Assembly: GCA_020072585.1 (NCBI GenBank)
Contig: JAIQGL010000028.1
Coordinates: 1 to 64,000, forward strand
From: Terriglobia bacterium
GTDB taxonomy: Bacteria > Acidobacteriota > Terriglobia > Terriglobales > Acidobacteriaceae
DNA length: 64,000 bases
Reading direction: 5' to 3'
The notes below the pieces were generated by a model. That model was not told where the DNA came from and did no database searches. It saw nothing but the letters and a program-made list of their open reading frames with translations. Both the position numbers and the translations under genes were made by a program. Shown in pieces: positions 1 through 64,000 of the stretch. Position 1 is the stretch's first letter. The number at the start of each line of letters is the position of its first letter.

Positions 1-159
1 GGTTGCTCTCCAGCAGAGCCCGCCTCTGCTTCCTCAGCTAGCCTCATCCTGCAACCAACAACCTCGTTCGTCGAGCCAATCTCAGCGAACGGTAACCGGG
101 GAGTTTCCACGTTGTCTCAACTCAGGGGTTCACTCCAGTGGAGGACACTGCACCGGGAT

Positions 160-280
160 CCTTCGGGAGCTCCCTCGGCTACGCTCGGGATTTCGCCTGC
201 GGGCTCAGACGCCCGCAGAACCGGCTCAACTTCGACTTGCGCGCGCGTTCACGCGCGCCACGCTCAGGATGACAGGGTTT
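160..280. repeat. composite palindromic intergenic repeat
   Basis: Two perfect short hairpins sit side by side: CTGCGGGC / GCCCGCAG (197-218, 6-nt loop) and GCGCGCGT / ACGCGCGC (241-258, 2-nt loop). They are followed by CGCTCAGGATGACAGGGTT. The same tail in variant form, TTGTTCAGGATGACGGGTT, follows another hairpin at 1374-1407. A further hairpin, CCCCCGCT / AGCGGGGG, lies at 313-332. Shared tails after different hairpins suggest a dispersed REP-like family; copy number elsewhere cannot be seen here. Confidence 0.55.
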
Positions 281-825
281 AGGGGTTCTGTTTCGGCCCT
301 TTTCGCTTCGCTCCCCCGCTTAAGAGCGGGGGCTGGGCTCGGGCCCTGATATGAACCGGGACGGAACTTATTCGCTTCGCTGCGCTGCGCGACGGCCTAC
401 GGCGTAAGGAAGGAACTTTTTCTATCTCTACCCCGCACTTACCACCTCAGCGCGGATGGCGCGCCTCGGTGCCGTACGTTGTTTCGCCCTTCGGCTCAGT
501 CTGGGTTGAAACCCAGACCTACCGCTTATGGCCGCGCCTAACGGCGCTTCATCCCTCGTAGTCATTGCAGTGTCGTCATTGCCTCTGAGTGAAATCCAAA
601 CCTTTGACCCGGATGTGCGAAAGCGAACAGTTCTGCGGGGCGGCTTTGTCAAGACGTGTCCTAATTCGTGATTGATTCGCTGAATTAAAAGCTTTACGAT
701 ACGACAGCCCCGAGGGGTGAATTGAGTGGATCTTTGAAAATAAGCAGCTGGCAATTAGCAATTGGTAATTAGCCAAGACTCTTATTCCGTTTGCGACCCT
801 CTGCCGGTTGGGATTGGGATTGGGT

Positions 826-891
826 TTGGGTCACCCTTGGGTCACCCAAGGGACACCCAAGGATCACGCAAGGGAGACCCAAGCGAATCCC
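826..891. repeat. six imperfect 11-bp tandem units
   Basis: Six consecutive 11-bp units can be read, beginning TTGGGTCACCC (826-836), then TTGGGTCACCC, AAGGGACACCC, AAGGATCACGC, AAGGGAGACCC and AAGCGAATCCC. Each unit ends in a C-rich CCC or CGC. The array lies in non-coding DNA. The 11-bp period is close to one helical turn. Confidence 0.7.
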
Positions 892-1336
892 AAGCGTCAA
901 GTGGACGTAACTGGTTTGTTTGCAACACACATGGAAAAAAGGCCGGGTGGGTGTTGGCTGAGAAGACCAAAACCTTACCGCTGATGAACGCAGATGACAC
1001 TGATCGGAATGGGCTGATCGGAATGGAACAATCCAACCGGGATCCCCGGGGTTGAATCCTGTAAGTCCATATTTTTCGGGGTTGACCAGGGGCGGTGGTG
1101 GTACCCCCTAAACGGTAATAGACCGGGCACATCCCTGACACTGCAAAGCGATGACTCGGCCCCGGCCCAAATCCACCGTTCTAACTGGTTGAAAACCACC
1201 ATTCCGCGAACGAATGTGCTTTTGCCTTCGCTAACTAGATGAAAAATCATAGAGATAGACAATAGGCGGATTGGCATGGCGCTTGCTTTTACCCTTGGCA
1301 ACGGTTGAAGTCTCCAGTTAAGGGAAACAGAGTGAG

Positions 1337-1360
1337 CGGGCGCTAAACACGCCCGGTTTT
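1337..1360 (+). terminator. weak hairpin with short T run
   Basis: CGGGCG (1337-1342) pairs with CGCCCG (1350-1355) across a 7-nt loop and is followed by GTTTT. No upstream plus-strand gene is visible in the window, so it could equally be part of the palindromic repeat cluster. Confidence 0.3.
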
Positions 1361-1534
1361 AGGTCCTTCACTCGCGGCGTAGGGCCGCTTGTTCAGGATG
1401 ACGGGTTGAGGCGCGGTGAATCGATCACACCGCGCGACTTAACTTAAAGGCGCGGCGTTAGGTGGACGTCGCGCCGTTTACGGCTGAGTTTGCAGGGCAG
1501 CCGTCGACAGAAGGCGCGGTTGAAAAAGGGGATT

Positions 1535-4141
1535 ATGAAAAGCGGACGAGTCTTAGCGATTCTAGCGATTCTGATGTTTGCGGTGACGGGGTGGATGACG
1601 AGCGCGGTGGCGCAGGAGTCGGGCCAGGATGCAGGACCGAGCGCGGAGCAGAGCTATCCGGCGGGGCCGAACGGGGAAGCGGCGCCCAGGAGTGAAGGTC
1701 CGGCGCCGGATGTGGCGAGAATCAGCTTGATCAGTGGCGATGTCTCAACGCAGCGCGGCGATACGGGCGATTGGGCGGTGACGTCAATCAACGCGCCGCT
1801 GGTGCGCGGTGACCAGGTGGCGACGGGCGAGAAGTCGCGCACGGAAATTCAGCTGGACTATGCCGATCTGTTGCGGCTTGCGGCACGCAGCCAGGTGAAG
1901 ATTGCTGACCTGACGCGCACGCGGATACAGATCCAGGTGGCGCAGGGCTATGCCAGTTACACCATGCTTAAAGGCGGCGAAGCAGAGGTTGAGATCGATA
2001 CGCCGAATGTGGCGGTGCATCCGCTGAAGCATGGACGGTATCGCGTGCAGGTGAACTCGGATTCGGAGACGGACGTGATTGTCCGCGAAGGTGAAGCCGA
2101 AATTACCACGCCGCAGGGAAGCACGCGGGTGAGAGAAGGCGAGATGATCGCGATCCGCGGAACCGATCAGCCGGAATACAAGATTAGTAGCGCTCCGGGA
2201 AAAGACGATTGGGACCGCTGGAACAAAGACCGCGACCATGTAATCAATGAGGCGGAAGGTTCGCGCCGCACCAATCGCTATTACACGGGCGCCGGCGATC
2301 TGGATGGCTATGGCCGCTGGGTTTACGTCCCGGGCTATGGCAATGTTTGGCAGCCTTATCAGCAAGCTACGTGGGCGCCTTATCAGACGGGAAGGTGGGT
2401 TTGGGAACCATATTACGGCTGGACCTGGGTTTCCTACGAACCCTGGGGCTGGGCCCCGTATCACTACGGCCGTTGGTTCTACTACGGCAATTATTGGTGC
2501 TGGTGGCCTGGACCGGTGCATGTGAGCTATCGTCCGCTGTGGTCGCCGGCGTTTGTCTTCTTCGTCGGCTTTGGACATCATCACTCAGGATTTGGTTTTG
2601 GATCGATTGGCTGGTTCCCGGTGGGCCCGCATGATGCGTTTTATCCGTGGTATGGACGCGGCTTCAATCGCGTGAACGTGGTAAACGTGACGAACATTAA
2701 CGTGATTAACGTCAACAATCGTTATGTGGTGCCGCCGCTGGGACGGCGCGGACATCAGCCTTACTATTCCAATGCGGACCTGGTGCTGAAAAACCCGCGT
2801 GTGCGTGGCTCTATTACCAGCGTGGCGACGGAAGATTTTGGCCGCGGTGGTGGCAATCGCCGGCACGGAATGGAAGAACATGAGTGGCGTGAAGCGCGCG
2901 TGATGACGGCCCAGGTACCGGTTGTTCCCACACGTGAGAGCCTGCACTCGGGCAGCGGAAATGGCGGCATTCCGGCGGGCATCCAGACGCGCAACACGGA
3001 CCGTTTTTACACCCGGCATCAGCCTCCGGCTGGACCTGAATCATTCCATGACCAGGCGGCGCGTGTTCAGCGAGTGGTTGGACCGGAAGCCGCAGGGGCA
3101 CAAGGCGGAACGCGCGGTGACTTCCATGCTGGGCCGGGCCAGGTGGATCGGCACGATATTGGCGGCAATGGCGGCATAAATGTCAGGACCGGCAATGCGG
3201 AAGTCCCCAGAGTTGGTGGTTCGCCAAACGGTGGAATAACCGTGACTCAGAATCCAGGCCAGCAGGGCCGCGTTGGCAATGAAGGCTCGGGTGAACGCGA
3301 CAGCTTCCGGCGGTTCCCCGGCAACAACAATGGCCAGAATACTCCTGCGGTTGGGGGAATGCCCGGCCCAAAGGACAGTCCTGGGCACATGGCACCAGGC
3401 GCGAATGAAGGGATAGCACAGAACAATGCGCCTCCCGCAAACAACAATAATGCGGGAAATGCAGCTTCAGACAACCGCCGGGACAATCGTGATCGCGGCG
3501 GCTGGAGCAAGTTTGGCCCACCACTAACGCGTTCTAACACTGGCCCCGGCGAAGCTGCCGGACAGAACGGAACGCCCAACTCCAGATCGAACGATGTTGG
3601 ACACGTTCCGCGCACGGACAGCACGCCAGCACAGACTCCGCGAACGCAGGAAGATCGTGGCTGGCAGCGCTTCCCGCAAAATCAAAATAATGACCGTGGT
3701 CCCAAACCGAGCGACTTGCCGGCGAACCGGAATGATCGTATCGATCCCAGTGGATCCAGCGGAAGCAAGCCTCCGCTCGAACTGCATCGGCCAATCGTGA
3801 CACCGCGGCAGCCCGATGTCCGCCCCAATGTCCGCAATGAGCAGCACAGTACACCGCTGCCATCGCAGACCCCGGAAGTCCACAGTGAGCCACGCTACAC
3901 GCCGCCGCAACGGAGCGAGCCGCGATACTCGCCGCCACAACGGAGCGAGCCACGGTATTCGCCGCCACCGCAACGGAGCGAGCCACGATACTCGCCTCCA
4001 CCGCAGCGGAGCGAGCCGCGATACTCGCCGCCGTCACAGCGGAGCGAGTCGCACAGCGGTTCTGGATCGTCTTCTCACAGCGGTGGAAGCGACCGGGGAA
4101 GCCACAGTGATTCGAAATCGTCCTCTAATCCCAAGCGTTAG
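1535..4141 (+). CDS. FecR-domain, DUF6600-like secreted protein
   Basis: A protein of 868 residues counted from ATG 1535. This start gives a clean signal peptide ending AVAQ at about residue 27 and has GAAAAAGGGG just upstream; the longer TTG start at 1490 adds a charged tail before it. Residues 60-215 read as a FecR-type beta domain (RISLISGDVSTQRG, repeated GEAE motifs). Residues 240-370 are very rich in W, Y and G (repeated GRWVW, WAPY, GRWFY), as in the DUF6600-type proteins of Acidobacteria. The rest is N/G/P-rich and low complexity, ending in SEPRYSPPQR repeats and a Ser/His-rich tail. No FecI sigma or TonB receptor is adjacent, so a ferric-signalling role is unlikely. I infer an envelope or surface structural role. 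Confidence 0.8.
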   Translation: MKSGRVLAILAILMFAVTGWMTSAVAQESGQDAGPSAEQSYPAGPNGEAAPRSEGPAPDVARISLISGDVSTQRGDTGDWAVTSINAPLVRGDQVATGEKSRTEIQLDYADLLRLAARSQVKIADLTRTRIQIQVAQGYASYTMLKGGEAEVEIDTPNVAVHPLKHGRYRVQVNSDSETDVIVREGEAEITTPQGSTRVREGEMIAIRGTDQPEYKISSAPGKDDWDRWNKDRDHVINEAEGSRRTNRYYTGAGDLDGYGRWVYVPGYGNVWQPYQQATWAPYQTGRWVWEPYYGWTWVSYEPWGWAPYHYGRWFYYGNYWCWWPGPVHVSYRPLWSPAFVFFVGFGHHHSGFGFGSIGWFPVGPHDAFYPWYGRGFNRVNVVNVTNINVINVNNRYVVPPLGRRGHQPYYSNADLVLKNPRVRGSITSVATEDFGRGGGNRRHGMEEHEWREARVMTAQVPVVPTRESLHSGSGNGGIPAGIQTRNTDRFYTRHQPPAGPESFHDQAARVQRVVGPEAAGAQGGTRGDFHAGPGQVDRHDIGGNGGINVRTGNAEVPRVGGSPNGGITVTQNPGQQGRVGNEGSGERDSFRRFPGNNNGQNTPAVGGMPGPKDSPGHMAPGANEGIAQNNAPPANNNNAGNAASDNRRDNRDRGGWSKFGPPLTRSNTGPGEAAGQNGTPNSRSNDVGHVPRTDSTPAQTPRTQEDRGWQRFPQNQNNDRGPKPSDLPANRNDRIDPSGSSGSKPPLELHRPIVTPRQPDVRPNVRNEQHSTPLPSQTPEVHSEPRYTPPQRSEPRYSPPQRSEPRYSPPPQRSEPRYSPPPQRSEPRYSPPSQRSESHSGSGSSSHSGGSDRGSHSDSKSSSNPKR
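3884..4050 (+). repeat. in-frame SEPRYSPPQR coding repeats
   Basis: About five tandem units of 30-33 bp encode SEPRY(S/T)PP(P/S)QR near the C-terminus of the FecR-domain protein. Units differ by a proline codon, which suggests slippage or unequal crossing over that keeps the frame. Confidence 0.85.
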
Positions 4142-4186
4142 AACACGCTTACTCCTTCCCAGTGGATTTAGAGGGTGAAAACAGAA

Positions 4187-4218
4187 AGAGCGATGGACAA
4201 CCATCCGTCGCTCTTTTT
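4187..4218 (+). terminator. intrinsic terminator after FecR-domain gene
   Basis: AGAGCGA (4187-4193) pairs with TCGCTCT (4208-4214), with an inner TGG/CCA pairing, and is followed by four more Ts. It lies 46 bp after the stop codon, between convergent genes. Confidence 0.8.
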
Positions 4219-4244
4219 GCGATGTAGGGGAACGTGGACTTCGG

Positions 4245-5330
4245 CTACCAGACACCTTTATCGCTGCCGGTGATTTTGAAAGCCACGGCCGCGGCGGATG
4301 CCAGCGGCGGCAACAGACTAAGACGGAACGTAGCCGGAACATTGCCTCTGAAAGCTGCCTGCGTGATTTGTTGCGTGTAGAGTCTTGCTCCGTAAGGCAT
4401 GATGGGCAAGCGCAGAAAACGCGCGCGCGTATAAATCTTGTCGCCGCTCACGGTGGCGTCGGCAACCACGTCCGCGGGAAGGTTCAGCCCTGTGCCGCGG
4501 TAGCGCTGCACGTAGTCAGAAACAATCTTCAGGAACCCGGCCACGCCCGGCCAGATGCCGGCTACATTGGCGGCCGCGCGCAATTCGCGGAAATCCACTT
4601 TTCCGGATTCGACGATTGCTGCTGCATTCAGAATGTCACAGACGCGGAAATAGAAATGACGGTACATGCGCTGCAACGTTGCGGCAAAGATGCGCTCTTC
4701 CGGCGCGGGCACAAAGAACGGGTGGCCGCTTACGTTAACGCTCATCCGGCGATCAATAAACCGCTGCGCCAGGCCAATGTGTTCACCTGTTTGTCCCAGC
4801 CGCCCAACGTGAGTTTCAATTGACTCCGGCAGGCCGGGAAGGGAAAAGTTCCATTTGCAGGCCAGGCGATCGCCCCAGCTACGGGCTTCAATCTTTCCGC
4901 CAAAGCGCTTGGTAAATACCTCCACGATTTTCGCCTTTGTACCTGTCGAAACCAGATCCAGATCATTCCCCAGATCAGGCCAGTGGTCCAGAGTTTTCAT
5001 CACAACCGTGGGGCAACCAGCTTCTTCCAGGGCTTTACAAACAGCTTCTAAGCGACTCAATGCATTGGTGATGCGGGCGCGTTCTTTGCTCAGTATTTCC
5101 ATTGCCCAGGCTTGAATGTCAGAGTTGCCGCGATTGCCGGCGACGCGGTTCAGCACTTCAAAAGCGCGGATCACCACGTGGTTGGAATCCGCGAGTTCCA
5201 CAAAATCATGCCGCTGTTGCGGCGTGAGCGAACTCAGCATGGGAATAAGGTCAGACGCGGAAGCAGGGCGCAAGGTGAGTTTTAAGAATGCGTCAATATA
5301 CTGGGATTCGTTCTGTATTGCCATGGCCAT
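4245..5330 (-). CDS. nucleotidyltransferase-fold family protein
   Basis: A 361-residue protein resembling the NTP_transf_5-type putative nucleotidyltransferases. An N-terminal helical part (1-85) is followed by VVMKTLDHWPDLGNDLDLV, where the GNDLDL acidic motif fits the metal site of this fold. A helical C-terminal half follows, containing ERIFAATLQRMYRHFYFRVCD. No signal peptide is seen. In other bacteria such proteins are often near polysaccharide or peptide-modification genes, but the neighbours here give no such hint. The substrate is unknown. ATG 5330 is used; a second in-frame ATG lies two codons later. Confidence 0.6.
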   Translation of the reverse strand: MAMAIQNESQYIDAFLKLTLRPASASDLIPMLSSLTPQQRHDFVELADSNHVVIRAFEVLNRVAGNRGNSDIQAWAMEILSKERARITNALSRLEAVCKALEEAGCPTVVMKTLDHWPDLGNDLDLVSTGTKAKIVEVFTKRFGGKIEARSWGDRLACKWNFSLPGLPESIETHVGRLGQTGEHIGLAQRFIDRRMSVNVSGHPFFVPAPEERIFAATLQRMYRHFYFRVCDILNAAAIVESGKVDFRELRAAANVAGIWPGVAGFLKIVSDYVQRYRGTGLNLPADVVADATVSGDKIYTRARFLRLPIMPYGARLYTQQITQAAFRGNVPATFRLSLLPPLASAAAVAFKITGSDKGVW

Positions 5331-5479
5331 TGGGACCGGGGACTCCTGGGATGTTTGCTCGAAAGCTGGTTTGCTCGAAGATTAGGATGTGGGCTGCTGC
5401 TTACAGGTTGGCAGGGAAGAACAACTCGCCGTGGTCCATCTCGCTTACGTTCCCAATCGCTTCAGGAGAAAGCAATTGG

Positions 5480-6259
5480 TCATTTGTTCTCCGTTCGGTT
5501 TTTCCCGGCTGTGGACGGAGGCACCGGCTTAGCTACACTCTCTGGAGCAGGAAACATGGAGAGAGCATAAGTTTCCAGCTTCTTGAAAGAGGTATCTCCC
5601 AGGGCTGCCCTGAGCTGTTCGACATGGTCAATGACGATCGTCTTGCGGTCCTCAAACATCTGATAGAAATCTGATGGGACCGTCACTGTCGCGCCAGGAA
5701 CTATTTGGGCGCGAAATTTCTCAGCCAACGCATTCATTTTCGCGTCCAGTTCGTTCACCGCGCAGTTGCAGCCGTGGGCGATCTCCTGCAGGACCTCGCC
5801 TTCGGCGTCGTTGAGTCCGGCCGTTCGTTGTGACGTGCGCCACTGTTCAGCTTCGGTGTGCTTTCCAGCCTTGTCGGCTTGCTCGGCCCACTGGTTGTAA
5901 AGCCCGATCTCGTTGAAGAAGGTCTCAAAATATACATATCGAAGGCTCATGGGCTCAGGCTTCGAAGGCGGAAAAATCACAGTCGGCGGATTGACCGGAA
6001 CTGCTGGAATGCCTCGGCCTATGCCGGAAGGCGGGAGTAGCGGCCTCTTGCCAGTTGCTTCTGGCCCGGGACTATTCACAGGATTACCAACCGTATCCAG
6101 AGCGGTGTGCCAGCCATTGCTGCACGGCTTCGGATCAGCATATTTGGCGTTGACCACTTGCACCACAGTTGGAGCTGTGCTTGTTTGATCTTGGCCTGCT
6201 GCCAAAAGGGTGAGACTAGTAATCAGAACTGAAAATAGGTAGACCTTTGGCGCTCTCAT
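5480..6259 (-). CDS. secreted hypothetical protein
   Basis: A 259-residue protein from ATG 6259, chosen because GAAAGGAA lies just upstream and the N-terminus becomes a good signal peptide (VYLFSVLITSLTLLAAG). The middle is predicted mostly helical and rich in charged residues and alanine (AEQADKAGKHTEAEQWRTS), with a CNCAVNE segment. I do not recognise a family. The gap to the next gene downstream is about 150 bp, so an operon is uncertain. Confidence 0.6.
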   Translation of the reverse strand: MRAPKVYLFSVLITSLTLLAAGQDQTSTAPTVVQVVNAKYADPKPCSNGWHTALDTVGNPVNSPGPEATGKRPLLPPSGIGRGIPAVPVNPPTVIFPPSKPEPMSLRYVYFETFFNEIGLYNQWAEQADKAGKHTEAEQWRTSQRTAGLNDAEGEVLQEIAHGCNCAVNELDAKMNALAEKFRAQIVPGATVTVPSDFYQMFEDRKTIVIDHVEQLRAALGDTSFKKLETYALSMFPAPESVAKPVPPSTAGKNRTENK

Positions 6260-6596
6260 GCTATTCGTTCCTTTCACGTCGCCGGAATACATCGTCCTTC
6301 CTGCCCGCAACCATAAAACGTTGCGAGCAGCTGAATGGTTCCCAAAATTTCAGCTGCGCAGCATTTTCCTGCCGAATTTTGGCAAGGGTACGCTCATCTC
6401 TCAATCGAGCTGCAAAGCTTGAAGCGGCACGCCACTGGCAGGCAAATTCGACCAAAAACGCGGCCAGGAAGCCCTGACTTGAGAGTAGTTTTATTGTGCG
6501 TGCCATTAACCTTACTTGGCCGAGTGCTGATTACTGAATGCTACTCTATAATCACCAATTCGCCCGAAGATTCCCGGCTGGAGCGAAGCGACAAAA
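6260..6596. other. divergent intergenic region before ubiD-type gene
   Basis: This 337-bp stretch separates a minus-strand secreted protein gene from the plus-strand decarboxylase gene. A perfect TATAAT lies at 6547-6552 without a convincing -35 at standard spacing. No gene is supported; the short open frames across it are not protein-like. Confidence 0.5.
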
Positions 6597-8246
6597 ATGC
6601 CTTACGATGACTTAAGACAATGGATCGCCGCCCTGGACCGTGCCGGCGAACTAAAGAAGATAAAGACGGAAGTTGATCCCGTACTGGAGATCACAGAAAT
6701 CGCCGACCGCGTCTCCAAAGGCGCTGTCAAAAAGTACGGCCGTCCCGGCGGTCCCGCGCTGCTGTTTGAAAATGTGAAAGGCGCCAACGGCGTTCCTGTA
6801 CTCATCAACCAGTTTGGGTCAGAGCGGCGCATGCAGATGGCGCTGGGGGTTGACGGGCTGGATGAAATTGCCGAGCGCATCCGCCAGCTGCTCAACATGA
6901 AGTCACCGGAAGGCTTCCTGGAAAAATTGAAGATGCTGCCCATGCTGGCCGATATGGGCAAGTTTTTTCCCAAAACTGTTCCCACCGGCCCGTGCAAAGA
7001 GGTCATTAAAAAGGAAAATTTTTCTCTGCTTGATTTCCCCGTGCTGCAATGCTGGCCTCGGGATGGAGGCCGCTTTGTTACTTTGCCATGCGTGATTACC
7101 CGCGATCCTAAAACAGGGAAGCGCAACGTCGGCATGTACCGGATACAGATCTATGACGCCACTACCGCAGGCATGCACTGGCAGCGGCAGAAAGTAGCTG
7201 CGGAGCATTATCGTGAACTGTTGCGGATGGGTTCCAAAGAAAAATGTGGAGCGCGGCCGCCGGGAGCGCCGGACCAAAAGGATCGTGGAGCGCAGCCGCC
7301 CTCGGCTGCGGGAGATAAGTCGCCCTCGCCTGCGGAACGACGCGCTGGGGTGGATATCATGGCCCGCTCCAGTGGCGGCTCCATGCTTGCCGCCGGCGAG
7401 CGGCCCAGCGGGACGATGGAAGTCGCAGTCGCCATCGGCACCGAGCCCGCTTTGACCTTTTCTGCCATCGTGCCCGCGCCGCCTGAGATCGAAGAATTCA
7501 TCATCGCCGGATTCCTGCGCCAAAAGCCTGTCGAGTTGGTGAAGTGCGAAACCGTGGACCTGGAAGTTCCGGCGTCAGCGGAAATCGTTCTGGAAGGCTA
7601 CGTCAAGCTAGACGAACTGCGCACGGAAGGCCCATTCGGTGATCACACGGGTTTCTATTCCCTGGAAGACGAATATCCGGTTTTTCACGTTACCTGTATC
7701 ACGCATCGCAAAAACCCGATTTATTCCACTACCATCGTGGGCAAGCCACCCATGGAAGACGCATGGATGGGCAAGGCCGTGGAGCGTATCTTCCTGCCTC
7801 TGATGAAGCTCACACTGCCGGAGATTGTGGACGTGAACCTGCCCGTGGAGGGCGTGTTCCATAACCTGATGATTGTCTCCATCCGCAAGTCGTATCCGGG
7901 GCACGCGCGCAAGGTGATGAACGGCATCTGGGCGCTGGGTCAGGCCATGTTCACCAAATGTATTGTTGTTGTCGATGAAGATGTGAATGTGCAGGATATT
8001 GGTGAAGTGGTGCTCAAGGTTTTCAATAATATTGATCCTGAGCGCGATATACAGTTCACGCTTGGCCCGGTGGATTCGCTGGACCATGCTTCGCGTCTGC
8101 CGAACTTCGGCTCCAAGATGGGGATTGACGCCACGCGTAAGTGGCCGACGGAAGGCTTTACACGTCCCTGGCCGGATGAAATCCTGATGGATGAAAAGAC
8201 CAAAGCGCAGGTAGACAAGAAGTGGAAGGATCTGGGGATTGAGTAA
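6597..8246 (+). CDS. UbiD-family prFMN-dependent decarboxylase
   Basis: A 549-residue member of the UbiD family, which removes carboxyl groups from aromatic or unsaturated acids using prenylated FMN. The start MPYDDLRQWIAALDRAGEL is typical, as are MYRIQIYDATTAGMHWQ near residue 180, ALTFSAIVPAP, EGPFGDHTGFYSLEDEYP, and a conserved C-terminus through PNFGSKMGIDATRKWP. The family usually has about 480-500 residues. The excess is a Pro/Gly/Ala-rich insertion at about residues 215-270 made of intergenic-type repeat. Acidobacteria use menaquinone, so a quinone-pathway role is plausible, but other UbiD substrates are possible. No UbiX gene is in view. Confidence 0.9.
   Translation: MPYDDLRQWIAALDRAGELKKIKTEVDPVLEITEIADRVSKGAVKKYGRPGGPALLFENVKGANGVPVLINQFGSERRMQMALGVDGLDEIAERIRQLLNMKSPEGFLEKLKMLPMLADMGKFFPKTVPTGPCKEVIKKENFSLLDFPVLQCWPRDGGRFVTLPCVITRDPKTGKRNVGMYRIQIYDATTAGMHWQRQKVAAEHYRELLRMGSKEKCGARPPGAPDQKDRGAQPPSAAGDKSPSPAERRAGVDIMARSSGGSMLAAGERPSGTMEVAVAIGTEPALTFSAIVPAPPEIEEFIIAGFLRQKPVELVKCETVDLEVPASAEIVLEGYVKLDELRTEGPFGDHTGFYSLEDEYPVFHVTCITHRKNPIYSTTIVGKPPMEDAWMGKAVERIFLPLMKLTLPEIVDVNLPVEGVFHNLMIVSIRKSYPGHARKVMNGIWALGQAMFTKCIVVVDEDVNVQDIGEVVLKVFNNIDPERDIQFTLGPVDSLDHASRLPNFGSKMGIDATRKWPTEGFTRPWPDEILMDEKTKAQVDKKWKDLGIE
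7240..7410 (+). repeat. intergenic-type repeat inserted in frame in ubiD-like gene
   Basis: Between codons for LLRMGSKE and GTMEVAVAIG, which are normally nearly adjacent in the family, lies about 170 bp encoding a low-complexity peptide. It contains two near copies of GTGGAGCGC(G/A)GCCGCC (from about 7246 and 7285) and a CCCTCGGCTGCGGG palindrome-like segment, resembling the dispersed repeats in the window's intergenic DNA. The frame is kept throughout. Confidence 0.7.
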
Positions 8247-8454
8247 GAAGCAATCCGCCGCAGATTTCGCAGATGAGCGCAGATCAGCGGAAAGCTGGCC
8301 GCGAATTTACGCAAATGAACACGAATCAGAAAGAACTAAAAGGCCGAGTGATGTGCATTACTCAGGAACGATCAGCGCCAGAGGCGCGTCGCGAAGTTAG
8401 GTAAGCAGGAAGATAGATTCAAGCCCCGTAGGGGCGACACGAAGGAGCTGGGCC
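8247..8454. repeat. intergenic repeats of the CGCAGAT/GCGAATTT type
   Basis: This 208-bp gap holds CGCAGATTTCGCAGATGAGC followed by GCGAATTTACGCAAATGAAC, two imperfect versions of one unit, and then a GCCCCGTAGGGGC palindrome at about 8422-8434. Related text (GATGAACGCAGATGACACTG) occurs at about 983-1002. No gene is present. Confidence 0.5.
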
Positions 8455-8934
8455 ATGATCAATCCATTCTCCCCCATCGCCTCCGACCTCGGCCGCACCG
8501 TGGCCCAGGCCAAACCGCTGTTGCTGAAGCTGGACAACGCCGATACCTCCACGCGTCCCAGTCCCAACAAGTGGGCCAGGAAGGAAATTCTCGGCCATCT
8601 GCTTGATTCGGCTTCCAACAACCATCAGCGCTTTGTTCGAGCAGAGCTGCAGGGCAGCCTCACTTTTCCCGGTTACGATCAGAATGCGCTCGTGGATCTG
8701 CAAAACTTCGCGGAGATCGACTGGAATTTCCTGGTCGATTTCTGGGCCGCGTACAATCGCTTCCTGGCTCATGTGATCGGCCAGCTGCCGGAAGAGGCCG
8801 CAAAGATTACCTGCAACATCGGCAACAACCCGCCGGCAACGCTGGAATGGATTGCCTCGGATTACGTCGCACACTTAAAGCATCACTTGAACCAGATCCT
8901 GGGCCAGACGTTTGAGACGGACTACGGGAAATGA
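8455..8934 (+). CDS. DinB-superfamily protein
   Basis: A 159-residue four-helix-bundle protein of the DinB/YfiT type, usually metal-binding and cytoplasmic. The expected histidines are visible: GHLLDSASNNHQRF near residue 45 and DYVAHLKHHLNQI near the C-terminus. Some members are thiol transferases using bacillithiol or similar, but the substrate here cannot be told. The stop overlaps the next start by 4 bp, indicating translational coupling with the M28 peptidase gene. The upstream sequence has GAAGGAGC, a good ribosome-binding site. Confidence 0.85.
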   Translation: MINPFSPIASDLGRTVAQAKPLLLKLDNADTSTRPSPNKWARKEILGHLLDSASNNHQRFVRAELQGSLTFPGYDQNALVDLQNFAEIDWNFLVDFWAAYNRFLAHVIGQLPEEAAKITCNIGNNPPATLEWIASDYVAHLKHHLNQILGQTFETDYGK

Positions 8935-9935
8935 AGCTTGGCCGTCGCGGGTGGTTGCGCATCGGTTGGGCCTTGCTACCCATTGCCTTCGTGGCCGTCG
9001 GAGTTCCTTTGTATATGACGAGCATGCCCGGAAGATCCTTTTCCGGGGCGCTTCTTCCGCTCTCCGCTGAAGAATCCCAGATTAAAGCGAACCTCAACCA
9101 GCACGTTAACTATCTGGCCGGTGCCATCGGCGAGCGCAACGTTATCGCCTACGAACCCCTGCAGAAAACGGCACAATACATAGAAGACGACTTCAAGAAA
9201 CTCGGGTACACGGTTCAGTCACAGGAATACGTGGTGCAGATGAGGAAGGTGCGGAACATCATCGCGGAAATTCGCGGTGGCGCCCGCGCGAATGAGATCG
9301 TCGTGATCGGTGCGCACTATGACACGGTTTACGACTGTCCCGGCGCCGACGACAACTCGAGCGGCGTGGCAGCGCTGCTGGAGCTCGCCCGGCTGCTCAA
9401 AACATCGCATCCCGCACGCACGGTCCGGTTCGTGGCTTTTGTCAATGAAGAACCTCCGTGGTTTCAAACGGAGGACATGGGCAGCCTGGTCTATGCAGTG
9501 CAGGCACATAAGCTGAAAGAAAATATTGTGGCCGCAGTCTCGCTTGAGACCATCGGCATGTACTCTGACGTTGAAGGCAGCCAGCAATATCCTCAAGGCT
9601 TCAAATCGCTCTTCCCATCCCGGGGGAATTTCATTGCGTTTATCGGTGATCTTTCCTCCCATGCTCTGGTGCGCGATGCGGTTCGTTCTTTTAGATCGGC
9701 GGCGCAGGTTCCTTCAGAAGGTAGCTCCGTTCCTGCCTTGATCCCCGGCGTCGGTTGGTCTGACCACTAGTCTTTCTGGCAGGAAGGCTATCCCGCGATC
9801 ATGGTCACAGACACCGCGCCCTTCCGGAATCCGAACTACCATCGCCCTACTGACATGCCTGGCACTCTTGATTATGAACGGATGGCAAGAGTCGTCCACG
9901 GACTGGTAAGAGTCGCGACTGATCTGGGAAAATAA
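8931..9935 (+). pseudogene. M28-family metallopeptidase interrupted by an amber codon
   Basis: Residues 1-279 read as a membrane-anchored or secreted M28 zinc peptidase: an N-terminal hydrophobic segment, then HYDTVYDCPGADDNSSG (metal His and Asp), NEEPPW (Glu pair), ETIGMYSD and PGVGWSDH with the last metal His. TAG at 9768-9770 then stops the frame. Translation in the same frame continues SFWQEGYPAIMVTDTAP and RNPNYHRPTDMPGTLDYERM to TAA at 9933-9935, exactly the conserved family C-terminus. The family normally has SDHWxFW, so the TAG most likely replaces a Trp codon (TGG to TAG). The intact product would be 334 residues. It may be a recent nonsense mutation, a sequencing error, or readthrough. 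Confidence 0.85.
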
Positions 9936-10198
9936 CTGACCTTTTGCTGCCCGTGCCTGGCACCCACCTTTTCCCGTGTTCCCTTTTACTCACCGTATGT
10001 GGGTGCTCCCTCGCCTGCGCAAAAACTTAAAAGAGGACCCGGGTTTCTATCTTCGTGGATCATCCTCTCCCATTACGGGAACCACAATGGTGGAAATTGA
10101 GGTGAAAGTATTGAATCAGAGAATAATTCTTTTTAAGCTCCTGATCTTGATGAAGAGCGGTGTTAGGGAGTTATTCACTTAAGAAAAGGAGCAAATCA

Positions 10199-10360
10199 AT
10201 GTCAGAACAAATCATGTCGAACCGAGTGCTGAATCGCATGGGGGCCCGTGAGTTGACGCCTGAAGAAGTTCAGCACGTCGCGGGTGGAACAACTGGATGT
10301 CAGGGCACCTCGCTTCACAAAAATGGTCCCATAGTCGACGTCTTATGCGATCCCAGCTAA
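10199..10360 (+). CDS. small double-glycine leader peptide, bacteriocin- or RiPP-like
   Basis: A 53-residue peptide starting at ATG 10199, with AAAGGAG at 10185-10191 (7-nt spacing), a strong ribosome-binding site. The leader part ends with RELTPEEVQHVAGG, matching the double-glycine leaders cleaved by C39 peptidase/ABC exporters. The remaining core is about 23 residues and starts TTGCQGTSLHKNGP, with two cysteines and a DPS end. No exporter, C39 peptidase or modifying enzyme lies within the window, so it is an orphan. A hairpin terminator follows at 10369-10397. Function (antimicrobial, signal, other) is inferred only from the leader. Confidence 0.65.
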   Translation: MSEQIMSNRVLNRMGARELTPEEVQHVAGGTTGCQGTSLHKNGPIVDVLCDPS

Positions 10361-10368
10361 TAAACCAT

Positions 10369-10397
10369 GGGCTGCCGGGTTCGCAAGACGGCAGCCC
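10369..10397 (+). terminator. hairpin after the leader-peptide gene
   Basis: GGGCTGCCG (10369-10377) pairs with CGGCAGCCC (10389-10397) across an 11-nt loop. The T tail is weak (GATTTGTCC), so termination may be partial. Between here and 10728 I see no further gene. Confidence 0.55.
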
Positions 10398-10728
10398 CGA
10401 TTTGTCCCGCCCTGGCGAGAAGACGCGCGAACATCAATCGCTCACAAAGGCTGTGCTGTGGAAGAGATCCTAAGTGAGTTGCTGGGAAACGCGAAAACAA
10501 AATGATAGTGAAAATGTTCTGTATAAATGAGCTACTGCTTCCTCTTGACTACCGCTTCCACATACTTCTTGAACTTTAATCTGCTTCCCGTCAGGCGGAT
10601 GTGTGTTAACCGTCACAGACAACCCAGCATTTTTAGCACAGCATCACTCAAGGAATAAACTCCCCGGCATGCGCGTTTTTGCTCGGGATGTTCGTAGCCG
10701 TTCCATTTACAACGCGCAGGAGGTTGTT

Positions 10729-11595
10729 ATGAGGTTTCCTCGCCTGTCTGAAGCAACATGCGTTGCTCCGCGGCTCCAGATGCTAGCCATGAAAGCTGCT
10801 GTGCTGGCGCTCATACTGTTTGCGACAAGCTTTGTTGCCGCACAAACAGTGGTGAATCATGGCTCACAAAATCTTAGCTCACAAAAAGAGGAACATACTG
10901 CTCAACAAAAAGTGGGACCTATCATCTTCCAGGACTACTTCACTGACGGAAATGATAATGGCTGGGTCCAAATCAACCGCGCATGGCACGTGATCCTGGG
11001 ACACTATATCCAGGACGGCGACTATTTCCCTAACGCCCTGGGGCGGGGTGGTTATTCGTTGACTCATATAGGCGATAAGTCATGGCGCGACTATGTCATG
11101 TCGGCAACCTTCGATATTACGAATGCTCCCGGCCTGCCAAGTCCTGACGTGCACACGGCAAACTTCTTTGTGCGAACTCAGCGGTTTAAGCAGCCGGGCT
11201 TTGACGTGGGCTCGCCGAGCGGCGGAACATTCTATGAGGTTTCCATCTGGGCGAAAGGCGTTCTTGATCCCCGAACTGGTGGTGCAAACGTGCTTCCGGA
11301 GGGGCTTGTGATATTCGCCAAGTTCGTAAACGGCGTACAGGTTTTAAGGGTGGACAAGGAGCATTCCAACTCCGTCACTGGCACGAACTCCATTACGATC
11401 AAAGCGGCCGGAAAACGGATCCAGGTGTGGGCCAATGGCGAGCAGGTGGTGGACTTTACCGACCCGAAACCGATTCGTTTCGGCGGCATTGGGCTCTCTA
11501 CAACATGGGAAGCGGAGGTATGGTTTGACAACGTCATCGTTAACCGGGTCGATGGCCCCAGTCACCATGAGCACGAATTCCGCGACGACCACTGA
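10729..11595 (+). CDS. secreted jelly-roll (LamG/DUF1080-like) domain protein
   Basis: A 288-residue protein from ATG 10729, which has CAGGAGG at 10717-10723. The longer frame upstream has no such site. A signal peptide runs to about residue 38 (AAVLALILFATSFVAAQ). The mature part looks like a concanavalin-type beta-sandwich: FQDYFTDGNDNGWVQ, YVMSATFDITN, SIWAKGV, IQVWANGEQVVDFTDP, GGIGLSTTWEAEVWFDNVIV. This resembles the 3-keto-disaccharide hydrolase/LamG fold and suggests glycan or surface binding. It ends in a His/Asp-rich tail. It stands alone between the peptide gene and the ferredoxin gene. Confidence 0.65.
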   Translation: MRFPRLSEATCVAPRLQMLAMKAAVLALILFATSFVAAQTVVNHGSQNLSSQKEEHTAQQKVGPIIFQDYFTDGNDNGWVQINRAWHVILGHYIQDGDYFPNALGRGGYSLTHIGDKSWRDYVMSATFDITNAPGLPSPDVHTANFFVRTQRFKQPGFDVGSPSGGTFYEVSIWAKGVLDPRTGGANVLPEGLVIFAKFVNGVQVLRVDKEHSNSVTGTNSITIKAAGKRIQVWANGEQVVDFTDPKPIRFGGIGLSTTWEAEVWFDNVIVNRVDGPSHHEHEFRDDH

Positions 11596-11670
11596 TTACG
11601 TTGTGATCGCCCGCGGCGCGTTCCGCAAGAGGAGGGAAGCGGGGACAGACGCGATGCACGGAGAGTGGTT

Positions 11671-11698
11671 TTCAACTTCGCAACCGAACCGTTATACT
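11671..11698 (+). promoter_or_regulatory. sigma70-like promoter, possibly leaderless
   Basis: TTCAAC (11671-11676), 16 bp, TATACT (11693-11698). The next gene's ATG is at 11706, seven bases after the -10 box, so the transcript would start at or next to the ATG. No Shine-Dalgarno sequence precedes that ATG. Confidence 0.5.
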
Positions 11699-11705
11699 GT
11701 TTGCC

Positions 11706-12218
11706 ATGTCGGTCTTCAGCGATATCTTCGGTATTGCCAAAGGAATGTCCGTAACTCTGCGGGAGATGTTTTCTCCTACCATTGTTGAGGATTATCCCAA
11801 CAAGAAGCTGCCCAATGAGGGCGCGGTTTTTCAGGAGCGTTTTCGCGGACTGCACGAGTTGCAGCGCGACGAAAATGGCCTGGAAAAGTGCGTGGCCTGT
11901 TTCCTGTGCGCCGCCGCTTGCCCTTCGAACTGTATTTACATCGAGGCCGCCGAGAACACGGAAGAGAACCGCATCAGCGGCGCCGAGCGTTACGCCAAAA
12001 TCTACAACATTGACTACAACCGCTGCATTTTCTGTGGATATTGCGTCGAGGCCTGCCCCACGGACGCCATTACGCATGGCCACGGATTCAAGCTGGCGAC
12101 GTTCAACGCCAGCAACCTGGTCTATCGCAAAGAGGCGCTTCTGGTGCCGATACCAGCCAACGCCGGCAAGCCGCTTGAGCCGCAGGAACCGGTGATGGTC
12201 CCGGAAAAAAGAGCCTAG
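11706..12218 (+). CDS. NuoI-like 2[4Fe-4S] ferredoxin
   Basis: A 170-residue protein with two clusters of four cysteines, CVACFLCAAACPSNC and CIFCGYCVEACPTDA, in the NuoI arrangement, plus the typical N-terminal KGMSVTLREMFSPTIVEDYP and C-terminal region after YRKEALLVP. NuoI carries two 4Fe-4S clusters in the peripheral arm of complex I. No other nuo gene is nearby, so it is either a stray copy or serves another redox partner. The gene's stop abuts one arm of a long inverted repeat. Confidence 0.85.
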   Translation: MSVFSDIFGIAKGMSVTLREMFSPTIVEDYPNKKLPNEGAVFQERFRGLHELQRDENGLEKCVACFLCAAACPSNCIYIEAAENTEENRISGAERYAKIYNIDYNRCIFCGYCVEACPTDAITHGHGFKLATFNASNLVYRKEALLVPIPANAGKPLEPQEPVMVPEKRA

Positions 12219-12343
12219 AAATTGGTAATTGAGTATTTTGGTAAATGAGTAAATTTAAGAGCTCAGGGTAACAGGTGTTGTGCTTCGCAAGATTCTGCTG
12301 GGTTTCATTTACCCATTTACCAAATTACTCAATTACCAAATTT
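12219..12343. repeat. 36-bp inverted repeat filling a convergent junction
   Basis: The arm at 12219-12254 (contains ATTGGTAATTGAGTATTTTG) and the arm at about 12308-12343 (contains TTACCAAATTACTCAATTAC) are reverse complements except for two substitutions and a 1-bp indel, with about 53 bp between them. The left arm begins right after the ferredoxin stop and the right arm ends 4 bp before the SDR stop. It is AT-rich, unlike typical terminators, but could form a long hairpin in either transcript. The shorter related text GCAATTGGTAATTAGCC occurs near 757-773. Confidence 0.85.
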
Positions 12344-12347
12344 GTCT

Positions 12348-13064
12348 TCACGGTTTTCTCGTCGGCCGCAAAATTACCTCACTCGCAAATGCCTGCGCTC
12401 TTGATGTCACCAGCATCTCCACGGCGTGGGCCACGTCTTCCGGTATCAGCATTTTGTCCGGGCTCTTGCCTTCATGCGGAGAGAATTCCGTATACGTTGA
12501 GCCAGGGCAGATGACGCTGACGCGGATGTTGTGTCCGCGCAGCTCTTCGGCAACGGAATAAGTCAATCCGTTCAGCCCCCATTTGGAAGCTGAATAGGCG
12601 GCTCCATTGGGCAGCGCGTTCTTGCTGGCGATGGAGGAAATATTGATGATGTCGCCGCCACCGGCCGCAATCAGCATGGGCGCAAAACCGCGGACCATGT
12701 GAAACACGCCGCGAAGATTGGTGTTGAAGATTGCGTCCCATTTCTCGGCAGGCATCGTGTGCAGCGGGCCGCCAAACCAGCCCACACCCGCATTGTTGAT
12801 CAGAATATCCAGGCGGCCAGACGTCTTCTGGATTCTTTCCGCCAGCGCGGCCACGGAGTTCCAGTCAGCGACGTCACAAGCCATGGCTTCGCTTTGTCCT
12901 CCGGCCGAGCGGGCCAGCCCGGCTGTGTGTTGTAGGCGGGCCAGTGTGCGGCCGCAGACGATGGTGTTCGCGCCCAGGCTTGCCAACTTGATCGCTATTG
13001 CTGCGCCAATGCCCCGGCCGCCGCCGGTGACCAGGGCTGTTTTTCCATTCAGTATGTTTTTCAT
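12348..13064 (-). CDS. short-chain dehydrogenase/reductase (SDR)
   Basis: A 238-residue classical SDR: TGGGRGIG nucleotide-binding motif near residue 15, NNAGVGWFGG, the catalytic Ser in NISSIAS, YSASKWG with the catalytic Tyr and Lys, and VICPGS. Arg in VCGRTLARL suggests a preference for NADP(H). It is cytoplasmic, closest in style to 3-oxoacyl-ACP reductases or general ketone reductases; the substrate is unknown. AAGGA lies upstream of the ATG. It is convergent with the ferredoxin gene and divergent from the repeat-protein genes. Confidence 0.85.
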   Translation of the reverse strand: MKNILNGKTALVTGGGRGIGAAIAIKLASLGANTIVCGRTLARLQHTAGLARSAGGQSEAMACDVADWNSVAALAERIQKTSGRLDILINNAGVGWFGGPLHTMPAEKWDAIFNTNLRGVFHMVRGFAPMLIAAGGGDIINISSIASKNALPNGAAYSASKWGLNGLTYSVAEELRGHNIRVSVICPGSTYTEFSPHEGKSPDKMLIPEDVAHAVEMLVTSRAQAFASEVILRPTRKP

Positions 13065-13269
13065 ATTTCTTGCCGTCCTTTATTTAATGCGGGTATTCTC
13101 TAAAAGATTTCCTTAAATACATGTTTTTGGGCGGAACGTTTTGCTGGCCGTGGTGTCTAATTTGCGCAGAGACCGGCGGTTCTTGCCTTTGCGTATAGGG
13201 TAATCGATTTTTCGTTGTGGCGTTTTTTACGTGCGAAGGCACTGCTCAGGAAAAAGAAAGGGAAGATTC

Positions 13270-14565
13270 ATGCACAGATGGTCGGTGGCACTTGTGTTGT
13301 TCTTAGGCTTTGCGAACCTGGGTTTTGCTGCGGTCAGCGCTTTTGGGCCCGTAGAACCGGCAGCAGCGCAGCAAAAGGAAATCAAGGACCCCGCGGAATA
13401 CAACGCCTATATGTCTGCGTACAACATGGCTGATCCCGCAGCCAAGGGCGCTGCCATGGAGGCATTTGTTGCCCGGTATCCGGAAAGCGTGGTCAAGGTG
13501 GATGCCCTGGAGCAGGGGATGGCGGCTTACCAGCAGGCTGGCAACGTGCAGAAGCTGGAACAAGTTGCCCGGAAGCTTGTGGACGCTGATTTCGACAATG
13601 TCCGGCCGATTGCGATCCTTACCGTGCTGCTACGCACGCAGTTAACGCAAGGCGACAACTCAAAATTGACTGACCTGTGCAGCTATGCGCACAGGGGCGC
13701 TACTTTTCTGGCTTCCTGGTCCAAGCCTGAAAACCTGTCAGAGGCTGACTTTGCCATGCTTCGCAATCAGATGGCGGAAATTCTTTATGGCGGTTCAGGC
13801 TTGTGCAGTCTCAAGATGAAGGCCTATAACCTGTCTCGCGAGAATTATTTGAAGGCCCTGCAAATCAACCCCGGCGATCCGAGCAACAACTTTGAATTGG
13901 GCACGGCGGAGCTGGAAAACGATCCCATGGATGTTAATGGCTTCTGGTATCTCGCCAAAGCGGTCCGCCTGGAGCAGGGCCAGCATAACTCAGAGGCTGT
14001 GAAAAGCATTGCTGATTATGGCAAGTCAAAGTACCGGCGCTACCACGGCGGTGAAGACGGCTGGGAGCAGCTCCTGGCCTCCGCTGGTGATGGAAATTCA
14101 GTTCCGGCTGGCTTTGCGGCTTCCGTAAAAAAGGCGCCCTCGGAAGCGGAACAGGCATGCAACGCCGTACGCGATAATGCCTTCTCCGATCTTTCATTCG
14201 ATGACTGGGTGGTAGTGTTTCAGCATCGTGATGACTCACCCTGCAACCTTGAGGCTGCCAACAAAGTATGGGCGGCCATCCAGCAGCGGCAGGAGCACGG
14301 ACGGGCAAAGCTCAGATTTCAAGCGAAGGTGATTTCCAGCTCGCGCAACACCATGGGCGTGGCAATTGCTGACGAGCACCAAACGTCAGGCGAGATTGAT
14401 ATGGAAATCATCCTGGAGAAGCCCGTTGCCAACCCTCCGGCGCGTGGAACCATGGTGAATGTGATAGGCGTAATCACCAAGTACACACCGCGCCCATTTT
14501 TCTTTGAGATGGAAGAAGGCGAGTTCTCTTTGATAGGGGCAGGACCGAAGGGAAGCCGTCCTTAA
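13270..14565 (+). CDS. secreted TPR-like repeat protein, paralogue 1
   Basis: A 431-residue protein from ATG 13270, preceded by AAGGGAAG. It has a signal peptide (WSVALVLFLGFANLGFA), then KEIKDPAEYNAYMSAYN, DPAAKGAAMEAFVARYP, VDALEQGMAAYQQAGN and other helical-repeat text typical of TPR-like solenoids. A beta-rich C-terminal part (AKLRFQAKVISSSRN ... MVNVIGVITKYTPRPFFFEM) looks like a small OB-type fold. It shares all these blocks with the next gene, so the pair arose by duplication. Two cysteines (ACNAVRD ... SPCNLEA) may form a disulfide. No enzyme motif is seen; a periplasmic scaffold or binding role is inferred. Confidence 0.7.
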   Translation: MHRWSVALVLFLGFANLGFAAVSAFGPVEPAAAQQKEIKDPAEYNAYMSAYNMADPAAKGAAMEAFVARYPESVVKVDALEQGMAAYQQAGNVQKLEQVARKLVDADFDNVRPIAILTVLLRTQLTQGDNSKLTDLCSYAHRGATFLASWSKPENLSEADFAMLRNQMAEILYGGSGLCSLKMKAYNLSRENYLKALQINPGDPSNNFELGTAELENDPMDVNGFWYLAKAVRLEQGQHNSEAVKSIADYGKSKYRRYHGGEDGWEQLLASAGDGNSVPAGFAASVKKAPSEAEQACNAVRDNAFSDLSFDDWVVVFQHRDDSPCNLEAANKVWAAIQQRQEHGRAKLRFQAKVISSSRNTMGVAIADEHQTSGEIDMEIILEKPVANPPARGTMVNVIGVITKYTPRPFFFEMEEGEFSLIGAGPKGSRP

Positions 14566-14656
14566 GACTGCGGTTTGCAGGCGTTTGTAACGTGCACGGA
14601 TAACTATCATGAGACACTCTGCATCTGAGCAGTAAAGTGCCATTTTATGCTCAGGC

Positions 14657-14687
14657 TTGCCTAAAAGTGGGGTTAGTCTTTTATAAT
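14657..14687 (+). promoter_or_regulatory. promoter before paralogue 2
   Basis: TTGCCT (14657-14662), 19 bp, then a perfect TATAAT (14682-14687), about 105 bp before the ATG at 14793. The -35 spacing is slightly long. Confidence 0.45.
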
Positions 14688-14792
14688 CCGTGGCTCTAAG
14701 CTTTTTGCGGAAAAGACAGGCCCGAACGGGATGCGATTGACGAGCATCGGGCCCACCAATCTGGCAGAGATGGACTGAAGGAGCAAAACGCA

Positions 14793-16151
14793 ATGAAAAG
14801 AGTGCTTGTCACATTTGTGCTTGCGCTAACCACCGCCGCCCTGGGTCAGGGAGCTTCGCCTTCGCAACAGCCACCGGCCCAGCAGCCCGCGGCGACTGAT
14901 CAGCAGGCCAACACCCCCACCAGCCAAAAAGTAATTAAAGATCCGGCGGAGTACAACGCTTACATCACCGCCTTGAATACCACTGATCCCGCAGCCAAAG
15001 GGCAGGCCATGGAAGCCTTCATCGCCCAGTATCCCAACAGCATCGTCAAGATGGATGCTTTGGAGCAGGCTAGAGGCGCATACCAGCAGGCAAACAACCA
15101 GCAGAAAGTGGAGCAGATTGCCCGGCAGATCCTGCAGATCGATCCCGGCAATGTGTCCTCTCTGGCCATTGTGGTTTATATGGAGCGCCAGGGAATTAAG
15201 GACCAGCAGACCGGTGCCAAAGCGCGTGCCGATGCTGAGCGTGGGCTGCAGGAAGTGCCCAACATGAAAAAGCCTGAGGGCATGTCGGATGCAGACTTCG
15301 AAAAGATGCGCAATCAGGTGACCTCCATCTTTGCCGGCACTGCTGCTTTCGGCGCTTTGCAGCAACAGGATTATCCCGCTGCACGCAAGTTCTATGAGCA
15401 GGCATTGAAGATTGATCCGAGTGACATTGGCAACAACTACCAGATGTCCATCGCATTGCTCCAGTCGACCCCCATGGACGCTATTGGCTTCTGGTATGGC
15501 GCCAAGGCGCTGAGCATTGCACAGAGCCAGAATCCACAGGCATTCCAGGCCTGGTCGCCTTATTTCCTCTCAAAGTACAAGAAGTACCACGGCAATACGG
15601 ATGACTGGAACCAGCGGATAGCCGCAGCCGCAACGCAGACCGCTCCGCCGGCAGGTTTTGTCGCCAGCATTCCTCTGGCGCCCACGCCGTGCGATCTTGC
15701 CGCCCAGGCAGTCCAGCAGAGCGGCGCCGCGGATCTTTCTTACAGTGACTGGGAACTCGTGCTCTCCTGCCGTGATAAAACGCCGGCCAACAAAGACGCA
15801 GCCGAAAAGGTGTGGGCGTTCATCCAGGCGAAGGAAAAAAATGGCGAGGCCAAACTGAAGATTCCGGTCAAGGTCATCGCAGTTACTGATGCCAGTTCAA
15901 TGGATGTAGCTCTCAGCGAGGACAACCAGAAGGACAACAAAGCTGACATGCGCGTGGCCATGGAAAAACCGATGACCAAGCCGCCGGCTGTAGGCGCAAT
16001 GATCGACATCATCGGAGTCATCTCTGAATACGTGCCTGATCCGTTCATGTTCACCATGACGAAAGGCGACCTGCCGGTGGCAAAACCTGTGGCCAAGCCT
16101 CCAGCAAAAAAGGGCGCGGCAACCAAGCGTCCGGCGACCAAGAAGAAGTAG
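14793..16151 (+). CDS. secreted TPR-like repeat protein, paralogue 2
   Basis: A 452-residue protein with signal peptide (MKRVLVTFVLALTTAALGQG) and a Gln/Pro/Ala-rich spacer to about residue 50. The same blocks as its upstream paralogue follow: KVIKDPAEYNAYITALN, DPAAKGQAMEAFIAQYP, MDALEQARGAYQQANN, SKYKKYHGNTDDW, and a C-terminal beta part (AKLKIPVKVIAVTDA ... MIDIIGVISEYVPDPFMF). Unlike paralogue 1 it ends in a Lys/Pro/Ala-rich tail (about 25 residues). GAAGGAGC precedes the ATG. It has its own promoter-like sequence and terminator, so the two copies may be expressed separately. Confidence 0.7.
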   Translation: MKRVLVTFVLALTTAALGQGASPSQQPPAQQPAATDQQANTPTSQKVIKDPAEYNAYITALNTTDPAAKGQAMEAFIAQYPNSIVKMDALEQARGAYQQANNQQKVEQIARQILQIDPGNVSSLAIVVYMERQGIKDQQTGAKARADAERGLQEVPNMKKPEGMSDADFEKMRNQVTSIFAGTAAFGALQQQDYPAARKFYEQALKIDPSDIGNNYQMSIALLQSTPMDAIGFWYGAKALSIAQSQNPQAFQAWSPYFLSKYKKYHGNTDDWNQRIAAAATQTAPPAGFVASIPLAPTPCDLAAQAVQQSGAADLSYSDWELVLSCRDKTPANKDAAEKVWAFIQAKEKNGEAKLKIPVKVIAVTDASSMDVALSEDNQKDNKADMRVAMEKPMTKPPAVGAMIDIIGVISEYVPDPFMFTMTKGDLPVAKPVAKPPAKKGAATKRPATKKK

Positions 16152-16169
16152 TTCTCTACAGACAAAAAA

Positions 16170-16205
16170 GGAAGGCAGCCCATTTGCGGCTGCCTTTTTT
16201 ATTTT
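16170..16205. terminator. strong bidirectional-type terminator
   Basis: AAGGCAGCC (16172-16180) pairs with GGCTGCCTT (16188-16196), followed by a T-rich run on the plus strand and preceded by an A run that serves the minus strand. It lies between convergent genes. Confidence 0.9.
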
Positions 16206-16215
16206 GATTTTAGAG

Positions 16216-17013
16216 CTATTCCCCCAGCATCAGCCGTTGTACCGAATGTGCCTGTCCGGTAGCGCCGTCACAGCCGATTAATACCGCGCAGAAACGCGGA
16301 TCGCCTTTGGCCGCTTCAAAGCGTCCGGGCAGTCCGGTAAGAAAGCGTTGCAGCACCTGCTCTTTTTGCACGCCAATCACGCTGTCATATGGGCCGGTCA
16401 TGCCAACGTCAGTCTGATACGCGGTCCCATTCGGCAGGACCCTTGTGTCCGCGGTGGGCACATGCGTATGCGTTCCCAATACGGCGGTTACACGTCCGTC
16501 AAGATACCAGCCCATGGCGATCTTTTCTGAAGTTGCTTCCGCATGGAAATCGACAATCACAACCTTGCTCGTGATTTTTGCCAATAGCGCGTCGGCTTTG
16601 CGGAAAGGATCGTCAGAGTCGTGCATGAAGACCCGGCCTTGCAGATTGATCACGGCAAAACTCTGTCCCTGCTGTGTGGAGCCCTCATACAGGCCGACGC
16701 CGGGAACGCCTTCAGCATAATTGGCAGGACGCAACACCCGTCTTGCCCGCCCTTTCGGATCACCATTGGCTGAGTTGAAGTAGTCCACGATTTCGCGCTT
16801 GTCCCAGACATGGTTGCCGGTAGTGAGCACGTGGCATCCCAGGTCAAATAACTCGTCGGCAATGGCCGGGGTGACACCAAAGCCTCCGGCAGAATTTTCC
16901 GCGTTGGCAATCACCAGATCAACTTTGTTGGTCTCCACCACATGGCCCAGATGGTCGCGCACAATCTTGCGTCCCGGACTGCCGAAAATATCGCCTATGA
17001 AAAGAATCTGCAT
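16216..17013 (-). CDS. ymdB: YmdB-family metallophosphoesterase
   Basis: A 265-residue protein of the YmdB/TIGR00282 family, known as 2',3'-cyclic-nucleotide phosphodiesterases with a two-metal site. Seen motifs: GDIFGSPGR at the N-terminus, NAENSAGG, TTGNHVWD, DFHAEATSEK and GTHTHVPTADTR, all expected metal ligands. Length is as expected (about 260). It is cytoplasmic. In Gram-positives YmdB affects biofilm and RNA metabolism; the role here is not known. The next gene upstream on the same strand ends 87 bp away. Confidence 0.9.
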   Translation of the reverse strand: MQILFIGDIFGSPGRKIVRDHLGHVVETNKVDLVIANAENSAGGFGVTPAIADELFDLGCHVLTTGNHVWDKREIVDYFNSANGDPKGRARRVLRPANYAEGVPGVGLYEGSTQQGQSFAVINLQGRVFMHDSDDPFRKADALLAKITSKVVIVDFHAEATSEKIAMGWYLDGRVTAVLGTHTHVPTADTRVLPNGTAYQTDVGMTGPYDSVIGVQKEQVLQRFLTGLPGRFEAAKGDPRFCAVLIGCDGATGQAHSVQRLMLGE

Positions 17014-17100
17014 GGAACTTGAGATATTAACATCCCAGGGGGATGTGCCGTTTTGGCAATGCGATGAGCTGCGTTTCAGTGTGATCAGACCGTGCCGGAA

Positions 17101-18705
17101 TCATCGCGCCAGTTCGATGGTGGCAAGATAATCATAATTGCCCGGAGGATTGGGCCGCAGGTTTCTGACCCGGCGCGAATGCACCACAACATTATCGAAG
17201 TACCACAGGTTGATATAAGGCAGGTCACGTGCGAGGATCTGCTGCACCTGGGCATAAATCTGCCGGCGCTTTTCCTGGTCTACCGTGCTGCGTCCGGCCT
17301 CAATGAGATGGTCCATTTCAGCATTCACGTAATAGCTGCGGTTCGCATGCTTGGGCGGGAAGCTGGAGGAGTGGAAAGCGTAGTAAAAAATGTCCGGGTC
17401 TTCATTGCCGCCGATCCAGCGCAGTGAGTACAACTGGAATGAGCCTTTTGTCACGTCAGCATAAAATGTGGCGAACTCAAAGCTGCGGATGTCGAGTGCG
17501 ATACCGATTTTCCGCAACTGCTCCTGCAACACCGCCGCAAGCAGGCGCGTCGTCTCTTCCGTTGAGGTCTTCATGGTCAGGTGAAATCGTGTGCCGTCAG
17601 GCCCACGCGCGTATCCGGCCGAGTCAAGCAGGGCGTTGGCCTTTTCTGGACTATAGGGATAGTGCGCCACATCACCGCTATAGGCCCAATGCTGTGGTGG
17701 AAGCACGCTGTCCGCCAGGCGGCCCTGGTCGCCAAACAGGTAATGCAGGATTGTGCCACGGTCAATCGCATACGCCATCGCCTGACGCACGCGCACGTCT
17801 TTCAGGATAGGGTCGCGCAGGTTAAAGGCGAGATAGGAGAGCACTGTTCCCGGTTGCTGCTCAATCTCAAGATTGCGTTCGCCGCGGAGCGTGCCCACCA
17901 TGTCCGCGCTCAGCGATCCGCTGGGGGAAATATCTGCACTGCCTTTGCGTAGCTCCAGGGCGCGCGTGGTGGCATCCGGCACAATGGTAAGGCGGACGCG
18001 CTCAACCTTGGCGTGCTGTCCCCAGTAGTTGTCATTGCGCTCCAAAACAACCTGGCTGTCCGGCTCTTGCAGCACAAAACGGAATGGACCTGAGCCAATG
18101 GGAGAGCGGTTGAAACGCTTGTCACTGCCATAGGGCACAATGCCAAATGCTCCCTCTGACACGTTGTAAAGTAGCGTCCCGTCCGGTTCAGAAAGATGGA
18201 TGATGACCGTTGACTCGTCCGGTGTATCTACGCGGTCCACTAAATTATAAGTTGTTGCCTTGAGCGTGACGAGTGATCCGTCGCGCATGCTGTCCAGCGT
18301 CCACTTGACGTCGCGTGAGGTCAGCGGACGTCCATCATGGAAGTGAATGCCCTGGCGCAGATGGAAGATGTAGGTCAGAGGATCAGGAATCTCCCATTTT
18401 TCCGCCACCCAGGGGACCATGTTGAAATGTTCGTCGCGATGGACCAGAGGATCGAAAATCAGTTCATCAATGCGCTCTGATTGCGCGTCAGTACCCACGC
18501 GCGGATCAAGGTTTGTGGGGCTGCTCTCAATGATCATGACCAGCGTATGAGTGTCCGGGCGTTTCGCGCAGGAGAGCAGCGACGCGCACAGCAGCAAACA
18601 AAAAACTTGAAACCACAAAGGGCACGAAGGAGCACAAAGGGATTGTTGTTCATCGGCCTTTCTCCTTTGTGCTCCTTTGTGACCTTTGTGGTTGTTTTTA
18701 AACAT
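17101..18705 (-). CDS. ABC peptide-binding lipoprotein (SBP_bac_5)
   Basis: A family-5 solute-binding protein of the DppA/OppA/MppA type. ATG 18705 overlaps the anmK stop (ATGTTTAA), which argues for translational coupling and gives 534 residues. The N-terminus before the lipobox (LLLCASLLSC) is unusual because it is encoded by an inverted repeat, so the original start may lie further in, such as a TTG near 18615. Family text follows: IIESSPTNLDPR, HFHDGRPLTSRDVKWTLDS, IGSGPFRF, AMAYAIDRGTI. No permease genes are adjacent. Its position after nagZ and anmK suggests binding of cell-wall peptides. Confidence 0.8.
   Translation of the reverse strand: MFKNNHKGHKGAQRRKADEQQSLCAPSCPLWFQVFCLLLCASLLSCAKRPDTHTLVMIIESSPTNLDPRVGTDAQSERIDELIFDPLVHRDEHFNMVPWVAEKWEIPDPLTYIFHLRQGIHFHDGRPLTSRDVKWTLDSMRDGSLVTLKATTYNLVDRVDTPDESTVIIHLSEPDGTLLYNVSEGAFGIVPYGSDKRFNRSPIGSGPFRFVLQEPDSQVVLERNDNYWGQHAKVERVRLTIVPDATTRALELRKGSADISPSGSLSADMVGTLRGERNLEIEQQPGTVLSYLAFNLRDPILKDVRVRQAMAYAIDRGTILHYLFGDQGRLADSVLPPQHWAYSGDVAHYPYSPEKANALLDSAGYARGPDGTRFHLTMKTSTEETTRLLAAVLQEQLRKIGIALDIRSFEFATFYADVTKGSFQLYSLRWIGGNEDPDIFYYAFHSSSFPPKHANRSYYVNAEMDHLIEAGRSTVDQEKRRQIYAQVQQILARDLPYINLWYFDNVVVHSRRVRNLRPNPPGNYDYLATIELAR
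18611..18693. repeat. 30-bp inverted repeat inside the start of the binding-protein gene
   Basis: The arm at 18611-18640 (starts AACCACAAAGGGCACGAAGG) and the arm at 18664-18693 (ends GACCTTTGTGGTT) match as reverse complements with 2 mismatches in 30, with a 23-bp loop. It resembles the accacaaaggtcacaaagg-type dispersed palindromes of Acidobacteria. It lies between the start codon and the lipobox, encoding a Lys/Gly/His-rich leader. Confidence 0.85.
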
Positions 18706-19843
18706 AGGAAATTTTTCCAAGCACAGCCGGTCTCTGTGCTCCAGTCGCTGATGGAACATTTCCCGGCTGTCCATTCCAGGTCTGGTACGCCAGCAGAGCA
18801 AAGGCCACCGATTCCTTTGCCTGGCTGGGTACACCGAACTCATCCGAGTGTTTAAGACTCAGTCCCAGGTTGACGGCTTCCTGATTCAGCATCTCCATCA
18901 GCGTGGCATTCTGTGTTCCGCCTCCGGAGACAACCCAGTCACGGTATTCTCCGTGACGCAACACAAAACGCTTCAGCGCATGCGCCATGGATGTGGCAGT
19001 AAGGGCCGTGGCCGTGGCAATAACATCTGCATTCGCGGCCTTGCCGCAGCGGCGCAGAAATGCCTGGGAATATTCGCTGCCAAACTCTTCACGACCAGCA
19101 GTCTTGGGTGGCCTTAGTTTGAAATAAGGACCACCAAGCGCGCCTTCAAGCACTGGTTGAAGGACCTTTCCCTGGCGCGCGACTTTGCCTCCACCATCGT
19201 ACGGTCTGTTGAACAGCATTTGCATTAACCGGTCAATCACCATGTTTCCAGGGCCGGTATCAAAGGCAATGATGGCGTCTGGCCCGGCCCCTGCCGGAAT
19301 GGCCGTCAGGTTGGCGATTCCGCCAATGTTCTGCACAATCCGCCCTTTGTTCCTGGCGCGAAAGATCGCATAGTCCAGCAGGGGGACCAGCGGCGCTCCC
19401 TTGCCTCCGGCAGCCATATCGGCAGGACGAAAATCTGACACCACCGGGACGTTCAAACGGGCCGCCACAACGGCTCCCTCGCCCGTTTGCCACGTGCATG
19501 CGATCTTTTTCCCCAGATAAGGTGCCGACGTTCCCTGATGGTAGATGGTTTGTCCATGGCAGCCTACAAGGTCCAGTTTCGGGGAGCCAGCCTTCTTCTG
19601 CGCGCGGTGTACCGCTTCCGCGTAGAGCTCCCCCAGACGAAAGTTCAGCCGTGAAAGCTCCGCCACGCTGATGCTGCTCGCATTCATCGCGGCCAGAACG
19701 GCCTTGCGGACCTCTTTAGGATACTCAGTGTGGTGATGGAAGAGCAGATCAAAGCTCAGATACGAGCCGCGTCCCTGGATGCTCACCACGGCTACATCGA
19801 CCCCGTCCGCCGATGTTCCGCTCATCACTCCGGCAACGATCAA
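18698..19843 (-). CDS. anmK: anhydro-N-acetylmuramic acid kinase
   Basis: A 381-residue kinase that hydrolyses and phosphorylates 1,6-anhydro-MurNAc to MurNAc-6-P in peptidoglycan recycling. Seen: GVMSGTSADGVDVAVV at the N-terminus (phosphate loop), GCHGQTIYH, VVSDFRPADMAAGGKGAPLVP, NIGGIANLT, FDTGPGNMVID and VVSGGGTQN near the end, all typical. Length fits (about 370). The ATG overlaps the nagZ stop by 4 bp and its stop overlaps the binding-protein start, so the three genes form one unit. Confidence 0.95.
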   Translation of the reverse strand: MIVAGVMSGTSADGVDVAVVSIQGRGSYLSFDLLFHHHTEYPKEVRKAVLAAMNASSISVAELSRLNFRLGELYAEAVHRAQKKAGSPKLDLVGCHGQTIYHQGTSAPYLGKKIACTWQTGEGAVVAARLNVPVVSDFRPADMAAGGKGAPLVPLLDYAIFRARNKGRIVQNIGGIANLTAIPAGAGPDAIIAFDTGPGNMVIDRLMQMLFNRPYDGGGKVARQGKVLQPVLEGALGGPYFKLRPPKTAGREEFGSEYSQAFLRRCGKAANADVIATATALTATSMAHALKRFVLRHGEYRDWVVSGGGTQNATLMEMLNQEAVNLGLSLKHSDEFGVPSQAKESVAFALLAYQTWNGQPGNVPSATGAQRPAVLGKISYV

Positions 19844-20967
19844 GCGTTTATCTCCTTTGTGGTGTGCAAGCGGTCGTCGATCACTTCTGCGCCAACGATA
19901 CGGGTGAAGTCCGTAACGAGCTTTTTCAGCTTCTCCACGACTTTGGCTTTCGGTTCGGGGGCAAACCCGCGCAACTCCGCAGAGCGCTTTTTGAAAGCGA
20001 GCACGCGTTGTGCCGCTTTGGCTACATGCGTGGCGAACTTGCTGTCACGCTCCGCCGTGCGCAAAACGGCCTCATAGCCGCGCCAGACCAGCTCCTGGTT
20101 ATGGCATACCAGGAACATGTCAGCACCCGCGCGAAGCGTTTCCACGGCCACGTCTTCAATCTCGCCGGTGGAAAGCACTCCGCCCATCTCCAGATCGTCC
20201 GAGATGATCAGGCCGTTGTAGCCGATCTTCTTGCGCAGCACGTCCTGCATCCATTTGCGGGAAAGAGAAGCCGGCAGCTGGTTGTTGGTGACTTCAGGAT
20301 AGGAAGCATGCGCCACCATGACGAATGGAATCTGGCGGCGAAGTTCGCGATATGGCGCCAGGTCTTCCTCCCACATCTTCTTCCAGTTTTTCTGCACCAC
20401 CGGCATGCTGTGATGGCTGTCGAGGTTGGCTTCTCCCAGTCCCGGGAAGTGCTTCCCGCATCCAAGCACCTTGGCCGCTTTCAGCCCGCGAAGAAATTCT
20501 TTTGCATACACGATTGTGGCTTTCGGATCAGCCGATGCCGTCCGGCTCGTCAGCACGGAACGCGAAGCCTCGAACCCAAGGTCGAAGACCGGGGCAAAAT
20601 CCGTGTTGAAACCGAGCGCACGCGCTTCCAGCCCAAGAACGTTGCCATGCATGCGGAACAGCTTGCGGCTTCCGGTGGCAAATACGTCCTTGACGGAAGG
20701 GGCGGGCGCGATGACTTTCTTCAGGCGATCAACGGTTCCGCCTTCCAGATCAACGCAAAGAAACATGGGAACGCGCGTTGTTGCCTGCGAGTCACGCAGT
20801 AACTGCCACGTCTGGCGCGGTTCTTCAATGTTGCGCGCAAACAGAATCACGCCGCCGGGCTGAAATGTGGCCAGCGTGGTGCGCAGCTTGCTGTCCACCT
20901 CTAGTCCGTCATAGCCGAGAATGAGCAGTTGTCCAACTTGCTGGCGAAGGGTGTCAGTTTTTGACAT
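19840..20967 (-). CDS. nagZ: beta-N-acetylhexosaminidase NagZ
   Basis: A 375-residue family-3 glycosidase from ATG 20967; a TTG-type upstream extension is not needed. It removes GlcNAc from GlcNAc-anhydroMurNAc muropeptides in the cytoplasm. Motifs: LFLCVDLEGGTVDRL, KHFPGLGEANLDSHHSMP (the catalytic His loop) and ISDDLEMGGV with the catalytic Asp. No signal peptide. It heads the unit nagZ-anmK-binding lipoprotein, so the sugar released for AnmK is made by the neighbouring enzyme. Confidence 0.93.
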   Translation of the reverse strand: MSKTDTLRQQVGQLLILGYDGLEVDSKLRTTLATFQPGGVILFARNIEEPRQTWQLLRDSQATTRVPMFLCVDLEGGTVDRLKKVIAPAPSVKDVFATGSRKLFRMHGNVLGLEARALGFNTDFAPVFDLGFEASRSVLTSRTASADPKATIVYAKEFLRGLKAAKVLGCGKHFPGLGEANLDSHHSMPVVQKNWKKMWEEDLAPYRELRRQIPFVMVAHASYPEVTNNQLPASLSRKWMQDVLRKKIGYNGLIISDDLEMGGVLSTGEIEDVAVETLRAGADMFLVCHNQELVWRGYEAVLRTAERDSKFATHVAKAAQRVLAFKKRSAELRGFAPEPKAKVVEKLKKLVTDFTRIVGAEVIDDRLHTTKEINA

Positions 20968-21060
20968 GCTCTCTCGATTATACGAACTTCGGGCGCTCAC
21001 TCACCTGATTCAGCTATTGCCGGAGAAGCTGCGGTTCTCTACGGCCAGATGCAAAGTCGC

Positions 21061-22500
21061 TTACCGGCACTTGGACGATCTGTTGTCAGGGAAATCCTGC
21101 CGTACAAGACCTTGCAGGTCGCGATTCTGAAACCGGCAGTTGGTATTGAAGTTGGGGTCCTGGGAAAAATCTACGCGCATGGCCTTATCGATATGGTTAT
21201 TTTGGAAGACGTTGTTAAAGTTCTCCAGGCCGCTTGCGAAGGAGTAACTGAGAATCGCAGCCTGATTGCGCGCAGTGCCGCCGTCTGATTGAATGGTGTT
21301 GTCAGTAAAAACAGAATTTTGTACCTGCCCCTGTAAAACAATGCCAATGGAGCCTGCTGCATTCAGTTGCACGGAATTGTTCAGAACGCTCCAATTGGAG
21401 AAAGCGTGGTTGGGGCCTCCGCCCCCGATGACGATGCCGTAACGCGCGGGATGGATGAATTGGTTGGACTGGAGGATCACACCGTTGTTCGTGAAGCTGT
21501 CCGCATTAAATCCGTAGTGAGAATCTCTGGAGATGTTATCGTGAAACCAGACTCCTTCCATGGCCCAGCCGCCATAGGCAATGAGGTATCCCTCCACAAC
21601 ATTGTTGCGGACCTCAGCCATGGCAGTGTTTACGATAATGCCATCCATTGCGCCGCCTGGCGGAGAGCCGCTGGTCATGGGCCGGCCAGGCTTGGTGACG
21701 GTAACGTTTTCAATCAGATTTCCGGCGCTTTCGTGCGGATCCAATCCCTGGTCGCTTCCCCAGATCTGCACCGCAAAAGTTTCGTACAAAACATTTCTGA
21801 AGCCCGCATCCCCTGACGCGCCGATCACGTTTACATTATGGATCCAGTGGTTGCCCTGCACGGATCGAAGGACGATTCCTGCGACATTTAAAAGAGGCCC
21901 CCCGGGGGGCGTCAGTTGATCGTGATTGGCATCAATCGTGAGGTCTGAAATCTCAACGCCCGACGAATTTTCAGAATGTGTCCCGATTACCAGGTTACGT
22001 CCTCCGCTGAAGGACGATCCGCTATTGTCGACAAACTGGTCCTGCATATATCCCGCAAGCTGTAACCTGGTTCGATCGACGCCTCGTCCGTGGATTTTCC
22101 AGTTTTTTTCCACGGTAAAGCCGCGCTGGCTGCCCTGTGTGTGTCCCAGGTGCATGGTCCAGTCGTACTGGCCATTGGTCTGGAATGTGCCGCTGGCAAT
22201 GCAGACGATCAGGTTTTCCGCAGCAATATTCTTCTGCGCACCCCAGGTTGGGCGCTCGCCTTGCGCAATGGTGCGCAGAATGGTGTCAAACTTGTCGGCG
22301 GTTGTGCCGTCCAACGGTTCATTGGCGCTGATGCCGGATTGCTGGCCACCTCGGGCTGGAGCGCCGATGAAAATGCGGGTGAAACCTGCGGGCACCGCAG
22401 AAACTGTGCAGTCCTGTGAGGTAACCTCAGGAGTCAGGGGCTTGCAGGATGCCAGCGCCAGAATAAGCGCCGGAAGAAAAACGAGTCGAGCAACGTTCAT
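21061..22500 (-). CDS. right-handed beta-helix lipoprotein
   Basis: A 479-residue protein with a lipoprotein signal (LVFLPALILALASC). The body has repeated short beta-strand turns with N, G, V and I (GVEISDLTIDAN, NHWIHNVNVIGAS, NLIENVTVTKPG, SVFTDNTIQSDG), as in pectin-lyase-like parallel beta-helices that bind or cleave polysaccharides. I cannot pick catalytic residues with confidence. It ends in a Cys-containing tail (NTNCRFQNRDLQ ... SSKC). It stands alone; an AT-rich stretch with TATACT on the minus strand (22647-22652) may be its promoter. Confidence 0.75.
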   Translation of the reverse strand: MNVARLVFLPALILALASCKPLTPEVTSQDCTVSAVPAGFTRIFIGAPARGGQQSGISANEPLDGTTADKFDTILRTIAQGERPTWGAQKNIAAENLIVCIASGTFQTNGQYDWTMHLGHTQGSQRGFTVEKNWKIHGRGVDRTRLQLAGYMQDQFVDNSGSSFSGGRNLVIGTHSENSSGVEISDLTIDANHDQLTPPGGPLLNVAGIVLRSVQGNHWIHNVNVIGASGDAGFRNVLYETFAVQIWGSDQGLDPHESAGNLIENVTVTKPGRPMTSGSPPGGAMDGIIVNTAMAEVRNNVVEGYLIAYGGWAMEGVWFHDNISRDSHYGFNADSFTNNGVILQSNQFIHPARYGIVIGGGGPNHAFSNWSVLNNSVQLNAAGSIGIVLQGQVQNSVFTDNTIQSDGGTARNQAAILSYSFASGLENFNNVFQNNHIDKAMRVDFSQDPNFNTNCRFQNRDLQGLVRQDFPDNRSSKCR

Positions 22501-22847
22501 GCAACTTCCTCGCCAATTTGCGTACGCGAATCCGTTTCAACGGACCGCATAGATCACGCCTTAGGCACGAATAGAAGCCTCCCTGAAGAGAACGGGAAGT
22601 GACCTGAAATCGAGGGTACTTCAAAATGCCTGTGAGACGTTGTGAGAGTATACCGCTGACTAGCAAGATTTATAGACAAGATTAAGAGAATTTAATTAGG
22701 AAACTTTATGCATAAAAATTGAAAAACAATGTCATTCATATGACGCCTTTTGATGCCATGTAAGCCCGGCTAGAAGGGGACAGGCTTGCGACGGTATAGT
22801 CAGTTTTCGGGATAGGCAAGACTAGCTATCAAAAAATAGCTACAGCT
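22501..22847. other. intergenic region upstream of beta-helix gene
   Basis: This stretch is AT-rich from 22660 to 22745 and then holds a small hairpin, TAGCTAT / ATAGCTA, at 22823-22842. Apart from a possible minus-strand -10 box I see no feature. A relic of the mutS 3' end begins at its right edge. Confidence 0.5.
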
Positions 22848-22931
22848 ACCCGATTTGTTTCTTAAGCTCCCACAGCAGATTTCATCGCTTCCAGTGGGGT
22901 AAGGTTGTTCAAGTTCGCTTCTTTCAATTGG
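22848..22931 (-). pseudogene. diverged copy of the mutS 3' end
   Basis: Read on the minus strand this stretch gives [14 protein letters not shown], matching [14 protein letters not shown] at the C-terminus of MutS. After a 1-bp shift it gives ELKKQIG and a stop, against ELKKQI and a stop in MutS. About 70 percent of bases match over 66 bp. The intervening hypothetical gene ends exactly at the left boundary of the match, as if it had been placed between two copies of the mutS end. Confidence 0.7.
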
Positions 22932-23688
22932 CAATCCTGGGAAGGTTTGCTGGATCGAATTTTTGGTGCGCCTCCCGGGCGCTATAGCGCTGGAGAATCT
23001 TTCCGGTGGGCACGGCCACGCGATAGACGTTGAATTCTGAAGCGAAGCGGCAAATGCCAACGTTGGGTACCAGCACTGACAGCACGAGCTCCTGTGATCC
23101 GTTAGTCCATTGCGATCCGACCACATTGGGTAGGCAATATTCTTTGGCCAGCCAGAAGTCCCTGTCAAACTCTTCAGTGAGCTGTGCGGGCAAAGGCAAG
23201 TGCCGAATCGACCGGGCGAAATCCCGACGGGCCGCAGCCTCAAACCTCTTGTGCTTTCTCAATCCGGAATTTGTGACTGCATATAACTGCGTATGCCAGG
23301 TCCCTGTTTCGCCACCGTCAGTCCATGTGAGAAAAAAATAATGTGAATCGGGCGCCCAGCCCAACTCGGCGTTCGTTTTTTCCCCGAACTTTGTGGCGTA
23401 GCGCTTGCCCCCGGCCAACACAGTTACTCTCTCACCCTCAACCTCGATGATTTTACGGCCATCCGGCGAAGGGAGAGACAATGAATTCCTGTCGTAACCC
23501 GCTGCTCCAATACCGTTGAAGAGTGAAACCGTTTGGCTGGACCATGCTCCTCTTCGGACGATACTCTTGCCGTCAAAAGAAGGAGAGGAGGACTGAGAGG
23601 TCGCCAGCGGCTGCACAAGGACCAGCGCCGCCATCAGCAAGGTTGTGTAACGTTGAAAAGAGTAAAATTGTTTCCATACAGCATCCAT
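22924..23688 (-). CDS. secreted hypothetical protein, propeller-like
   Basis: A 254-residue protein whose ATG follows the mutS stop with no gap (TGAATG). It has a signal peptide (TTLLMAALVLVQPLATSQ). Text such as SLPSPDGRKIIEVEGERV and ELGWAPDSHYFFLTWTDGG resembles TolB/WD40-like beta-propeller blades, though one domain of this size would be a partial propeller. Its stop lies at the edge of the mutS-end relic. Expression probably depends on the mutS transcript. Function unknown. Confidence 0.6.
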   Translation of the reverse strand: MDAVWKQFYSFQRYTTLLMAALVLVQPLATSQSSSPSFDGKSIVRRGAWSSQTVSLFNGIGAAGYDRNSLSLPSPDGRKIIEVEGERVTVLAGGKRYATKFGEKTNAELGWAPDSHYFFLTWTDGGETGTWHTQLYAVTNSGLRKHKRFEAAARRDFARSIRHLPLPAQLTEEFDRDFWLAKEYCLPNVVGSQWTNGSQELVLSVLVPNVGICRFASEFNVYRVAVPTGKILQRYSAREAHQKFDPANLPRIAN

Positions 23689-26388
23689 TCAGATCTGTTT
23701 TTTGAGCTCATGCAACAAATTCAGAGCCTCAAGCGGCGTAAGATTGTTTAAGTCCGCCTCTTTCAGCCGGTCGACAATTTTTTGCGAGAGCGGGGTAAAC
23801 ATGGTGAGCTGCATCTGCGGCGCAGAATCTTTTGCGACGGAAGACAGGTGGGCCGTGGTCTGTTGTTCTGCGTTCTCATGTTCATGCAGCACTTCACGCG
23901 CGCGGACGATTACCTCAGGCGGAAGCCCCGCCAGCTTGCCCACCTCAATTCCGTAGCTGCGATCTGCCGAGCCGGCTTCTACTTTCCGCAGAAAGACAAT
24001 GCCGCCCGCGTTCTCCTTCACGGATACGTGAAAGTTCTTTACCCCCGGAAGCCGGTCAAGTTCGGTGAGCTCGTGATAGTGCGTAGCAAAAAGCGTCTTG
24101 GCCCGGCTGGTGGAATGAATGTATTCAATCACGGCCCAGGCAATTGCTAGTCCGTCATAGGTGGCGGTGCCGCGGCCAATTTCATCCAGCAGGATCAGCG
24201 AACGGGGCGTGGCGGTGTTCAGAATCGCCGCTGTTTCGGTCATCTCCACCATGAATGTGGACCGGCCGCGGGCCAGGTTGTCACTGGCGCCGATGCGAGT
24301 GAAGATCCGGTCAACCACCGGCAGCCGCGCGGAGCGCGCCGGCACAAACCCGCCCATCTGCGCCATGAGTACGGTGAGTGCGGTCTGCCGCAAGTAGGTT
24401 GATTTGCCGCCCATGTTTGGCCCGGTGATAAGAAGAATGCTATGGCTGCTCGAATTCAGATAGAGATCATTGGGCACAAACCGGTCATTGCTCCCGGTCA
24501 GCTCCAGTTGCTCCAGCACCGGATGCCGCCCTTCAATGATTTCCAGTTCATCGATTGCATTGATTTTATTGGAATCCGCGGCGGGCTTGGTTTCGAACTT
24601 TGGCCGGCAATAACCGCGGTTCTGCGCGATGAACGCCAGCGAAGCCAATACATCCACTTCCGCCAGCGCCAGAGAGGTCTGCCGGATGCGCCGGGCTTCG
24701 GCCGCAATTGCAGTCCGAAGCTCGGTAAATAATCGTCGCTCAATCTCAACGATCTTTTCCTGGGCGTCCAGCACCTTGGCTTCGTACTCTTTCAGCTCCG
24801 GGGTGGTGAAGCGTTCGGCATTCACCAGCGTCTGCTTGCGCTCATAGTCCGGCGGCGCATGGTGCAGGTTTACCTTGCTGATCTCAATGTAGTAGCCAAA
24901 GATAGAATTGAATTTGACCTTGAGCGAGTTAATGCCTGTGCGCTTGCGCTCGCGCTCTTCTATCTGTGCAATGTACTGCTTGCTGTTGCGGCTCAGGTTG
25001 CGCAGGTCATCCAGTTCCTTGTCGACATCCGGCTGGATCACGCCGCCATCCGCCAGAGTGAGAGGCGGTTCGGCGACGACTGTTTTTTCAATGCGCTCGC
25101 GCAGGTCGCCCAGTTCGTCCAGAAGTGAATTCAGCTCCGCCAGCCGTTCTGCCGCCAGCTTTGCTACTGCGGCCTTGATGCGTGGCAAGCGGTTCAGGCT
25201 GGCGCAGAGTGCCAGCACATCGCGCGGGTTTGCGGTCTCAAGCGTTACGCGGCTCAACAGGCGCTCAATGTCGAGCACGCCCTCGAGCGCCCGGCGCAGC
25301 TCTTCCCGCGCAACAAATTCTTTGACGCCTACTTCCACGGCGTCCAGCCGGTGATTGATCTCGCCAATCTCGATGGAGGGGCGGAGCATCCAGGAGCGTA
25401 GCAGGCGCTTGCCCATGGGCGTGAGCGTGGCGTCAAGCGCGCGGAAGAGCGTGACTTCGTTCCCCGTGTTGGCAAACAGAGGTTCTACGAGTTCGAGATT
25501 GCGGACCGTAACCGCATCCAGAACCAGGTACTCCTGGCGTTCATAGAAACCGATGCGGTCCACGTGCTCCAGCGTGCCACGCTGTGTGGAACGGACGTAA
25601 TGCAGGATCGCCCCGGCCGCGGTTGCCGCCGCCGGACGCCCTTGCAAGCCAAACCCTTCCAGTGACAGCACACCCATCTTGTTTTCCAGCAAAGGCACGG
25701 CATAGTCAGGGGCAAAGACCCAGTCTTCAAGCGGCGTTTCCGTGAAGCGCATGGCGCCGCCGGTCTGTTGCAGGCTGGCCTGCGGCGTGGCGTTGGGTTG
25801 TGTGGGCGCTTCCGCGTTGTTGATCGGCGGTGGGTCAAACAGCGGCAACCCGGAGGGATAAAGAACTTCCCGCGGCCGCAGCTGCTGCAACTCCTCCAGG
25901 ATGCGGCGTTCAGCGTCCGGGCCACGAAATTCGGTGGCGCGAAATTCGCCGGTAGAGAGATCGAGTGCCGCCAGCCCCACCGCGCCGGACGCGCGCGCCA
26001 GGCCGGCGAGAAAATTGTTCTCCTCAGAACCAACGCTTGAATCAATCGCCGTTCCCGGCGTGAGCACCCGCGTTACTTCGCGCCGCACCAGCTTGGTGGC
26101 CGCGTTGGGGACCTCCATCTGCTCGCAGATGGCTACTCTGAAGCCCTTGCGCAACAGTTTGGAAAGATAGTTTTCCGCCGCGTGATAGGGCACGCCGCAC
26201 ATCGGGATGGCATGGTCCTTCTCTTTGTTGCGCGAGGTCAGCGTGATCTGGAGTTCGCGCGCGGCGACCACGGCATCTTCAAAGAAAAGCTCGTAGAAAT
26301 CCCCCAGGCGGAAGAAGAGCAGCGCGTTGGGATGCTCTTTCTTGATCGCGGCGTATTGCCGCATCAGCGGAGTGGAGGGTTCAGTCAT
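23689..26388 (-). CDS. mutS: DNA mismatch repair protein MutS
   Basis: An 899-residue MutS that recognises mismatches and recruits MutL. Seen: [11 protein letters not shown] near residue 30 with the mismatch-contacting Phe-x-Glu, the connector and lever domains, Walker [14 protein letters not shown] near residue 650, [14 protein letters not shown] (Walker B and D loop), FATHYHELT, and a C-terminal [20 protein letters not shown]. Length is slightly over the usual 850-880. mutL is not in the window. Start [12 protein letters not shown] is typical. A diverged copy of its last about 22 codons lies 760 bp downstream. Confidence 0.97.
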
Positions 26389-26453
26389 GCAAACAAAAAT
26401 GTTTGGCTGGTGAGCGAATTATATAGCAGCCAAAGCTGCGCGGCGGCTGCCGA

Positions 26454-28127
26454 TTAGGTCCCCGACCGCGCCTGCGCGACATCGCTTTTCATTGTTGCAA
26501 CACAGGTGCAATGGGCGTGAAGAAGTGTTTGCCGGATGCCGGGATCCAGCTGCGCTTCAGGTTGGTCCGCCACGTGGCGGAGCCAGCGCTTCCCGAAGAG
26601 TGAACAGAGCTTCTGCCGCTGCTGGTGTTGTTCGGGCTTGGGCAGCAGGAGAAGCGCGTCCTGATGGTAGCGCAGGGCATCGCCCACATTTCTGCCCTGG
26701 AACGTCTTATTCAGGTGGATTGCACCCAGGTCATTCATGCCTTCAGGATAGTCAGGTTTGTAGCGCAGTGCGTTCTTGTAGCAATCGGCGGCCTTCTCGA
26801 GCTGGTCCAGCTCCAGATAGGCGTTGCCGAGATTGTCAAAAGCCAGGAAGTACTGCGGGTTGATGGCAAGAGTGGCTTCGCACTCCTGGATCGCGCGGCG
26901 CAGATTTTTCGCCGATAGCGCTTTGTCTTCCGCAGCGTCGCGCGTGCCCCATTCAAGATACAGGTTGGCCAGATTGTTGTGAACTGCGTAGTTCTGTCCA
27001 TTCAACTCAAAGGCGCGCGTGTAATGCTGGATTGCCAGCTCACGGTTCACGGCTGACTGGCGCCGAACGGCAGCATCTTCGCTGGCGGCCTGACTCTCGC
27101 TCAGTTGGTGATAGGCGAATCCCAGTGCCCGGTTGGACATGTCAAGATCAGGATCAATTTCCACGGCGCGCTGGGCGTGATAGACAGCATCGTCCAGAAG
27201 GCGAGGATCGTGAAAATTGTAACGGCCATATTTCTGCAGGAGCGCGTTGGCCAGCCCGCTATGGGCATACGAGCGCAGGCGGGCCTGAGAAGCGGCAAGA
27301 GCACCCTGGAAATTCCTGATGGCCTCGTTATTGCGGTCCGCGTCCCATTGGTAATATTCGAGCACTCCCATGCTATACCGTATGGCCGGATTGTTGGGCT
27401 CGAGGTTGAGCGCTTCACCGTAGTGTTTTTTGGCTTTCTGATAGTCGGCAGGCCTCTGTAGGTCCACGTAAGAAAGATAGCTGTCGAGCCCATTGGTATA
27501 GGCGCGGAACCCTGCCCAGGACTTGAAGATCTCTTCCCGGGTCAGATCAAGATAAATGCGGAAAGCAAGCTCCTCCACGGCTTCAGGGACTTTTTCATCC
27601 GTCGATTTCTCCTGGATCACCTCCCACAAGCTGGTGGCGGAGGTGCGCCACTTTGCCGGAGTGTAGAAGTCCAGGGTCGCCAGCAGCTGCAACCGCTCTC
27701 CGTATTTATGGATGCTGCCTTTCAGCCGCGCCGGACGGAACACCATCGGCAACAAACTGAACAGGAGAGTTGAGACCGCGGTCAGGAATGAACCGTATTT
27801 GCCCAGCTCCACTGAGGCCAGCAGTTTTACGTTTTCGTCCAGGCTCTGGCGGAAGGCCGGCACATCGCGATAGATGTTCCAGTTTCCAATCGTCCCAGCG
27901 GAGCGCTGATGGACGCTCTTGATATATCCGATCTTAAATAGCAGAAGATCAGCCACGCTCTTACCCAGGTCGTGCTCTTTGCTGTCATACATGCTGATCC
28001 ACGACTCAAAGAGGATCTGCTTGCGACTGCGCAGATACACCACCACGGCAATGGCAAGGACCACGAGAAAGAAGACCAGAAGCCATGACTCGGTCACGGT
28101 CCTGACGACTTCATGCGCTATCTTCAT
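26454..28127 (-). CDS. membrane-anchored TPR protein
   Basis: A 557-residue protein from ATG 28127, which has GGGAG upstream; the longer frame lacks a site. One N-terminal membrane segment (WLLVFFLVVLAIAVVVYL, about residues 15-32) is followed by a cytoplasmic part. A 200-residue helical region precedes at least six TPR-like repeats (KHYGEALNLEPNNPAIRYSMG, QHYTRAFELNGQNYAVHNNLA, YLELDQLEKAADCYKNALRYKPDYPEGM). It likely works as a protein-interaction scaffold. No partner is evident from neighbours. Confidence 0.75.
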   Translation of the reverse strand: MKIAHEVVRTVTESWLLVFFLVVLAIAVVVYLRSRKQILFESWISMYDSKEHDLGKSVADLLLFKIGYIKSVHQRSAGTIGNWNIYRDVPAFRQSLDENVKLLASVELGKYGSFLTAVSTLLFSLLPMVFRPARLKGSIHKYGERLQLLATLDFYTPAKWRTSATSLWEVIQEKSTDEKVPEAVEELAFRIYLDLTREEIFKSWAGFRAYTNGLDSYLSYVDLQRPADYQKAKKHYGEALNLEPNNPAIRYSMGVLEYYQWDADRNNEAIRNFQGALAASQARLRSYAHSGLANALLQKYGRYNFHDPRLLDDAVYHAQRAVEIDPDLDMSNRALGFAYHQLSESQAASEDAAVRRQSAVNRELAIQHYTRAFELNGQNYAVHNNLANLYLEWGTRDAAEDKALSAKNLRRAIQECEATLAINPQYFLAFDNLGNAYLELDQLEKAADCYKNALRYKPDYPEGMNDLGAIHLNKTFQGRNVGDALRYHQDALLLLPKPEQHQQRQKLCSLFGKRWLRHVADQPEAQLDPGIRQTLLHAHCTCVATMKSDVAQARSGT

Positions 28128-28233
28128 AATCTCCCAATTCACTTGTGCGACGTATTCTAACCCCGAATGCCGCCGCGATAGGGTGCGCGTGACGGTCCTC
28201 TGCCACAAAATGGTTACGGTTGTGCTTGCTGCT

Positions 28234-29133
28234 TCAGGAGTATTTTGCGGTAAGGTCTTCCAGGCTGGGTTGCGACCAGGCTTTCACAACGGTGTGTTCC
28301 GGCGGTTGGGAGTGGGTTTGCAGGTGGCGCACGAACATATCGAGTGCTGTATCCATGGTGAGAGAGGTGACGATGGCGGCGGTGAGAGTGCCTGCATCGA
28401 GAAGCGGTTTGGTCTGGTTGAGAACTCCCACGCCGCAATAGGGAAGGTTTAGCCATTTGACCCGATCGGCGCCGGGGGCATTTTCTTCAAACGCCTGTCT
28501 TGCGGCTTGGATGAAATCAGTATTTTGCGCGGCAATCAGGTGGGTATCAGAGGCGCGGACTGTCGAAAGCCGGAGCCATGAGGTCACGGAATGGTAGGCG
28601 CTCTCCGCCGTCCATTGGATCTTTAAGCTTTTGAGCTGAGCATTGGGACCAAGCACGCTCTCCAGTCCTTCTGAGCGTTGTGCAGCCAGAAAGTTTGTTG
28701 CCGGACCGCGCAGATACAGGATGGAACCGCCATGGGGAAGGATCGCCGCAAACTGGCGGCCTTGCATGCGGCCAATTTCGGTGTGGTCTTGTGACACGGT
28801 GAAAACCGGCGCTTTGGCCGTCTTGCGCAATGGCTCCAGGTAATCAACGCGCGCGTTGCTGACTACCCAGCCGATTCCCGCTGCCACGGCTGCTTCAGCA
28901 ACGCGGGGGAGCCCCTGATTATTGACCGGTTCCACGAAAATGCCATCAGGGCGTAGGGAACTGGCCTGCACAATTTCCAATACCTGCTGGCTCTGAGTGA
29001 CCGGATCGCTCTTTGCATTGATCACTCTCAGATCAACCCCCAGGCGCTCTGCCGTTGCTTTGGCCGCGGCCTCCTGTTCGCGCAAATAATTGTTTTCACC
29101 CGGGAGGGAAATCACAACGCTGAGCCTCTGCAT
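28234..29133 (-). CDS. sugar-binding periplasmic-fold protein without signal peptide
   Basis: A 299-residue protein of the Peripla_BP_4/RbsB-like fold, from ATG 29133 with AAGGAG upstream (7-nt spacing). It begins directly with the first strand, MQRLSVVISLPGENNYLREQ, followed by AAKATAERLGVDLRVINAKSDP, QSQQVLEIVQ, DGIFVEPVN and the hinge and second-lobe text SILYLRGPATNFLAAQRSEG. No signal peptide or HTH is present, so it should stay in the cytoplasm. It may be a ligand sensor. No ABC permease or kinase is adjacent. Confidence 0.7.
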   Translation of the reverse strand: MQRLSVVISLPGENNYLREQEAAAKATAERLGVDLRVINAKSDPVTQSQQVLEIVQASSLRPDGIFVEPVNNQGLPRVAEAAVAAGIGWVVSNARVDYLEPLRKTAKAPVFTVSQDHTEIGRMQGRQFAAILPHGGSILYLRGPATNFLAAQRSEGLESVLGPNAQLKSLKIQWTAESAYHSVTSWLRLSTVRASDTHLIAAQNTDFIQAARQAFEENAPGADRVKWLNLPYCGVGVLNQTKPLLDAGTLTAAIVTSLTMDTALDMFVRHLQTHSQPPEHTVVKAWSQPSLEDLTAKYS

Positions 29134-29437
29134 ATCCGCTCTCCTTATGGTCAAGTGCCCGGTGGGCTGGGCCCATCCAAGAAACTCGAACCAATTCGTA
29201 CCGGCTTTTTCACGCCCGTTAGATGTATGGGGCGTGGTATTTCCTTTATGGCCGTGGGCCCAACGTGTTTATGTAGCGGATTCTAATGCGATACTGAGGG
29301 TTTTGAGCAGGAAAGTGAAGGCGGGGAGCGTGTTTTCCTGAATTGGAAATGGAAGGACGGCCTGGGACGGCCTGGCTTCCCGGGGTTGTGGGGGAACACC
29401 CTCTATTGACCGTTGTCCTCTCCCTCTGTTTTCCTAG
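29134..29437. other. divergent intergenic region
   Basis: About 300 bp between the minus-strand binding-fold gene and galT. A short direct repeat ACGGCCTGGG/ACGGCCTGGC lies near 29353-29373. I see no gene and no clear promoter. Confidence 0.45.
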
Positions 29438-30430
29438 ATGTACATGGAATTGCGTAAAGACCCGATCACGCGCTCATGGGTCATCGTTGGCGATGATGTG
29501 GAGCGGCCAAGCCAGCCGGGCTATTGTCCGTTCTGTCCTGGAGCGCCGAACGCGCCGCAGGTGATTGCCACGTTGAATTCAGCGGACCACGGCGCCGGCC
29601 CGGTCATGGCCATGGTGCATCCTGCGCCGCTCTACCGGATTGAGGGCGAGCCGCATCGGCACGCAGAAGGAATTTATGACGCCATGAATACGGTGGGCGC
29701 GCATGAGGTGCTGGTCGAAAGCATCCGTCATGACATTGAATTGTGGCAGTCATCTGACGCGGAAATCTCGCAGTTTCTCCAGTTGACCGCGCAGCGCATC
29801 CAGGACCTGAAGGGCGACCTGCGTTTTAAATATGTGACCATGTTCAAGAACCATGGCGCGCCGGCCGGCCAGGAGTTCGGCCACCCCGTCTCCGAGCTGA
29901 CCGCCACCACGTTTGTGCCCCGGCGCGTGTTATACGAACTGCGGGCGTCGCGGGATTACTACCTGGAAAAAGAGCGCTGCGTTTTTTGTGACACTCTGGG
30001 CCAGGAGTTCCGCACCCCGGTGCGGATTGTTGAAGCCCTGAGCCACTATGTTTCTTTGTGCCCGTTCGCTTCCCGCGTGCCATATGAAATCTGGATCATG
30101 CCGCGCAAGCACGAATCCTCATTCGAAAGGTCGATCACTTCCAAGTCAGCGCAGCTGGGTGAGCTGGCAGGGCTGATTCGCCGTACTTTACAGCGGGTGA
30201 TGAGCGTTTCTGAATCGTTTCACCTGGTGCTGCACACGGTCCCCAACACCTACCAGAAGTCGAACATTTTGCAGTATTGGAAGACCGTGGACGAGGATTA
30301 TCACTGGCACATCGAGATTCTGCCGATCATGGGGACCAGGGCCAAGCCGTACTTCCTGAAAGAGGTGTATTACACCCACATCTCATCAGAGGCGGCGGCG
30401 GAGAAGTACCGCAAAATGAGTATCCGGTAA
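29438..30430 (+). CDS. galT: GalT-like uridylyltransferase with altered active site
   Basis: A 330-residue protein resembling galactose-1-phosphate uridylyltransferases: CPFCPG (Cys30, Cys33), KNHGAPAGQEFGHPVSELTATTFVPRR as two adjoining blocks, ERCVFCDTL, CPFASRVPYEIWIMPRKH and HWHIEILP (His289, His291). In canonical GalT the covalent uridylyl-enzyme uses the second His of HPH. Here that position is Val151 (HPV). The metal-site cysteines and the C-terminal HxH are kept. It may therefore be a related nucleotidyltransferase or phosphorylase rather than a true GalT. It stands alone before the heme operon. Confidence 0.7.
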   Translation: MYMELRKDPITRSWVIVGDDVERPSQPGYCPFCPGAPNAPQVIATLNSADHGAGPVMAMVHPAPLYRIEGEPHRHAEGIYDAMNTVGAHEVLVESIRHDIELWQSSDAEISQFLQLTAQRIQDLKGDLRFKYVTMFKNHGAPAGQEFGHPVSELTATTFVPRRVLYELRASRDYYLEKERCVFCDTLGQEFRTPVRIVEALSHYVSLCPFASRVPYEIWIMPRKHESSFERSITSKSAQLGELAGLIRRTLQRVMSVSESFHLVLHTVPNTYQKSNILQYWKTVDEDYHWHIEILPIMGTRAKPYFLKEVYYTHISSEAAAEKYRKMSIR

Positions 30431-30569
30431 CGATAATGATTTTCACCCCCTGAGGCGACGGGTTCGGCACGCCAGCCAGCCCCGCGTCCTGAACGACTTG
30501 GGCGGCCAATCTGACGAGATAAGTACTTAGGTGTGCGTTTTATCACACTCGGTTGTGAGCCCTAGCGGC

Positions 30570-30575
30570 TATAAT
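30570..30575 (+). promoter_or_regulatory. consensus -10 box before hem operon
   Basis: A perfect TATAAT ends 12 bases before the ATG at 30588, implying a very short leader. No convincing -35 hexamer is seen at standard spacing. Confidence 0.4.
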
Positions 30576-30587
30576 TTGCAATAACTT

Positions 30588-31412
30588 ATGCTTCCGTTGT
30601 TCTGGTTACGCGTGGCCCTGAGTCTTTACGGGGTGGGCCTGCTGTACGCCCTGGCATCATTCTGGGGCGGCAGGAAAGTCCTGACCCTGATCACCCTTCC
30701 CGCAGTGGGGTTGGGCATGGTGTTTCATTTTGTTTCCATCATAGAAAATGCAATGTTCAGCGGGACGTGGACGCCGACCTCCATGCACGGGTTGGAGTCT
30801 TTACTGGCCTTTGTGCTGATGGTCTTCTTCTTCATCGTTTATGCGCGATACCGCGCTACTTCGCCTGGGCTGGCGGTGTTTCCACTGGTTTTCTGGCTCA
30901 CCTTTTCAGCCTCATCGTACGCATCGCCCACTGAGCCTTCAGCGCCCATCTTTGTAAGCCTGCAATGGATTTATATTCACGTAGCACTCATTCTCATTGG
31001 ATATTCAGCGCTGTTCTTTAGCTTCATTCTCAGCATTCTCTATTTGATTCAGGAGCGCAACCTCAAGAGCAAAGCAGGGATGAACGGATTCTGGTCACGT
31101 CTGCCGGCACTCGCCACCATCGATGAAATCGGTTTCAAATGCCTGATCTGGGGCTTTCCGTTCATGACGCTGGGGCTGATTGCCGGTTCCATCCTGGCTG
31201 AAGCGCGTTACGGGACCAGATATTTTGCCGATCCCAAAATATTGCTTTCCGGCCTGATGTGGGTGGTATACATGGTGCTTCTGTATACCCGCTGGAGCGC
31301 CGGATGGCGGGGCCGCCGTGCCGCATATTTAGCGACATTTGCCTTTGGCGCAGCGGTACTGGCATGGGCGGCCAATAATGTCAGCCAGACGCACAGGTTT
31401 CTTGCCCCATGA
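30588..31412 (+). CDS. HemX/CcsA-like cytochrome c assembly membrane protein
   Basis: A 274-residue protein with about eight membrane segments, of the CcsA/HemX family (PF01578 type). Seen: TPTSMHGLESLLAFVLMV, WIYIHVALILIGYSALFF, FKCLIWGFPFMTLGLIAGSI, with histidines positioned as in heme-handling members (MHGLES, YIHVAL). It overlaps hemA by 4 bp, the classic hemX-hemA arrangement in which HemX can control HemA level. It could alternatively take part in cytochrome c maturation, but no other ccs gene is near. Confidence 0.85.
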   Translation: MLPLFWLRVALSLYGVGLLYALASFWGGRKVLTLITLPAVGLGMVFHFVSIIENAMFSGTWTPTSMHGLESLLAFVLMVFFFIVYARYRATSPGLAVFPLVFWLTFSASSYASPTEPSAPIFVSLQWIYIHVALILIGYSALFFSFILSILYLIQERNLKSKAGMNGFWSRLPALATIDEIGFKCLIWGFPFMTLGLIAGSILAEARYGTRYFADPKILLSGLMWVVYMVLLYTRWSAGWRGRRAAYLATFAFGAAVLAWAANNVSQTHRFLAP

Positions 31413-32677
31413 ACTTCCACGTCATCGGCGTGAACCATAACAGCGCACCTCTTGAGATGCGCGAGCGGCTTGCCGTGAGCGAAGCGCAACTGCCGGATGC
31501 CATCCGCAGCCTGGTGCAGCAGCCCGGTGTGGATGAGGGCATGGTGCTTTCCACGTGCAATCGCGTGGAGGTTCTTACCAGCGTAAAACAAGGCGCTGAC
31601 CTGCGCGGCTTTCTGGGCAGCTATTTCGGCGTGAGTCCGGCTGCGCTCAATTCCCACATTTATGAGTTTGAGCAGCGTGAGGCTGTACGTCACGTCTTTC
31701 GCGTGGCTTCAAGTCTGGATTCCATGGTGGTGGGCGAACCGCAGATTCTGGGCCAGGTAAAAGAGGCCTATGCCGTGGCCCGCGGCCTGGGAGCTGTCCA
31801 TTCAGCGCTGGAAGCGCTGCTCTCACGTGCTTTCGCCGTGGCCAAACGCGTCCGCTCGGAGACGGCGATTGGCAGTTCCAGCGTTTCTATCGCTTCAGTG
31901 GCTGTGCAACTGGCGGAAAAGATTTTTGGTTCACTCGAAGACAAGACCGTGTATTTGGTGGGCGCGGGCAAGATGGCGGAGCTGGCGGCGCGGCATCTGA
32001 TCGCGCACGGAGCAAAGAACATCGTCATTAGCAACCGGACGCATGAGCGCGCCGTGGAACTGGCGGAAAGTTTTGGCGGCAACGCCGTCCCGTTTGATCA
32101 ACTGCATGAGACGGCTGACCATGCTGACATCATCCTTACCTCCACGGGGGCGCCTGAGCCGCTGTTCCGCCGCGAGCATGGCGAGAAGCTGCTCAAGGGC
32201 CGACGCAACCGCCCCATGTTTTTTATCGACATTGCCGTGCCCCGCAACGTTCATCCGGACATGAACAAGCTGGACGGAATGTTTGTGTATGACGTGGATG
32301 ATCTGCAATCCGTGGCTACGGACAACGCGGCCGAGCGCAGGAAGGAAGCCGAGCGCGCGGAAAAGATCATCGAGCTTGAGGTGGACCGCTTCGCTTCCAG
32401 GATGAAGTCGCTTGCCGTGGTGCCGACCATCCTTTCGCTCCAGGAATATTGCGAAACCATTCGCCAGGCAGAGATTGACCGCATCCGGGGCAGGCTGGGC
32501 ACGATCACGCCGGAGCAGGAGGCAGCAATTGAGGCCATGACGCGCGGCATCATCAACAAACTGCTGCATACGCCCATAACCACGCTCAAATCTTCCACCG
32601 ATCACCCTGAGGCTGCTACCATCCATGAGATGATCCGGCGGCTGTTCAATTTGAACACCGGAAAACCCAAAGACTAA
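31409..32677 (+). CDS. hemA: glutamyl-tRNA reductase
   Basis: A 422-residue enzyme that reduces glutamyl-tRNA to glutamate-1-semialdehyde, the first step of C5 heme synthesis. Seen: [18 protein letters not shown] at the N-terminus, STCNRVEV with the catalytic Cys50, [16 protein letters not shown], the NADPH domain [17 protein letters not shown] and [17 protein letters not shown], and the C-terminal dimerisation helix. Starts inside the end of the hemX-like gene; hemC follows 7 bp after its stop. Confidence 0.97.
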
Positions 32678-32684
32678 AAAATTA

Positions 32685-33620
32685 ATGGCCAAACTTCGCA
32701 TCGGCTCCCGCGGTTCACAGCTTGCACTATGGCAGGCCAATCATGTGGCATCATTGCTGCGCGAGAAGCGGCACACCGTGGAGATTGAAGTCATCAAGAC
32801 CACGGGCGACAAGATTACTGACGTTGCACTGGCCCAGGTCGGCACCAAGGGAATGTTCACCAAGGAGATTGAGGAAGCGCTGGCGGATAAGCGCGTTGAC
32901 CTGGCAGTGCACAGCCTGAAGGACGTCCCCACGGACCTTGCGCAGGAGTTTGATCTGGCCGCCATCATGAAGCGCGAAGATCCGCGTGATGCGTTCATCT
33001 CAGTGAAGTTTGCCGCGCTGGAAGAGCTGCCGCAGGGCGCCAAAGTGGGCACCAGCAGCCTGCGCAGGCAGTGCCAGTTGAAGGCGGTGCGTCCTGATCT
33101 GGAAATTTTTCCCCTGCGCGGCAACGTGGATACGCGGATCAGGAAGCTTGAAGCGGGAGAATATGACGCCATTATTCTTGCTGCCGCCGGCGTGAATCGC
33201 TTAGGTCTGGATAAATATGTGCGCTCGCGAATTTCGGCGGATGTGATGTGTCCCGCGGTAGGGCAGGGAGCGCTGGCGATTGAAATTCGCCGCAATGACG
33301 CGCAGACGCGGACACTGCTGGCCTTTCTGAACGACGCGGACACGCGGGTTGCCATCGAGTGCGAAAGGGCCTTGCTGGGATCGCTGGGCGGCGGCTGCCA
33401 GGTCCCGATTGGGGCGTATGCCGAGAAGCGCGAAGGACGAGTGTATCTACGCGCCATCGTGGGCCGTCCGGACGGCAGTTTAATTCTGCGCGAGCAGGCA
33501 GAGGGCGACAGTGCCGTGAAACTTGGGCGCGAAGTAGCACAGACATTGCTGTGGCGCGGCGGCGACAAGATCCTTACGGACGTATACGCGCAGGAAGTTG
33601 TGGTGCCGAAGCAGCCATGA
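32685..33620 (+). CDS. hemC: hydroxymethylbilane synthase
   Basis: A 311-residue porphobilinogen deaminase joining four porphobilinogens. Seen: [21 protein letters not shown] with the catalytic Asp80, [21 protein letters not shown], and [11 protein letters not shown] with Cys238 that carries the dipyrromethane cofactor. Length is normal. It overlaps hemD by 4 bp. Confidence 0.97.
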
Positions 33621-34423
33621 ATACCAACAAAGAAGAGCCACTCAGCGGTTGGCGCATTCTGACCACGCGCGCCAGCAAGCAAGCAGGCGGGCTGGCTCGG
33701 CCGTTGCGGGACCTGGGCGCGGAGGTGGTTGAGATTCCGACCATTGAGATCAAGCCGCCCAAGAGTTTCAAGGCTCTGGATGATGCACTGGGAAAAATCG
33801 GCAGTTATGACTGGCTCATTCTTACCAGTGTGAATGGCGTGGAAGCGCTGTTTGCGCGGCTCAAGAAACTGCATATCCAGCCAGCAAAGCTGAAACATCT
33901 GCAGGTGGCAGCTATCGGTCCGGCCACGCAGCGCGAAATTGAAGAACACGGATTGAAAGTGGCTGTAACGCCGGAAAAATATATTGCCGAGTCAGTGGTG
34001 GATGCATTGAAAGGCAGGATGGAAGGGAAGCGCGTGCTGCTGGTAAGGGCGAAAGTGGCGCGCGATGTACTGCCGATCGAGTTGCGAAAGGCCGGGGCCA
34101 AAGTGGATGTGGCCGAGGCGTATGAGACGCATGTTCCTGCGGGCGCCAAAGCAAAACTCAACCGGCTGTTCGTCAGCGACTCAACGCGTCCGGACATTGT
34201 GACTTTTACCAGCTCTTCCACGGCAACCAATTTCTTTAGTCTTTTGGAAAAAGAGCATTACCACGCTCTGCGAGAGATCTGGCTGGCTTCCATTGGGCCG
34301 GTTACCAGCGCAACGCTGCAGCAACTGGGCTTCAAGGCCAACATACAGGCCATTGAATACACCATGGAAGGGTTGGCGCTGGCGATCGCGAAGCATGTGC
34401 TGACAACACATCCGAGCGAATAG
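33617..34423 (+). CDS. hemD: uroporphyrinogen-III synthase
   Basis: A 268-residue enzyme that closes and inverts ring D of hydroxymethylbilane. The start is ATG 33617, overlapping the hemC stop by 4 bp; a longer frame runs back into hemC and is not used. Family text: [89 protein letters not shown] and [16 protein letters not shown]. It closes the hemX-hemA-hemC-hemD unit. hemB, hemE and later genes are elsewhere. Confidence 0.93.
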
Positions 34424-34439
34424 TTACGCAGGGCCCACA

Positions 34440-34525
34440 ATGCACCGCCAAGACCGACAAGACCGCGAAGGTCGCAAAGGAATTTGAGTTCAGCAGTTAT
34501 TCGTTTGCGCTCTTTGCGGTAAACC
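34440..34525. repeat. degenerate palindromic intergenic repeat
   Basis: The gap after hemD carries ACCGCGAAGGTCGCAAAGG (about 34470-34489) and, about 30 bp on, CGCTCTTTGCGGT (34508-34520), which partly pair. This looks like a decayed relative of the inverted repeat at 18611-18693. It may also end transcription of the hem operon, since no standard terminator is seen. Confidence 0.5.
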
Positions 34526-34543
34526 AGCCTACTGAATCCATAA

Positions 34544-36508
34544 TCACTCAAGATTGCAACCACATTTCGCCGGCTCGGCATACTTCTTCAGGAATTCCGC
34601 CACGCGCGTATAGGCGTCAATCTGATTTTCAATCTTAGCGAAGCCGTGGCCTTCATTCTCGTAGACTTTTAGTTCGGCAACGCCATTGCGCTTTTTGATG
34701 GCGCTGGCGACCTGCTCGGCTTCCGTTCTGGGGCATCGTGGGTCATTGCCGCCGGCCAGGAGCAGCAGCGGGGCTTTAATTTGATCCGCAAAATTGATGG
34801 GTGAGCGCTCCTGCAAACGCGCCTTGTCTTTCATGGGATCGCCCATGGTTGCGATGTCATATTCGCGTAGCAGCGGATCTTCATTTTCAATTTCAGTAAA
34901 CCAGTTGACGAAGGGCACAACTGGTACTCCTGCGGCCCACAAATCGGGCGCCTTGGTGACAGCCATCATGGTGAGGTACCCGCCGTAGCTGCCGCCCATC
35001 ACGGCAACTTTCTTCGGATCGATGAAGCCGGTTTTCCTGATCCACTCGGCGGCGGAGATCACGTCTTCCAGATCGCCTCCGCCCATGTCAAAGCGGTTGG
35101 CATCCTCAAACTCTTTGCCGTAACCGGTGGAGCCGCGATAATTCGGCGCAATCACGAAATAGCCCTGGTTCACCAGATATTGAATACTGCGGCCGAACGA
35201 GTTGATGGTTTGCGATGTAGGCCCCCCGTGGATATACACGATAGCTGCGTTCTTGCCGGTTTTCTCCGCATTGAACGGAACGTAAACGAAAGCGGAGATC
35301 TGCCACTTCCCGTCCTTGCTGGGATAGCGGACCAGAAAAGGCTCAGCCAAATCTTCACTGCGAATTCCTCCTGCCAATGAATGAGTAATCTGGTGGGCTT
35401 TCTGCGTGGCGAAGTCATAATTCCACAGGTCGTTCGGGGCATTGGGACCGTCATGGGTATAGAGCAGGCGGGTGTCATCGTGGCTGAAAGCGGTCTCAGC
35501 GCCGGCCAGAGAGTTGATGCCTTTGGCCAGCGGAAGCATATGTGCTTGCCGCGTAGCCAGGTCATAGACATAAATCTCCTGGTTGCCATCGATATTTGCG
35601 GTCCACGCAAGGCGCTTGCCGTCTGGAGAAAATTTGCCTGAAGTCATTTCCCACTTATCGGTGGTGAGCCATGTGATTTTCTTTGTTGCAACATCGAGCA
35701 GCGCGGCATTCTCATAACCGTTACCGGCGTTCGATGTGATCAATACGGTTTTGCCGTCAGGTGAGAGATCGGTGGCGATGAAATTTCGTTCGCCTTCATG
35801 CGGTGTGAGATTGGTGGCATGTCCGCCGCCGGAATTGGCAATGAAGATATTCGCATTCTTGCCCGCAGAATTCTGCTGGGTAAAGACGATGGACTTGCCG
35901 TCCCTGGACCAGATGGGATTGAAGTTGCTGAGCTGCGCGGGCGTGTTGCTGGTGACGTGCGTAATTTTTTTAGTCAAGACCTCAATGATGTCGATTTCAT
36001 AGTTGGGAGATTGCTTTGCTTTTACGCTGTAGGCCAGCTTCTCGCCGTCAGGCGACCACGCGGCGCCTTCTTCTGAGACCTCAGGGCTGTTGGTCAGGTT
36101 CACCACCTGGCCGTTGCTGGCAGAGACCAGAAACAGGTCCCATTGCTCATTGCCGTCATAGTCAGAGTTGTAAGCGATCCAGCGTCCCTTGGGCGACCAC
36201 GCGATGTTTGCCTGGCGTTGATTGCTGACGGTGAGTTGCGTGGGCCAGCCGCTCTGCGAGGAAACCAGCCAGATGTTGTTGCGTCCACTGATATTGGTGA
36301 CGAAGGCGACCTGCTTGTCGTCAGGCGACCACGAACTATCGCCGACTGACCGTGTCATGTAGAGCTTTTCCACGGTGAAGGGCTGGATATCGAGTTTTTG
36401 TTTTGAGGTGATCTGGGCGGGGTCAGTGATGACGGTTGGTTGCGCCATCAGTGGCGTTGTGGCGATCCAAGTGAGCGCGAGTATTGCTATGATGCGTGCG
36501 CGATTCAT
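34544..36508 (-). CDS. secreted S9-family prolyl oligopeptidase
   Basis: A 654-residue protein with signal peptide (IIAILALTWIATTPLMAQ), an N-terminal beta-propeller with repeated SPDGK/WSPDG blades (SWSPDDKQVAF, AWSPDGEKLAYS, DLSPDGKTVLIT, FSPDGKRLAW), and a C-terminal alpha/beta-hydrolase. The catalytic triad is visible: Ser in GGSYGGYLTM, Asp in GGNDPRCP and His in ENEGHGFAKIEN. It is most like dipeptidyl-/acylaminoacyl-peptidases acting on short peptides in the periplasm. Single gene; a repeat-bearing gap separates it from nth. Confidence 0.92.
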   Translation of the reverse strand: MNRARIIAILALTWIATTPLMAQPTVITDPAQITSKQKLDIQPFTVEKLYMTRSVGDSSWSPDDKQVAFVTNISGRNNIWLVSSQSGWPTQLTVSNQRQANIAWSPKGRWIAYNSDYDGNEQWDLFLVSASNGQVVNLTNSPEVSEEGAAWSPDGEKLAYSVKAKQSPNYEIDIIEVLTKKITHVTSNTPAQLSNFNPIWSRDGKSIVFTQQNSAGKNANIFIANSGGGHATNLTPHEGERNFIATDLSPDGKTVLITSNAGNGYENAALLDVATKKITWLTTDKWEMTSGKFSPDGKRLAWTANIDGNQEIYVYDLATRQAHMLPLAKGINSLAGAETAFSHDDTRLLYTHDGPNAPNDLWNYDFATQKAHQITHSLAGGIRSEDLAEPFLVRYPSKDGKWQISAFVYVPFNAEKTGKNAAIVYIHGGPTSQTINSFGRSIQYLVNQGYFVIAPNYRGSTGYGKEFEDANRFDMGGGDLEDVISAAEWIRKTGFIDPKKVAVMGGSYGGYLTMMAVTKAPDLWAAGVPVVPFVNWFTEIENEDPLLREYDIATMGDPMKDKARLQERSPINFADQIKAPLLLLAGGNDPRCPRTEAEQVASAIKKRNGVAELKVYENEGHGFAKIENQIDAYTRVAEFLKKYAEPAKCGCNLE

Positions 36509-36644
36509 TGCTTTTATGTCGCCCCTCCGGGCTCGTCCATTTATTACAGCTTACCCAGCGCTGCGGCGCTCGGGCAAAGACATCCTCATAATCCAGGAGA
36601 AAAGAAGGTCCGCTTTAGAACCCTAACAACCTACTCTGTATTGA

Positions 36645-36670
36645 ATTTCTCCGTGCCTCCGTGCCTTAGG
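36645..36670. repeat. CTCCGTGCCTCCGTGCC short repeat
   Basis: The gap between the S9 peptidase and nth contains the doubled unit CTCCGTGC, a dispersed intergenic phrase of the same kind as the other palindromic repeats in this window. No gene is present. Confidence 0.4.
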
Positions 36671-36683
36671 GGTGAATTCGCTC

Positions 36684-37520
36684 TTACGGCTGTGCCGATT
36701 TATGTACCTCCACCGTTGACCACGTCTTGTCGGCAGCATGGCAGATGTTCTCCAGAGGACAGTCGGCGCATTTCGGCTTCCGCGCAACGCAGAGAGAGCG
36801 CCCGTGATGAATGATCTGGTGCGAGAAGTCGATCCACTTGCTCTGCGGCAGCACTTTCATCAGGTCCTGCTCAATGTTTTTTGGATCATCGGCTTTGGTC
36901 AGCTCCAGGCGGCGAGAGATGCGGTGAACGTGTGTATCCACTACCACGCCCACGGCCTGCCTGAACCAGCTTCCCAGAACCACGTTGGCGGTTTTGCGAG
37001 CGACGCCCGGCAGTGTCAGCAGCTTGTCCATCTCGTCCGGCACATTGCCGCCAAAGTTTTCCATGATCCCACGGGACGCTCCAACCACGGACTTTGCCTT
37101 GTTGCGGTAAAAGCCGGTGGGTCGCAGAATAGGTTCAAGCTCCTCAGGGGTGGCTGCCGCCATGGCCTTGGGCGTGGGGTACTTCTGAAACAGCCCGGGT
37201 GTGACCTTGTTGACCATAACGTCTGTGCATTGGGCGGATAAAATGGTGGCAATCAGCAGCTCCCAGGCGCTGTTATGATGCAGGGCACAGCGAACGCCGG
37301 GATACCGCTGGTCCAGGCGATTTAGAATGTCTTGAACGCGTTCCGGGGCCAGTAGGTTATAGCCGCTCTTTTGCGGGCTGGTCTTTGCGCCGGAAGCCTT
37401 CGCTGGGGCTTTGGCTTGGCTTTTGGGCTGCGAGGGTTTTGCGGCCCTGGCAGACGGCTTGGATCCACGTTTGGTCTTGGCAGCGGGCGTTTTTGCGACG
37501 GGCTTTCTTGCAACAGGCAT
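36684..37520 (-). CDS. nth: endonuclease III
   Basis: A 278-residue DNA glycosylase/AP lyase for oxidised pyrimidines. Residues 1-50 are a Lys/Ala/Pro-rich tail not found in E. coli Nth (211 residues), probably a disordered DNA-binding extension. The core has LLIATILSAQCTDVMVN, the helix-hairpin-helix LPGVARKTANVVLGS with the catalytic Lys, VDTHVHRISRRL with the catalytic Asp, and the 4Fe-4S loop C-x6-C-x2-C-x5-C (CVARKPKCADCPLENIC). Divergent from hemQ with 58 bp between them. Confidence 0.95.
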   Translation of the reverse strand: MPVARKPVAKTPAAKTKRGSKPSARAAKPSQPKSQAKAPAKASGAKTSPQKSGYNLLAPERVQDILNRLDQRYPGVRCALHHNSAWELLIATILSAQCTDVMVNKVTPGLFQKYPTPKAMAAATPEELEPILRPTGFYRNKAKSVVGASRGIMENFGGNVPDEMDKLLTLPGVARKTANVVLGSWFRQAVGVVVDTHVHRISRRLELTKADDPKNIEQDLMKVLPQSKWIDFSHQIIHHGRSLCVARKPKCADCPLENICHAADKTWSTVEVHKSAQP

Positions 37521-37578
37521 GACTCAAAATTTAAAGCAGCGGGCTTACAATCACAATAGGCAGAGGCAAAGACAAAAT

Positions 37579-38442
37579 ATGGCAACCACCACCAATGCAA
37601 CAATAAAAATCACCAGCAGTGACCTGCATGCCGTACCGCTCACCCTTGAAGGCTCCAGCGTGTTGCACCAGATGTTCCGCTTCCGCTGGGCGGAATGGCG
37701 GAAGCTGAGCCAGGCGGAACAGCATGAGATCGCCGCTGAGGCATCGGCGGCGCTGCTGAAGATGGAAAACGACGTTGCCGGCCAAACCGCCCTGTTTTCG
37801 CTCCTTGGCCACAAGGGTGATTTGCTGGTGGTCCATTTCCGCAACTCATTTGACCAGCTCAAGGCCGCCGAACTGGCGATCTCAAAGCTGCGGCTGAGCG
37901 ACTATCTGGAGCAGACCACGTCCTATCTCTCCGTGGTGGAACTTGGCTTGTATGAGTCTTCGGTAAAGCTCTATCGCGAGCTGCGAGGCAAGGGAATTGA
38001 GCCGCATTCCCCGGAGTGGAATGCCGCTGTGGAAGACACCAACAAGCGCCAGACGGAGGCCATGCGTCCGCGGCTGTTTCCGCAGATTCCGCCGAACCGT
38101 TATATCTGTTTTTATCCCATGGACCGCCGCCGCGGCGAAGACAAGAACTGGTATAGCCTGCCGATCGAGGAGCGCCAGCGGCAGATGGAAGAGCACGGGT
38201 TGGTAGGACGGCGTTATGCCGGAACGGTCAGGCAGATTATTACGGGTTCGATCGGTTTTGACGATTGGGAGTGGGGCGTGGACCTTTTTGCCGACGATCC
38301 GCTTATCTTTAAGAAACTGATTTACGAGATGCGCTTTGACGAAGTAAGCGCCATTTATGCCTTGTTCGGCACGTTTTATGTGGGCGTGCGCTGTCCGGCG
38401 GCGGGGTTAGAAGGATTGTTCAACGGTAAATTGCCCGATTGA
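37579..38442 (+). CDS. hemQ: coproheme decarboxylase HemQ
   Basis: A 287-residue chlorite-dismutase-family protein from ATG 37579; the longer upstream frame would run into nth. HemQ converts coproheme to heme b. FYPMDRRRGEDKNWY gives Tyr179, EEHGLVGRRYAG gives the proximal His206, and VRQIITGSIGFDDWEWGV gives Gln219. These three sit at a constant offset of 34 from Tyr145, His172 and Gln185 of the Geobacillus enzyme. True chlorite dismutases carry Arg in place of that Gln. Together with the hem operon this points to the coproporphyrin-dependent route. Confidence 0.92.
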   Translation: MATTTNATIKITSSDLHAVPLTLEGSSVLHQMFRFRWAEWRKLSQAEQHEIAAEASAALLKMENDVAGQTALFSLLGHKGDLLVVHFRNSFDQLKAAELAISKLRLSDYLEQTTSYLSVVELGLYESSVKLYRELRGKGIEPHSPEWNAAVEDTNKRQTEAMRPRLFPQIPPNRYICFYPMDRRRGEDKNWYSLPIEERQRQMEEHGLVGRRYAGTVRQIITGSIGFDDWEWGVDLFADDPLIFKKLIYEMRFDEVSAIYALFGTFYVGVRCPAAGLEGLFNGKLPD

Positions 38443-38474
38443 CGCACTGATGCGTCACTCAGTACTCTTCATTC

Positions 38475-38699
38475 ATGGTCAAAGCAGTACAAGCCGGCCA
38501 GGTCTGGCGCAGCGATGAGAACGGCGACAACTTTCTGGTCACCAAGGTTTACGGCGAATTGTTCACCCAATATGCCATGCTGCGGCCGGCCAAGGTAAGC
38601 GCCCCGGACGCCGAAACCATCCGCGTAAAGATCACCAAGGCCGAGAGCGGCATGACGCTGCCGGGCTACACCTTCACCCAGGCTTCACAGGATTTCTAG
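38475..38699 (+). CDS. small conserved hypothetical protein
   Basis: A 74-residue protein, MVKAVQAGQVWRSDENGDNF and so on, predicted mostly beta (FLVTKVYGELFTQYAMLRP), without signal peptide or Cys motif. It lies 32 bp after hemQ and 15 bp before the DedA gene, so it is probably co-transcribed. I do not recognise a family with certainty. Confidence 0.6.
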   Translation: MVKAVQAGQVWRSDENGDNFLVTKVYGELFTQYAMLRPAKVSAPDAETIRVKITKAESGMTLPGYTFTQASQDF

Positions 38700-38714
38700 A
38701 AAAGATCCCACCGG

Positions 38715-39353
38715 ATGATTGAAAAAATCATTGCAGTTTTGGCCGGATTCATCATCGCCGTCATCTCGAAGACCGGTTATCTGGGCGTGCTTCTGCTCAT
38801 GACGATTGAGTCGGCGTGCATACCGCTGCCCTCGGAAGTCATCATGCCTTTCGCCGGATACCTGGTGTACACCGGGCAATTCAATCTCTTCCTTGCGGCC
38901 ACAGCCGGGGCGATCGGCTGCAATGTTGGCTCGGTGATTGCGTACGAGATCGGTTATTACGGCGGCCGGCCGCTGGTCGAACGCTATGGTTCGTACATCT
39001 TTCTTACCCATCACGACCTGGCATGGGCGGACCGTTTCTTTCAGCGCTTCGGCGCTCCGGCTGTGCTTATCGGACGGCTGCTTCCGGTGATCCGCACGTT
39101 TGTTGCGCTGCCGGCAGGTATTGCCCGGATGCCGCGACTGCGCTTTCACATCTATACATTTATCGGCTCCTGGCCCTGGTGCTTCGCGCTTGCCTGGATT
39201 GGCATGAAACTGGGCGAGCAGTGGGACAAAGACCCGCGCCTGAAGCAGTGGTTCCACCGGCTGGACGCCGTGATTATCCTGCTGCTGCTGGCCGGTATCA
39301 CATGGTTCGTGTGGTCGCACTGGAAAGACCGGATACGCGCCACCGCCGCGTAA
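38715..39353 (+). CDS. DedA-family membrane protein
   Basis: A 212-residue integral membrane protein with the DedA hallmarks ESACIPLPSEVIMPFAGYL, GSVIAYEIGYYGGRP and GRLLPVIRTFVALPAGIARM. DedA proteins move phospholipids or undecaprenyl phosphate across the inner membrane and affect membrane potential and drug tolerance. Last gene of the short hemQ-hypothetical-dedA run. Confidence 0.92.
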   Translation: MIEKIIAVLAGFIIAVISKTGYLGVLLLMTIESACIPLPSEVIMPFAGYLVYTGQFNLFLAATAGAIGCNVGSVIAYEIGYYGGRPLVERYGSYIFLTHHDLAWADRFFQRFGAPAVLIGRLLPVIRTFVALPAGIARMPRLRFHIYTFIGSWPWCFALAWIGMKLGEQWDKDPRLKQWFHRLDAVIILLLLAGITWFVWSHWKDRIRATAA

Positions 39354-39425
39354 CGGGTTTGCAAAGCTCGCTCTAATGCGAGAAGATAAAAGGTTTCCAC
39401 TCACCTTAAGGAAGGTTCCGTATTA

Positions 39426-39503
39426 ATGGCTTCTTCTGCTGGAAAGACGACTGCAACCAACTTAATGGCTGCTTCGGCTGAAAAGACGACTGCAACCAAG
39501 ATA
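39426..39503 (+). repeat. 39-bp tandem duplication spanning the ino1 start codon
   Basis: Units 39426-39464 and 39465-39503 both begin ATGGCT and share GACGACTGCAACCAA. They encode MASSAGKTTATNL and MAASAEKTTATKI. The duplication keeps frame and supplies a second start codon. Confidence 0.9.
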
Positions 39504-40805
39504 GCTCCTGCCCGCGGCAAACTGGGCGTAATGATTGTTGGCATGGGCGCCGTGGCGACCACGTTTGTTGCCGGCGTGGAGGCCATTCGCAAAGGAATCG
39601 CCAAGCCCATTGGATCGCTTACGCAGATGGGCACGATCCGGCTGGGGAAGCGTACGGACAACCGGTCGCCCAAGATCAATAAGTTCGTCCCGCTGGCCAA
39701 TCTCAAAGATATGGTCTTTACCGCATGGGACATTTTTGAAGAAGACGCTTACGCCGCTGCCATGAATGCAGGCGTGCTTGAAAAAGAGCTGCTGAACCAG
39801 ATCAAGCCCTTCATGCGCTCGATTAAGCCGCGGAAGGCCGTGTTTGACCGCAATTTCGTCAAGCTGTTAGACGGCAAACATGTGAAGAAGGGAAAAAACA
39901 AGAAAGACCTGGCGGAGCAGTTGCGGGCGGACATTCGTGATTTCAAAAAGAAGTCCAAGGCGGACCGCCTGGTGATGATCTGGTGCGCCTCCACGGAAAC
40001 ATTTATCAAGCAGAGTGCCGTTCACGAATCTCTGGAAGCTTTTGAACGTGGCCTGGTGGAAAACGATCCCAACATTGCTCCGTCAATGATCTACGCCTAT
40101 GCGGCGTTGATGGAAGGTGTGCCATTCGCCAATGGAGCGCCAAATCTCACCGTGGACATTCCGGTGATGATGGAGCTATCCAAGGCCAATAATGCGCCCA
40201 TCGCCGGAAAAGATTTCAAGACCGGCCAGACGCTGATGAAGACCATCCTGGCGCCCGGCTTCAAGGCGCGCATGCTGGGCATGAGCGGCTGGTTCTCCAC
40301 GAACATCCTGGGCAATCGCGACGGAGAGGTGCTGGAAGATCCGGGCTCATTCAAGACCAAGGAAGAATCCAAGCTCTCCGTGCTTGACCGTATCCTGCAG
40401 CCGGAGCTCTATCCTGACCTTTACGGGAACATTCACCACAAGGTGCGGATCAATTACTACCCGCCGCGTGGTGATAACAAAGAGGGCTGGGACAATATTG
40501 ATATTTTTGGCTGGCTTGGTTATCCCATGCAGATCAAGGTGGACTTTCTCTGCCGCGACTCAATCCTGGCCGCGCCGATTGTGCTGGACCTGGTGCTGTT
40601 CCTTGATCTGGCTAAACGCAGTGAAGCATTGCGGGGGCTGGGAGTGCAGGAGTGGCTGAGCTTCTATTTGAAGTCGCCGATGACCGTGCCGGGACTTTAT
40701 CCGGAGCACGATCTGTTTATCCAGTCGATGAAGCTGAAAAATACGTTGCGCCATCTCCGGGGCGAAGAACTCATCACCCATCTGGGGCTTGAGTATTACG
40801 ACTGA
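39426..40805 (+). CDS. ino1: inositol-3-phosphate synthase
   Basis: A 459-residue NAD-dependent enzyme converting glucose-6-phosphate to myo-inositol-3-phosphate. Family text: GVMIVGMGAVATTFVAGVEA (NAD-binding glycine loop), FTAWDIFEEDAYAAA, GAPNLTVDIPVMMELS, AGKDFKTGQTLMKTILAP, GWFSTNILGNRDGEVL and DSILAAPIVLDLVLFLDLA. The first 26 residues are two copies of a 13-residue unit from a 39-bp duplication, so either ATG 39426 (with AAGGAAGG upstream) or ATG 39465 could initiate. The product may feed inositol lipids or compatible solutes. Confidence 0.95.
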   Translation: MASSAGKTTATNLMAASAEKTTATKIAPARGKLGVMIVGMGAVATTFVAGVEAIRKGIAKPIGSLTQMGTIRLGKRTDNRSPKINKFVPLANLKDMVFTAWDIFEEDAYAAAMNAGVLEKELLNQIKPFMRSIKPRKAVFDRNFVKLLDGKHVKKGKNKKDLAEQLRADIRDFKKKSKADRLVMIWCASTETFIKQSAVHESLEAFERGLVENDPNIAPSMIYAYAALMEGVPFANGAPNLTVDIPVMMELSKANNAPIAGKDFKTGQTLMKTILAPGFKARMLGMSGWFSTNILGNRDGEVLEDPGSFKTKEESKLSVLDRILQPELYPDLYGNIHHKVRINYYPPRGDNKEGWDNIDIFGWLGYPMQIKVDFLCRDSILAAPIVLDLVLFLDLAKRSEALRGLGVQEWLSFYLKSPMTVPGLYPEHDLFIQSMKLKNTLRHLRGEELITHLGLEYYD

Positions 40806-40841
40806 GAGAACGCCGAGCTGCCGCATGGCATCAGAATTAGT

Positions 40842-41252
40842 ATGAGAACCGCTTGGGTACTGAATCTGGCGTTCGCGATGCTGCTTGGAGTTCCATATGC
40901 TTTTGCGGTGGATGGGACCTTCCGCGGCAAAGTGATTGATCCGCCCGCTAATCAGGCGGCGGTGCCGGGCTGGATTTTTGTCCAGGGCAAGAACCACATG
41001 TTGCGCCGGGTGGAAGTGGCCCATGCAGAGATCGTCTTTGGAGAAGAAGTACCTGCCAGCCAGCAGCGCAAGTGCAACTCTGAATGCCTGAGCCCAGGCC
41101 AGGAAGTCAGGATTACCGCCCATCAGGACACAACCGGCGAGTGGCGGGCAAAGCAGGTGGAAATCCTCAAAATCACCACGCGAATGGCAGAAACACCCCT
41201 GAAAACCGCCGCTTTACTAAACTTTACTCATTTTGTGCTCTCTGCCAGATAA
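40842..41252 (+). CDS. small secreted OB-like protein
   Basis: A 136-residue protein with signal peptide (LNLAFAMLLGVPYAFAVDG) and a compact beta-rich body (FRGKVIDPPANQ, GWIFVQGKNHMLRRVEVAHA, LSPGQEVRITAHQD, GEWRAKQVEILKI) like DUF5666/OB-type modules. Two cysteines (QRKCNSECLS) may pair. It lies 36 bp after ino1. Function unknown. Confidence 0.6.
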   Translation: MRTAWVLNLAFAMLLGVPYAFAVDGTFRGKVIDPPANQAAVPGWIFVQGKNHMLRRVEVAHAEIVFGEEVPASQQRKCNSECLSPGQEVRITAHQDTTGEWRAKQVEILKITTRMAETPLKTAALLNFTHFVLSAR

Positions 41253-41298
41253 CCAAGGTGGAAGAATTTAGCATCGCATCTGCCACGGAGAAATCTAA

Positions 41299-41329
41299 TT
41301 AAAGTAGCTATGTGGTCCAGCGGTATAAT
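41299..41329 (+). promoter_or_regulatory. promoter-like sequence before M48 protease
   Basis: TTAAAG (41299-41304), 19 bp, TATAAT (41324-41329), 43 bp before the ATG at 41373. The -35 match is weak. Confidence 0.4.
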
Positions 41330-41372
41330 GAGCGTGTCCTTCCAAAAGGCCGGTTCGCGCAGGAGTGTGCTT

Positions 41373-42569
41373 ATGAAATTCCGTTCTATATTCCTTTCGA
41401 TAGTTCTGGTTGCGGGCGTGAGTCTTTCCGCCACTGCGTTTGCCCAAGACGATAAACACCAGGACGATAAACAAAAGACACAGACTCCAAGCAGCCAGAC
41501 GCAGCCTGCGGATCAAAGCCAGGCGGGCTCAACTGATCAGAGCCAGAATCAGACCCAGCCGGTGGCCGACCAGGATCAGCCAGCTGTTAATCAGGACAAA
41601 GATAAAAAAAGCGATAAAAAAGATAAAAAGGACAAGAAGGACAAAGACGCCAAAGCCAAGCATAGTGGCGGTAAAGATGATGTGGACGCCATCGGCAACC
41701 GTAAAGTTGCCGGTTGGGACTGGTACTCCATTGAGAGTGAAATCCGCATGGGCAAGGAGTACGCCACGCAGATTGAGTCCAGCCTGAAGCTGGTGACCGA
41801 TCCCGTCATTAACGAATATGTAAACCGCGTGGGTCAGAACCTTGTGCGTAACTCAGACGCTAAGGTGCCCTTCACCATCAAGGTGGTGGACTCTGACGTA
41901 ATTAACGCCATGGCTCTTCCCGGGGGCTTCTTCTATGTGAATTCAGGGTTGATTCTGGCCGCTGACAATGAGGCTGAACTGGCCGGCGTGATGGCACATG
42001 AGATTGCCCACGTGGCTGCGCGCCACACCACGCGCCAGCTGACGCGCTACCAGTTCATCAATTACGCAAGCCTTCCGCTGATCTTTGTTGGCGGCGGTAT
42101 TGGTCTGGCGGCGAGAGAGGCGGCCGGCATCGGCATACCGATGACCTTCCTCAAATTCTCCCGCAGCTTTGAAGCTGAGGCAGACTACCTTGGTATTCAG
42201 TACATGTACAAAGCGGGATATGACCCGAATGAGTTTGTAAACTTCTTTGAAAAGATCCAGGCACAGGAGAAGAAGAAGCCGGGATCGATGGCTAAAGTGT
42301 TTACTGACCACCCGCAGACTCCGGACCGTATTACCAAGTCGCAGGAGGAGATCGCCACCATTCTGCCGGCAAAGGACCAGTACATTGAAACAACCTCAGA
42401 GTTCAATGACATGAAGGCGCGCCTTGCCACCATTGAAAACCGGCACAAGGTCGACGACGCCAATAATCCCAACAAGCCCAGCCTGCGGCGCGGCCAGACG
42501 TCTTCCTCTTCCAAAGATGGAGACAAGAAAGACGATGATCGCCCGACATTGAAGCGGCGCGACCAGTAA
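41373..42569 (+). CDS. periplasmic M48-family metalloprotease
   Basis: A 398-residue protein from ATG 41373 (CAGGAG upstream, 7-nt spacing). It has a signal peptide to about residue 25, then a 70-residue disordered Gln/Asp/Lys-rich linker (repeated KKDKKDK). The peptidase domain has MAHEIAHVAARH with zinc ligands His209 and His213 and catalytic Glu210, and the third ligand region FEAEADYLGIQYM. This is the BepA/LoiP-like arrangement, so it may clear misfolded outer-membrane proteins. The C-terminus is again charged and low complexity. Confidence 0.92.
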   Translation: MKFRSIFLSIVLVAGVSLSATAFAQDDKHQDDKQKTQTPSSQTQPADQSQAGSTDQSQNQTQPVADQDQPAVNQDKDKKSDKKDKKDKKDKDAKAKHSGGKDDVDAIGNRKVAGWDWYSIESEIRMGKEYATQIESSLKLVTDPVINEYVNRVGQNLVRNSDAKVPFTIKVVDSDVINAMALPGGFFYVNSGLILAADNEAELAGVMAHEIAHVAARHTTRQLTRYQFINYASLPLIFVGGGIGLAAREAAGIGIPMTFLKFSRSFEAEADYLGIQYMYKAGYDPNEFVNFFEKIQAQEKKKPGSMAKVFTDHPQTPDRITKSQEEIATILPAKDQYIETTSEFNDMKARLATIENRHKVDDANNPNKPSLRRGQTSSSSKDGDKKDDDRPTLKRRDQ

Positions 42570-42594
42570 CAGACCGGCATTACAAGCAAAAGCG

Positions 42595-42630
42595 ACAGGC
42601 GGCCCGAAAAAGGCCGCCTGTTTTGTTTTT
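42595..42630. terminator. strong terminator after M48 gene
   Basis: ACAGGCGGCC (42595-42604) pairs with GGCCGCCTGT (42612-42621), followed by TTTGTTTTT. The A-rich loop side also allows use by the converging minus-strand gene. Confidence 0.92.
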
Positions 42631-42647
42631 ACTCGAAAGCTTGATTG

Positions 42648-42866
42648 TCAGGTTGTAGGAACCGATTTCCCAGGAAACTGGCCCCGCAGGATACAAAGGT
42701 GGAGGTTCTCAATGAAATCCAGCAGTTCGGGTCGCACACTGGCCGCCACAAACGAGCGGCAGTTCCTGCATGTAGATTCCATAAGCTGTGCATGTTCGCG
42801 GCTGAGGCTACGCCGGAACGCACTATAATCGGGGGACTCTTTGGGTCCTCCGGGGGGAGTCTTCAT
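42648..42866 (-). CDS. small cysteine-containing hypothetical protein
   Basis: A 72-residue frame from ATG 42866 with GGAG upstream (TTCGGAGAAAATTCC). It contains MESTCRNCRSFVAASVRPELL, split by a CxxC pair, and a later Cys, suggesting a small metal-binding protein. The opposite-strand frame over the same bases is less protein-like. It ends just before the terminator shared with the M48 gene. Moderate doubt remains. Confidence 0.4.
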   Translation of the reverse strand: MKTPPGGPKESPDYSAFRRSLSREHAQLMESTCRNCRSFVAASVRPELLDFIENLHLCILRGQFPGKSVPTT

Positions 42867-43094
42867 GGAATTTTCTCCGAATCTGGTCGCATCATGACAC
42901 AAATCGAGCTAGGAAAGAAATGATTAATTCCTGATGGATAGGAGAACCAAAGAGAGAGTTCTAAGAAACGGAGCAGTGCTGGATCCAAATAGCAGAAAAC
43001 AAAGCAGATTAAGAAACGCTTGGGCGGAAAGCGGCAAATTTCCGCCTGCTTGATCGGGGTAAAATACTCGATTTAGAGGATCTTCGAGATGATC

Positions 43095-43334
43095 CTATTT
43101 GCCCGCAAATGACTCTGCGGCATTTGCAGCTAAAGCATTCTGTTTGTTATGGTTGACTTCGATAATCTTCATCTCATGCCAATCGTACGGAAACTCTTTT
43201 CCGCACCCGAGGCACGCCACGTATGTGCCGGTAAGCTGGGCGGCCGGTGAGAGCCGCTGACCGGGTCTTTTTGTGATCGGAAAGCTGAAATTTTTGTGGC
43301 TACAACCGAACAATACGTCGAACAAACTGGCCAT
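43095..43334 (-). CDS. small zinc-ribbon-like conserved protein
   Basis: A 79-residue protein from ATG 43334 (AGGGGTGG upstream). It reads FGCSHKNFSFPITKRPG near the start and YVACLGCGKEFPYDWHEMK in the middle, so Cys-x-His and CxxC pairs form a probable zinc site. This pattern (GCxH ... SFPIT ... CLxCGKEFPYDW) recurs, to my knowledge, in small Acidobacterial proteins. Function unknown. Confidence 0.65.
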   Translation of the reverse strand: MASLFDVLFGCSHKNFSFPITKRPGQRLSPAAQLTGTYVACLGCGKEFPYDWHEMKIIEVNHNKQNALAANAAESFAGK

Positions 43335-43518
43335 AATCACCACCCCTGACTTCGGGTTTCCCCGGAAGCGTTTAACTTGCCGATTCAGGCAATATTGTAC
43401 TACGGGACATGTCCTTCTGTACACGTTAGTTCAGCATCCCTAGTACCGTTACTTAGATTCAGGGTACCTCAAAAAGGTTCGACAACTCAGGGTTATATTT
43501 CCTCAGGAGGGTGGGTAA

Positions 43519-43531
43519 TGTAAAATTTACA
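43519..43531. promoter_or_regulatory. perfect dyad TGTAAAATTTACA
   Basis: A 6-1-6 perfect palindrome lies in the gap between the anti-sigma gene and the small zinc-ribbon gene. It resembles in shape the TGTAAC-N5-GTTACA dyad at 44547-44563, one kilobase away. It may be a regulator site. Confidence 0.35.
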
Positions 43532-43571
43532 ATTATCCATGTATCTGCATGAAAATAAACGGAATAAGTAA

Positions 43572-43829
43572 TCAATGGGTGGATTTTTTCCCGGATTTGC
43601 TATCGCGGCACTTATTCATGATGGCCTGGTGGAGGCGGTTTCTGAGGTCTTCAGGCAGCTCGTATAGCTTGTTATCGCGGTAAATCTCGATGGTTTTCTG
43701 GGTGGTATTCATCACCACGTGGCATTCGTGGCACCAATGGAGGTGTTCATCCAGTTCGATCCGCAGGTTGTCGCTGATCTTGCCGTCCAAATAATCGGTC
43801 AACTCTTTTAAAAACTCAGTGCATTTCAC
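43572..43829 (-). CDS. zinc-finger anti-sigma factor
   Basis: An 85-residue protein of the ZAS type: Cys3, then His29-x3-Cys33-x2-Cys36 (EHLHWCHECHVV), the standard zinc-binding anti-sigma pattern that holds an ECF sigma factor. No membrane segment follows, so it is a soluble, perhaps redox-sensing, anti-sigma. Its start overlaps the sigma-factor stop by 4 bp. Confidence 0.9.
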   Translation of the reverse strand: MKCTEFLKELTDYLDGKISDNLRIELDEHLHWCHECHVVMNTTQKTIEIYRDNKLYELPEDLRNRLHQAIMNKCRDSKSGKKSTH

Positions 43830-44455
43830 CGTTGGCCGTCTCCGCCCTTTTGGGACTTGAAATATTTTGCCAGACGTTCACGAAGCTGCAAACGGGCGCG
43901 CAGCAACCGGGATTTTACCGCAGGTACGCTCAATCCCAGCATCTCTGCCGTTTCTTCCGTAGACATGCCTTCAACGTCTCGCAATACAAATACTGTCCTG
44001 AACCCTGGCGAGAGCCCCTGAATCGTCTTTTTCAGGATATCGCCTAACTCTGAGGTTCCATAATTCTGCTCCGGATTAGGGGCCCAGTCCGCGACCTCGC
44101 GCGGAATAGAGCCGTCCTCTGTCTCCACGTCTTCATCCAGCGAGACAGTCCGGTCGTTGCGCCGCTTGCGCAGCCGCATCAACGCTTCATTTACGGCGAT
44201 CCTTACCAGCCAGGTGTAAAACTTTGAGTTCCCCTGGAACTGCTCTAGGTTCTGATACGCTTTGAGGAAAGCGTCCTGGACCACGTCCTGGGCATCTTCC
44301 TCGTTATGCGTGATATGCTGCGCGATCCGGAAGACATTGCGGTCATACCGCCGTACCAGTTCGCTGAATGCCTCCAGGTCGCCTTTCTTGGCTGCCTGAA
44401 CAAGCGCCAGTTCGCTGGTGATACCTTCCTCGGCCTTCTTTTGGATGGTTTCCAT
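43826..44455 (-). CDS. ECF RNA polymerase sigma factor, RpoE-like
   Basis: A 209-residue sigma-70-family factor from ATG 44455, preceded by GGAG; a TTG start 15 bp earlier is possible. Region 2 reads FSELVRRYDRNVFRIAQHIT and EEDAQDVVQDAFLKAYQNL; region 4 reads LSPGFRTVFVLRDVEGMSTEETAEMLGLSVPAVKSRL as contiguous blocks. It is co-transcribed with its anti-sigma and is divergent from the CuA lipoprotein gene, which may belong to its regulon. Confidence 0.93.
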   Translation of the reverse strand: METIQKKAEEGITSELALVQAAKKGDLEAFSELVRRYDRNVFRIAQHITHNEEDAQDVVQDAFLKAYQNLEQFQGNSKFYTWLVRIAVNEALMRLRKRRNDRTVSLDEDVETEDGSIPREVADWAPNPEQNYGTSELGDILKKTIQGLSPGFRTVFVLRDVEGMSTEETAEMLGLSVPAVKSRLLRARLQLRERLAKYFKSQKGGDGQR

Positions 44456-44546
44456 GCCGCTCCGACTCAAAATTAATTTACTATGTTCTGTGCCCTAAAA
44501 GGGGCTGGAGGCGAAATAATTGTTCCAGTCTTAATGAGACTCCAAA

Positions 44547-44563
44547 TGTAACGTTTTGTTACA
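44547..44563. promoter_or_regulatory. TGTAAC-N5-GTTACA dyad in divergent promoter region
   Basis: Perfect 6-bp arms (44547-44552 and 44558-44563) lie between the divergent sigma-factor gene and the CuA lipoprotein gene (ATG 44583), 19 bp before the latter. This is the expected place for a dimeric repressor site. Confidence 0.5.
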
Positions 44564-44582
44564 CAAAAGCCTCTGAATTCTT

Positions 44583-44960
44583 ATGAAGAAAAACCATTCC
44601 CTTTTCTTGAAAAACCATTCCCTTTTCTTATTGACATTCATTTTCCTGATATTGGCAATCGGATGCCGAAGCCAGTCCGCCTCCTCTGTTCCTCGTGTTA
44701 AGGTGGTGATGAAGAAGTACAGCATTGAGCCGGCAATCATTCGCGTAAAAGCCGGTCAGACCACTGAGTTAGAGGTCTCAACAGCGGATGTCCAGCATGG
44801 CTTTGACGTGCCTGACATGGGCATTAAAGAGCCAGTTCGTGCGGGACAGCCCACCATCATTACCTTAAAGTCTCCGCCCAAGGGCGAATACAAGGTGGTC
44901 TGCGGCATTGTTTGCGGCCCTCACCATGACGATATGGTGGCCAAACTGGTGGTGGAATAA
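44583..44960 (+). CDS. CuA-type cupredoxin lipoprotein
   Basis: A 125-residue lipoprotein (lipobox LAIGC, Cys28) with a single cupredoxin domain like cytochrome oxidase subunit II. The ligand set is complete: His72 in DVQHGFDV and CGIVCGPHHDDM giving Cys107, Cys111, His115 and Met118, with Ile109 where COX2 uses a Glu backbone carbonyl. It has no TM hairpin or oxidase neighbours, so it is probably a copper or electron carrier (compare NosZ/COX2-like stand-alone CuA proteins). The signal peptide contains a perfect 21-bp tandem duplication. Confidence 0.85.
   Translation: MKKNHSLFLKNHSLFLLTFIFLILAIGCRSQSASSVPRVKVVMKKYSIEPAIIRVKAGQTTELEVSTADVQHGFDVPDMGIKEPVRAGQPTIITLKSPPKGEYKVVCGIVCGPHHDDMVAKLVVE
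44588..44629 (+). repeat. perfect 21-bp tandem duplication in a signal peptide
   Basis: Bases 44588-44608 and 44609-44629 are identical and encode two copies of KNHSLFL near the N-terminus of the CuA lipoprotein. Exact identity suggests a recent or variable event. Confidence 0.95.
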
Positions 44961-45056
44961 GCCGCTGGTCAGCTGGCCTTGGGCTGGTTAGGCTTTTTCA
45001 GTATGTACTGGTAACGACTAAGTTACTACAGGCATAGACTTCAGTAGTCTCACGGG

Positions 45057-45084
45057 TTGATACTGACTGTTTAGCCCTTATAAT
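45057..45084 (+). promoter_or_regulatory. sigma70 promoter of the GAF-domain gene
   Basis: TTGATA (45057-45062), 16 bp, TATAAT (45079-45084). The ATG at 45095 lies 10 bases further, so the leader is only a few bases long. Confidence 0.7.
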
Positions 45085-45094
45085 CACGCCAGGA

Positions 45095-46072
45095 ATGCCA
45101 CGTCCGACTGAAATCCAGAACATTATTGAAGAGGCGGTTGCCGAGGTGTTTGACGCAGCCCTGCCCCGGCTGCGCGCTGAGATCGTACGCCGCGCCGTGG
45201 AGGTGCTGGAGCTGATGGCGCCCGCTCCGGGCTCTTCTCCCAGTGATCTTCTGAACGCCGCTTCAGCCACCATTCATGATTCCGCCACGCAAGCTGAGAT
45301 ACTTCGCCATCTGTTGGAAGGCGAAGCGCGCTTTGCCGGACGCGTCGCCTTGTTTGTAGTCAAAGGCGCCGCAGTGAACGGCTGGCAGGGAATTGGTTTT
45401 GACGATAATGAGGCCATCAAAACTCTAAGCCTGAATACCGGCTCCGGGCTGGTCGGGAAGGCGATACAGGGCCGCAATCCTGCGGGCGGCCCAACACAGG
45501 AGTTCGATCCCGGCTTCATTCACACAGTAAAGGCTCCAGCAGACGATCAATGTCTGGTTCTGCCCCTGGTGGTGAAAGACAAAGTTGCTGCGGTTATCTA
45601 TGCCGATGGCGGCACGGCCCAGGGCGGCACTCTGGATGCCTCGGGGCTGCAAGCGCTGACTCGTTTCGCAGCAGTCTGGCTCGAACTGACGGCAATGCGT
45701 AAGGCCGGTGGCGTGGCGGCAGAAGAAGCACCCACAGCCCAGCCGGCAGCGGCCGTGGCTGCGGCGCCAGCGATGGCGCCGGCGGCAGCAGCACCTGCTA
45801 CAGAAGAAGACGAGCTGCATAAGAAGGCCCGCCGCTTCGCTAAACTGCTGGTGGAAGAAATTAGGCTGTACAATCAACCTAAGGTGGATGAGGGCAGACA
45901 GCAGAAAGACCTTTACGAACGCTTGAAGGTGGACATTGAGAAGAGCCGGGCCACGTATGACAAGCGTTATGCCGAGTCTGCCGTCGCATCCGCCAATTAT
46001 TTTACGCAGGAATTAATCAGGATTCTGGCGGATAATGACATTTCGCTCATGGGTGCGGGTTTTCCGCGATAG
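45095..46072 (+). CDS. GAF-domain protein
   Basis: A 325-residue protein. An N-terminal helical part (IQNIIEEAVAEVFDAALPRL) leads to a GAF-like domain at about residues 60-205 (FAGRVALFVVKGAAVNGWQGIGF, LNTGSGLVGKAIQGRNPAG, QCLVLPLVVKDKVAAVIYADGG). An Ala/Pro-rich linker follows, and a C-terminal helical region (KARRFAKLLVEEIRLYNQPKV) ends near LADNDISLMGAGFPR. No output domain such as a kinase or cyclase is seen; the C-terminal helices may bind a partner. The Slt-type gene starts at the next base. Confidence 0.75.
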   Translation: MPRPTEIQNIIEEAVAEVFDAALPRLRAEIVRRAVEVLELMAPAPGSSPSDLLNAASATIHDSATQAEILRHLLEGEARFAGRVALFVVKGAAVNGWQGIGFDDNEAIKTLSLNTGSGLVGKAIQGRNPAGGPTQEFDPGFIHTVKAPADDQCLVLPLVVKDKVAAVIYADGGTAQGGTLDASGLQALTRFAAVWLELTAMRKAGGVAAEEAPTAQPAAAVAAAPAMAPAAAAPATEEDELHKKARRFAKLLVEEIRLYNQPKVDEGRQQKDLYERLKVDIEKSRATYDKRYAESAVASANYFTQELIRILADNDISLMGAGFPR

Positions 46073-48349
46073 TTGAAATCAGTGCTGCTCAGACGTTTTT
46101 TACTCTCTCTCTTCGTGATTCTGGTGTCATTGCGGGCGGTCTCCTCCGGCCAGACATCCAGAAAGCCAGCCCCTTCCGCCAAGGCAAAGAAGGCCGCGCC
46201 CGCGTCCGCGCAAAAAAAGGCCGCGGCCACGCGCAAGCTGGGCCATATCAAGCGCGCGTTCGTCGCTTCTTCTGATCTGCGGCCCATGGCGCAGCAGCTT
46301 CTAGAGAACCGTTCGCCGCAGGCATACGCCGGAGTGGAAGCTTACGCGCGCAAGCACGCCAATGATGATGCGGGGCCGCTTGCCTGGCTGGTGATCGGCT
46401 ACGCGCATTACGTCGATAAAGACTATGTGAGCGCAAGATCATCGTGGGACCGGGCTAAACCGCTGGACCCCCTGTTGGGCGATTACCTTGACTATCTGCA
46501 GGCAGCAGCCTATCAGGGTGAGGGCAATTCCGCCGCGGTCTTGCAGACGCTTGAAGGTTTTGAGCAGAAATACCCGGATTCACTTCAGTCGCACGATGTA
46601 GCCATGCTGTATGCCGGCGCGCTGATGGCAACCAATGCTCCACAACGCGCGGCGGCGTATCTGGAGAAGCATCGCCAGCCCGTGAAAGCGGACATCGAAA
46701 TCACGCTGGCACGTGCCTATCTGGCTGCGGGAGACAAAGGCAAAGCGTCCGACATATTTCACAAGCTTTACTTTGAAATGCCCACCAGCGCTGAAGCGGA
46801 AGCGGCGGCAATCGAGTTGCGGAATCTGGGTGAGATGCAGCCTGCCGGAAGTTTTGATCAGCGGCATACGCGCGCAGCGCTGCTGACCAAAGCAAGGCGC
46901 TACCAGGATGCGCTCAACGAACTTAGCCCATTGGTGGAGCAGGCCCCGCCGGACAAGATGCTTGACCTGCAAGTTGAATTTGCGGCGGCGCTCTATCGCG
47001 TCCACAAGCGTGACGACGCGCAGCATTTGTTTGAGAGCATTGCGCAGAACCAGGCGGCAAGCGTTGACGCGAAAGCACAGGCGCTATACTTTCTAGCGGA
47101 GCTCGCCCGCGAAAAGGATGACGGGCAAAAGAACCGTGATTACGTTGCGCAGCTGCGCACGCTGGCCCCGGACAGCCCATGGATGACGGAAGCATTGGTT
47201 TCCGCCGGAAATATGTACATGCTGCGCCGCGATTATGCAATGGCGGTGCCGTTCTATGCGGAGATCTATCAGCGGCAGAAAAATGGCAGCCTCTCACCCT
47301 ACCTACACTGGAAGACGGCGTGGCTGACGTATCGCATGGGCAAGAGAGAGGACGCCCGGCGGCTGTTTGAAGAGCAGCTTGAGATATATCCCAACTCGCC
47401 GGAAGTTTCCGCGGCAATCTACTGGCTGGGACGCATGGCTGAGGATGACGGTAATAAGCCTCTGGCCCGCGCTTACTTTCAAAAGTTGGAGGAAAACTAC
47501 CGCTACTTCTATTATGCGAACCTGGCCCGCAGCCGCATGACCAATCTGGGGACAGAAGTAGTGGATCCGCCAGCACTGGACAAGCTTCCCCGGCTGGCCG
47601 CGCCGCCCCATGACTGGGACCTGCCCGCCGATAATGTGCGCGCCCAAAAGGCCCAGCTTCTGGCGAATGCCGCGCTCTACGAATTTGCCGTGACGGAGAT
47701 GCAGGCGGCCAGCGCCGGGTCGCCTCCGTGGGAAGCAAAGTCAGTGGCTGAGATTTACGGCGAACAGGGCAGCTACATTCGTGCCATAGAAACACTCAAG
47801 CGCGCCGTCCCCGGATACTTTACCGCGGAGATACCACAGATTCCGCGGCCGGTGTGGGAAGGGCTTTTTCCGCGGCCTTTCTGGGACGAGCTGAAGCGGG
47901 ATGCGGCGGCAAACCATCTTGATCCACATCTTGTCGCGTCACTGATACGGCAGGAATCAGAATTCAATCCTTCCGCCATCTCTCACGCCAACGCCATGGG
48001 GCTGATGCAACTGCTGCCGAGCGTGGGCAAAGGGCTGGCCAAAGAGATGAAGATCAGGCATTTCTCTCCTGATGACTTGCTGGTGGCCAACACTAATCTG
48101 CAACTGGGAACGCGTTATTTCAAACGCATGGTGGACCACTATGACGGCCAGGTGGAATACGCGCTGGCCGCGTATAACGCTGGCGAAGACCGCGTGGACG
48201 ACTGGCGCAAGAATGGCCAGTTCAAAGACATTGAAGAGTTTGTGGAATCGATTCCATTCCGCGAGACGCGCGAATACGTCCAGGCCATCATGCGCAACGC
48301 GATTATCTACAAGCTTCTGTATGCGAAAGAGCTGGCTTCCAACCATTAG
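46073..48349 (+). CDS. slt: Slt70-like lytic transglycosylase
   Basis: A 758-residue periplasmic enzyme with TTG start at 46073 (a GTG at 46082 is an alternative), a signal peptide (FLLSLFVILVSLRAVSSG), a long TPR-like superhelix of about 550 residues and a C-terminal SLT domain. The catalytic Glu is in LIRQESEFNPSAISHANAMG; MGLMQLLP, YALAAYNAGEDRVDDW and FRETREYVQAIMRN complete the family pattern. It cuts peptidoglycan strands to anhydro-MurNAc products, the substrates of the nagZ-anmK pathway found elsewhere in this window. Confidence 0.93.
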   Translation: MKSVLLRRFLLSLFVILVSLRAVSSGQTSRKPAPSAKAKKAAPASAQKKAAATRKLGHIKRAFVASSDLRPMAQQLLENRSPQAYAGVEAYARKHANDDAGPLAWLVIGYAHYVDKDYVSARSSWDRAKPLDPLLGDYLDYLQAAAYQGEGNSAAVLQTLEGFEQKYPDSLQSHDVAMLYAGALMATNAPQRAAAYLEKHRQPVKADIEITLARAYLAAGDKGKASDIFHKLYFEMPTSAEAEAAAIELRNLGEMQPAGSFDQRHTRAALLTKARRYQDALNELSPLVEQAPPDKMLDLQVEFAAALYRVHKRDDAQHLFESIAQNQAASVDAKAQALYFLAELAREKDDGQKNRDYVAQLRTLAPDSPWMTEALVSAGNMYMLRRDYAMAVPFYAEIYQRQKNGSLSPYLHWKTAWLTYRMGKREDARRLFEEQLEIYPNSPEVSAAIYWLGRMAEDDGNKPLARAYFQKLEENYRYFYYANLARSRMTNLGTEVVDPPALDKLPRLAAPPHDWDLPADNVRAQKAQLLANAALYEFAVTEMQAASAGSPPWEAKSVAEIYGEQGSYIRAIETLKRAVPGYFTAEIPQIPRPVWEGLFPRPFWDELKRDAAANHLDPHLVASLIRQESEFNPSAISHANAMGLMQLLPSVGKGLAKEMKIRHFSPDDLLVANTNLQLGTRYFKRMVDHYDGQVEYALAAYNAGEDRVDDWRKNGQFKDIEEFVESIPFRETREYVQAIMRNAIIYKLLYAKELASNH

Positions 48350-48383
48350 CTCTTGAGCAAATAACACCCAATGTTTCCAGTGC

Positions 48384-48869
48384 TCAACCGTTCGCGTGGG
48401 CCCGGGATTCTTTATGCAGCATGCGGACCAGGAGCAGTAATGCGCCCACCACAATGGCGCTATCGGCAACATTGAAAGGCGGCCAGTGATGCACGCCGAT
48501 ATAGAAATCCAGAAAGTCCGTGACCTTGCCGTCAGTCAGCCGGTCCCACAGATTGCCCAGAGCGCCGCCCAGGATCAGGGACAGGGCCAGAGTGCTGCCG
48601 TTAAATACGAAGCGGTCTTTCCACAGCAGTAGAGCAACCACGACCAGGGCTGCCAAGGAAAATGCGATCAGGAGTGCCGTCTTGAAAGGAGAGGTGGATT
48701 CGGCAAAGAGGCTGAAGGCCGCGCCGGGATTTTCCAGGTGCGTGAGGCGAAAGAAGCCGGGCACGATGGAGAAAGCGTCTTCCAGGGCGATGGTTTGCAC
48801 AATGGCCCACTTGGTAATGCGGTCCAGAAAAAGAACGGCGGTTGCGATCAGAAGATGGCGCTTGAGCAT
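48384..48869 (-). CDS. lspA: signal peptidase II, copy 1
   Basis: A 161-residue membrane protease that cleaves prolipoproteins. Four membrane segments, NPGAAFSLFAES, GGALGNLWDRLTDGKVTDFLD with the first catalytic Asp region and FNVADSAIVVGA with the second. It lies 8 bp after a second lspA gene, downstream of ileS. The usual order is ileS-lspA with one copy. Confidence 0.93.
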   Translation of the reverse strand: MLKRHLLIATAVLFLDRITKWAIVQTIALEDAFSIVPGFFRLTHLENPGAAFSLFAESTSPFKTALLIAFSLAALVVVALLLWKDRFVFNGSTLALSLILGGALGNLWDRLTDGKVTDFLDFYIGVHHWPPFNVADSAIVVGALLLLVRMLHKESRAHANG

Positions 48870-48877
48870 GGCGGGGC

Positions 48878-49378
48878 TTACTGGCTGACCACTTTCTCTT
48901 CCTGTTTCTCTTCCTGTGGGGCCAGGAATATCTCACTCAGCAGAAGAAGCGCGCCCACCACGATGGCGCTGTCTGCAATATTAAACGCGGGCCAATGATG
49001 GGAGCCGACATAGAAGTCCAGAAAGTCAATGACGCGCCCGCTGGTCACACGGTCCCAGAGATTGCCCAGTGCGCCTCCAAAGACCAGAGAGAGTGCGATG
49101 GCGGTGGCATTCAACGCATTGCCGTTCTTCCACAGCAGAGCGGAAACGACGGCCAGCGCAGCCAGTGAAAACAGGACGAGCATGCCCACCTTCCATTCAA
49201 AGGATGACTCGGCGAATAGGCCGAAGGCCGCGCCCTGGTTCTGTACATGGGTCAGCCGGAACATGCCGGGAATCACATCCACGCTGTCATGCAGCGTGAT
49301 CTTCTGCGCCACCAGCCACTTCGTTATCCGGTCACAGAGGAGGATCAGGCTGGCGATCATGATGTGGTACTTCCGCAT
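48878..49378 (-). CDS. lspA: signal peptidase II, copy 2
   Basis: A 166-residue paralogue from ATG 49378 (a TTG nine bases earlier is possible). It keeps the same catalytic blocks: NQGAAFGLFAES, GGALGNLWDRVTSGRVIDFLD and FNIADSAIVVGALLLL. The two proteins are clearly homologous over their whole length. The C-terminus is charged (EEKQEEKVVSQ). Gap to ileS is 54 bp, so all three genes are probably one transcript. Confidence 0.93.
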   Translation of the reverse strand: MRKYHIMIASLILLCDRITKWLVAQKITLHDSVDVIPGMFRLTHVQNQGAAFGLFAESSFEWKVGMLVLFSLAALAVVSALLWKNGNALNATAIALSLVFGGALGNLWDRVTSGRVIDFLDFYVGSHHWPAFNIADSAIVVGALLLLSEIFLAPQEEKQEEKVVSQ

Positions 49379-49432
49379 GGTGTCCAAATGACTAACCCCA
49401 AATTTGCTTTGCGGCCTTAGCCGCCAACAGCC

Positions 49433-52270
49433 TCACGCCGGCTGTTCCTGTTCAATCTCCTCCAGTGCAGCCAGGCATCGTTCACACACGGTTGGGTAGC
49501 GCTCACTTTCCCCCACATGGACCGACTGGTTCCAGCACCGTTCACATTTCCCGCCCGGGGCCTTGCTTACTTCTACGCGCAAAGGCGTGTTTCCGTTCCC
49601 TGAAGATGCGTGTTGCACGTCCACACCGGAAACAATGAGCAGGAAGCGCAGGTCATTGCGGTAGCGGTCCACCACACTGTATAGGCTCGCGGGCGTATGA
49701 ACCGTGACCACCGCTTCCTCAGACCTGCCAATCAGTTTTTCCTGGCGCGCGATCTCCAGAGCTTTCAGCGCTTCGTCCCGCACTGCCAGCAACGCCTCAA
49801 AATCAGCCCGCAACGCTTGCGCGGAAGCAGGATCAAAGGCGCCGCCGGTGATTTCTTCGGCTTTGGGAAAGTATGCCAGATGGACACTTTCCGGTCTGCC
49901 GGCAACTTTTGGCAGCGCCGACCATATTTCGTCCGCCGTAAAGGACATAATGGGCGCTACCAGCCGCACCAGGGCTTCTCCAATGCGCCACAGAGCGGTC
50001 TGGGCTGAGCGGCGAGGGCGCGAGCCAGGGACTGCGGTGTAGAGCCTGTCTTTGATGGCGGCGAAATACATGTTGCTTAAATCGACGGCGCAAAATTCGT
50101 TCACGCGGTGATAGATGCGATGAAATTCGAACCTGTCATACCATTCGCGAATTTGCCGGTTCAATTCCGCTGTGCGCAGAAGCATGTACTGGTCCAGAGG
50201 CAGCAAATCCTCAAATTTCAGCGCATGTATTGCCGGGTCAAAATCAAAGAGGTTTTGCAGGATATTCTTGAACCGGTTCCGCAGGTCCACATAATTCACG
50301 CTCACGCGCTTCATCAGGTCTTCAGAGACCGTTACATCTTCCTGAAAATCAACCGAAGCCACCCAGAGACGGATGATCTCTCCGCCCAGGCGCTTGGCGA
50401 TCTCGACTGGATCAATTCCGTTGCCCAGCGACTTGGATGTGGCCTTGCCCTGGGGATCGAGCGTCCAGCCATTCGTGGCGACAGCACGATAGGGTGAGTG
50501 GCCGCGCGTGCCCACGGCAACAAGTAGGGAAGAGTGAAACCAGCCGCGATATTGATCGCCGCCTTCCAAATAGAGATCAGCAGGCCATGGAAGTCCGGGC
50601 TCATGGCCGAGCACGGCAGCGTGGCTGGAACCGGATTCAAACCAGACGTCGATGATGTCTGTCTCTTTGCGGAATGCCGAGCCGCTGCAGCCGGCGCACT
50701 TTGTTCCGGCAGGCAGAATTTCTTTTGCGTCTTTGGTATACCAGGCGTCAGCACCTTCGCGCGCGAACAGGTCAACTACCGCACTGTGAGATTCTTTTGA
50801 CTCCAGCAGCTTGCCGCAGCCTTCACAGAAGAAGACCGCGATGGGCACACCCCAAACACGCTGGCGGGAGATACACCAGTCCGGGCGCGTGGCGATCATG
50901 TTGCTGATGCGCTCTTCACCCCACGCGGGGATCCACTTTACTTTTTTGATCTCATCGAGCGAGCGCTGGCGCAGAGTGGTGTCCTCTACAGGCGCTTCCA
51001 TGGAGATGAACCACTGCTCCGTAGCGCGGAAGATCACAGGATTATGGCAGCGCCAGCAGTGCGGATACGAGTGCTCGATCTTTGCTTCCGCCATGAGCAC
51101 GCCGCGCGCTTTCAGCAACTCGATGATCGGCTGGTTCGCCTGGAACACCGTTTTCCCGTCGTATTCAGGAAGTCCTTCCTGAAGATGGCCTGCTTCGTCT
51201 ACTTTGGTGCGCTGGTCAAGTTTGTATTTTGAGCCGGTGTAAAAATCATCGGCGCCGTGCGACGGAGCGGTATGAACCGCGCCCGTACCCTGGTCCGTGG
51301 TGACATAGTTCGCCAGCACGCCCAGAATTGACCGGTCAAGAAATGGATGCGCGAAGGTTGCGTACTCCAACTGGCGGCCGGGAAAGCGCGCTGCGACAGT
51401 TGCTCCATCGAACTTGCACGACTCGATGGTGGCTTTCGCGAGAGCGTCGGCGACGATATATAGCTCGCCGTGGTGCTCCAGCGCAACATATTCAAGATCG
51501 GGATGAAACGCTACGGCCATGGAGGCAGGGAGCGTCCAGGGTGTGGTGGTCCAGATAATGGTTGAAACTTTTTTACCGGCCAGCGCGGGATCGATCTTTG
51601 CCGGATCGCTCGTCAAACGGTATTTCACCCACACACTGGGGCTCAAGTGGTTGGAGTATTCAATCTCCGCTTCCGCCAGCGCCGTTTTGTCATGGATGCA
51701 CCAATACACCGGCCGCAGCCCTTTATAGACCGCGCCGTTTTCCATGAAGTCAAACAACTGGCGCACGATGACGGACTCGTACTGCGGAGTCATGGTCGAA
51801 TAGGGTTGTTCCCAGCGTCCAAGGATGCCGAGCCGTTTGAACTGATCGCGCTGAATGTTGAGAAATTTTTCCGCGTAGGCGCGGCATTCGCGGCGCACAG
51901 CGATGGCCGGTATCTCCAGTTTTTTGCGGCCAAGTTTTTCATCTACCTTGATTTCGATCGGCAGGCCATGGCAATCCCATCCAGGGACGTAAGGCGAATC
52001 GAATCCTGCCATGGTTTTTGATTTGACCACGAAATCTTTCAGGCATTTGTTGAGAGCATGGCCTTCATGGATCGCGCCATTGGCGTATGGAGGCCCGTCA
52101 TGCAGCACGTAACTGGGCGCGCCCCTGCGAGACTCACGAATCTTGGCGTAAATGCCCATCTTCTCCCAGCGTTCGAGCCATTTGGGCTCGTTCTGCGGCA
52201 GATTGGCCTTCATGGAGAAGTCCGTTTTAGGAAGATTCAGGGTCTTTTTGAGCTCGAGCGGCGGCCGCAT
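49433..52270 (-). CDS. ileS: isoleucyl-tRNA synthetase
   Basis: A 945-residue class I synthetase. Seen: [20 protein letters not shown] (HIGH motif as HEGH), [11 protein letters not shown], the editing domain ([16 protein letters not shown]), [17 protein letters not shown] (KMSKS motif as KATSKS), and a C-terminal zinc-finger-like CERCWN ... CERC. Length and architecture are bacterial type. It heads the ileS-lspA-lspA unit. Confidence 0.97.
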
Positions 52271-52652
52271 TTTTACTCCGAAATGGGTCTAATGCTCATT
52301 ATAAACAGTTCTGGGCCACCCTCCGCCTTGAACCCGAAAGACCAATAGACCATTCGAACTTACGTTACAGAAGACATCCGCAAACTTACCGATTCCTTAC
52401 AAAGCCTAAGGCAAAATATGAATCTAACAATTTTACGCGTCCACGTTGAATCTTTTTGAATCTAAGAGAAGACGAGGGACGAAACGTCCCACAAAAAATT
52501 CTTCTCTCACGGTGGAGTGATGCCGGGGCGAAGATGAGGCACAGAAAGTTGCGCCGCTCAATACAACTCCCACCATGATTTCCTCATCTTGGTATGAGTA
52601 AAAGCAGACCACCTGAAAGTGGCTGTGAAAAAAAGGTGTTACGGGTCGGACC
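52271..52652. other. divergent intergenic region ileS / tonB-like
   Basis: About 380 bp with no gene. It carries a hairpin GGGACG / CGTCCC at 52476-52490 followed on the plus strand by ACAAAAAA, which is the wrong polarity for a terminator of either neighbour. The region must hold the ileS promoter and that of the TonB-like gene; I cannot place either confidently. Confidence 0.5.
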
Positions 52653-53666
52653 ATGGCGAATCACGCAATCGTTCCCAATCGGTACTACGGCAAGGATGCT
52701 CCCAAGTTCAACGGCCTTCCGCAGGTGCATCAGTCGATGCTGACGTCGCTGCTCAGCAACGTCAAGGAAGCGTTATTCCCGGAAAAATTACCGCCTCTGC
52801 GACTCACTTCACGCCCGGTAAACGTGGGCGAGATCTGGAGTACCACCCGGCATAAAAAAGCGACCACCGGATCACTGACGCTGCACGCGTTTGCGATCGC
52901 GGGATTGATAGCGGTTTCCATCTGGGGCGGACGCGCCGCCTCCGTGGTGCAAGAGCCGGAGCATGTCACGCTGATTGCTCCGCCACTTTCAGATTATCAG
53001 CCGGTCATGAAACCGGCAGTTGCACCCAAGGCCCTGGCGGGCGGTGGCGGCGGCGGCAACGCGTCAAAGATTTTTGAAAGCAAAGGGCACCTGCCCAAGA
53101 TTGCTCCTGAACAGTTCACGCCTCCTACGGTTGAGATCCTGAACAACAAACCCAAGCTTGCCATAGAAGCAACCGTGGTAGCGCCACCGAACGTAAAGCT
53201 GCCGGACAGTCCCAATATGCCGAACGTGGGCAATCCAATGTCAGCCCGGGTCACCGGACCTGCTTCCAACGGAAGCGGCACGGGTGGCGGTATCGGGTCG
53301 GGCTCCAGCGGCGGTGTTGGTTCCGGCACTGGTCCTGGACATGGTCCGGGACAGGGTGGCGGCTTCGGCGGCGGCACTTACAAAGTAGGCGACATCGGCG
53401 TGACAGCACCGGTGGGAAAATTTACTCCTGAACCCGATTTCACTGAAGAAGCGCGCAAAGCCAAATACCAGGGCACGGTGATCCTTTCCGCCGTGATTGG
53501 GCCGGATGGACGGCCCCGCAATATCAGAGTGGTTCACAGCCTGGGTATGGGCCTGGATGAAAAAGCCGTGGAACGGGTAAAAACCTGGCTGTTTGAGCCG
53601 GGCAAAAAGAACGGCACACCCGTAGCAGTAGCCATGAATTTTGAGGTGGATTTCCGATTGTTTTAA
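52653..53666 (+). CDS. TonB-family energy-transducing protein
   Basis: A 337-residue protein. The N-terminal about 70 residues are cytoplasmic, followed by one membrane segment (LTLHAFAIAGLIAVSIWGG, about residues 75-93), a periplasmic linker rich in Gly/Ser/Pro, and a C-terminal TonB domain (FTPEPDFTEEARKAKYQGTV, VIGPDGRPRNIRVVHSLGMG, KTWLFEPGKKNG). The classical Pro-Lys/Pro-Glu linker is replaced by Gly-rich repeats. No exbB/exbD or receptor is adjacent. It might power the iron uptake system next door, but that is only proximity. Confidence 0.85.
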   Translation: MANHAIVPNRYYGKDAPKFNGLPQVHQSMLTSLLSNVKEALFPEKLPPLRLTSRPVNVGEIWSTTRHKKATTGSLTLHAFAIAGLIAVSIWGGRAASVVQEPEHVTLIAPPLSDYQPVMKPAVAPKALAGGGGGGNASKIFESKGHLPKIAPEQFTPPTVEILNNKPKLAIEATVVAPPNVKLPDSPNMPNVGNPMSARVTGPASNGSGTGGGIGSGSSGGVGSGTGPGHGPGQGGGFGGGTYKVGDIGVTAPVGKFTPEPDFTEEARKAKYQGTVILSAVIGPDGRPRNIRVVHSLGMGLDEKAVERVKTWLFEPGKKNGTPVAVAMNFEVDFRLF

Positions 53667-53689
53667 CCGCGTTTATCCACACACTTGAG

Positions 53690-53725
53690 AAGGAGAGGAG
53701 AACCTGCCTCTCCTTTTTGGTTTTT
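53690..53725 (+). terminator. terminator after TonB-like gene
   Basis: AGGAGAGG (53691-53698) pairs with CCTCTCCT (53707-53714), followed by TTTTGGTTTTT. It separates the convergent TonB-like gene and the iron operon. Confidence 0.85.
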
Positions 53726-54935
53726 AGGACTGCGTGATGACCGCTGCTTGCTGCGTGCTGCCAGCTTTTGCCGCCAGGCAGCACTCGCCTGCGGGGATGG
53801 GGCTGCCGTGGGGGCATGTGCGTGGATGCCCCAGGAACGAGCAGATTCGCTCCGTGGCCTCTGGTGAGAGGATGTGTTCAAACTTGCAGGCCTGTTCCGC
53901 GACCTCTTTTTCATCGTGAACATGGAAAGTTTGCGTGAAGAGCCGTTCCGCCAGGCGGTGCCGCCGAATGACGTCCTCAGCGCGCTTGCGGCCTTTTTCA
54001 GTGAAGATGATCATGTGATCGCCGTGGCGGGTGTGCTCCGTGGTGGGACGAAATGCCACATGGCAGCGGTTCAGCACCGGCTTGTGCGTGTGCGGCTCCA
54101 GGGCGTGTTCGGTGAGATCGACCAGGTCAAGGCTTTTCATACGCTCCAGAGCCAGACGCATAGGCAGAGCGCCTTCAACCTCCACGCGGCCCAGCTCGGC
54201 TGGCTCGCCGTTTTCCGCCAGGACCCACAGCTCTTCCAGGACCTCGTCGAACTGCTCTTCGTCGGACATGGAGAATATTTCCTGCGCGGCGATAGTGCCA
54301 TGATGCAGTTCCAGCCTGCGGTCGGCCAGGCGGGCGACCACGGGATCATGCGTAACCATGATGATGGTGCGTCCCTGAGCATGCATCTCGCGCAGCTTGC
54401 GGAGAACGATTTCCTCATTCACGGCATCGAGGTTGCCCGTGGGCTCGTCGGCCAGAATGATGTGCGGATCATTGATCAGGGCGCGGGCGATGCAGACACG
54501 CTGCTGCTCGCCGCCGGAAAGCTGCGATGGCAGGTGACCGGCGCGGTCTTTAAGGCCAACATGATCGAGCGCAGCCAGAGCTTCCGTCTTGTCCGTCATG
54601 CTGTGGAAGTATTGCGCCAGCATGATGTTCTCAAGCGCGGTGAGATACGGGATGAGATGGAACTGCTGGAAGATGAAACCAATTTTTTCCGCTCGGAAAC
54701 GGTTCAGCTCCGCCGGTGACATTTTGGAAATGTTTGTTCCGTGAATCCAGACTTCGCCCGTGGTGGGCTGGTCAAGACACCCAATCAAATTGACGAGCGT
54801 GGATTTGCCCGAACCCGAAGGCCCCATGATGGCCAGCCATTCTCCGGGAGCTACCGAGAGAGACACATCATCGAGCGCGCGGACCTCGACGTTGCTCTTA
54901 TAAACCCGGCTGACGTTTTTGAGCTCGATGGGCAT
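53724..54935 (-). CDS. ABC ATPase fused to a DtxR-family metalloregulator
   Basis: A 403-residue two-part protein. Residues 1-220 are a MacB/LolD-type ATPase: Walker [10 protein letters not shown] (38-46), signature LSGGEQQR (139-146), Walker B with ADEPTGNLD (162-170), H-loop VTHD (194-197). Residues 225-385 read as a full DtxR-like regulator: a winged-helix part ([31 protein letters not shown]), [29 protein letters not shown] and [15 protein letters not shown]. Cys350, Glu353 and His354 match DtxR Cys102, Glu105 and His106; His326 and Glu330 match His79 and Glu83; His98 is not kept. It ends the FTR1 operon, overlapping the permease gene by 1 bp. The fusion suggests iron sensing by the transporter itself or a regulator tied to it. 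Confidence 0.9.
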
Positions 54936-56029
54936 TACTCTCCTCGCAGGATACCCGCGGGCTGTATCTGTTGCAGTAATCTTAATGGAGCAGTAGAGGC
55001 GATCAGCGCCAAAATCACGCTTCCCAGCAATACCGGAAGCAAGAGCGCAGGCTGCGGCAGAATGGCAGCGTCAAAATTTGCCTTGCCAATCCAGAAAGCA
55101 ATGCCGCTGCCCAGAACATAGCCGACAGCCGATCCCGCCAGCGCCAGCAGAGCGGATTCAGAAGCGAATAGGAAGCTTACGGTGCGGTTGGAGGCCCCCA
55201 GGGCCTTCATTACGGCAAAATCCCTGCGGCGTTCCAGAACTGAGCTGGTGAAGGTGGCCGCCATGCAAAGCATAATCAACACAACCACCACAGCCGATGA
55301 CGCCAGCACCACAGAGCGCGTCTTGCCTACCACGGCGGTCTGCGCCTGCGTGATCTGCCGGACCGGCTGGACATCAGCTTCGGGCAGAGCAGTTCTGAGA
55401 CTGGAAATGGCCGCCTGAATTTCCTGGGGACGGCCTTCCACGCGGACCAGCGCGGTGTTGGGCTGAACGCCGGTCAGGCTCACGAAATCATCGAGAGGAA
55501 GATAGATGCGGCTATCATCGTCCGATCCGGAATGGAAAACTCCGGCGGCTTTTATCACGGCAGATGCCTTGCCGAACGAGAGATGCAGATCAGTACCGTG
55601 GGCAATCGTCTCATCCACACGCGAGCCAATCAGGGCATTGCCTGGGCCTGATTCACTCAGGGACCATGATGTATTGAGCCTGCGCAGCTTAATTACGTCA
55701 GCGCCGCCGACAACGATTCTTGCTCCGCTGGCAGTTTCAGTTGCGATTGCGTAAGCAACCGGCACGACTTCACCGTTGCCGCCAATGATTTTTCTGATGC
55801 CGGCCAGTTGATCGGCACTGAGGATGCCCGAAGCTCTGGTGACGAGCACATTGGCGCCAAAGCCGCGAAATTCACGGCTAAGCTTGCCTTCAAGATCAGA
55901 GTAAATGGTAAGCGCGGCGGTGGCGATGGTGGCAACCACGGCAACGGAGATCAACGCGGTCAGCGCGCGATCTTTACGCACCCATGCAGCTTTGAAGAGC
56001 AGGCGGAGAAGAAGCTGGGAGCGGGTCAT
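54935..56029 (-). CDS. MacB/FtsX-type ABC permease, second
   Basis: A 364-residue permease: an N-terminal membrane segment (ALTALISVAVVATIATAALTI), a periplasmic domain of about 200 residues, and three C-terminal membrane segments including SVLERRRDFAVMKALGASNRTVSFLF, quoted in parts, the FtsX coupling region. It shares layout with the permease upstream, giving a heteromeric pair as in the Campylobacter Ftr1/P19 locus. It overlaps its upstream neighbour by 4 bp and the ATPase gene by 1 bp. Confidence 0.88.
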   Translation of the reverse strand: MTRSQLLLRLLFKAAWVRKDRALTALISVAVVATIATAALTIYSDLEGKLSREFRGFGANVLVTRASGILSADQLAGIRKIIGGNGEVVPVAYAIATETASGARIVVGGADVIKLRRLNTSWSLSESGPGNALIGSRVDETIAHGTDLHLSFGKASAVIKAAGVFHSGSDDDSRIYLPLDDFVSLTGVQPNTALVRVEGRPQEIQAAISSLRTALPEADVQPVRQITQAQTAVVGKTRSVVLASSAVVVVLIMLCMAATFTSSVLERRRDFAVMKALGASNRTVSFLFASESALLALAGSAVGYVLGSGIAFWIGKANFDAAILPQPALLLPVLLGSVILALIASTAPLRLLQQIQPAGILRGE

Positions 56030-57312
56030 GCGTCGCCCCGCAGCACCACGGCCGGATCAAACCGCATGGCTTTGCGCACAGCTCCCGCGCTGCCGATGAA
56101 TGTGACCAGCACCGCGGCACAGAGTACAACCGCCAGCACCACGGGGTGGACTTCGATCGAGGAACCAAAGATGCTTTGGCCGATGCGATGGGCCAGCGCC
56201 GCGCCGGCAAGAAACCCAATCAGCCCGCCGGCCAGCGCAAGAAAACCAGCTTCCGTAAGAAACAGGGAAGCAACCGCGGTGTTTCCCGCGCCCAAAGACT
56301 TCATCAGCCCGACTTCCTGACGGCGCTCCAGGATGGTGGCAGCCATGGCAGCGGAGACAGCCAGCGCCGCCGCCAGAAGCGCAGCCAGCGTCAGCAGCAG
56401 CATGAGTCCGGAAACGCGTGAGAGCACCTTGCCCTGATTTTGCTCCACCTGGCGGATTTGCTCCACACGGACGTTGGGCAGGACTTCGCGAATCTGGTAG
56501 GCAATGGAGTTGGCATAAGGCGAGCAGTACCAGCGGTCCCGGATGGCCCCGGTCAAGGTCTCAGGGTCCTTGCGCGCAAACGCGTCTTCAGGCTTGGTAA
56601 GCGCGCTTACGGTTACACGCCGCACGGCATTGGGCTGGTCAAGAACCGTCTGCACGATGTGCAGAGGAGCGACCACGGCCTGGTCTTCCGCGCCACCTGA
56701 ATTCAGGATGCCGCTGACACGCAGCTTCCTTCCGCCGATTTCAATCTGGTCGCCCACGGAGATATGGGATTCCTGCGCAAGTTTGCTGCCGGCCAGAACA
56801 TCAGGCGGCTGATTCTGCGGCCACGCAGCGTAATCCTGCGGCCATTCCCCTTCGACCTTCCACCAGGGATTGACGCTGCGCACGCCGGTAGAGAACTCCT
56901 CATTGCCATAGTGAAGAGGCTGTGCAAAGTAGGTACCGATGAGCTCAGCCTTAACGTCTCCACTTGCGGTCTTGATTACCTGAGGCGCGGAAAGGAACGG
57001 CGCGTACCCTTTGACGTTATGCCCCCAGAAAATACCCTTGATCTTGATGAGCTCCTGCTCAGGAATAAAAGAGCCTTCGCTGGCCGGCTTGAGATTTACG
57101 CCGCCAATGTTTACATCGAGGGTATCTTCAATGGGAGTAATGACCAAGTTGGCGCCCAGGCTGCGCAATTCCTGGTTGATCTTGTCGCCGATGTCAGTAC
57201 CTACAGCGATCATGGCCGTGGCAATGCTCATGCCCAGCGCAATGGCCAGCAAGGCCACGCTCTTGCGCCGCTTTTGCCTACGGAATGACTCGAACAACAA
57301 TCGCAGGAACAT
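56026..57312 (-). CDS. MacB/FtsX-type ABC permease, first
   Basis: A 428-residue permease with the N-terminal helix (SVALLAIALGMSIATAMIAVG), a large periplasmic part, and C-terminal helices with ATILERRQEVGLMKSLGAGN, the family's coupling motif. The periplasmic domain includes GAIRDRWYCSPYANSIAY, a motif that I associate with the Ftr1-linked permeases. Its ATG overlaps the FTR1 stop by 1 bp (TAATG). Confidence 0.88.
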   Translation of the reverse strand: MFLRLLFESFRRQKRRKSVALLAIALGMSIATAMIAVGTDIGDKINQELRSLGANLVITPIEDTLDVNIGGVNLKPASEGSFIPEQELIKIKGIFWGHNVKGYAPFLSAPQVIKTASGDVKAELIGTYFAQPLHYGNEEFSTGVRSVNPWWKVEGEWPQDYAAWPQNQPPDVLAGSKLAQESHISVGDQIEIGGRKLRVSGILNSGGAEDQAVVAPLHIVQTVLDQPNAVRRVTVSALTKPEDAFARKDPETLTGAIRDRWYCSPYANSIAYQIREVLPNVRVEQIRQVEQNQGKVLSRVSGLMLLLTLAALLAAALAVSAAMAATILERRQEVGLMKSLGAGNTAVASLFLTEAGFLALAGGLIGFLAGAALAHRIGQSIFGSSIEVHPVVLAVVLCAAVLVTFIGSAGAVRKAMRFDPAVVLRGDA

Positions 57313-58565
57313 TACTTTGAGAATTGCCCAGCTTGCTGGGCCACGTCAGTGATGGAGATCACAACCGAATCGCCATCCTGAGCCGATTGCAGGGGAATGG
57401 GATTGCAGCCACCGGGCTGGCCCACGCTCTGCGGGTTGATGGGAGCAGCGCAATTCTTGCAGATGATCCCGGCGGAGCCCTTATAAAAGCCCACGCCGCC
57501 ACAGATCTGGCAGGCGTCAAAGACTGAAGCGATCTTGCCATCGGGCTTGCGATAAAGCAGGAAACGCACCTTGGTGCCGTTCACGTTGGCGCTATAGCGC
57601 TGCAGTTCACCCTGCGGCAGGTCTTTGGTGGAGATTACGGCTTTACCGTTGGTGAAACTCACTTCCGTAGCTTGCGAGAGCGGCGGAGGACCTTCCGCAT
57701 AAATGACCTCAGCGGTAATCGTGGTAATGAACACAAAAGCCGTCACGCAGACCAGGACGGCCCATAAGCGCTCCCGCTGTGCCGTCCACAACTGCTTCCG
57801 CTCTTCAGCCTTGCTGGCGGGGACTGCGATGGCTTCCGGCTTGCGGCGGCGGTATTCCAGCAAGATCATCAGAACGACCAGCGCAAGCATGGTGACAGGG
57901 AAGAAGTAGTCATTGCGCGCGATGGGCCCAATGAGTGACATCTCCCTTTTGCTGGATGGGAGAACGCCCGACTCAGAAAGTTCATGCAGTCCGGAGATAA
58001 TCAGCTGTGCCGCAACGAAGAAAAGAATGACCGTGGTTACCTTGAAGAACTTGCGCAAATCGATGCGCACGCTGCCTTTCACGAACATCACGCCAAAGAC
58101 GACGGCCAAGGCCACGCCGAGGAGCGTTCCCAAAAAGCTCATTAGCTCGGTGGAATTGAGAGACACGCCGGCAAGAATCGCCACGGTTTCAATTCCTTCG
58201 CGAAAGACCATGAGAAAAACAAAGGCAAACAGGCCCCATTGAGAGCCTCCACCCGCCAGGGAACCGACTTTGGTTTCAATCTCGCCCTTGAGCTTGCGCG
58301 CGGTGCGCATCATGAAAATGACCATGCTGATGACGAAAACGGCGGCCACCAGCATGACCCAGCCTTCCACCTTGTCCTGATTGATGGGCGCGTAGGAGAG
58401 AGCGATTGCGCCGGCGATGCTGCCAACCAGGGCGGCAGCCAGGGCATAATAGACGGTACGGCGCAGGTCAGGGCGGCCAATTTTGGCCAGGTAGACCAGG
58501 GTGATGCCCACGATTAACGCGGCTTCAACCCCCTCCCGTAATGTCACCACCAGGGCGGAGAACAT
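57312..58565 (-). CDS. FTR1 iron permease fused to DUF2318-like cysteine domain
   Basis: A 417-residue protein. Residues 1-235 are an FTR1/EfeU permease with both iron-binding REGxE motifs, REGVEA (Arg10-Glu14) and REGIET (Arg122-Glu126), and about seven membrane segments. After an added membrane segment near 270-288, residues 295-415 form a periplasmic DUF2318-like domain with FDACQICGGVGFYKG (Cys352, Cys355), IICKNCAAPIN (Cys369, Cys372) and GGCNPIPL (Cys387), which suggests a metal or Fe-S site. In Campylobacter these are separate proteins (Cj1658 and Cj1660). It is the first gene of the operon, 19 bp after a Fur-box-like site. Confidence 0.9.
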   Translation of the reverse strand: MFSALVVTLREGVEAALIVGITLVYLAKIGRPDLRRTVYYALAAALVGSIAGAIALSYAPINQDKVEGWVMLVAAVFVISMVIFMMRTARKLKGEIETKVGSLAGGGSQWGLFAFVFLMVFREGIETVAILAGVSLNSTELMSFLGTLLGVALAVVFGVMFVKGSVRIDLRKFFKVTTVILFFVAAQLIISGLHELSESGVLPSSKREMSLIGPIARNDYFFPVTMLALVVLMILLEYRRRKPEAIAVPASKAEERKQLWTAQRERLWAVLVCVTAFVFITTITAEVIYAEGPPPLSQATEVSFTNGKAVISTKDLPQGELQRYSANVNGTKVRFLLYRKPDGKIASVFDACQICGGVGFYKGSAGIICKNCAAPINPQSVGQPGGCNPIPLQSAQDGDSVVISITDVAQQAGQFSK

Positions 58566-58583
58566 GTGATCAGCGCTCGATTA

Positions 58584-58598
58584 TGAAAATGAATTTCA
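58584..58598 (-). promoter_or_regulatory. Fur box upstream of the FTR1 operon
   Basis: TGAAAATGAATTTCA matches the 7-1-7 Fur consensus TGATAATnATTATCA at 12 of 14 defined positions. It lies 19 bp before the FTR1 ATG, within a longer run of TGAAAT/ATTTCA units to about 58620, and overlaps CATAAT (minus strand), a likely -10 box. Iron-dependent repression of the operon is the natural reading. Confidence 0.7.
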
Positions 58599-58830
58599 AT
58601 TTCAATTTCAATTAGAAATTGTACCGAGCCGGGGGAGGGCAGTCAACAAAATGAAAATGCAGGACAAAAATGCATTTGGCCCCGGTGGAAAGCATGTGGA
58701 AGCGTGGTTTCCCCTTTTGGCATGAACACCGGGTATGGACACCTGAGGCCGGGCGTGAACGCGAAGCGCGCCCGGCAGGATACGACTCCGCATGCACAAT
58801 CCTGGTTCCAATACGGGAGAGTGAAGTGCT

Positions 58831-59163
58831 TCAAGGTTTCTCATAGAACTTCAGCGCCATGGCGCCGTGCGTTGCCGCGCCTCCGGCCCGCAGGGCAGCG
58901 GCGATCATGGAGCTTTCGGTGACTTCTTCGCGAGACGCGCCTGTGGCTTTCGCGGCTTTTACGTGCCCCTCAATGCAATAAGGACATTGAGTGGTGAAAG
59001 CAACCGCCAATGCGATGAGTTCGCGATATTTTCTGGGGATGGCGCCATCCTCACGACCGACGATCTTGTCCAGGCTGAGCCATGCGTTGAATTCTGTGGG
59101 TGCGAGCTTGCTCATCTCCTTGAGAAACCGCAAGTCGCTGGCATCATGGTAGTGTTCGCTCAT
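58831..59163 (-). CDS. AhpD-like alkylhydroperoxidase / carboxymuconolactone decarboxylase family
   Basis: A 110-residue protein from ATG 59163 with AAGGAG upstream (the longer frame is not needed). The redox motif Cys60-Pro-Tyr-Cys63-x3-His67 (QCPYCIEGH), preceded by the ELIALAVAF helix, is that of AhpD-type peroxidases. It is small and single-domain, so an oligomer is expected. It follows the carbonic-anhydrase gene on the same strand. Confidence 0.9.
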   Translation of the reverse strand: MSEHYHDASDLRFLKEMSKLAPTEFNAWLSLDKIVGREDGAIPRKYRELIALAVAFTTQCPYCIEGHVKAAKATGASREEVTESSMIAAALRAGGAATHGAMALKFYEKP

Positions 59164-59249
59164 TTTCTTCTCCTTGGTACGTTGATATCCATTATTTTTC
59201 CTGTTTTTGCCATACATCCGTTCTGTCTTTTCCCTGGAATCTCCGCCTG

Positions 59250-59840
59250 CTACCTGCTGAAGGCTGCGCGGTCCTCCACGATCAGAGTCAATGCCTCAGT
59301 GTCGATATTGAAGAGATAGCCGTAGATGTCCACATTCTTCGGTGTTCCCTTCCATTCCCGAAAGAGGCGTGTGTCGCGCTTGAGTGAGGATTCATAGTCC
59401 GCAATGGCAATGTTGGACCGGTCATAGAGGGCTGAAATATCGACGCCCTGCTCGGTGTTGAAGGCTGCGATCAGTCCCTCGGGCGTGAATGACGTGGCGC
59501 CGCAGTACGTGTGGTGGACCACAACAATGTTCCTGATTCCAAACAGATGCTGGGCGACCGTGATGGAACGGAGTGCGTCCACGGCACGTCCGCCGGCGAC
59601 TACGACCGGGAAAATAGTTGTGGTGGAAGCGATCTTCCTGCCGCCGTCATCGTGAATGATCTGGCCGGGGTACACTTCGCCGCGCATTGCTTTGGCTACA
59701 GCATGCGGAATATTCACGGCTCGCGGGTCGTAACAGTAGACGACAACAGTCCGCAATGGAACGGCCTGCTTGAATGCTTTCCGCATCTCGGTCTCAACGA
59801 ATCCCGGCTGCTTCGAAAATGCATAGGTATCAAAATCCAT
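59250..59840 (-). CDS. beta-class carbonic-anhydrase-like protein
   Basis: A 196-residue protein with Cys36-x-Asp38-x-Arg40 (VVYCYDPRAVN) and His110-x2-Cys113 (HHTYCGATSF), the zinc ligands and Asp/Arg pair of beta-carbonic anhydrases. AAGGAGGAG precedes the ATG. With the AhpD-like gene it forms a short unit divergent from a TetR regulator. Some relatives hydrolyse CS2 or COS instead of hydrating CO2. Confidence 0.85.
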   Translation of the reverse strand: MDFDTYAFSKQPGFVETEMRKAFKQAVPLRTVVVYCYDPRAVNIPHAVAKAMRGEVYPGQIIHDDGGRKIASTTTIFPVVVAGGRAVDALRSITVAQHLFGIRNIVVVHHTYCGATSFTPEGLIAAFNTEQGVDISALYDRSNIAIADYESSLKRDTRLFREWKGTPKNVDIYGYLFNIDTEALTLIVEDRAAFSR

Positions 59841-59953
59841 CTATCGACTCCTCCTTGGTTGGGTCCATCCGGAGCATCGCGAACTGGCATGCTCACTCTT
59901 CAGGCCTTTGGATGACCGCATCTTGGTAGAACGATTCATCTACTTAGATTTTC

Positions 59954-60009
59954 TTGTAACTACAATTGCCAATGGATATTTGTAAAACAGGTATACCGAG
60001 TAGTATATT
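59954..60009 (+). promoter_or_regulatory. divergent promoter/operator region of the TetR gene
   Basis: The dyad TTGTA-AC-TACAA (59954-59965) and the palindrome GGTATACC (59990-59997) lie in the 175-bp divergent gap. TTGTAA (59980-59985), 18 bp, TATATT (60004-60009) forms a promoter whose -10 ends six bases before the TetR ATG (60016). The GGTATACC site falls between the two boxes, as expected for an autorepressor operator. Confidence 0.5.
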
Positions 60010-60015
60010 TTTAAT

Positions 60016-60624
60016 ATGTCTGTTCGAAAGCGCGATCATCTTATCGCTGTGGCACAACGGATGTTCTGTGAGACCGGTTTTCACGCTGTGAGCGTGGATG
60101 CGATCATTGACGAGGCTGGTGTCGCCCGCATGACGCTCTACAAGAACTTTGGTTCCAAGGAAGAGCTGATCGTCGAGACCCTCAGGCGCGAAGACACGAT
60201 GTTCCGGCAGTGGCTTGTGAGCGCCATCGAGGCCCACTCAAGCCGTTCGGAAGACCGGATCCTCGCACTCTTTAAGGCCATGCATGATCGATTCGCCACG
60301 GAAGGCTACTGTGGATGCGCGTTTATCCGAGCGAGCATCGAATATCCTGCTCCTAATCATGTCGTTCACCGCGCGGCTCGAGAGCACAAGAATATGGTCC
60401 GCTCATATCTCAGGGGGCTTGCCGCTGAAGTGGAAGGGGCGGACCCTGTGGCGCTTTCCGAGCAGCTGTACCTGTTGTTTGAAGGTGCGATCACCGCTTC
60501 ACAACTTCACGGCGACCCATGGCCCGCTGAATATGCGCGCCAAGCCGCCGAGAAACTGCTTGCTGCTGCCTCTCTTGCGCCTCAGCCGGCCGCGAAAAGA
60601 ACCAAGGTGCACCGCGCGACCTGA
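60016..60624 (+). CDS. TetR-family transcriptional regulator
   Basis: A 202-residue repressor with an N-terminal helix-turn-helix (MFCETGFHAVSVDAIIDEAG, VARMTLYKNFGSKEELI) and a ligand-binding helical body (YLLFEGAITASQLHGDPWPA). Short inter-gene spacing and divergence point to control of the AhpD-like/carbonic-anhydrase pair and of itself. The Cys pair GYCGCAF could sense a thiol-reactive ligand, but that is speculative. Confidence 0.9.
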   Translation: MSVRKRDHLIAVAQRMFCETGFHAVSVDAIIDEAGVARMTLYKNFGSKEELIVETLRREDTMFRQWLVSAIEAHSSRSEDRILALFKAMHDRFATEGYCGCAFIRASIEYPAPNHVVHRAAREHKNMVRSYLRGLAAEVEGADPVALSEQLYLLFEGAITASQLHGDPWPAEYARQAAEKLLAAASLAPQPAAKRTKVHRAT

Positions 60625-60716
60625 ATGGAAGCTTTGCCATTCGCAAGACGAACGGTATTGAGCAGAGCGGCGCCGGAGCCCGGGCGGGATTTTATCCAAA
60701 CATCCCGGTACTCCCA

Positions 60717-61721
60717 TTGAGCGTCTTAGTGAATGTGCCGCAAAAGCTCATTTCTCAAAAAATAAAGATCAGTATTTGCAGGTCAGCTGAGGATTTGCTG
60801 CGGATTCGCCCACTGTGGGAGTCTTTGCGGGTGGATAGTGCCGGCACGGTATTTCAGAGCTTTGACCTGAACCTGCTGGCGGCAGAGAGGTTTGCCGAGA
60901 GAGAACAGCCTTACGTAGTCTGCGCGGAGAGTTCCGCCGGCGCGGCCATTATTCCGGCCGTGTTGCGTCACGGAGATAATTCAATCCGGCTGCTGGGCGA
61001 TGAGCTGTTCGATTATCGCTGCTTCCTGCATCGTGGCGATGATGAAGTCCTGCGCGCGGCGCTGGCGGCTTTGGCGCTGCTTGAGCGCCGTCTGGAAATA
61101 CTAGCCATGCGGGAGAACGACCGCGGCACCATGGCGGGCGAGCTGCAATTCCTGCCGTTTGCGGCAGCACCGGGCGTAAGCGGAGAGCAGATATCGGCGG
61201 AGCAATTTGCGATAGCGCATACCCGGCTGGCCCGCAATCTGCGCCGCCTGGAAAGACTCGGTTTCGAACTGAGAAGCTACGACGGCAGAAATGCGCAGTT
61301 GCTGCGCTCCCTCTATGATGGGAAGGCCGCGCAGCACCCTGCCAGCCTGTTTCATGATGCGGAGCGGATTGATTTTCTGGTGAGCGCAGCCGCGCTCATG
61401 CCAGATGTCTTTGAGATCTTCACAGTGGAAAAGGGACCGCTGATGGCGGCCGCCCTGGTGACTCTGCGTGACGGTGAATGCAGGCGTTTTTATACGGGAT
61501 GGTTTGCTCCCGAATACGAGAAGCACTCACCGGCGCTTGCGCTCATTTATGAAGTAACGCGGCAGTCGCTGGCGGAGGGCCTGGAGTGCGACTACATGAC
61601 TGGCGAACAACCCTACAAGATGCGCCTGGCGACCAGTTCGGTGCAGCTCTATCGTGTGTGCGCCACACCGCAGGCGTTGGCCGCCGTGGCAATCCGGGAG
61701 CTGCTGATTGCGGTCGGATGA
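60717..61721 (+). CDS. CelD/BcsL-type GNAT acetyltransferase
   Basis: A 334-residue protein of the Acetyltransf_6 family, which has two GNAT folds. Seen: LLRIRPLWESLRVDSAGTVF, PYVVCAESSAGAAIIPAVLR, LRRLERLGFELRSY and the closing GLECDYMTGEQPYKMRLA. No ATG suits the start: TTG 60717, GTG 60729 and GTG 60735 all fit, so the N-terminus is unsure. In other bacteria these enzymes act in cellulose or exopolysaccharide modification. It stands alone. Confidence 0.75.
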   Translation: MSVLVNVPQKLISQKIKISICRSAEDLLRIRPLWESLRVDSAGTVFQSFDLNLLAAERFAEREQPYVVCAESSAGAAIIPAVLRHGDNSIRLLGDELFDYRCFLHRGDDEVLRAALAALALLERRLEILAMRENDRGTMAGELQFLPFAAAPGVSGEQISAEQFAIAHTRLARNLRRLERLGFELRSYDGRNAQLLRSLYDGKAAQHPASLFHDAERIDFLVSAAALMPDVFEIFTVEKGPLMAAALVTLRDGECRRFYTGWFAPEYEKHSPALALIYEVTRQSLAEGLECDYMTGEQPYKMRLATSSVQLYRVCATPQALAAVAIRELLIAVG

Positions 61722-61763
61722 CGCGCGTTCGGCGGGTTAAAAAAAGTTCTGCTGTGAGAAAGC

Positions 61764-61795
61764 AAAAAAGAAGGCCTGCTGCAAAGCAGGCCTTC
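61764..61795 (-). terminator. terminator after DUF4382 lipoprotein gene
   Basis: GAAGGCCTGCT (61770-61780) and AGCAGGCCTTC (61785-61795) form an 11-bp stem with a 4-nt loop. Read on the minus strand it is followed by TTTTTTGC, so it ends the minus-strand gene. It may also limit readthrough from the acetyltransferase gene on the plus strand. Confidence 0.9.
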
Positions 61796-61820
61796 GAGGT
61801 TTGAGGGGTAGAGGAGCTTT

Positions 61821-63155
61821 TTAGTGATTGTCGTCGTCGCGGACCGCGATCATCGAATAGGCTCCGGCGTTGAAGAACACCAGACCGCGTACGCGGATGG
61901 TGGCTCCAGCAACCGGGGTCGTCTTCAGAGTCGCGCCGTTGGCGAACGTAACCGGCACAGAGGTTGCGCCGCTCAACGTACCGAAAGCGGACGTTGAACT
62001 GACGGTGAGCGTGAAGCCCGATGCGGTGGGCGCGGGTGAAGCCGCAACCGTGCCGATCAGGGCCTGCTCACGCAGTTTTACCTTATTGGCCAGGATGGCA
62101 GGAGCACTGGTGCTGGAATCAGCCTCAATGCGCTGGCCCTTGCCAATGTGCGTCGCGTCGAAAGCCGGAGCAGTGATGTTCAGCTTGTCAGTCCGGACGC
62201 TGTAAACGGTGCTGGAGTTGACGCCGACGTCCACGGTCACAGGCGAGTTGGAATCGCCGGTGGAATCGATCTGATGCACGATGGTGATCTTGGTCAAAGG
62301 ATTGTCGAGCGCCGAGACCAGACCTTCTGCCTCTTCACCGCTCGAGCTGCCTTCTCTTTCCACCTTGGTCGCCAGCTTGGTGCCGTCAGTTTTGGTGATG
62401 CCGTCCACTTCAACGATGTCGCCGACCTTGAGGTCAGAGAGCTGCGCGATGCCGTCCTTGAATTTGGTGTTGGAGTCAGTGGCAAAAGTAATGTCAGTTG
62501 ATTTGGTGGTGACAGTGAAATTCGGAGCGCTGATGGACTTCACGCTGCCATGAACGTCATCCAGTTCGCCGTTGTCGTGATCTTCATTGCCCTCGTTGCC
62601 GGCCGGTGGGGTGGCAGCGGAGGTAACGTTGAATTTCGGAGTGACAGTGGCGGAGGTGATGGGAGTTCCGTTGAGTACTACCGAGTTCGCCAGATCAAGG
62701 TCAAAGTTGAGGAACAGAGGCGTGGTGGTTACGGTGATGTTGGCAAACGTAACGTTAACCGTGCCGCTCGAAATCGTCGCCGGTACTTTAGCGGGAGTTG
62801 TGCCGTTGATCACGACCACTTCCGCCCCGGTCACCGTGATGGTGGCGCCGTTATATGTGCCCGGCGGGAGGTTCGCGAGAGTTAACGTCTCAAACGTTCC
62901 TGCCTGATGCGTAAACTCCACCTCGGCAGGTTTTGCGAGCAAATTCGCGGTCGTGGCTGTCGGGCTTACGCCGGTCAGAGTGATGGAACTGATCGTCAGT
63001 TCAAATTTCGCGATCTGGTCATTCACTGCATCGCCGGTCTGGACGACAAGTTGTCCTGCTCCCGCGGAAACTATGTTTTTGCTTCCTCCGCCGCAGCCTG
63101 TCAACAACAAAGCAAACACCACGCTGAGTAGTGTGAACGAATAAACCCGTTTCAT
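61821..63155 (-). CDS. DUF4382/DUF5666-type lipoprotein
   Basis: A 444-residue lipoprotein from ATG 63155 with GGAGG upstream and the lipobox VVFALLLTGC. After it lies a DUF4382-like beta domain (LVVQTGDAVNDQIAKFELTI, LANLPPGTYNGATITVTGAE) and then two or more DUF5666-like OB modules (VHGSVKSISAPNFTVTTKST, VGDIVEVDGITKTDGTKLAT). The mature part is Thr/Ser/Val-rich. These families are surface or periplasmic with unknown ligands. It has a 300-base structured leader and its own terminator. Confidence 0.8.
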   Translation of the reverse strand: MKRVYSFTLLSVVFALLLTGCGGGSKNIVSAGAGQLVVQTGDAVNDQIAKFELTISSITLTGVSPTATTANLLAKPAEVEFTHQAGTFETLTLANLPPGTYNGATITVTGAEVVVINGTTPAKVPATISSGTVNVTFANITVTTTPLFLNFDLDLANSVVLNGTPITSATVTPKFNVTSAATPPAGNEGNEDHDNGELDDVHGSVKSISAPNFTVTTKSTDITFATDSNTKFKDGIAQLSDLKVGDIVEVDGITKTDGTKLATKVEREGSSSGEEAEGLVSALDNPLTKITIVHQIDSTGDSNSPVTVDVGVNSSTVYSVRTDKLNITAPAFDATHIGKGQRIEADSSTSAPAILANKVKLREQALIGTVAASPAPTASGFTLTVSSTSAFGTLSGATSVPVTFANGATLKTTPVAGATIRVRGLVFFNAGAYSMIAVRDDDNH

Positions 63156-63681
63156 TGGGCCTCCAAGAATTGAATTTCTAAGGAACCTGATCGAGTGGCG
63201 TTGTGTTAGTAGAGTGTTACCTATGCTTGCCTGATAGCGGGGCGAACCCGTCTTGGTATCGCTCCCATGTACATGCCCCAAGCATTGCGGAGACAACGAA
63301 CTTCCGGTGTGCCCCGCCGTGGCTGATAGCGGAGCAAGGTAGCCGTGTTCGGGATTTCCCAAAATGCTCTTCAAGACCGCACCTTTTCTCTAGTCAGGCT
63401 GGGTAAGCACAGAGGAGCCTGTGCTGCCCTGTTTACCGTAAAGCAGCCCTAGGGCCAAAGAGAGACAAGGAGTAAGTGCTTTGTTTGCAATAGATAGCGG
63501 CAGGCAAGCGGCGGATGGTTGGGTTGTTGCAACCCAGCGTGTATCAAGGGAACACAGGTCTTCCAAAGTTGAGTGGCGGTCAAGGACCTGCTGCGACGAT
63601 GTTTACGAAAGTGAAAAACATCGCCGCAGCATTTCTTTTTTCCGACCTTTGCTTTTGCCGAACCCTTGCGGCTTGGACAGA
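63156..63681 (-). promoter_or_regulatory. long structured leader of the DUF4382 gene, plus spacer
   Basis: This 526-bp gene-free stretch has, on the minus strand, two copies of CCGCTATCAG (at 63231-63240 and 63323-63332 as CTGATAGCGG on the plus strand), long-range pairing ATGCTTG/CAAGCAT enclosing GGGGC/GCCCC (about 63223-63284), and a perfect hairpin AGCACAG / CTGTGCT (63406-63425). Another short hairpin GGGTTG / CAACCC lies at 63521-63535. The two similar modules suggest a structured RNA element. It matches no riboswitch class that I can name. Confidence 0.45.
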
Positions 63682-64000
63682 CTACGAAAGCTCGGGTGGC
63701 TTGCTGCCATGGTGGTGATCGTCGCCAGAGCGATCAGAGCCTGATCCGCCGTCAGACCCTGACTTTTGATCGCCACCGTCAGAACCAGAAGAGTGGCCAC
63801 CACCATCTGAACCGGATGGATCGCCGTCGTGATGGTCGCCCGAATTGCGCTGGTCAGAAGCGGCCAGGTTCTTGATGGGATCATCATCGTCAGAGCCGGA
63901 ATTTCCGTTGTCGCCGCGGTTGGGGCGATCAAGCTGCGGACGCAAATCCTGCGTTGGACGAGGGACTTCAGGGCCGGTTTCCATGCCAACCCGGCTGGAG
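63682..64000 (-). CDS. partial Gly/Ser/Asp/His-rich protein
   Basis: A minus-strand frame is open from the right edge, with a possible ATG at 63984, and ends at 63682. It encodes NRGDNGNSGSDDDDP, repeated SGSDGGD units and a DDHHHGSKPPELS end. This is a low-complexity acidic tail, probably the C-terminus of a larger secreted protein. The competing frame (to 63603) is less likely. Start and function are not known. Confidence 0.4.
   Translation of the reverse strand, partial: SSRVGMETGPEVPRPTQDLRPQLDRPNRGDNGNSGSDDDDPIKNLAASDQRNSGDHHDGDPSGSDGGGHSSGSDGGDQKSGSDGGSGSDRSGDDHHHGSKPPELS

Follow-up and report, generated by a model that had tools for sequence, protein, structure and literature searches.

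A DtxR-type metal-binding domain fused to the ABC ATPase of an iron-uptake operon in Acidobacteriota

In a member of the Acidobacteriota, the ABC ATPase of an FTR1-type iron-uptake operon is joined in a single reading frame to a DtxR-type metal-binding and dimerization domain. The metal ligands and the fold of this domain are kept, and its DNA-reading half is degraded. On balance we think it probable that the fused domain provides allosteric metal feedback on the ATPase of a Fur-controlled FTR1/FtrD/FetBC iron-uptake system. Bacteria are described as controlling their iron uptake mainly by repressing genes; with a sensor on the ATPase itself, feedback would be direct and fast.

The DNA analyzed here, called the window throughout, is a stretch of 64,000 nucleotides (contig JAIQGL010000028.1, from a Terriglobia bacterium). 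An initial annotation of its sequence described the fusion; we follow up its claims with profile searches, predicted structures, genome comparisons and an analysis of the upstream DNA. Coordinates are collected in Table 1.

RESULTS

An ATPase and a DtxR-type domain share one reading frame

The open reading frame begins with ATG and runs free of stops. Pfam places ABC_tran at residues 21-166 of the protein (E 1.8e-36) and Fe_dep_repr_C (PF02742) at residues 312-381 of the same protein (E 9.8e-28). The PF02742 profile scores 96.4 bits against a curated cut-off of 27, matches 20 of 20 fusions scanned, and finds nothing else in the source genome. Both domains do lie in one frame, as first annotated; the frame runs on the minus strand.

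In the first half, the Walker A motif, Q-loop, LSGGEQQR signature, DEPTGNLD sequence and H-loop are invariant or nearly so across 21 fusions. This half superimposes on MacB (5lj9) with a Z-score of 25.3 and an rmsd of 2.5 over 213 aligned residues. By motifs and fold it is a MacB/LolD-type ABC ATPase.

Is the joined frame real? Two genes might have been joined artefactually, or an internal start might yield two proteins. The annotation had stated that there is no start between the domains; there is in fact an in-frame ATG (M223) at the boundary, which speaks for the second version. In several relatives, however, including L003, which is the nearest, this codon reads CTT, ATC or CTC, so the internal start is not conserved; we reject it as a conserved feature, and M223 is probably not a start. 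The same joined frame also occurs in dozens of genomes. Across 120 genomes of the same family, the sensor half has 60 strong matches (E<=1e-24), spread over 59 genomes. Frames of at least 390 amino acids hold 53 of these matches; the remaining 7 fall in shorter ones, and in at least one case (L014) a contig end truncates the frame at its start. The recurrence rules out the sequencing error that the annotation had named as a possible refutation. The fusion is an intact open reading frame, and an artefact or a pair of separately started proteins is exceedingly improbable.

Table 1. Features of the fused gene and its operon
Feature	Position	Strand	Basis or detail
FetD-type ABC ATPase + DtxR-type metal-binding/dimerization domain	53724..54935	minus	403 aa
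ATPase half, residues 1-219	54279..54935	minus	motifs, MacB fold match
DtxR-type half, residues 220-403	53727..54278	minus	Pfam, predicted structure, DtxR fold match
In-frame ATG (M223) at domain boundary	54267..54269	minus	codon comparison with relatives
His/Cys wing insert, about 30 residues, 271-305	54021..54125	minus	alignment
Metal-binding and dimerization region, residues 306-388	53772..54020	minus	Pfam, alignment
FetC-type permease, FtsX C-terminal domain	54935..56029	minus	Pfam; stop overlaps ATPase start (TAATG)
FetB-type permease, MacB_PCD + FtsX	56026..57312	minus	Pfam
FTR1 iron permease fused to FtrD-like (FetA) domain	57312..58565	minus	Pfam
Fur-type box array over operon start region	58582..58614	minus	core TGAAATTCATTTTCA at 58584-58598, flanking repeats
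Sigma-70-like promoter, TTGACT-17-TACAAT (10/12)	58618..58646	minus	motif search

The fused gene closes a set of four minus-strand genes with overlapping starts and stops (TAATG, ATGA, TAATG), ordered FTR1 plus FtrD-like, MacB/FtsX permease, FtsX permease and fused ATPase. The first of these bears out the claimed linkage to Ftr1. The next gene after the ATPase lies on the opposite strand, and there is no thioredoxin there. The source genome, which is 96.8% complete, holds one fur gene that we could find, no match to FetP (PF10634) and none to the C-terminus of FeoB (FeoB_C, PF07664). Judged by its genes, the operon is a FetM-FetABCD-like iron-uptake system without FetP.

Two other features of the minus strand of the window may be recorded. 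A tandem pair of lspA (signal peptidase II) genes lies at 48384-48869 and 48878-49387 (Peptidase_A8, 2.7e-40 and 4.7e-41), beside a long frame that we take to be ileS. A small carbonic-anhydrase-like protein is encoded at 59250-59840; its Pro_CA match is weak (E 0.0021) and below the cut-off.

The metal-binding half is conserved

The AlphaFold model of the full-length protein is moderate (pTM 0.56), and the best 50 fold matches listed for it are all ATPases; for these reasons we folded the sensor half separately. Modelled alone, it is confident (pLDDT 93.1, pTM 0.87). It matches IdeR and DtxR in Foldseek (1e-7) and superimposes on DtxR (2qq9) with a Z-score of 17.7 and an rmsd of 2.0 over 134 aligned residues.

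Residues C350, E353 and H354 correspond to C102, E105 and H106 of DtxR, and H326 and E330 to H79 and E83. E330, C350, E353 and H354 are kept in all 34 aligned fusions, so the annotation was right that the three primary ligands Cys350, Glu353 and His354 survive. H326 is present in 29 of the 34, with Gln in the other 5. The annotation was also right that His98 is replaced: the position is A346 in the source protein and, across the 34 fusions, Glu in 27 and Ala in 7. At the position of DtxR Met10 stands Glu231 (Glu in 32 of 34), and E234 is kept in 33 of 34. We take Glu234 to be the position of MntR Glu11; a Glu at the Met10 position is presumably nearer to MntR Asp8.

In comparisons with the three closest relatives, the dN/dS of the metal/dimer half and of the ATPase half is 0.011 versus 0.029 (L003), 0.042 versus 0.063 (L004) and 0.040 versus 0.024 (L018), rough values because synonymous sites are saturated or nearly so. 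In these three, the metal/dimer half is under purifying selection about as strong as that on the ATPase half. In L021 it is less constrained (0.125 versus 0.074), and in farther relatives the values rise to 0.2 or are incomputable.

Might the domain have no regulatory role, and serve instead as a structural clamp or as the permease's iron acceptor? It does belong to the cytoplasmic part of the uptake complex, and versions of the operon with a bare ATPase exist (see below). A sensor-type site and a dimer fold retained under the ATPase-like selection just described fit sensing better, and we consider a purely passive role distinctly improbable.

A second set of residues, C365, H370, C374, H376, C385 and C386, is invariant in 47 of 47 aligned fused and stand-alone relatives. 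Within the wing, an insert adds H277, H282, H284, C291 and H292, which are invariant in 20 of 20 same-family fusions and missing from 14 deeper fusions and 13 stand-alone relatives. These residues allow a different reading, in which the C-terminal Cys/His set and the wing insert hold an Fe-S cluster or a second metal and couple the ATPase to redox state. It gains from the invariance of both sets, from a degenerate fusion (L106) that has lost the DtxR site and keeps CPHG, and from the redox link that has been proposed for the Fet system (PMC10783030). The classical Cys/Glu/His site, on the other hand, is also kept in every one of the 34 aligned fusions. The Cys/His spacing, moreover, fits no cluster motif that we can name. 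A redox or Fe-S role of these residues is a serious rival or addition to metal feedback, even if we think it quite unlikely to be the better account.

The DNA-reading half is degraded

PF01325, the DtxR DNA-binding domain, has no match in the source protein at E<=1 and is matched in just 1 of 20 fusions (E 0.065). In the confident model of the sensor half, helix 2 of the helix-turn-helix is absent. The structure prediction that the annotation had called for gives a confident DtxR-type fold that lacks a helix of the DNA-binding motif. Of its statement that all parts of a DtxR regulator are present, winged helix included, what stands is a complete metal-binding and dimerization half; the rest has no helix 2, no PF01325 match and an insert in the wing. 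Matches to PF01325 are poor in the stand-alone relatives too (6 of 14, best 0.0027), so the weak helix-turn-helix partly characterizes the subfamily as a whole. Where DtxR has Gln43, 20 of 20 same-family fusions have a hydrophobic residue (Leu, Ile or Met); the deeper fusions differ among themselves there, 3 of 14 having Gln, and the alignment is gappy at this place. From helix 1 to the wing, net charge averages -12.7. With helix 2 absent and PF01325 unmatched, the fused domain is not filed as a transcriptional repressor.

Could it still be one, tethered to the membrane or cleaved off, and repress iron genes when iron-bound? There is a precedent in YtgCR, an ABC permease with a cleaved C-terminal DtxR-like repressor (PMC7755916). 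The fusion also holds the only DtxR-family domain found in the source genome, and its sensor half resembles DNA-bound IdeR in fold. The lost helix, the failure of PF01325 in the source protein and in 19 of 20 fusions, the hydrophobic Gln43 position of the same-family fusions, the His/Cys insert and the negative charge all argue against such a factor, as does the DNA upstream of the operon.

The upstream region carries a Fur-type site

The initial annotation proposed 58584-58620 as the DNA target of the DtxR domain. What lies there is a Fur-type box. Its core, TGAAWWTCATTTTCA, precedes FTR1 in all 15 same-family fused operons read, in each of which no more than 2 of 100 single-base shuffles attain the score for the 19-base Fur consensus; the 7-1-7 form of the site is less clear in L017, where 13 of 100 shuffles reach the score. 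Across the source genome, the Fur-type pattern with up to one mismatch has 22 matches, versus 1 for the reversed pattern. Exactly two are perfect: the one before this operon and one 32 nt before the first ATG of fur. We read six one-mismatch regions. Of these, five fall within open frames, possibly by chance, and for this reason we give weight only to the exact matches and to the sixth, a cluster at a gene start on contig C35. There (L091, G000:C35:74500-81500), overlapping Fur-type sites at about 3366 stand at the start of a 308-amino-acid frame that is followed by a small cytochrome c.

DtxR and MntR boxes fare differently. In every operon the best upstream DtxR-box score is reached by at least 12% of 100 single-base shuffles (89% in the window), and for MntR boxes nothing stands out, at least 19% of shuffles reaching the best score. 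Scores so commonly reached led us to reject a DtxR or MntR operator here. With a Fur-type box both before this operon and before the single fur gene, transcription of the operon is best given to Fur, whose control we presume from these sites. A released or tethered DtxR-type repressor is, for all of these reasons, unlikely.

Sigma-70-like promoters in the region number 2, against a chance expectation of 2.1; the candidate in Table 1 is favoured because it is placed just before the Fur-type box. Beyond this family the site does not hold generally: in the two deeper fused operons that we checked (L106 and L108), the 300 nt before FTR1 contain no Fur-type core. At L108 (G143:C26:14800-20800, 1-448), where the DNA was read by eye, the fused-type operon seems to lie directly 3' of the end of a fur gene.

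Same-family operons with an unfused ATPase (L098-L102) have a different upstream site, GACYRWWWYAGTC, which precedes FTR1 in 5 of 5 of them versus 0 of 15 fused operons; L102 alone among the five also has a Fur-like site. The GACYRWWWYAGTC site resembles what we take to be the core of an IscR type 1 box. In the sequences read, loss of the sensor goes with changed promoter control.

The fusion recurs in the phylum, with a probable loss in one lineage

The annotation had suggested a search for the two-domain architecture across genomes. We searched 396 genomes of the phylum, scoring the best 8 candidates in each, and found the domain (E<=1e-15) in at least 72 genomes, at no fewer than 74 places. 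At least 22 of the 53 long FTR1-FtrD frames in these genomes have the domain within 6 kb, and all of those places are in frames of 355 amino acids or more. The remaining places, at least 52, lie away from FtrD in frames of 183-376 amino acids; 8 of these frames exceed 300 amino acids, and the 5 that we read are all stand-alone (G381, G124, G226, G293 and G367). The loci that we read outside the family of the source genome are true fusions in families f19, f23, f44, f49, f61, f67 and f81, whereas that in f69 is degenerate. In all, 8 of the Acidobacteriota families sampled contain the fusion, and the idea that it is a local oddity is rejected.

Thirty-one long FTR1-FtrD frames among the 396 genomes have no scored domain match nearby. 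In six cases the contig stops short of the ATPase (G129, G155, G322, G398, G440 and G459); one belongs to a degenerate fusion, three are unfused (G012, G124 and G394) and 21 belong to a single genus, of which we read four, each unfused. The degenerate fusion (L106, G308:C1:5500-14500, frame from about 3713) has lost C102, E105 and H106 and keeps CPHG. At one unfused locus (L103, G394:C120:1-5200) the ATPase bears a short extra tail with CPNCG, perhaps another metal site. In total we read seven unfused operons, four of them from the 21 genomes of the one same-family genus; the operon can thus do without the sensor.

The sensor-half tree separates 34 fused sequences (93/82) from 13 stand-alone ones (87/66), with 2 ordinary DtxR proteins outside; support is moderate and the bootstrap unsettled, and the topology looks like the product of one old fusion event. 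The tree of the ATPase half has 49 fused rows, including the degenerate L106 and one locus entered twice (L137 = L013), and labels L022 as unfused solely because its contig ends inside the domain. In it the same-family unfused ATPases (G012 and the four genomes of the one genus) nest inside the fused group, a placement supported by a single branch (95/83); the positions of the unfused L103 and L107 are less certain. Because they are nested, the same-family bare ATPases look like sensor losses. This bears on another refutation foreseen by the annotation, namely close relatives with separate ATPase and DtxR genes, and the outcome is mixed. Five same-family operons do have a bare ATPase, with no sensor gene in the roughly 3-4 kb fetched downstream, and the tree suggests losses.

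In the phylum of G500, which contains L039, we scored the best 14 candidates in each of 247 genomes. At least 97 have the domain, and the frames listed are at most 301 amino acids long, with one exception. That exception, a 427-amino-acid frame in G536, was rejected as a fusion on reading: it is an ordinary DtxR with open frame before it. The 10 places read in this phylum (L122-L131) are stand-alone in each case. The sampling covers almost only these two phyla, so the fusion may not be restricted to Acidobacteriota.

The nearest stand-alone relatives lie beside feoB at the loci read

The nearest non-fused relatives of the sensor half that we found are DtxR-FeoA proteins of about 215 residues, with an FeoA domain in 14 of 14 scanned. 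That domain should be read with caution, because ordinary DtxR proteins likewise carry a FeoA-type, SH3-like domain at their C-terminal end. At the three loci read (L035, L039 and L040), the DtxR-FeoA gene lies just 3' of feoB, in L035 with one nuclease-like gene in between, and fur precedes feoB at two of the three. In 3 of 5 genomes (G497, G498 and G501, with L035, L036 and L040) this gene holds the only FeoA domain found; in two Geobacter-type genomes other FeoA domains were found as well. The proximity to feoB, together with the FeoA domain, suggests that the sensor subfamily may act on transporters more widely.

DISCUSSION

How might a DtxR-type domain regulate an ATPase? ABC ATPases such as FetD must dimerize to hydrolyze ATP, and DtxR domains are established dimers, which would allow a pair of sensor domains to form underneath the ATPases. 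We propose that when two FetD copies come together for hydrolysis, their DtxR-type domains would lie side by side beneath them. Cytoplasmic Fe2+, or possibly Mn2+, would fill the site formed by E231, E234, C350, E353 and H354. The metal-filled pair would tighten and hold the ATPases in a non-cycling state, and ATP-driven support of iron uptake would then stop. Such trans-inhibition is proposed for iron on the precedent of MetN and ModC, in which C-terminal domains of the ATPase (C2 in MetN) bind cytoplasmic substrate and block the cycle (PMC10710835). That metal binds, how the dimer is arranged, that Fur controls the operon and that the effect is inhibition are all inferred; metal could instead activate the ATPase. 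Support for this account comes from the recurrence and conservation of the fusion, the kept ligands, the degraded DNA-reading half, the Fur-type sites, the lack of any other PF02742 or FeoB_C match in the genome, the precedent of MetN and ModC, and the stand-alone relatives beside feoB. Against it count the operons that do without the sensor, the ligand loss in L106, the poor PF01325 matches of the stand-alone relatives and the deeper fusions with Gln at the Gln43 position, the lack of a Fur-type core in L106 and L108, the rough dN/dS values with weaker constraint in L021, the low pTM of the full-length model, and the unsettled role of FetBCD.

The initial annotation had offered two roles for the fusion. 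Gating of transport by cytoplasmic iron is now the better supported; the membrane-tethered regulator is weakened by the degraded helix-turn-helix, the hydrophobic Gln43 position and the Fur-type box.

A broader possibility is that one DtxR-family branch gave up DNA and became a protein-level governor of iron importers, as the FetD fusion in Acidobacteriota and maybe as DtxR-FeoA beside FeoB. This is tentative, and we incline slightly against it; if true, there would be a fast allosteric brake on iron import besides Fur. The presence of the fusion in many soil Acidobacteriota suggests that iron import is throttled at the transporter, beyond gene switching. If metal feedback is correct, iron would have a feedback loop akin to those of MetN and ModC, and a repressor domain would have been reused as an enzyme regulator. 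Even for the Campylobacter system, the substrate of FetBCD and its function are unsettled (PMC10783030). A built-in sensor would give a handle on the role of this puzzling ATPase, and relatives with and without the domain provide a natural comparison.

The closest parallel to the operon is FetMP-FetABCDEF (P19) of Campylobacter jejuni, which shares the gene order, from FTR1 through a DUF2318/FtrD protein and two permeases to the ATPase, and likewise has a Fur box upstream (PMC10783030 and PMC6083913). The operon here differs in having neither FetP nor a thioredoxin after the ATPase, in carrying FTR1 and FtrD in one protein, and in the DtxR domain of its ATPase.

The C-terminal domain of ModC resembles that of the ModE repressor. 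MetN (C2) and ModC are like the fusion in having a dimeric C-terminal ATPase domain placed to sense cytoplasmic substrate (PMC10710835). Unlike theirs, the domain here is of DtxR type, and the ATPase serves FtsX/MacB-type permeases beside FTR1 rather than a substrate-translocating importer; inhibition is presumed.

Chlamydia YtgCR also joins an ABC transporter subunit to a C-terminal DtxR-like domain (PMC7755916). In YtgCR it is the permease that carries the domain, and cleavage releases the repressor to bind DNA; in our case the ATPase carries a domain whose DNA-reading half is degraded. That worn half, with the Fur-type site, makes a similar release less likely in our case. YtgCR apart, the open literature, covered by titles and the beginnings of abstracts and exclusive of subscription papers and preprints, yielded no fusion of an ABC ATPase to DtxR.

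The stand-alone DtxR-FeoA proteins (L035, L039 and L040) share with the sensor half the Cys/Glu/His site and the C..H..CPHG..IP.G.CC ending; unlike the fusion they are separate, without an ATPase, and have an FeoA domain at the end. With DtxR, IdeR and MntR the sensor half shares the metal-binding and dimerization fold; unlike them it has Glu for Met10, no His98, a degraded helix-turn-helix and no third (SH3-like) domain. ABC ATPases that sense substrate through a C-terminal domain are known; new, to our knowledge, is a DtxR domain in that place, in this iron system.
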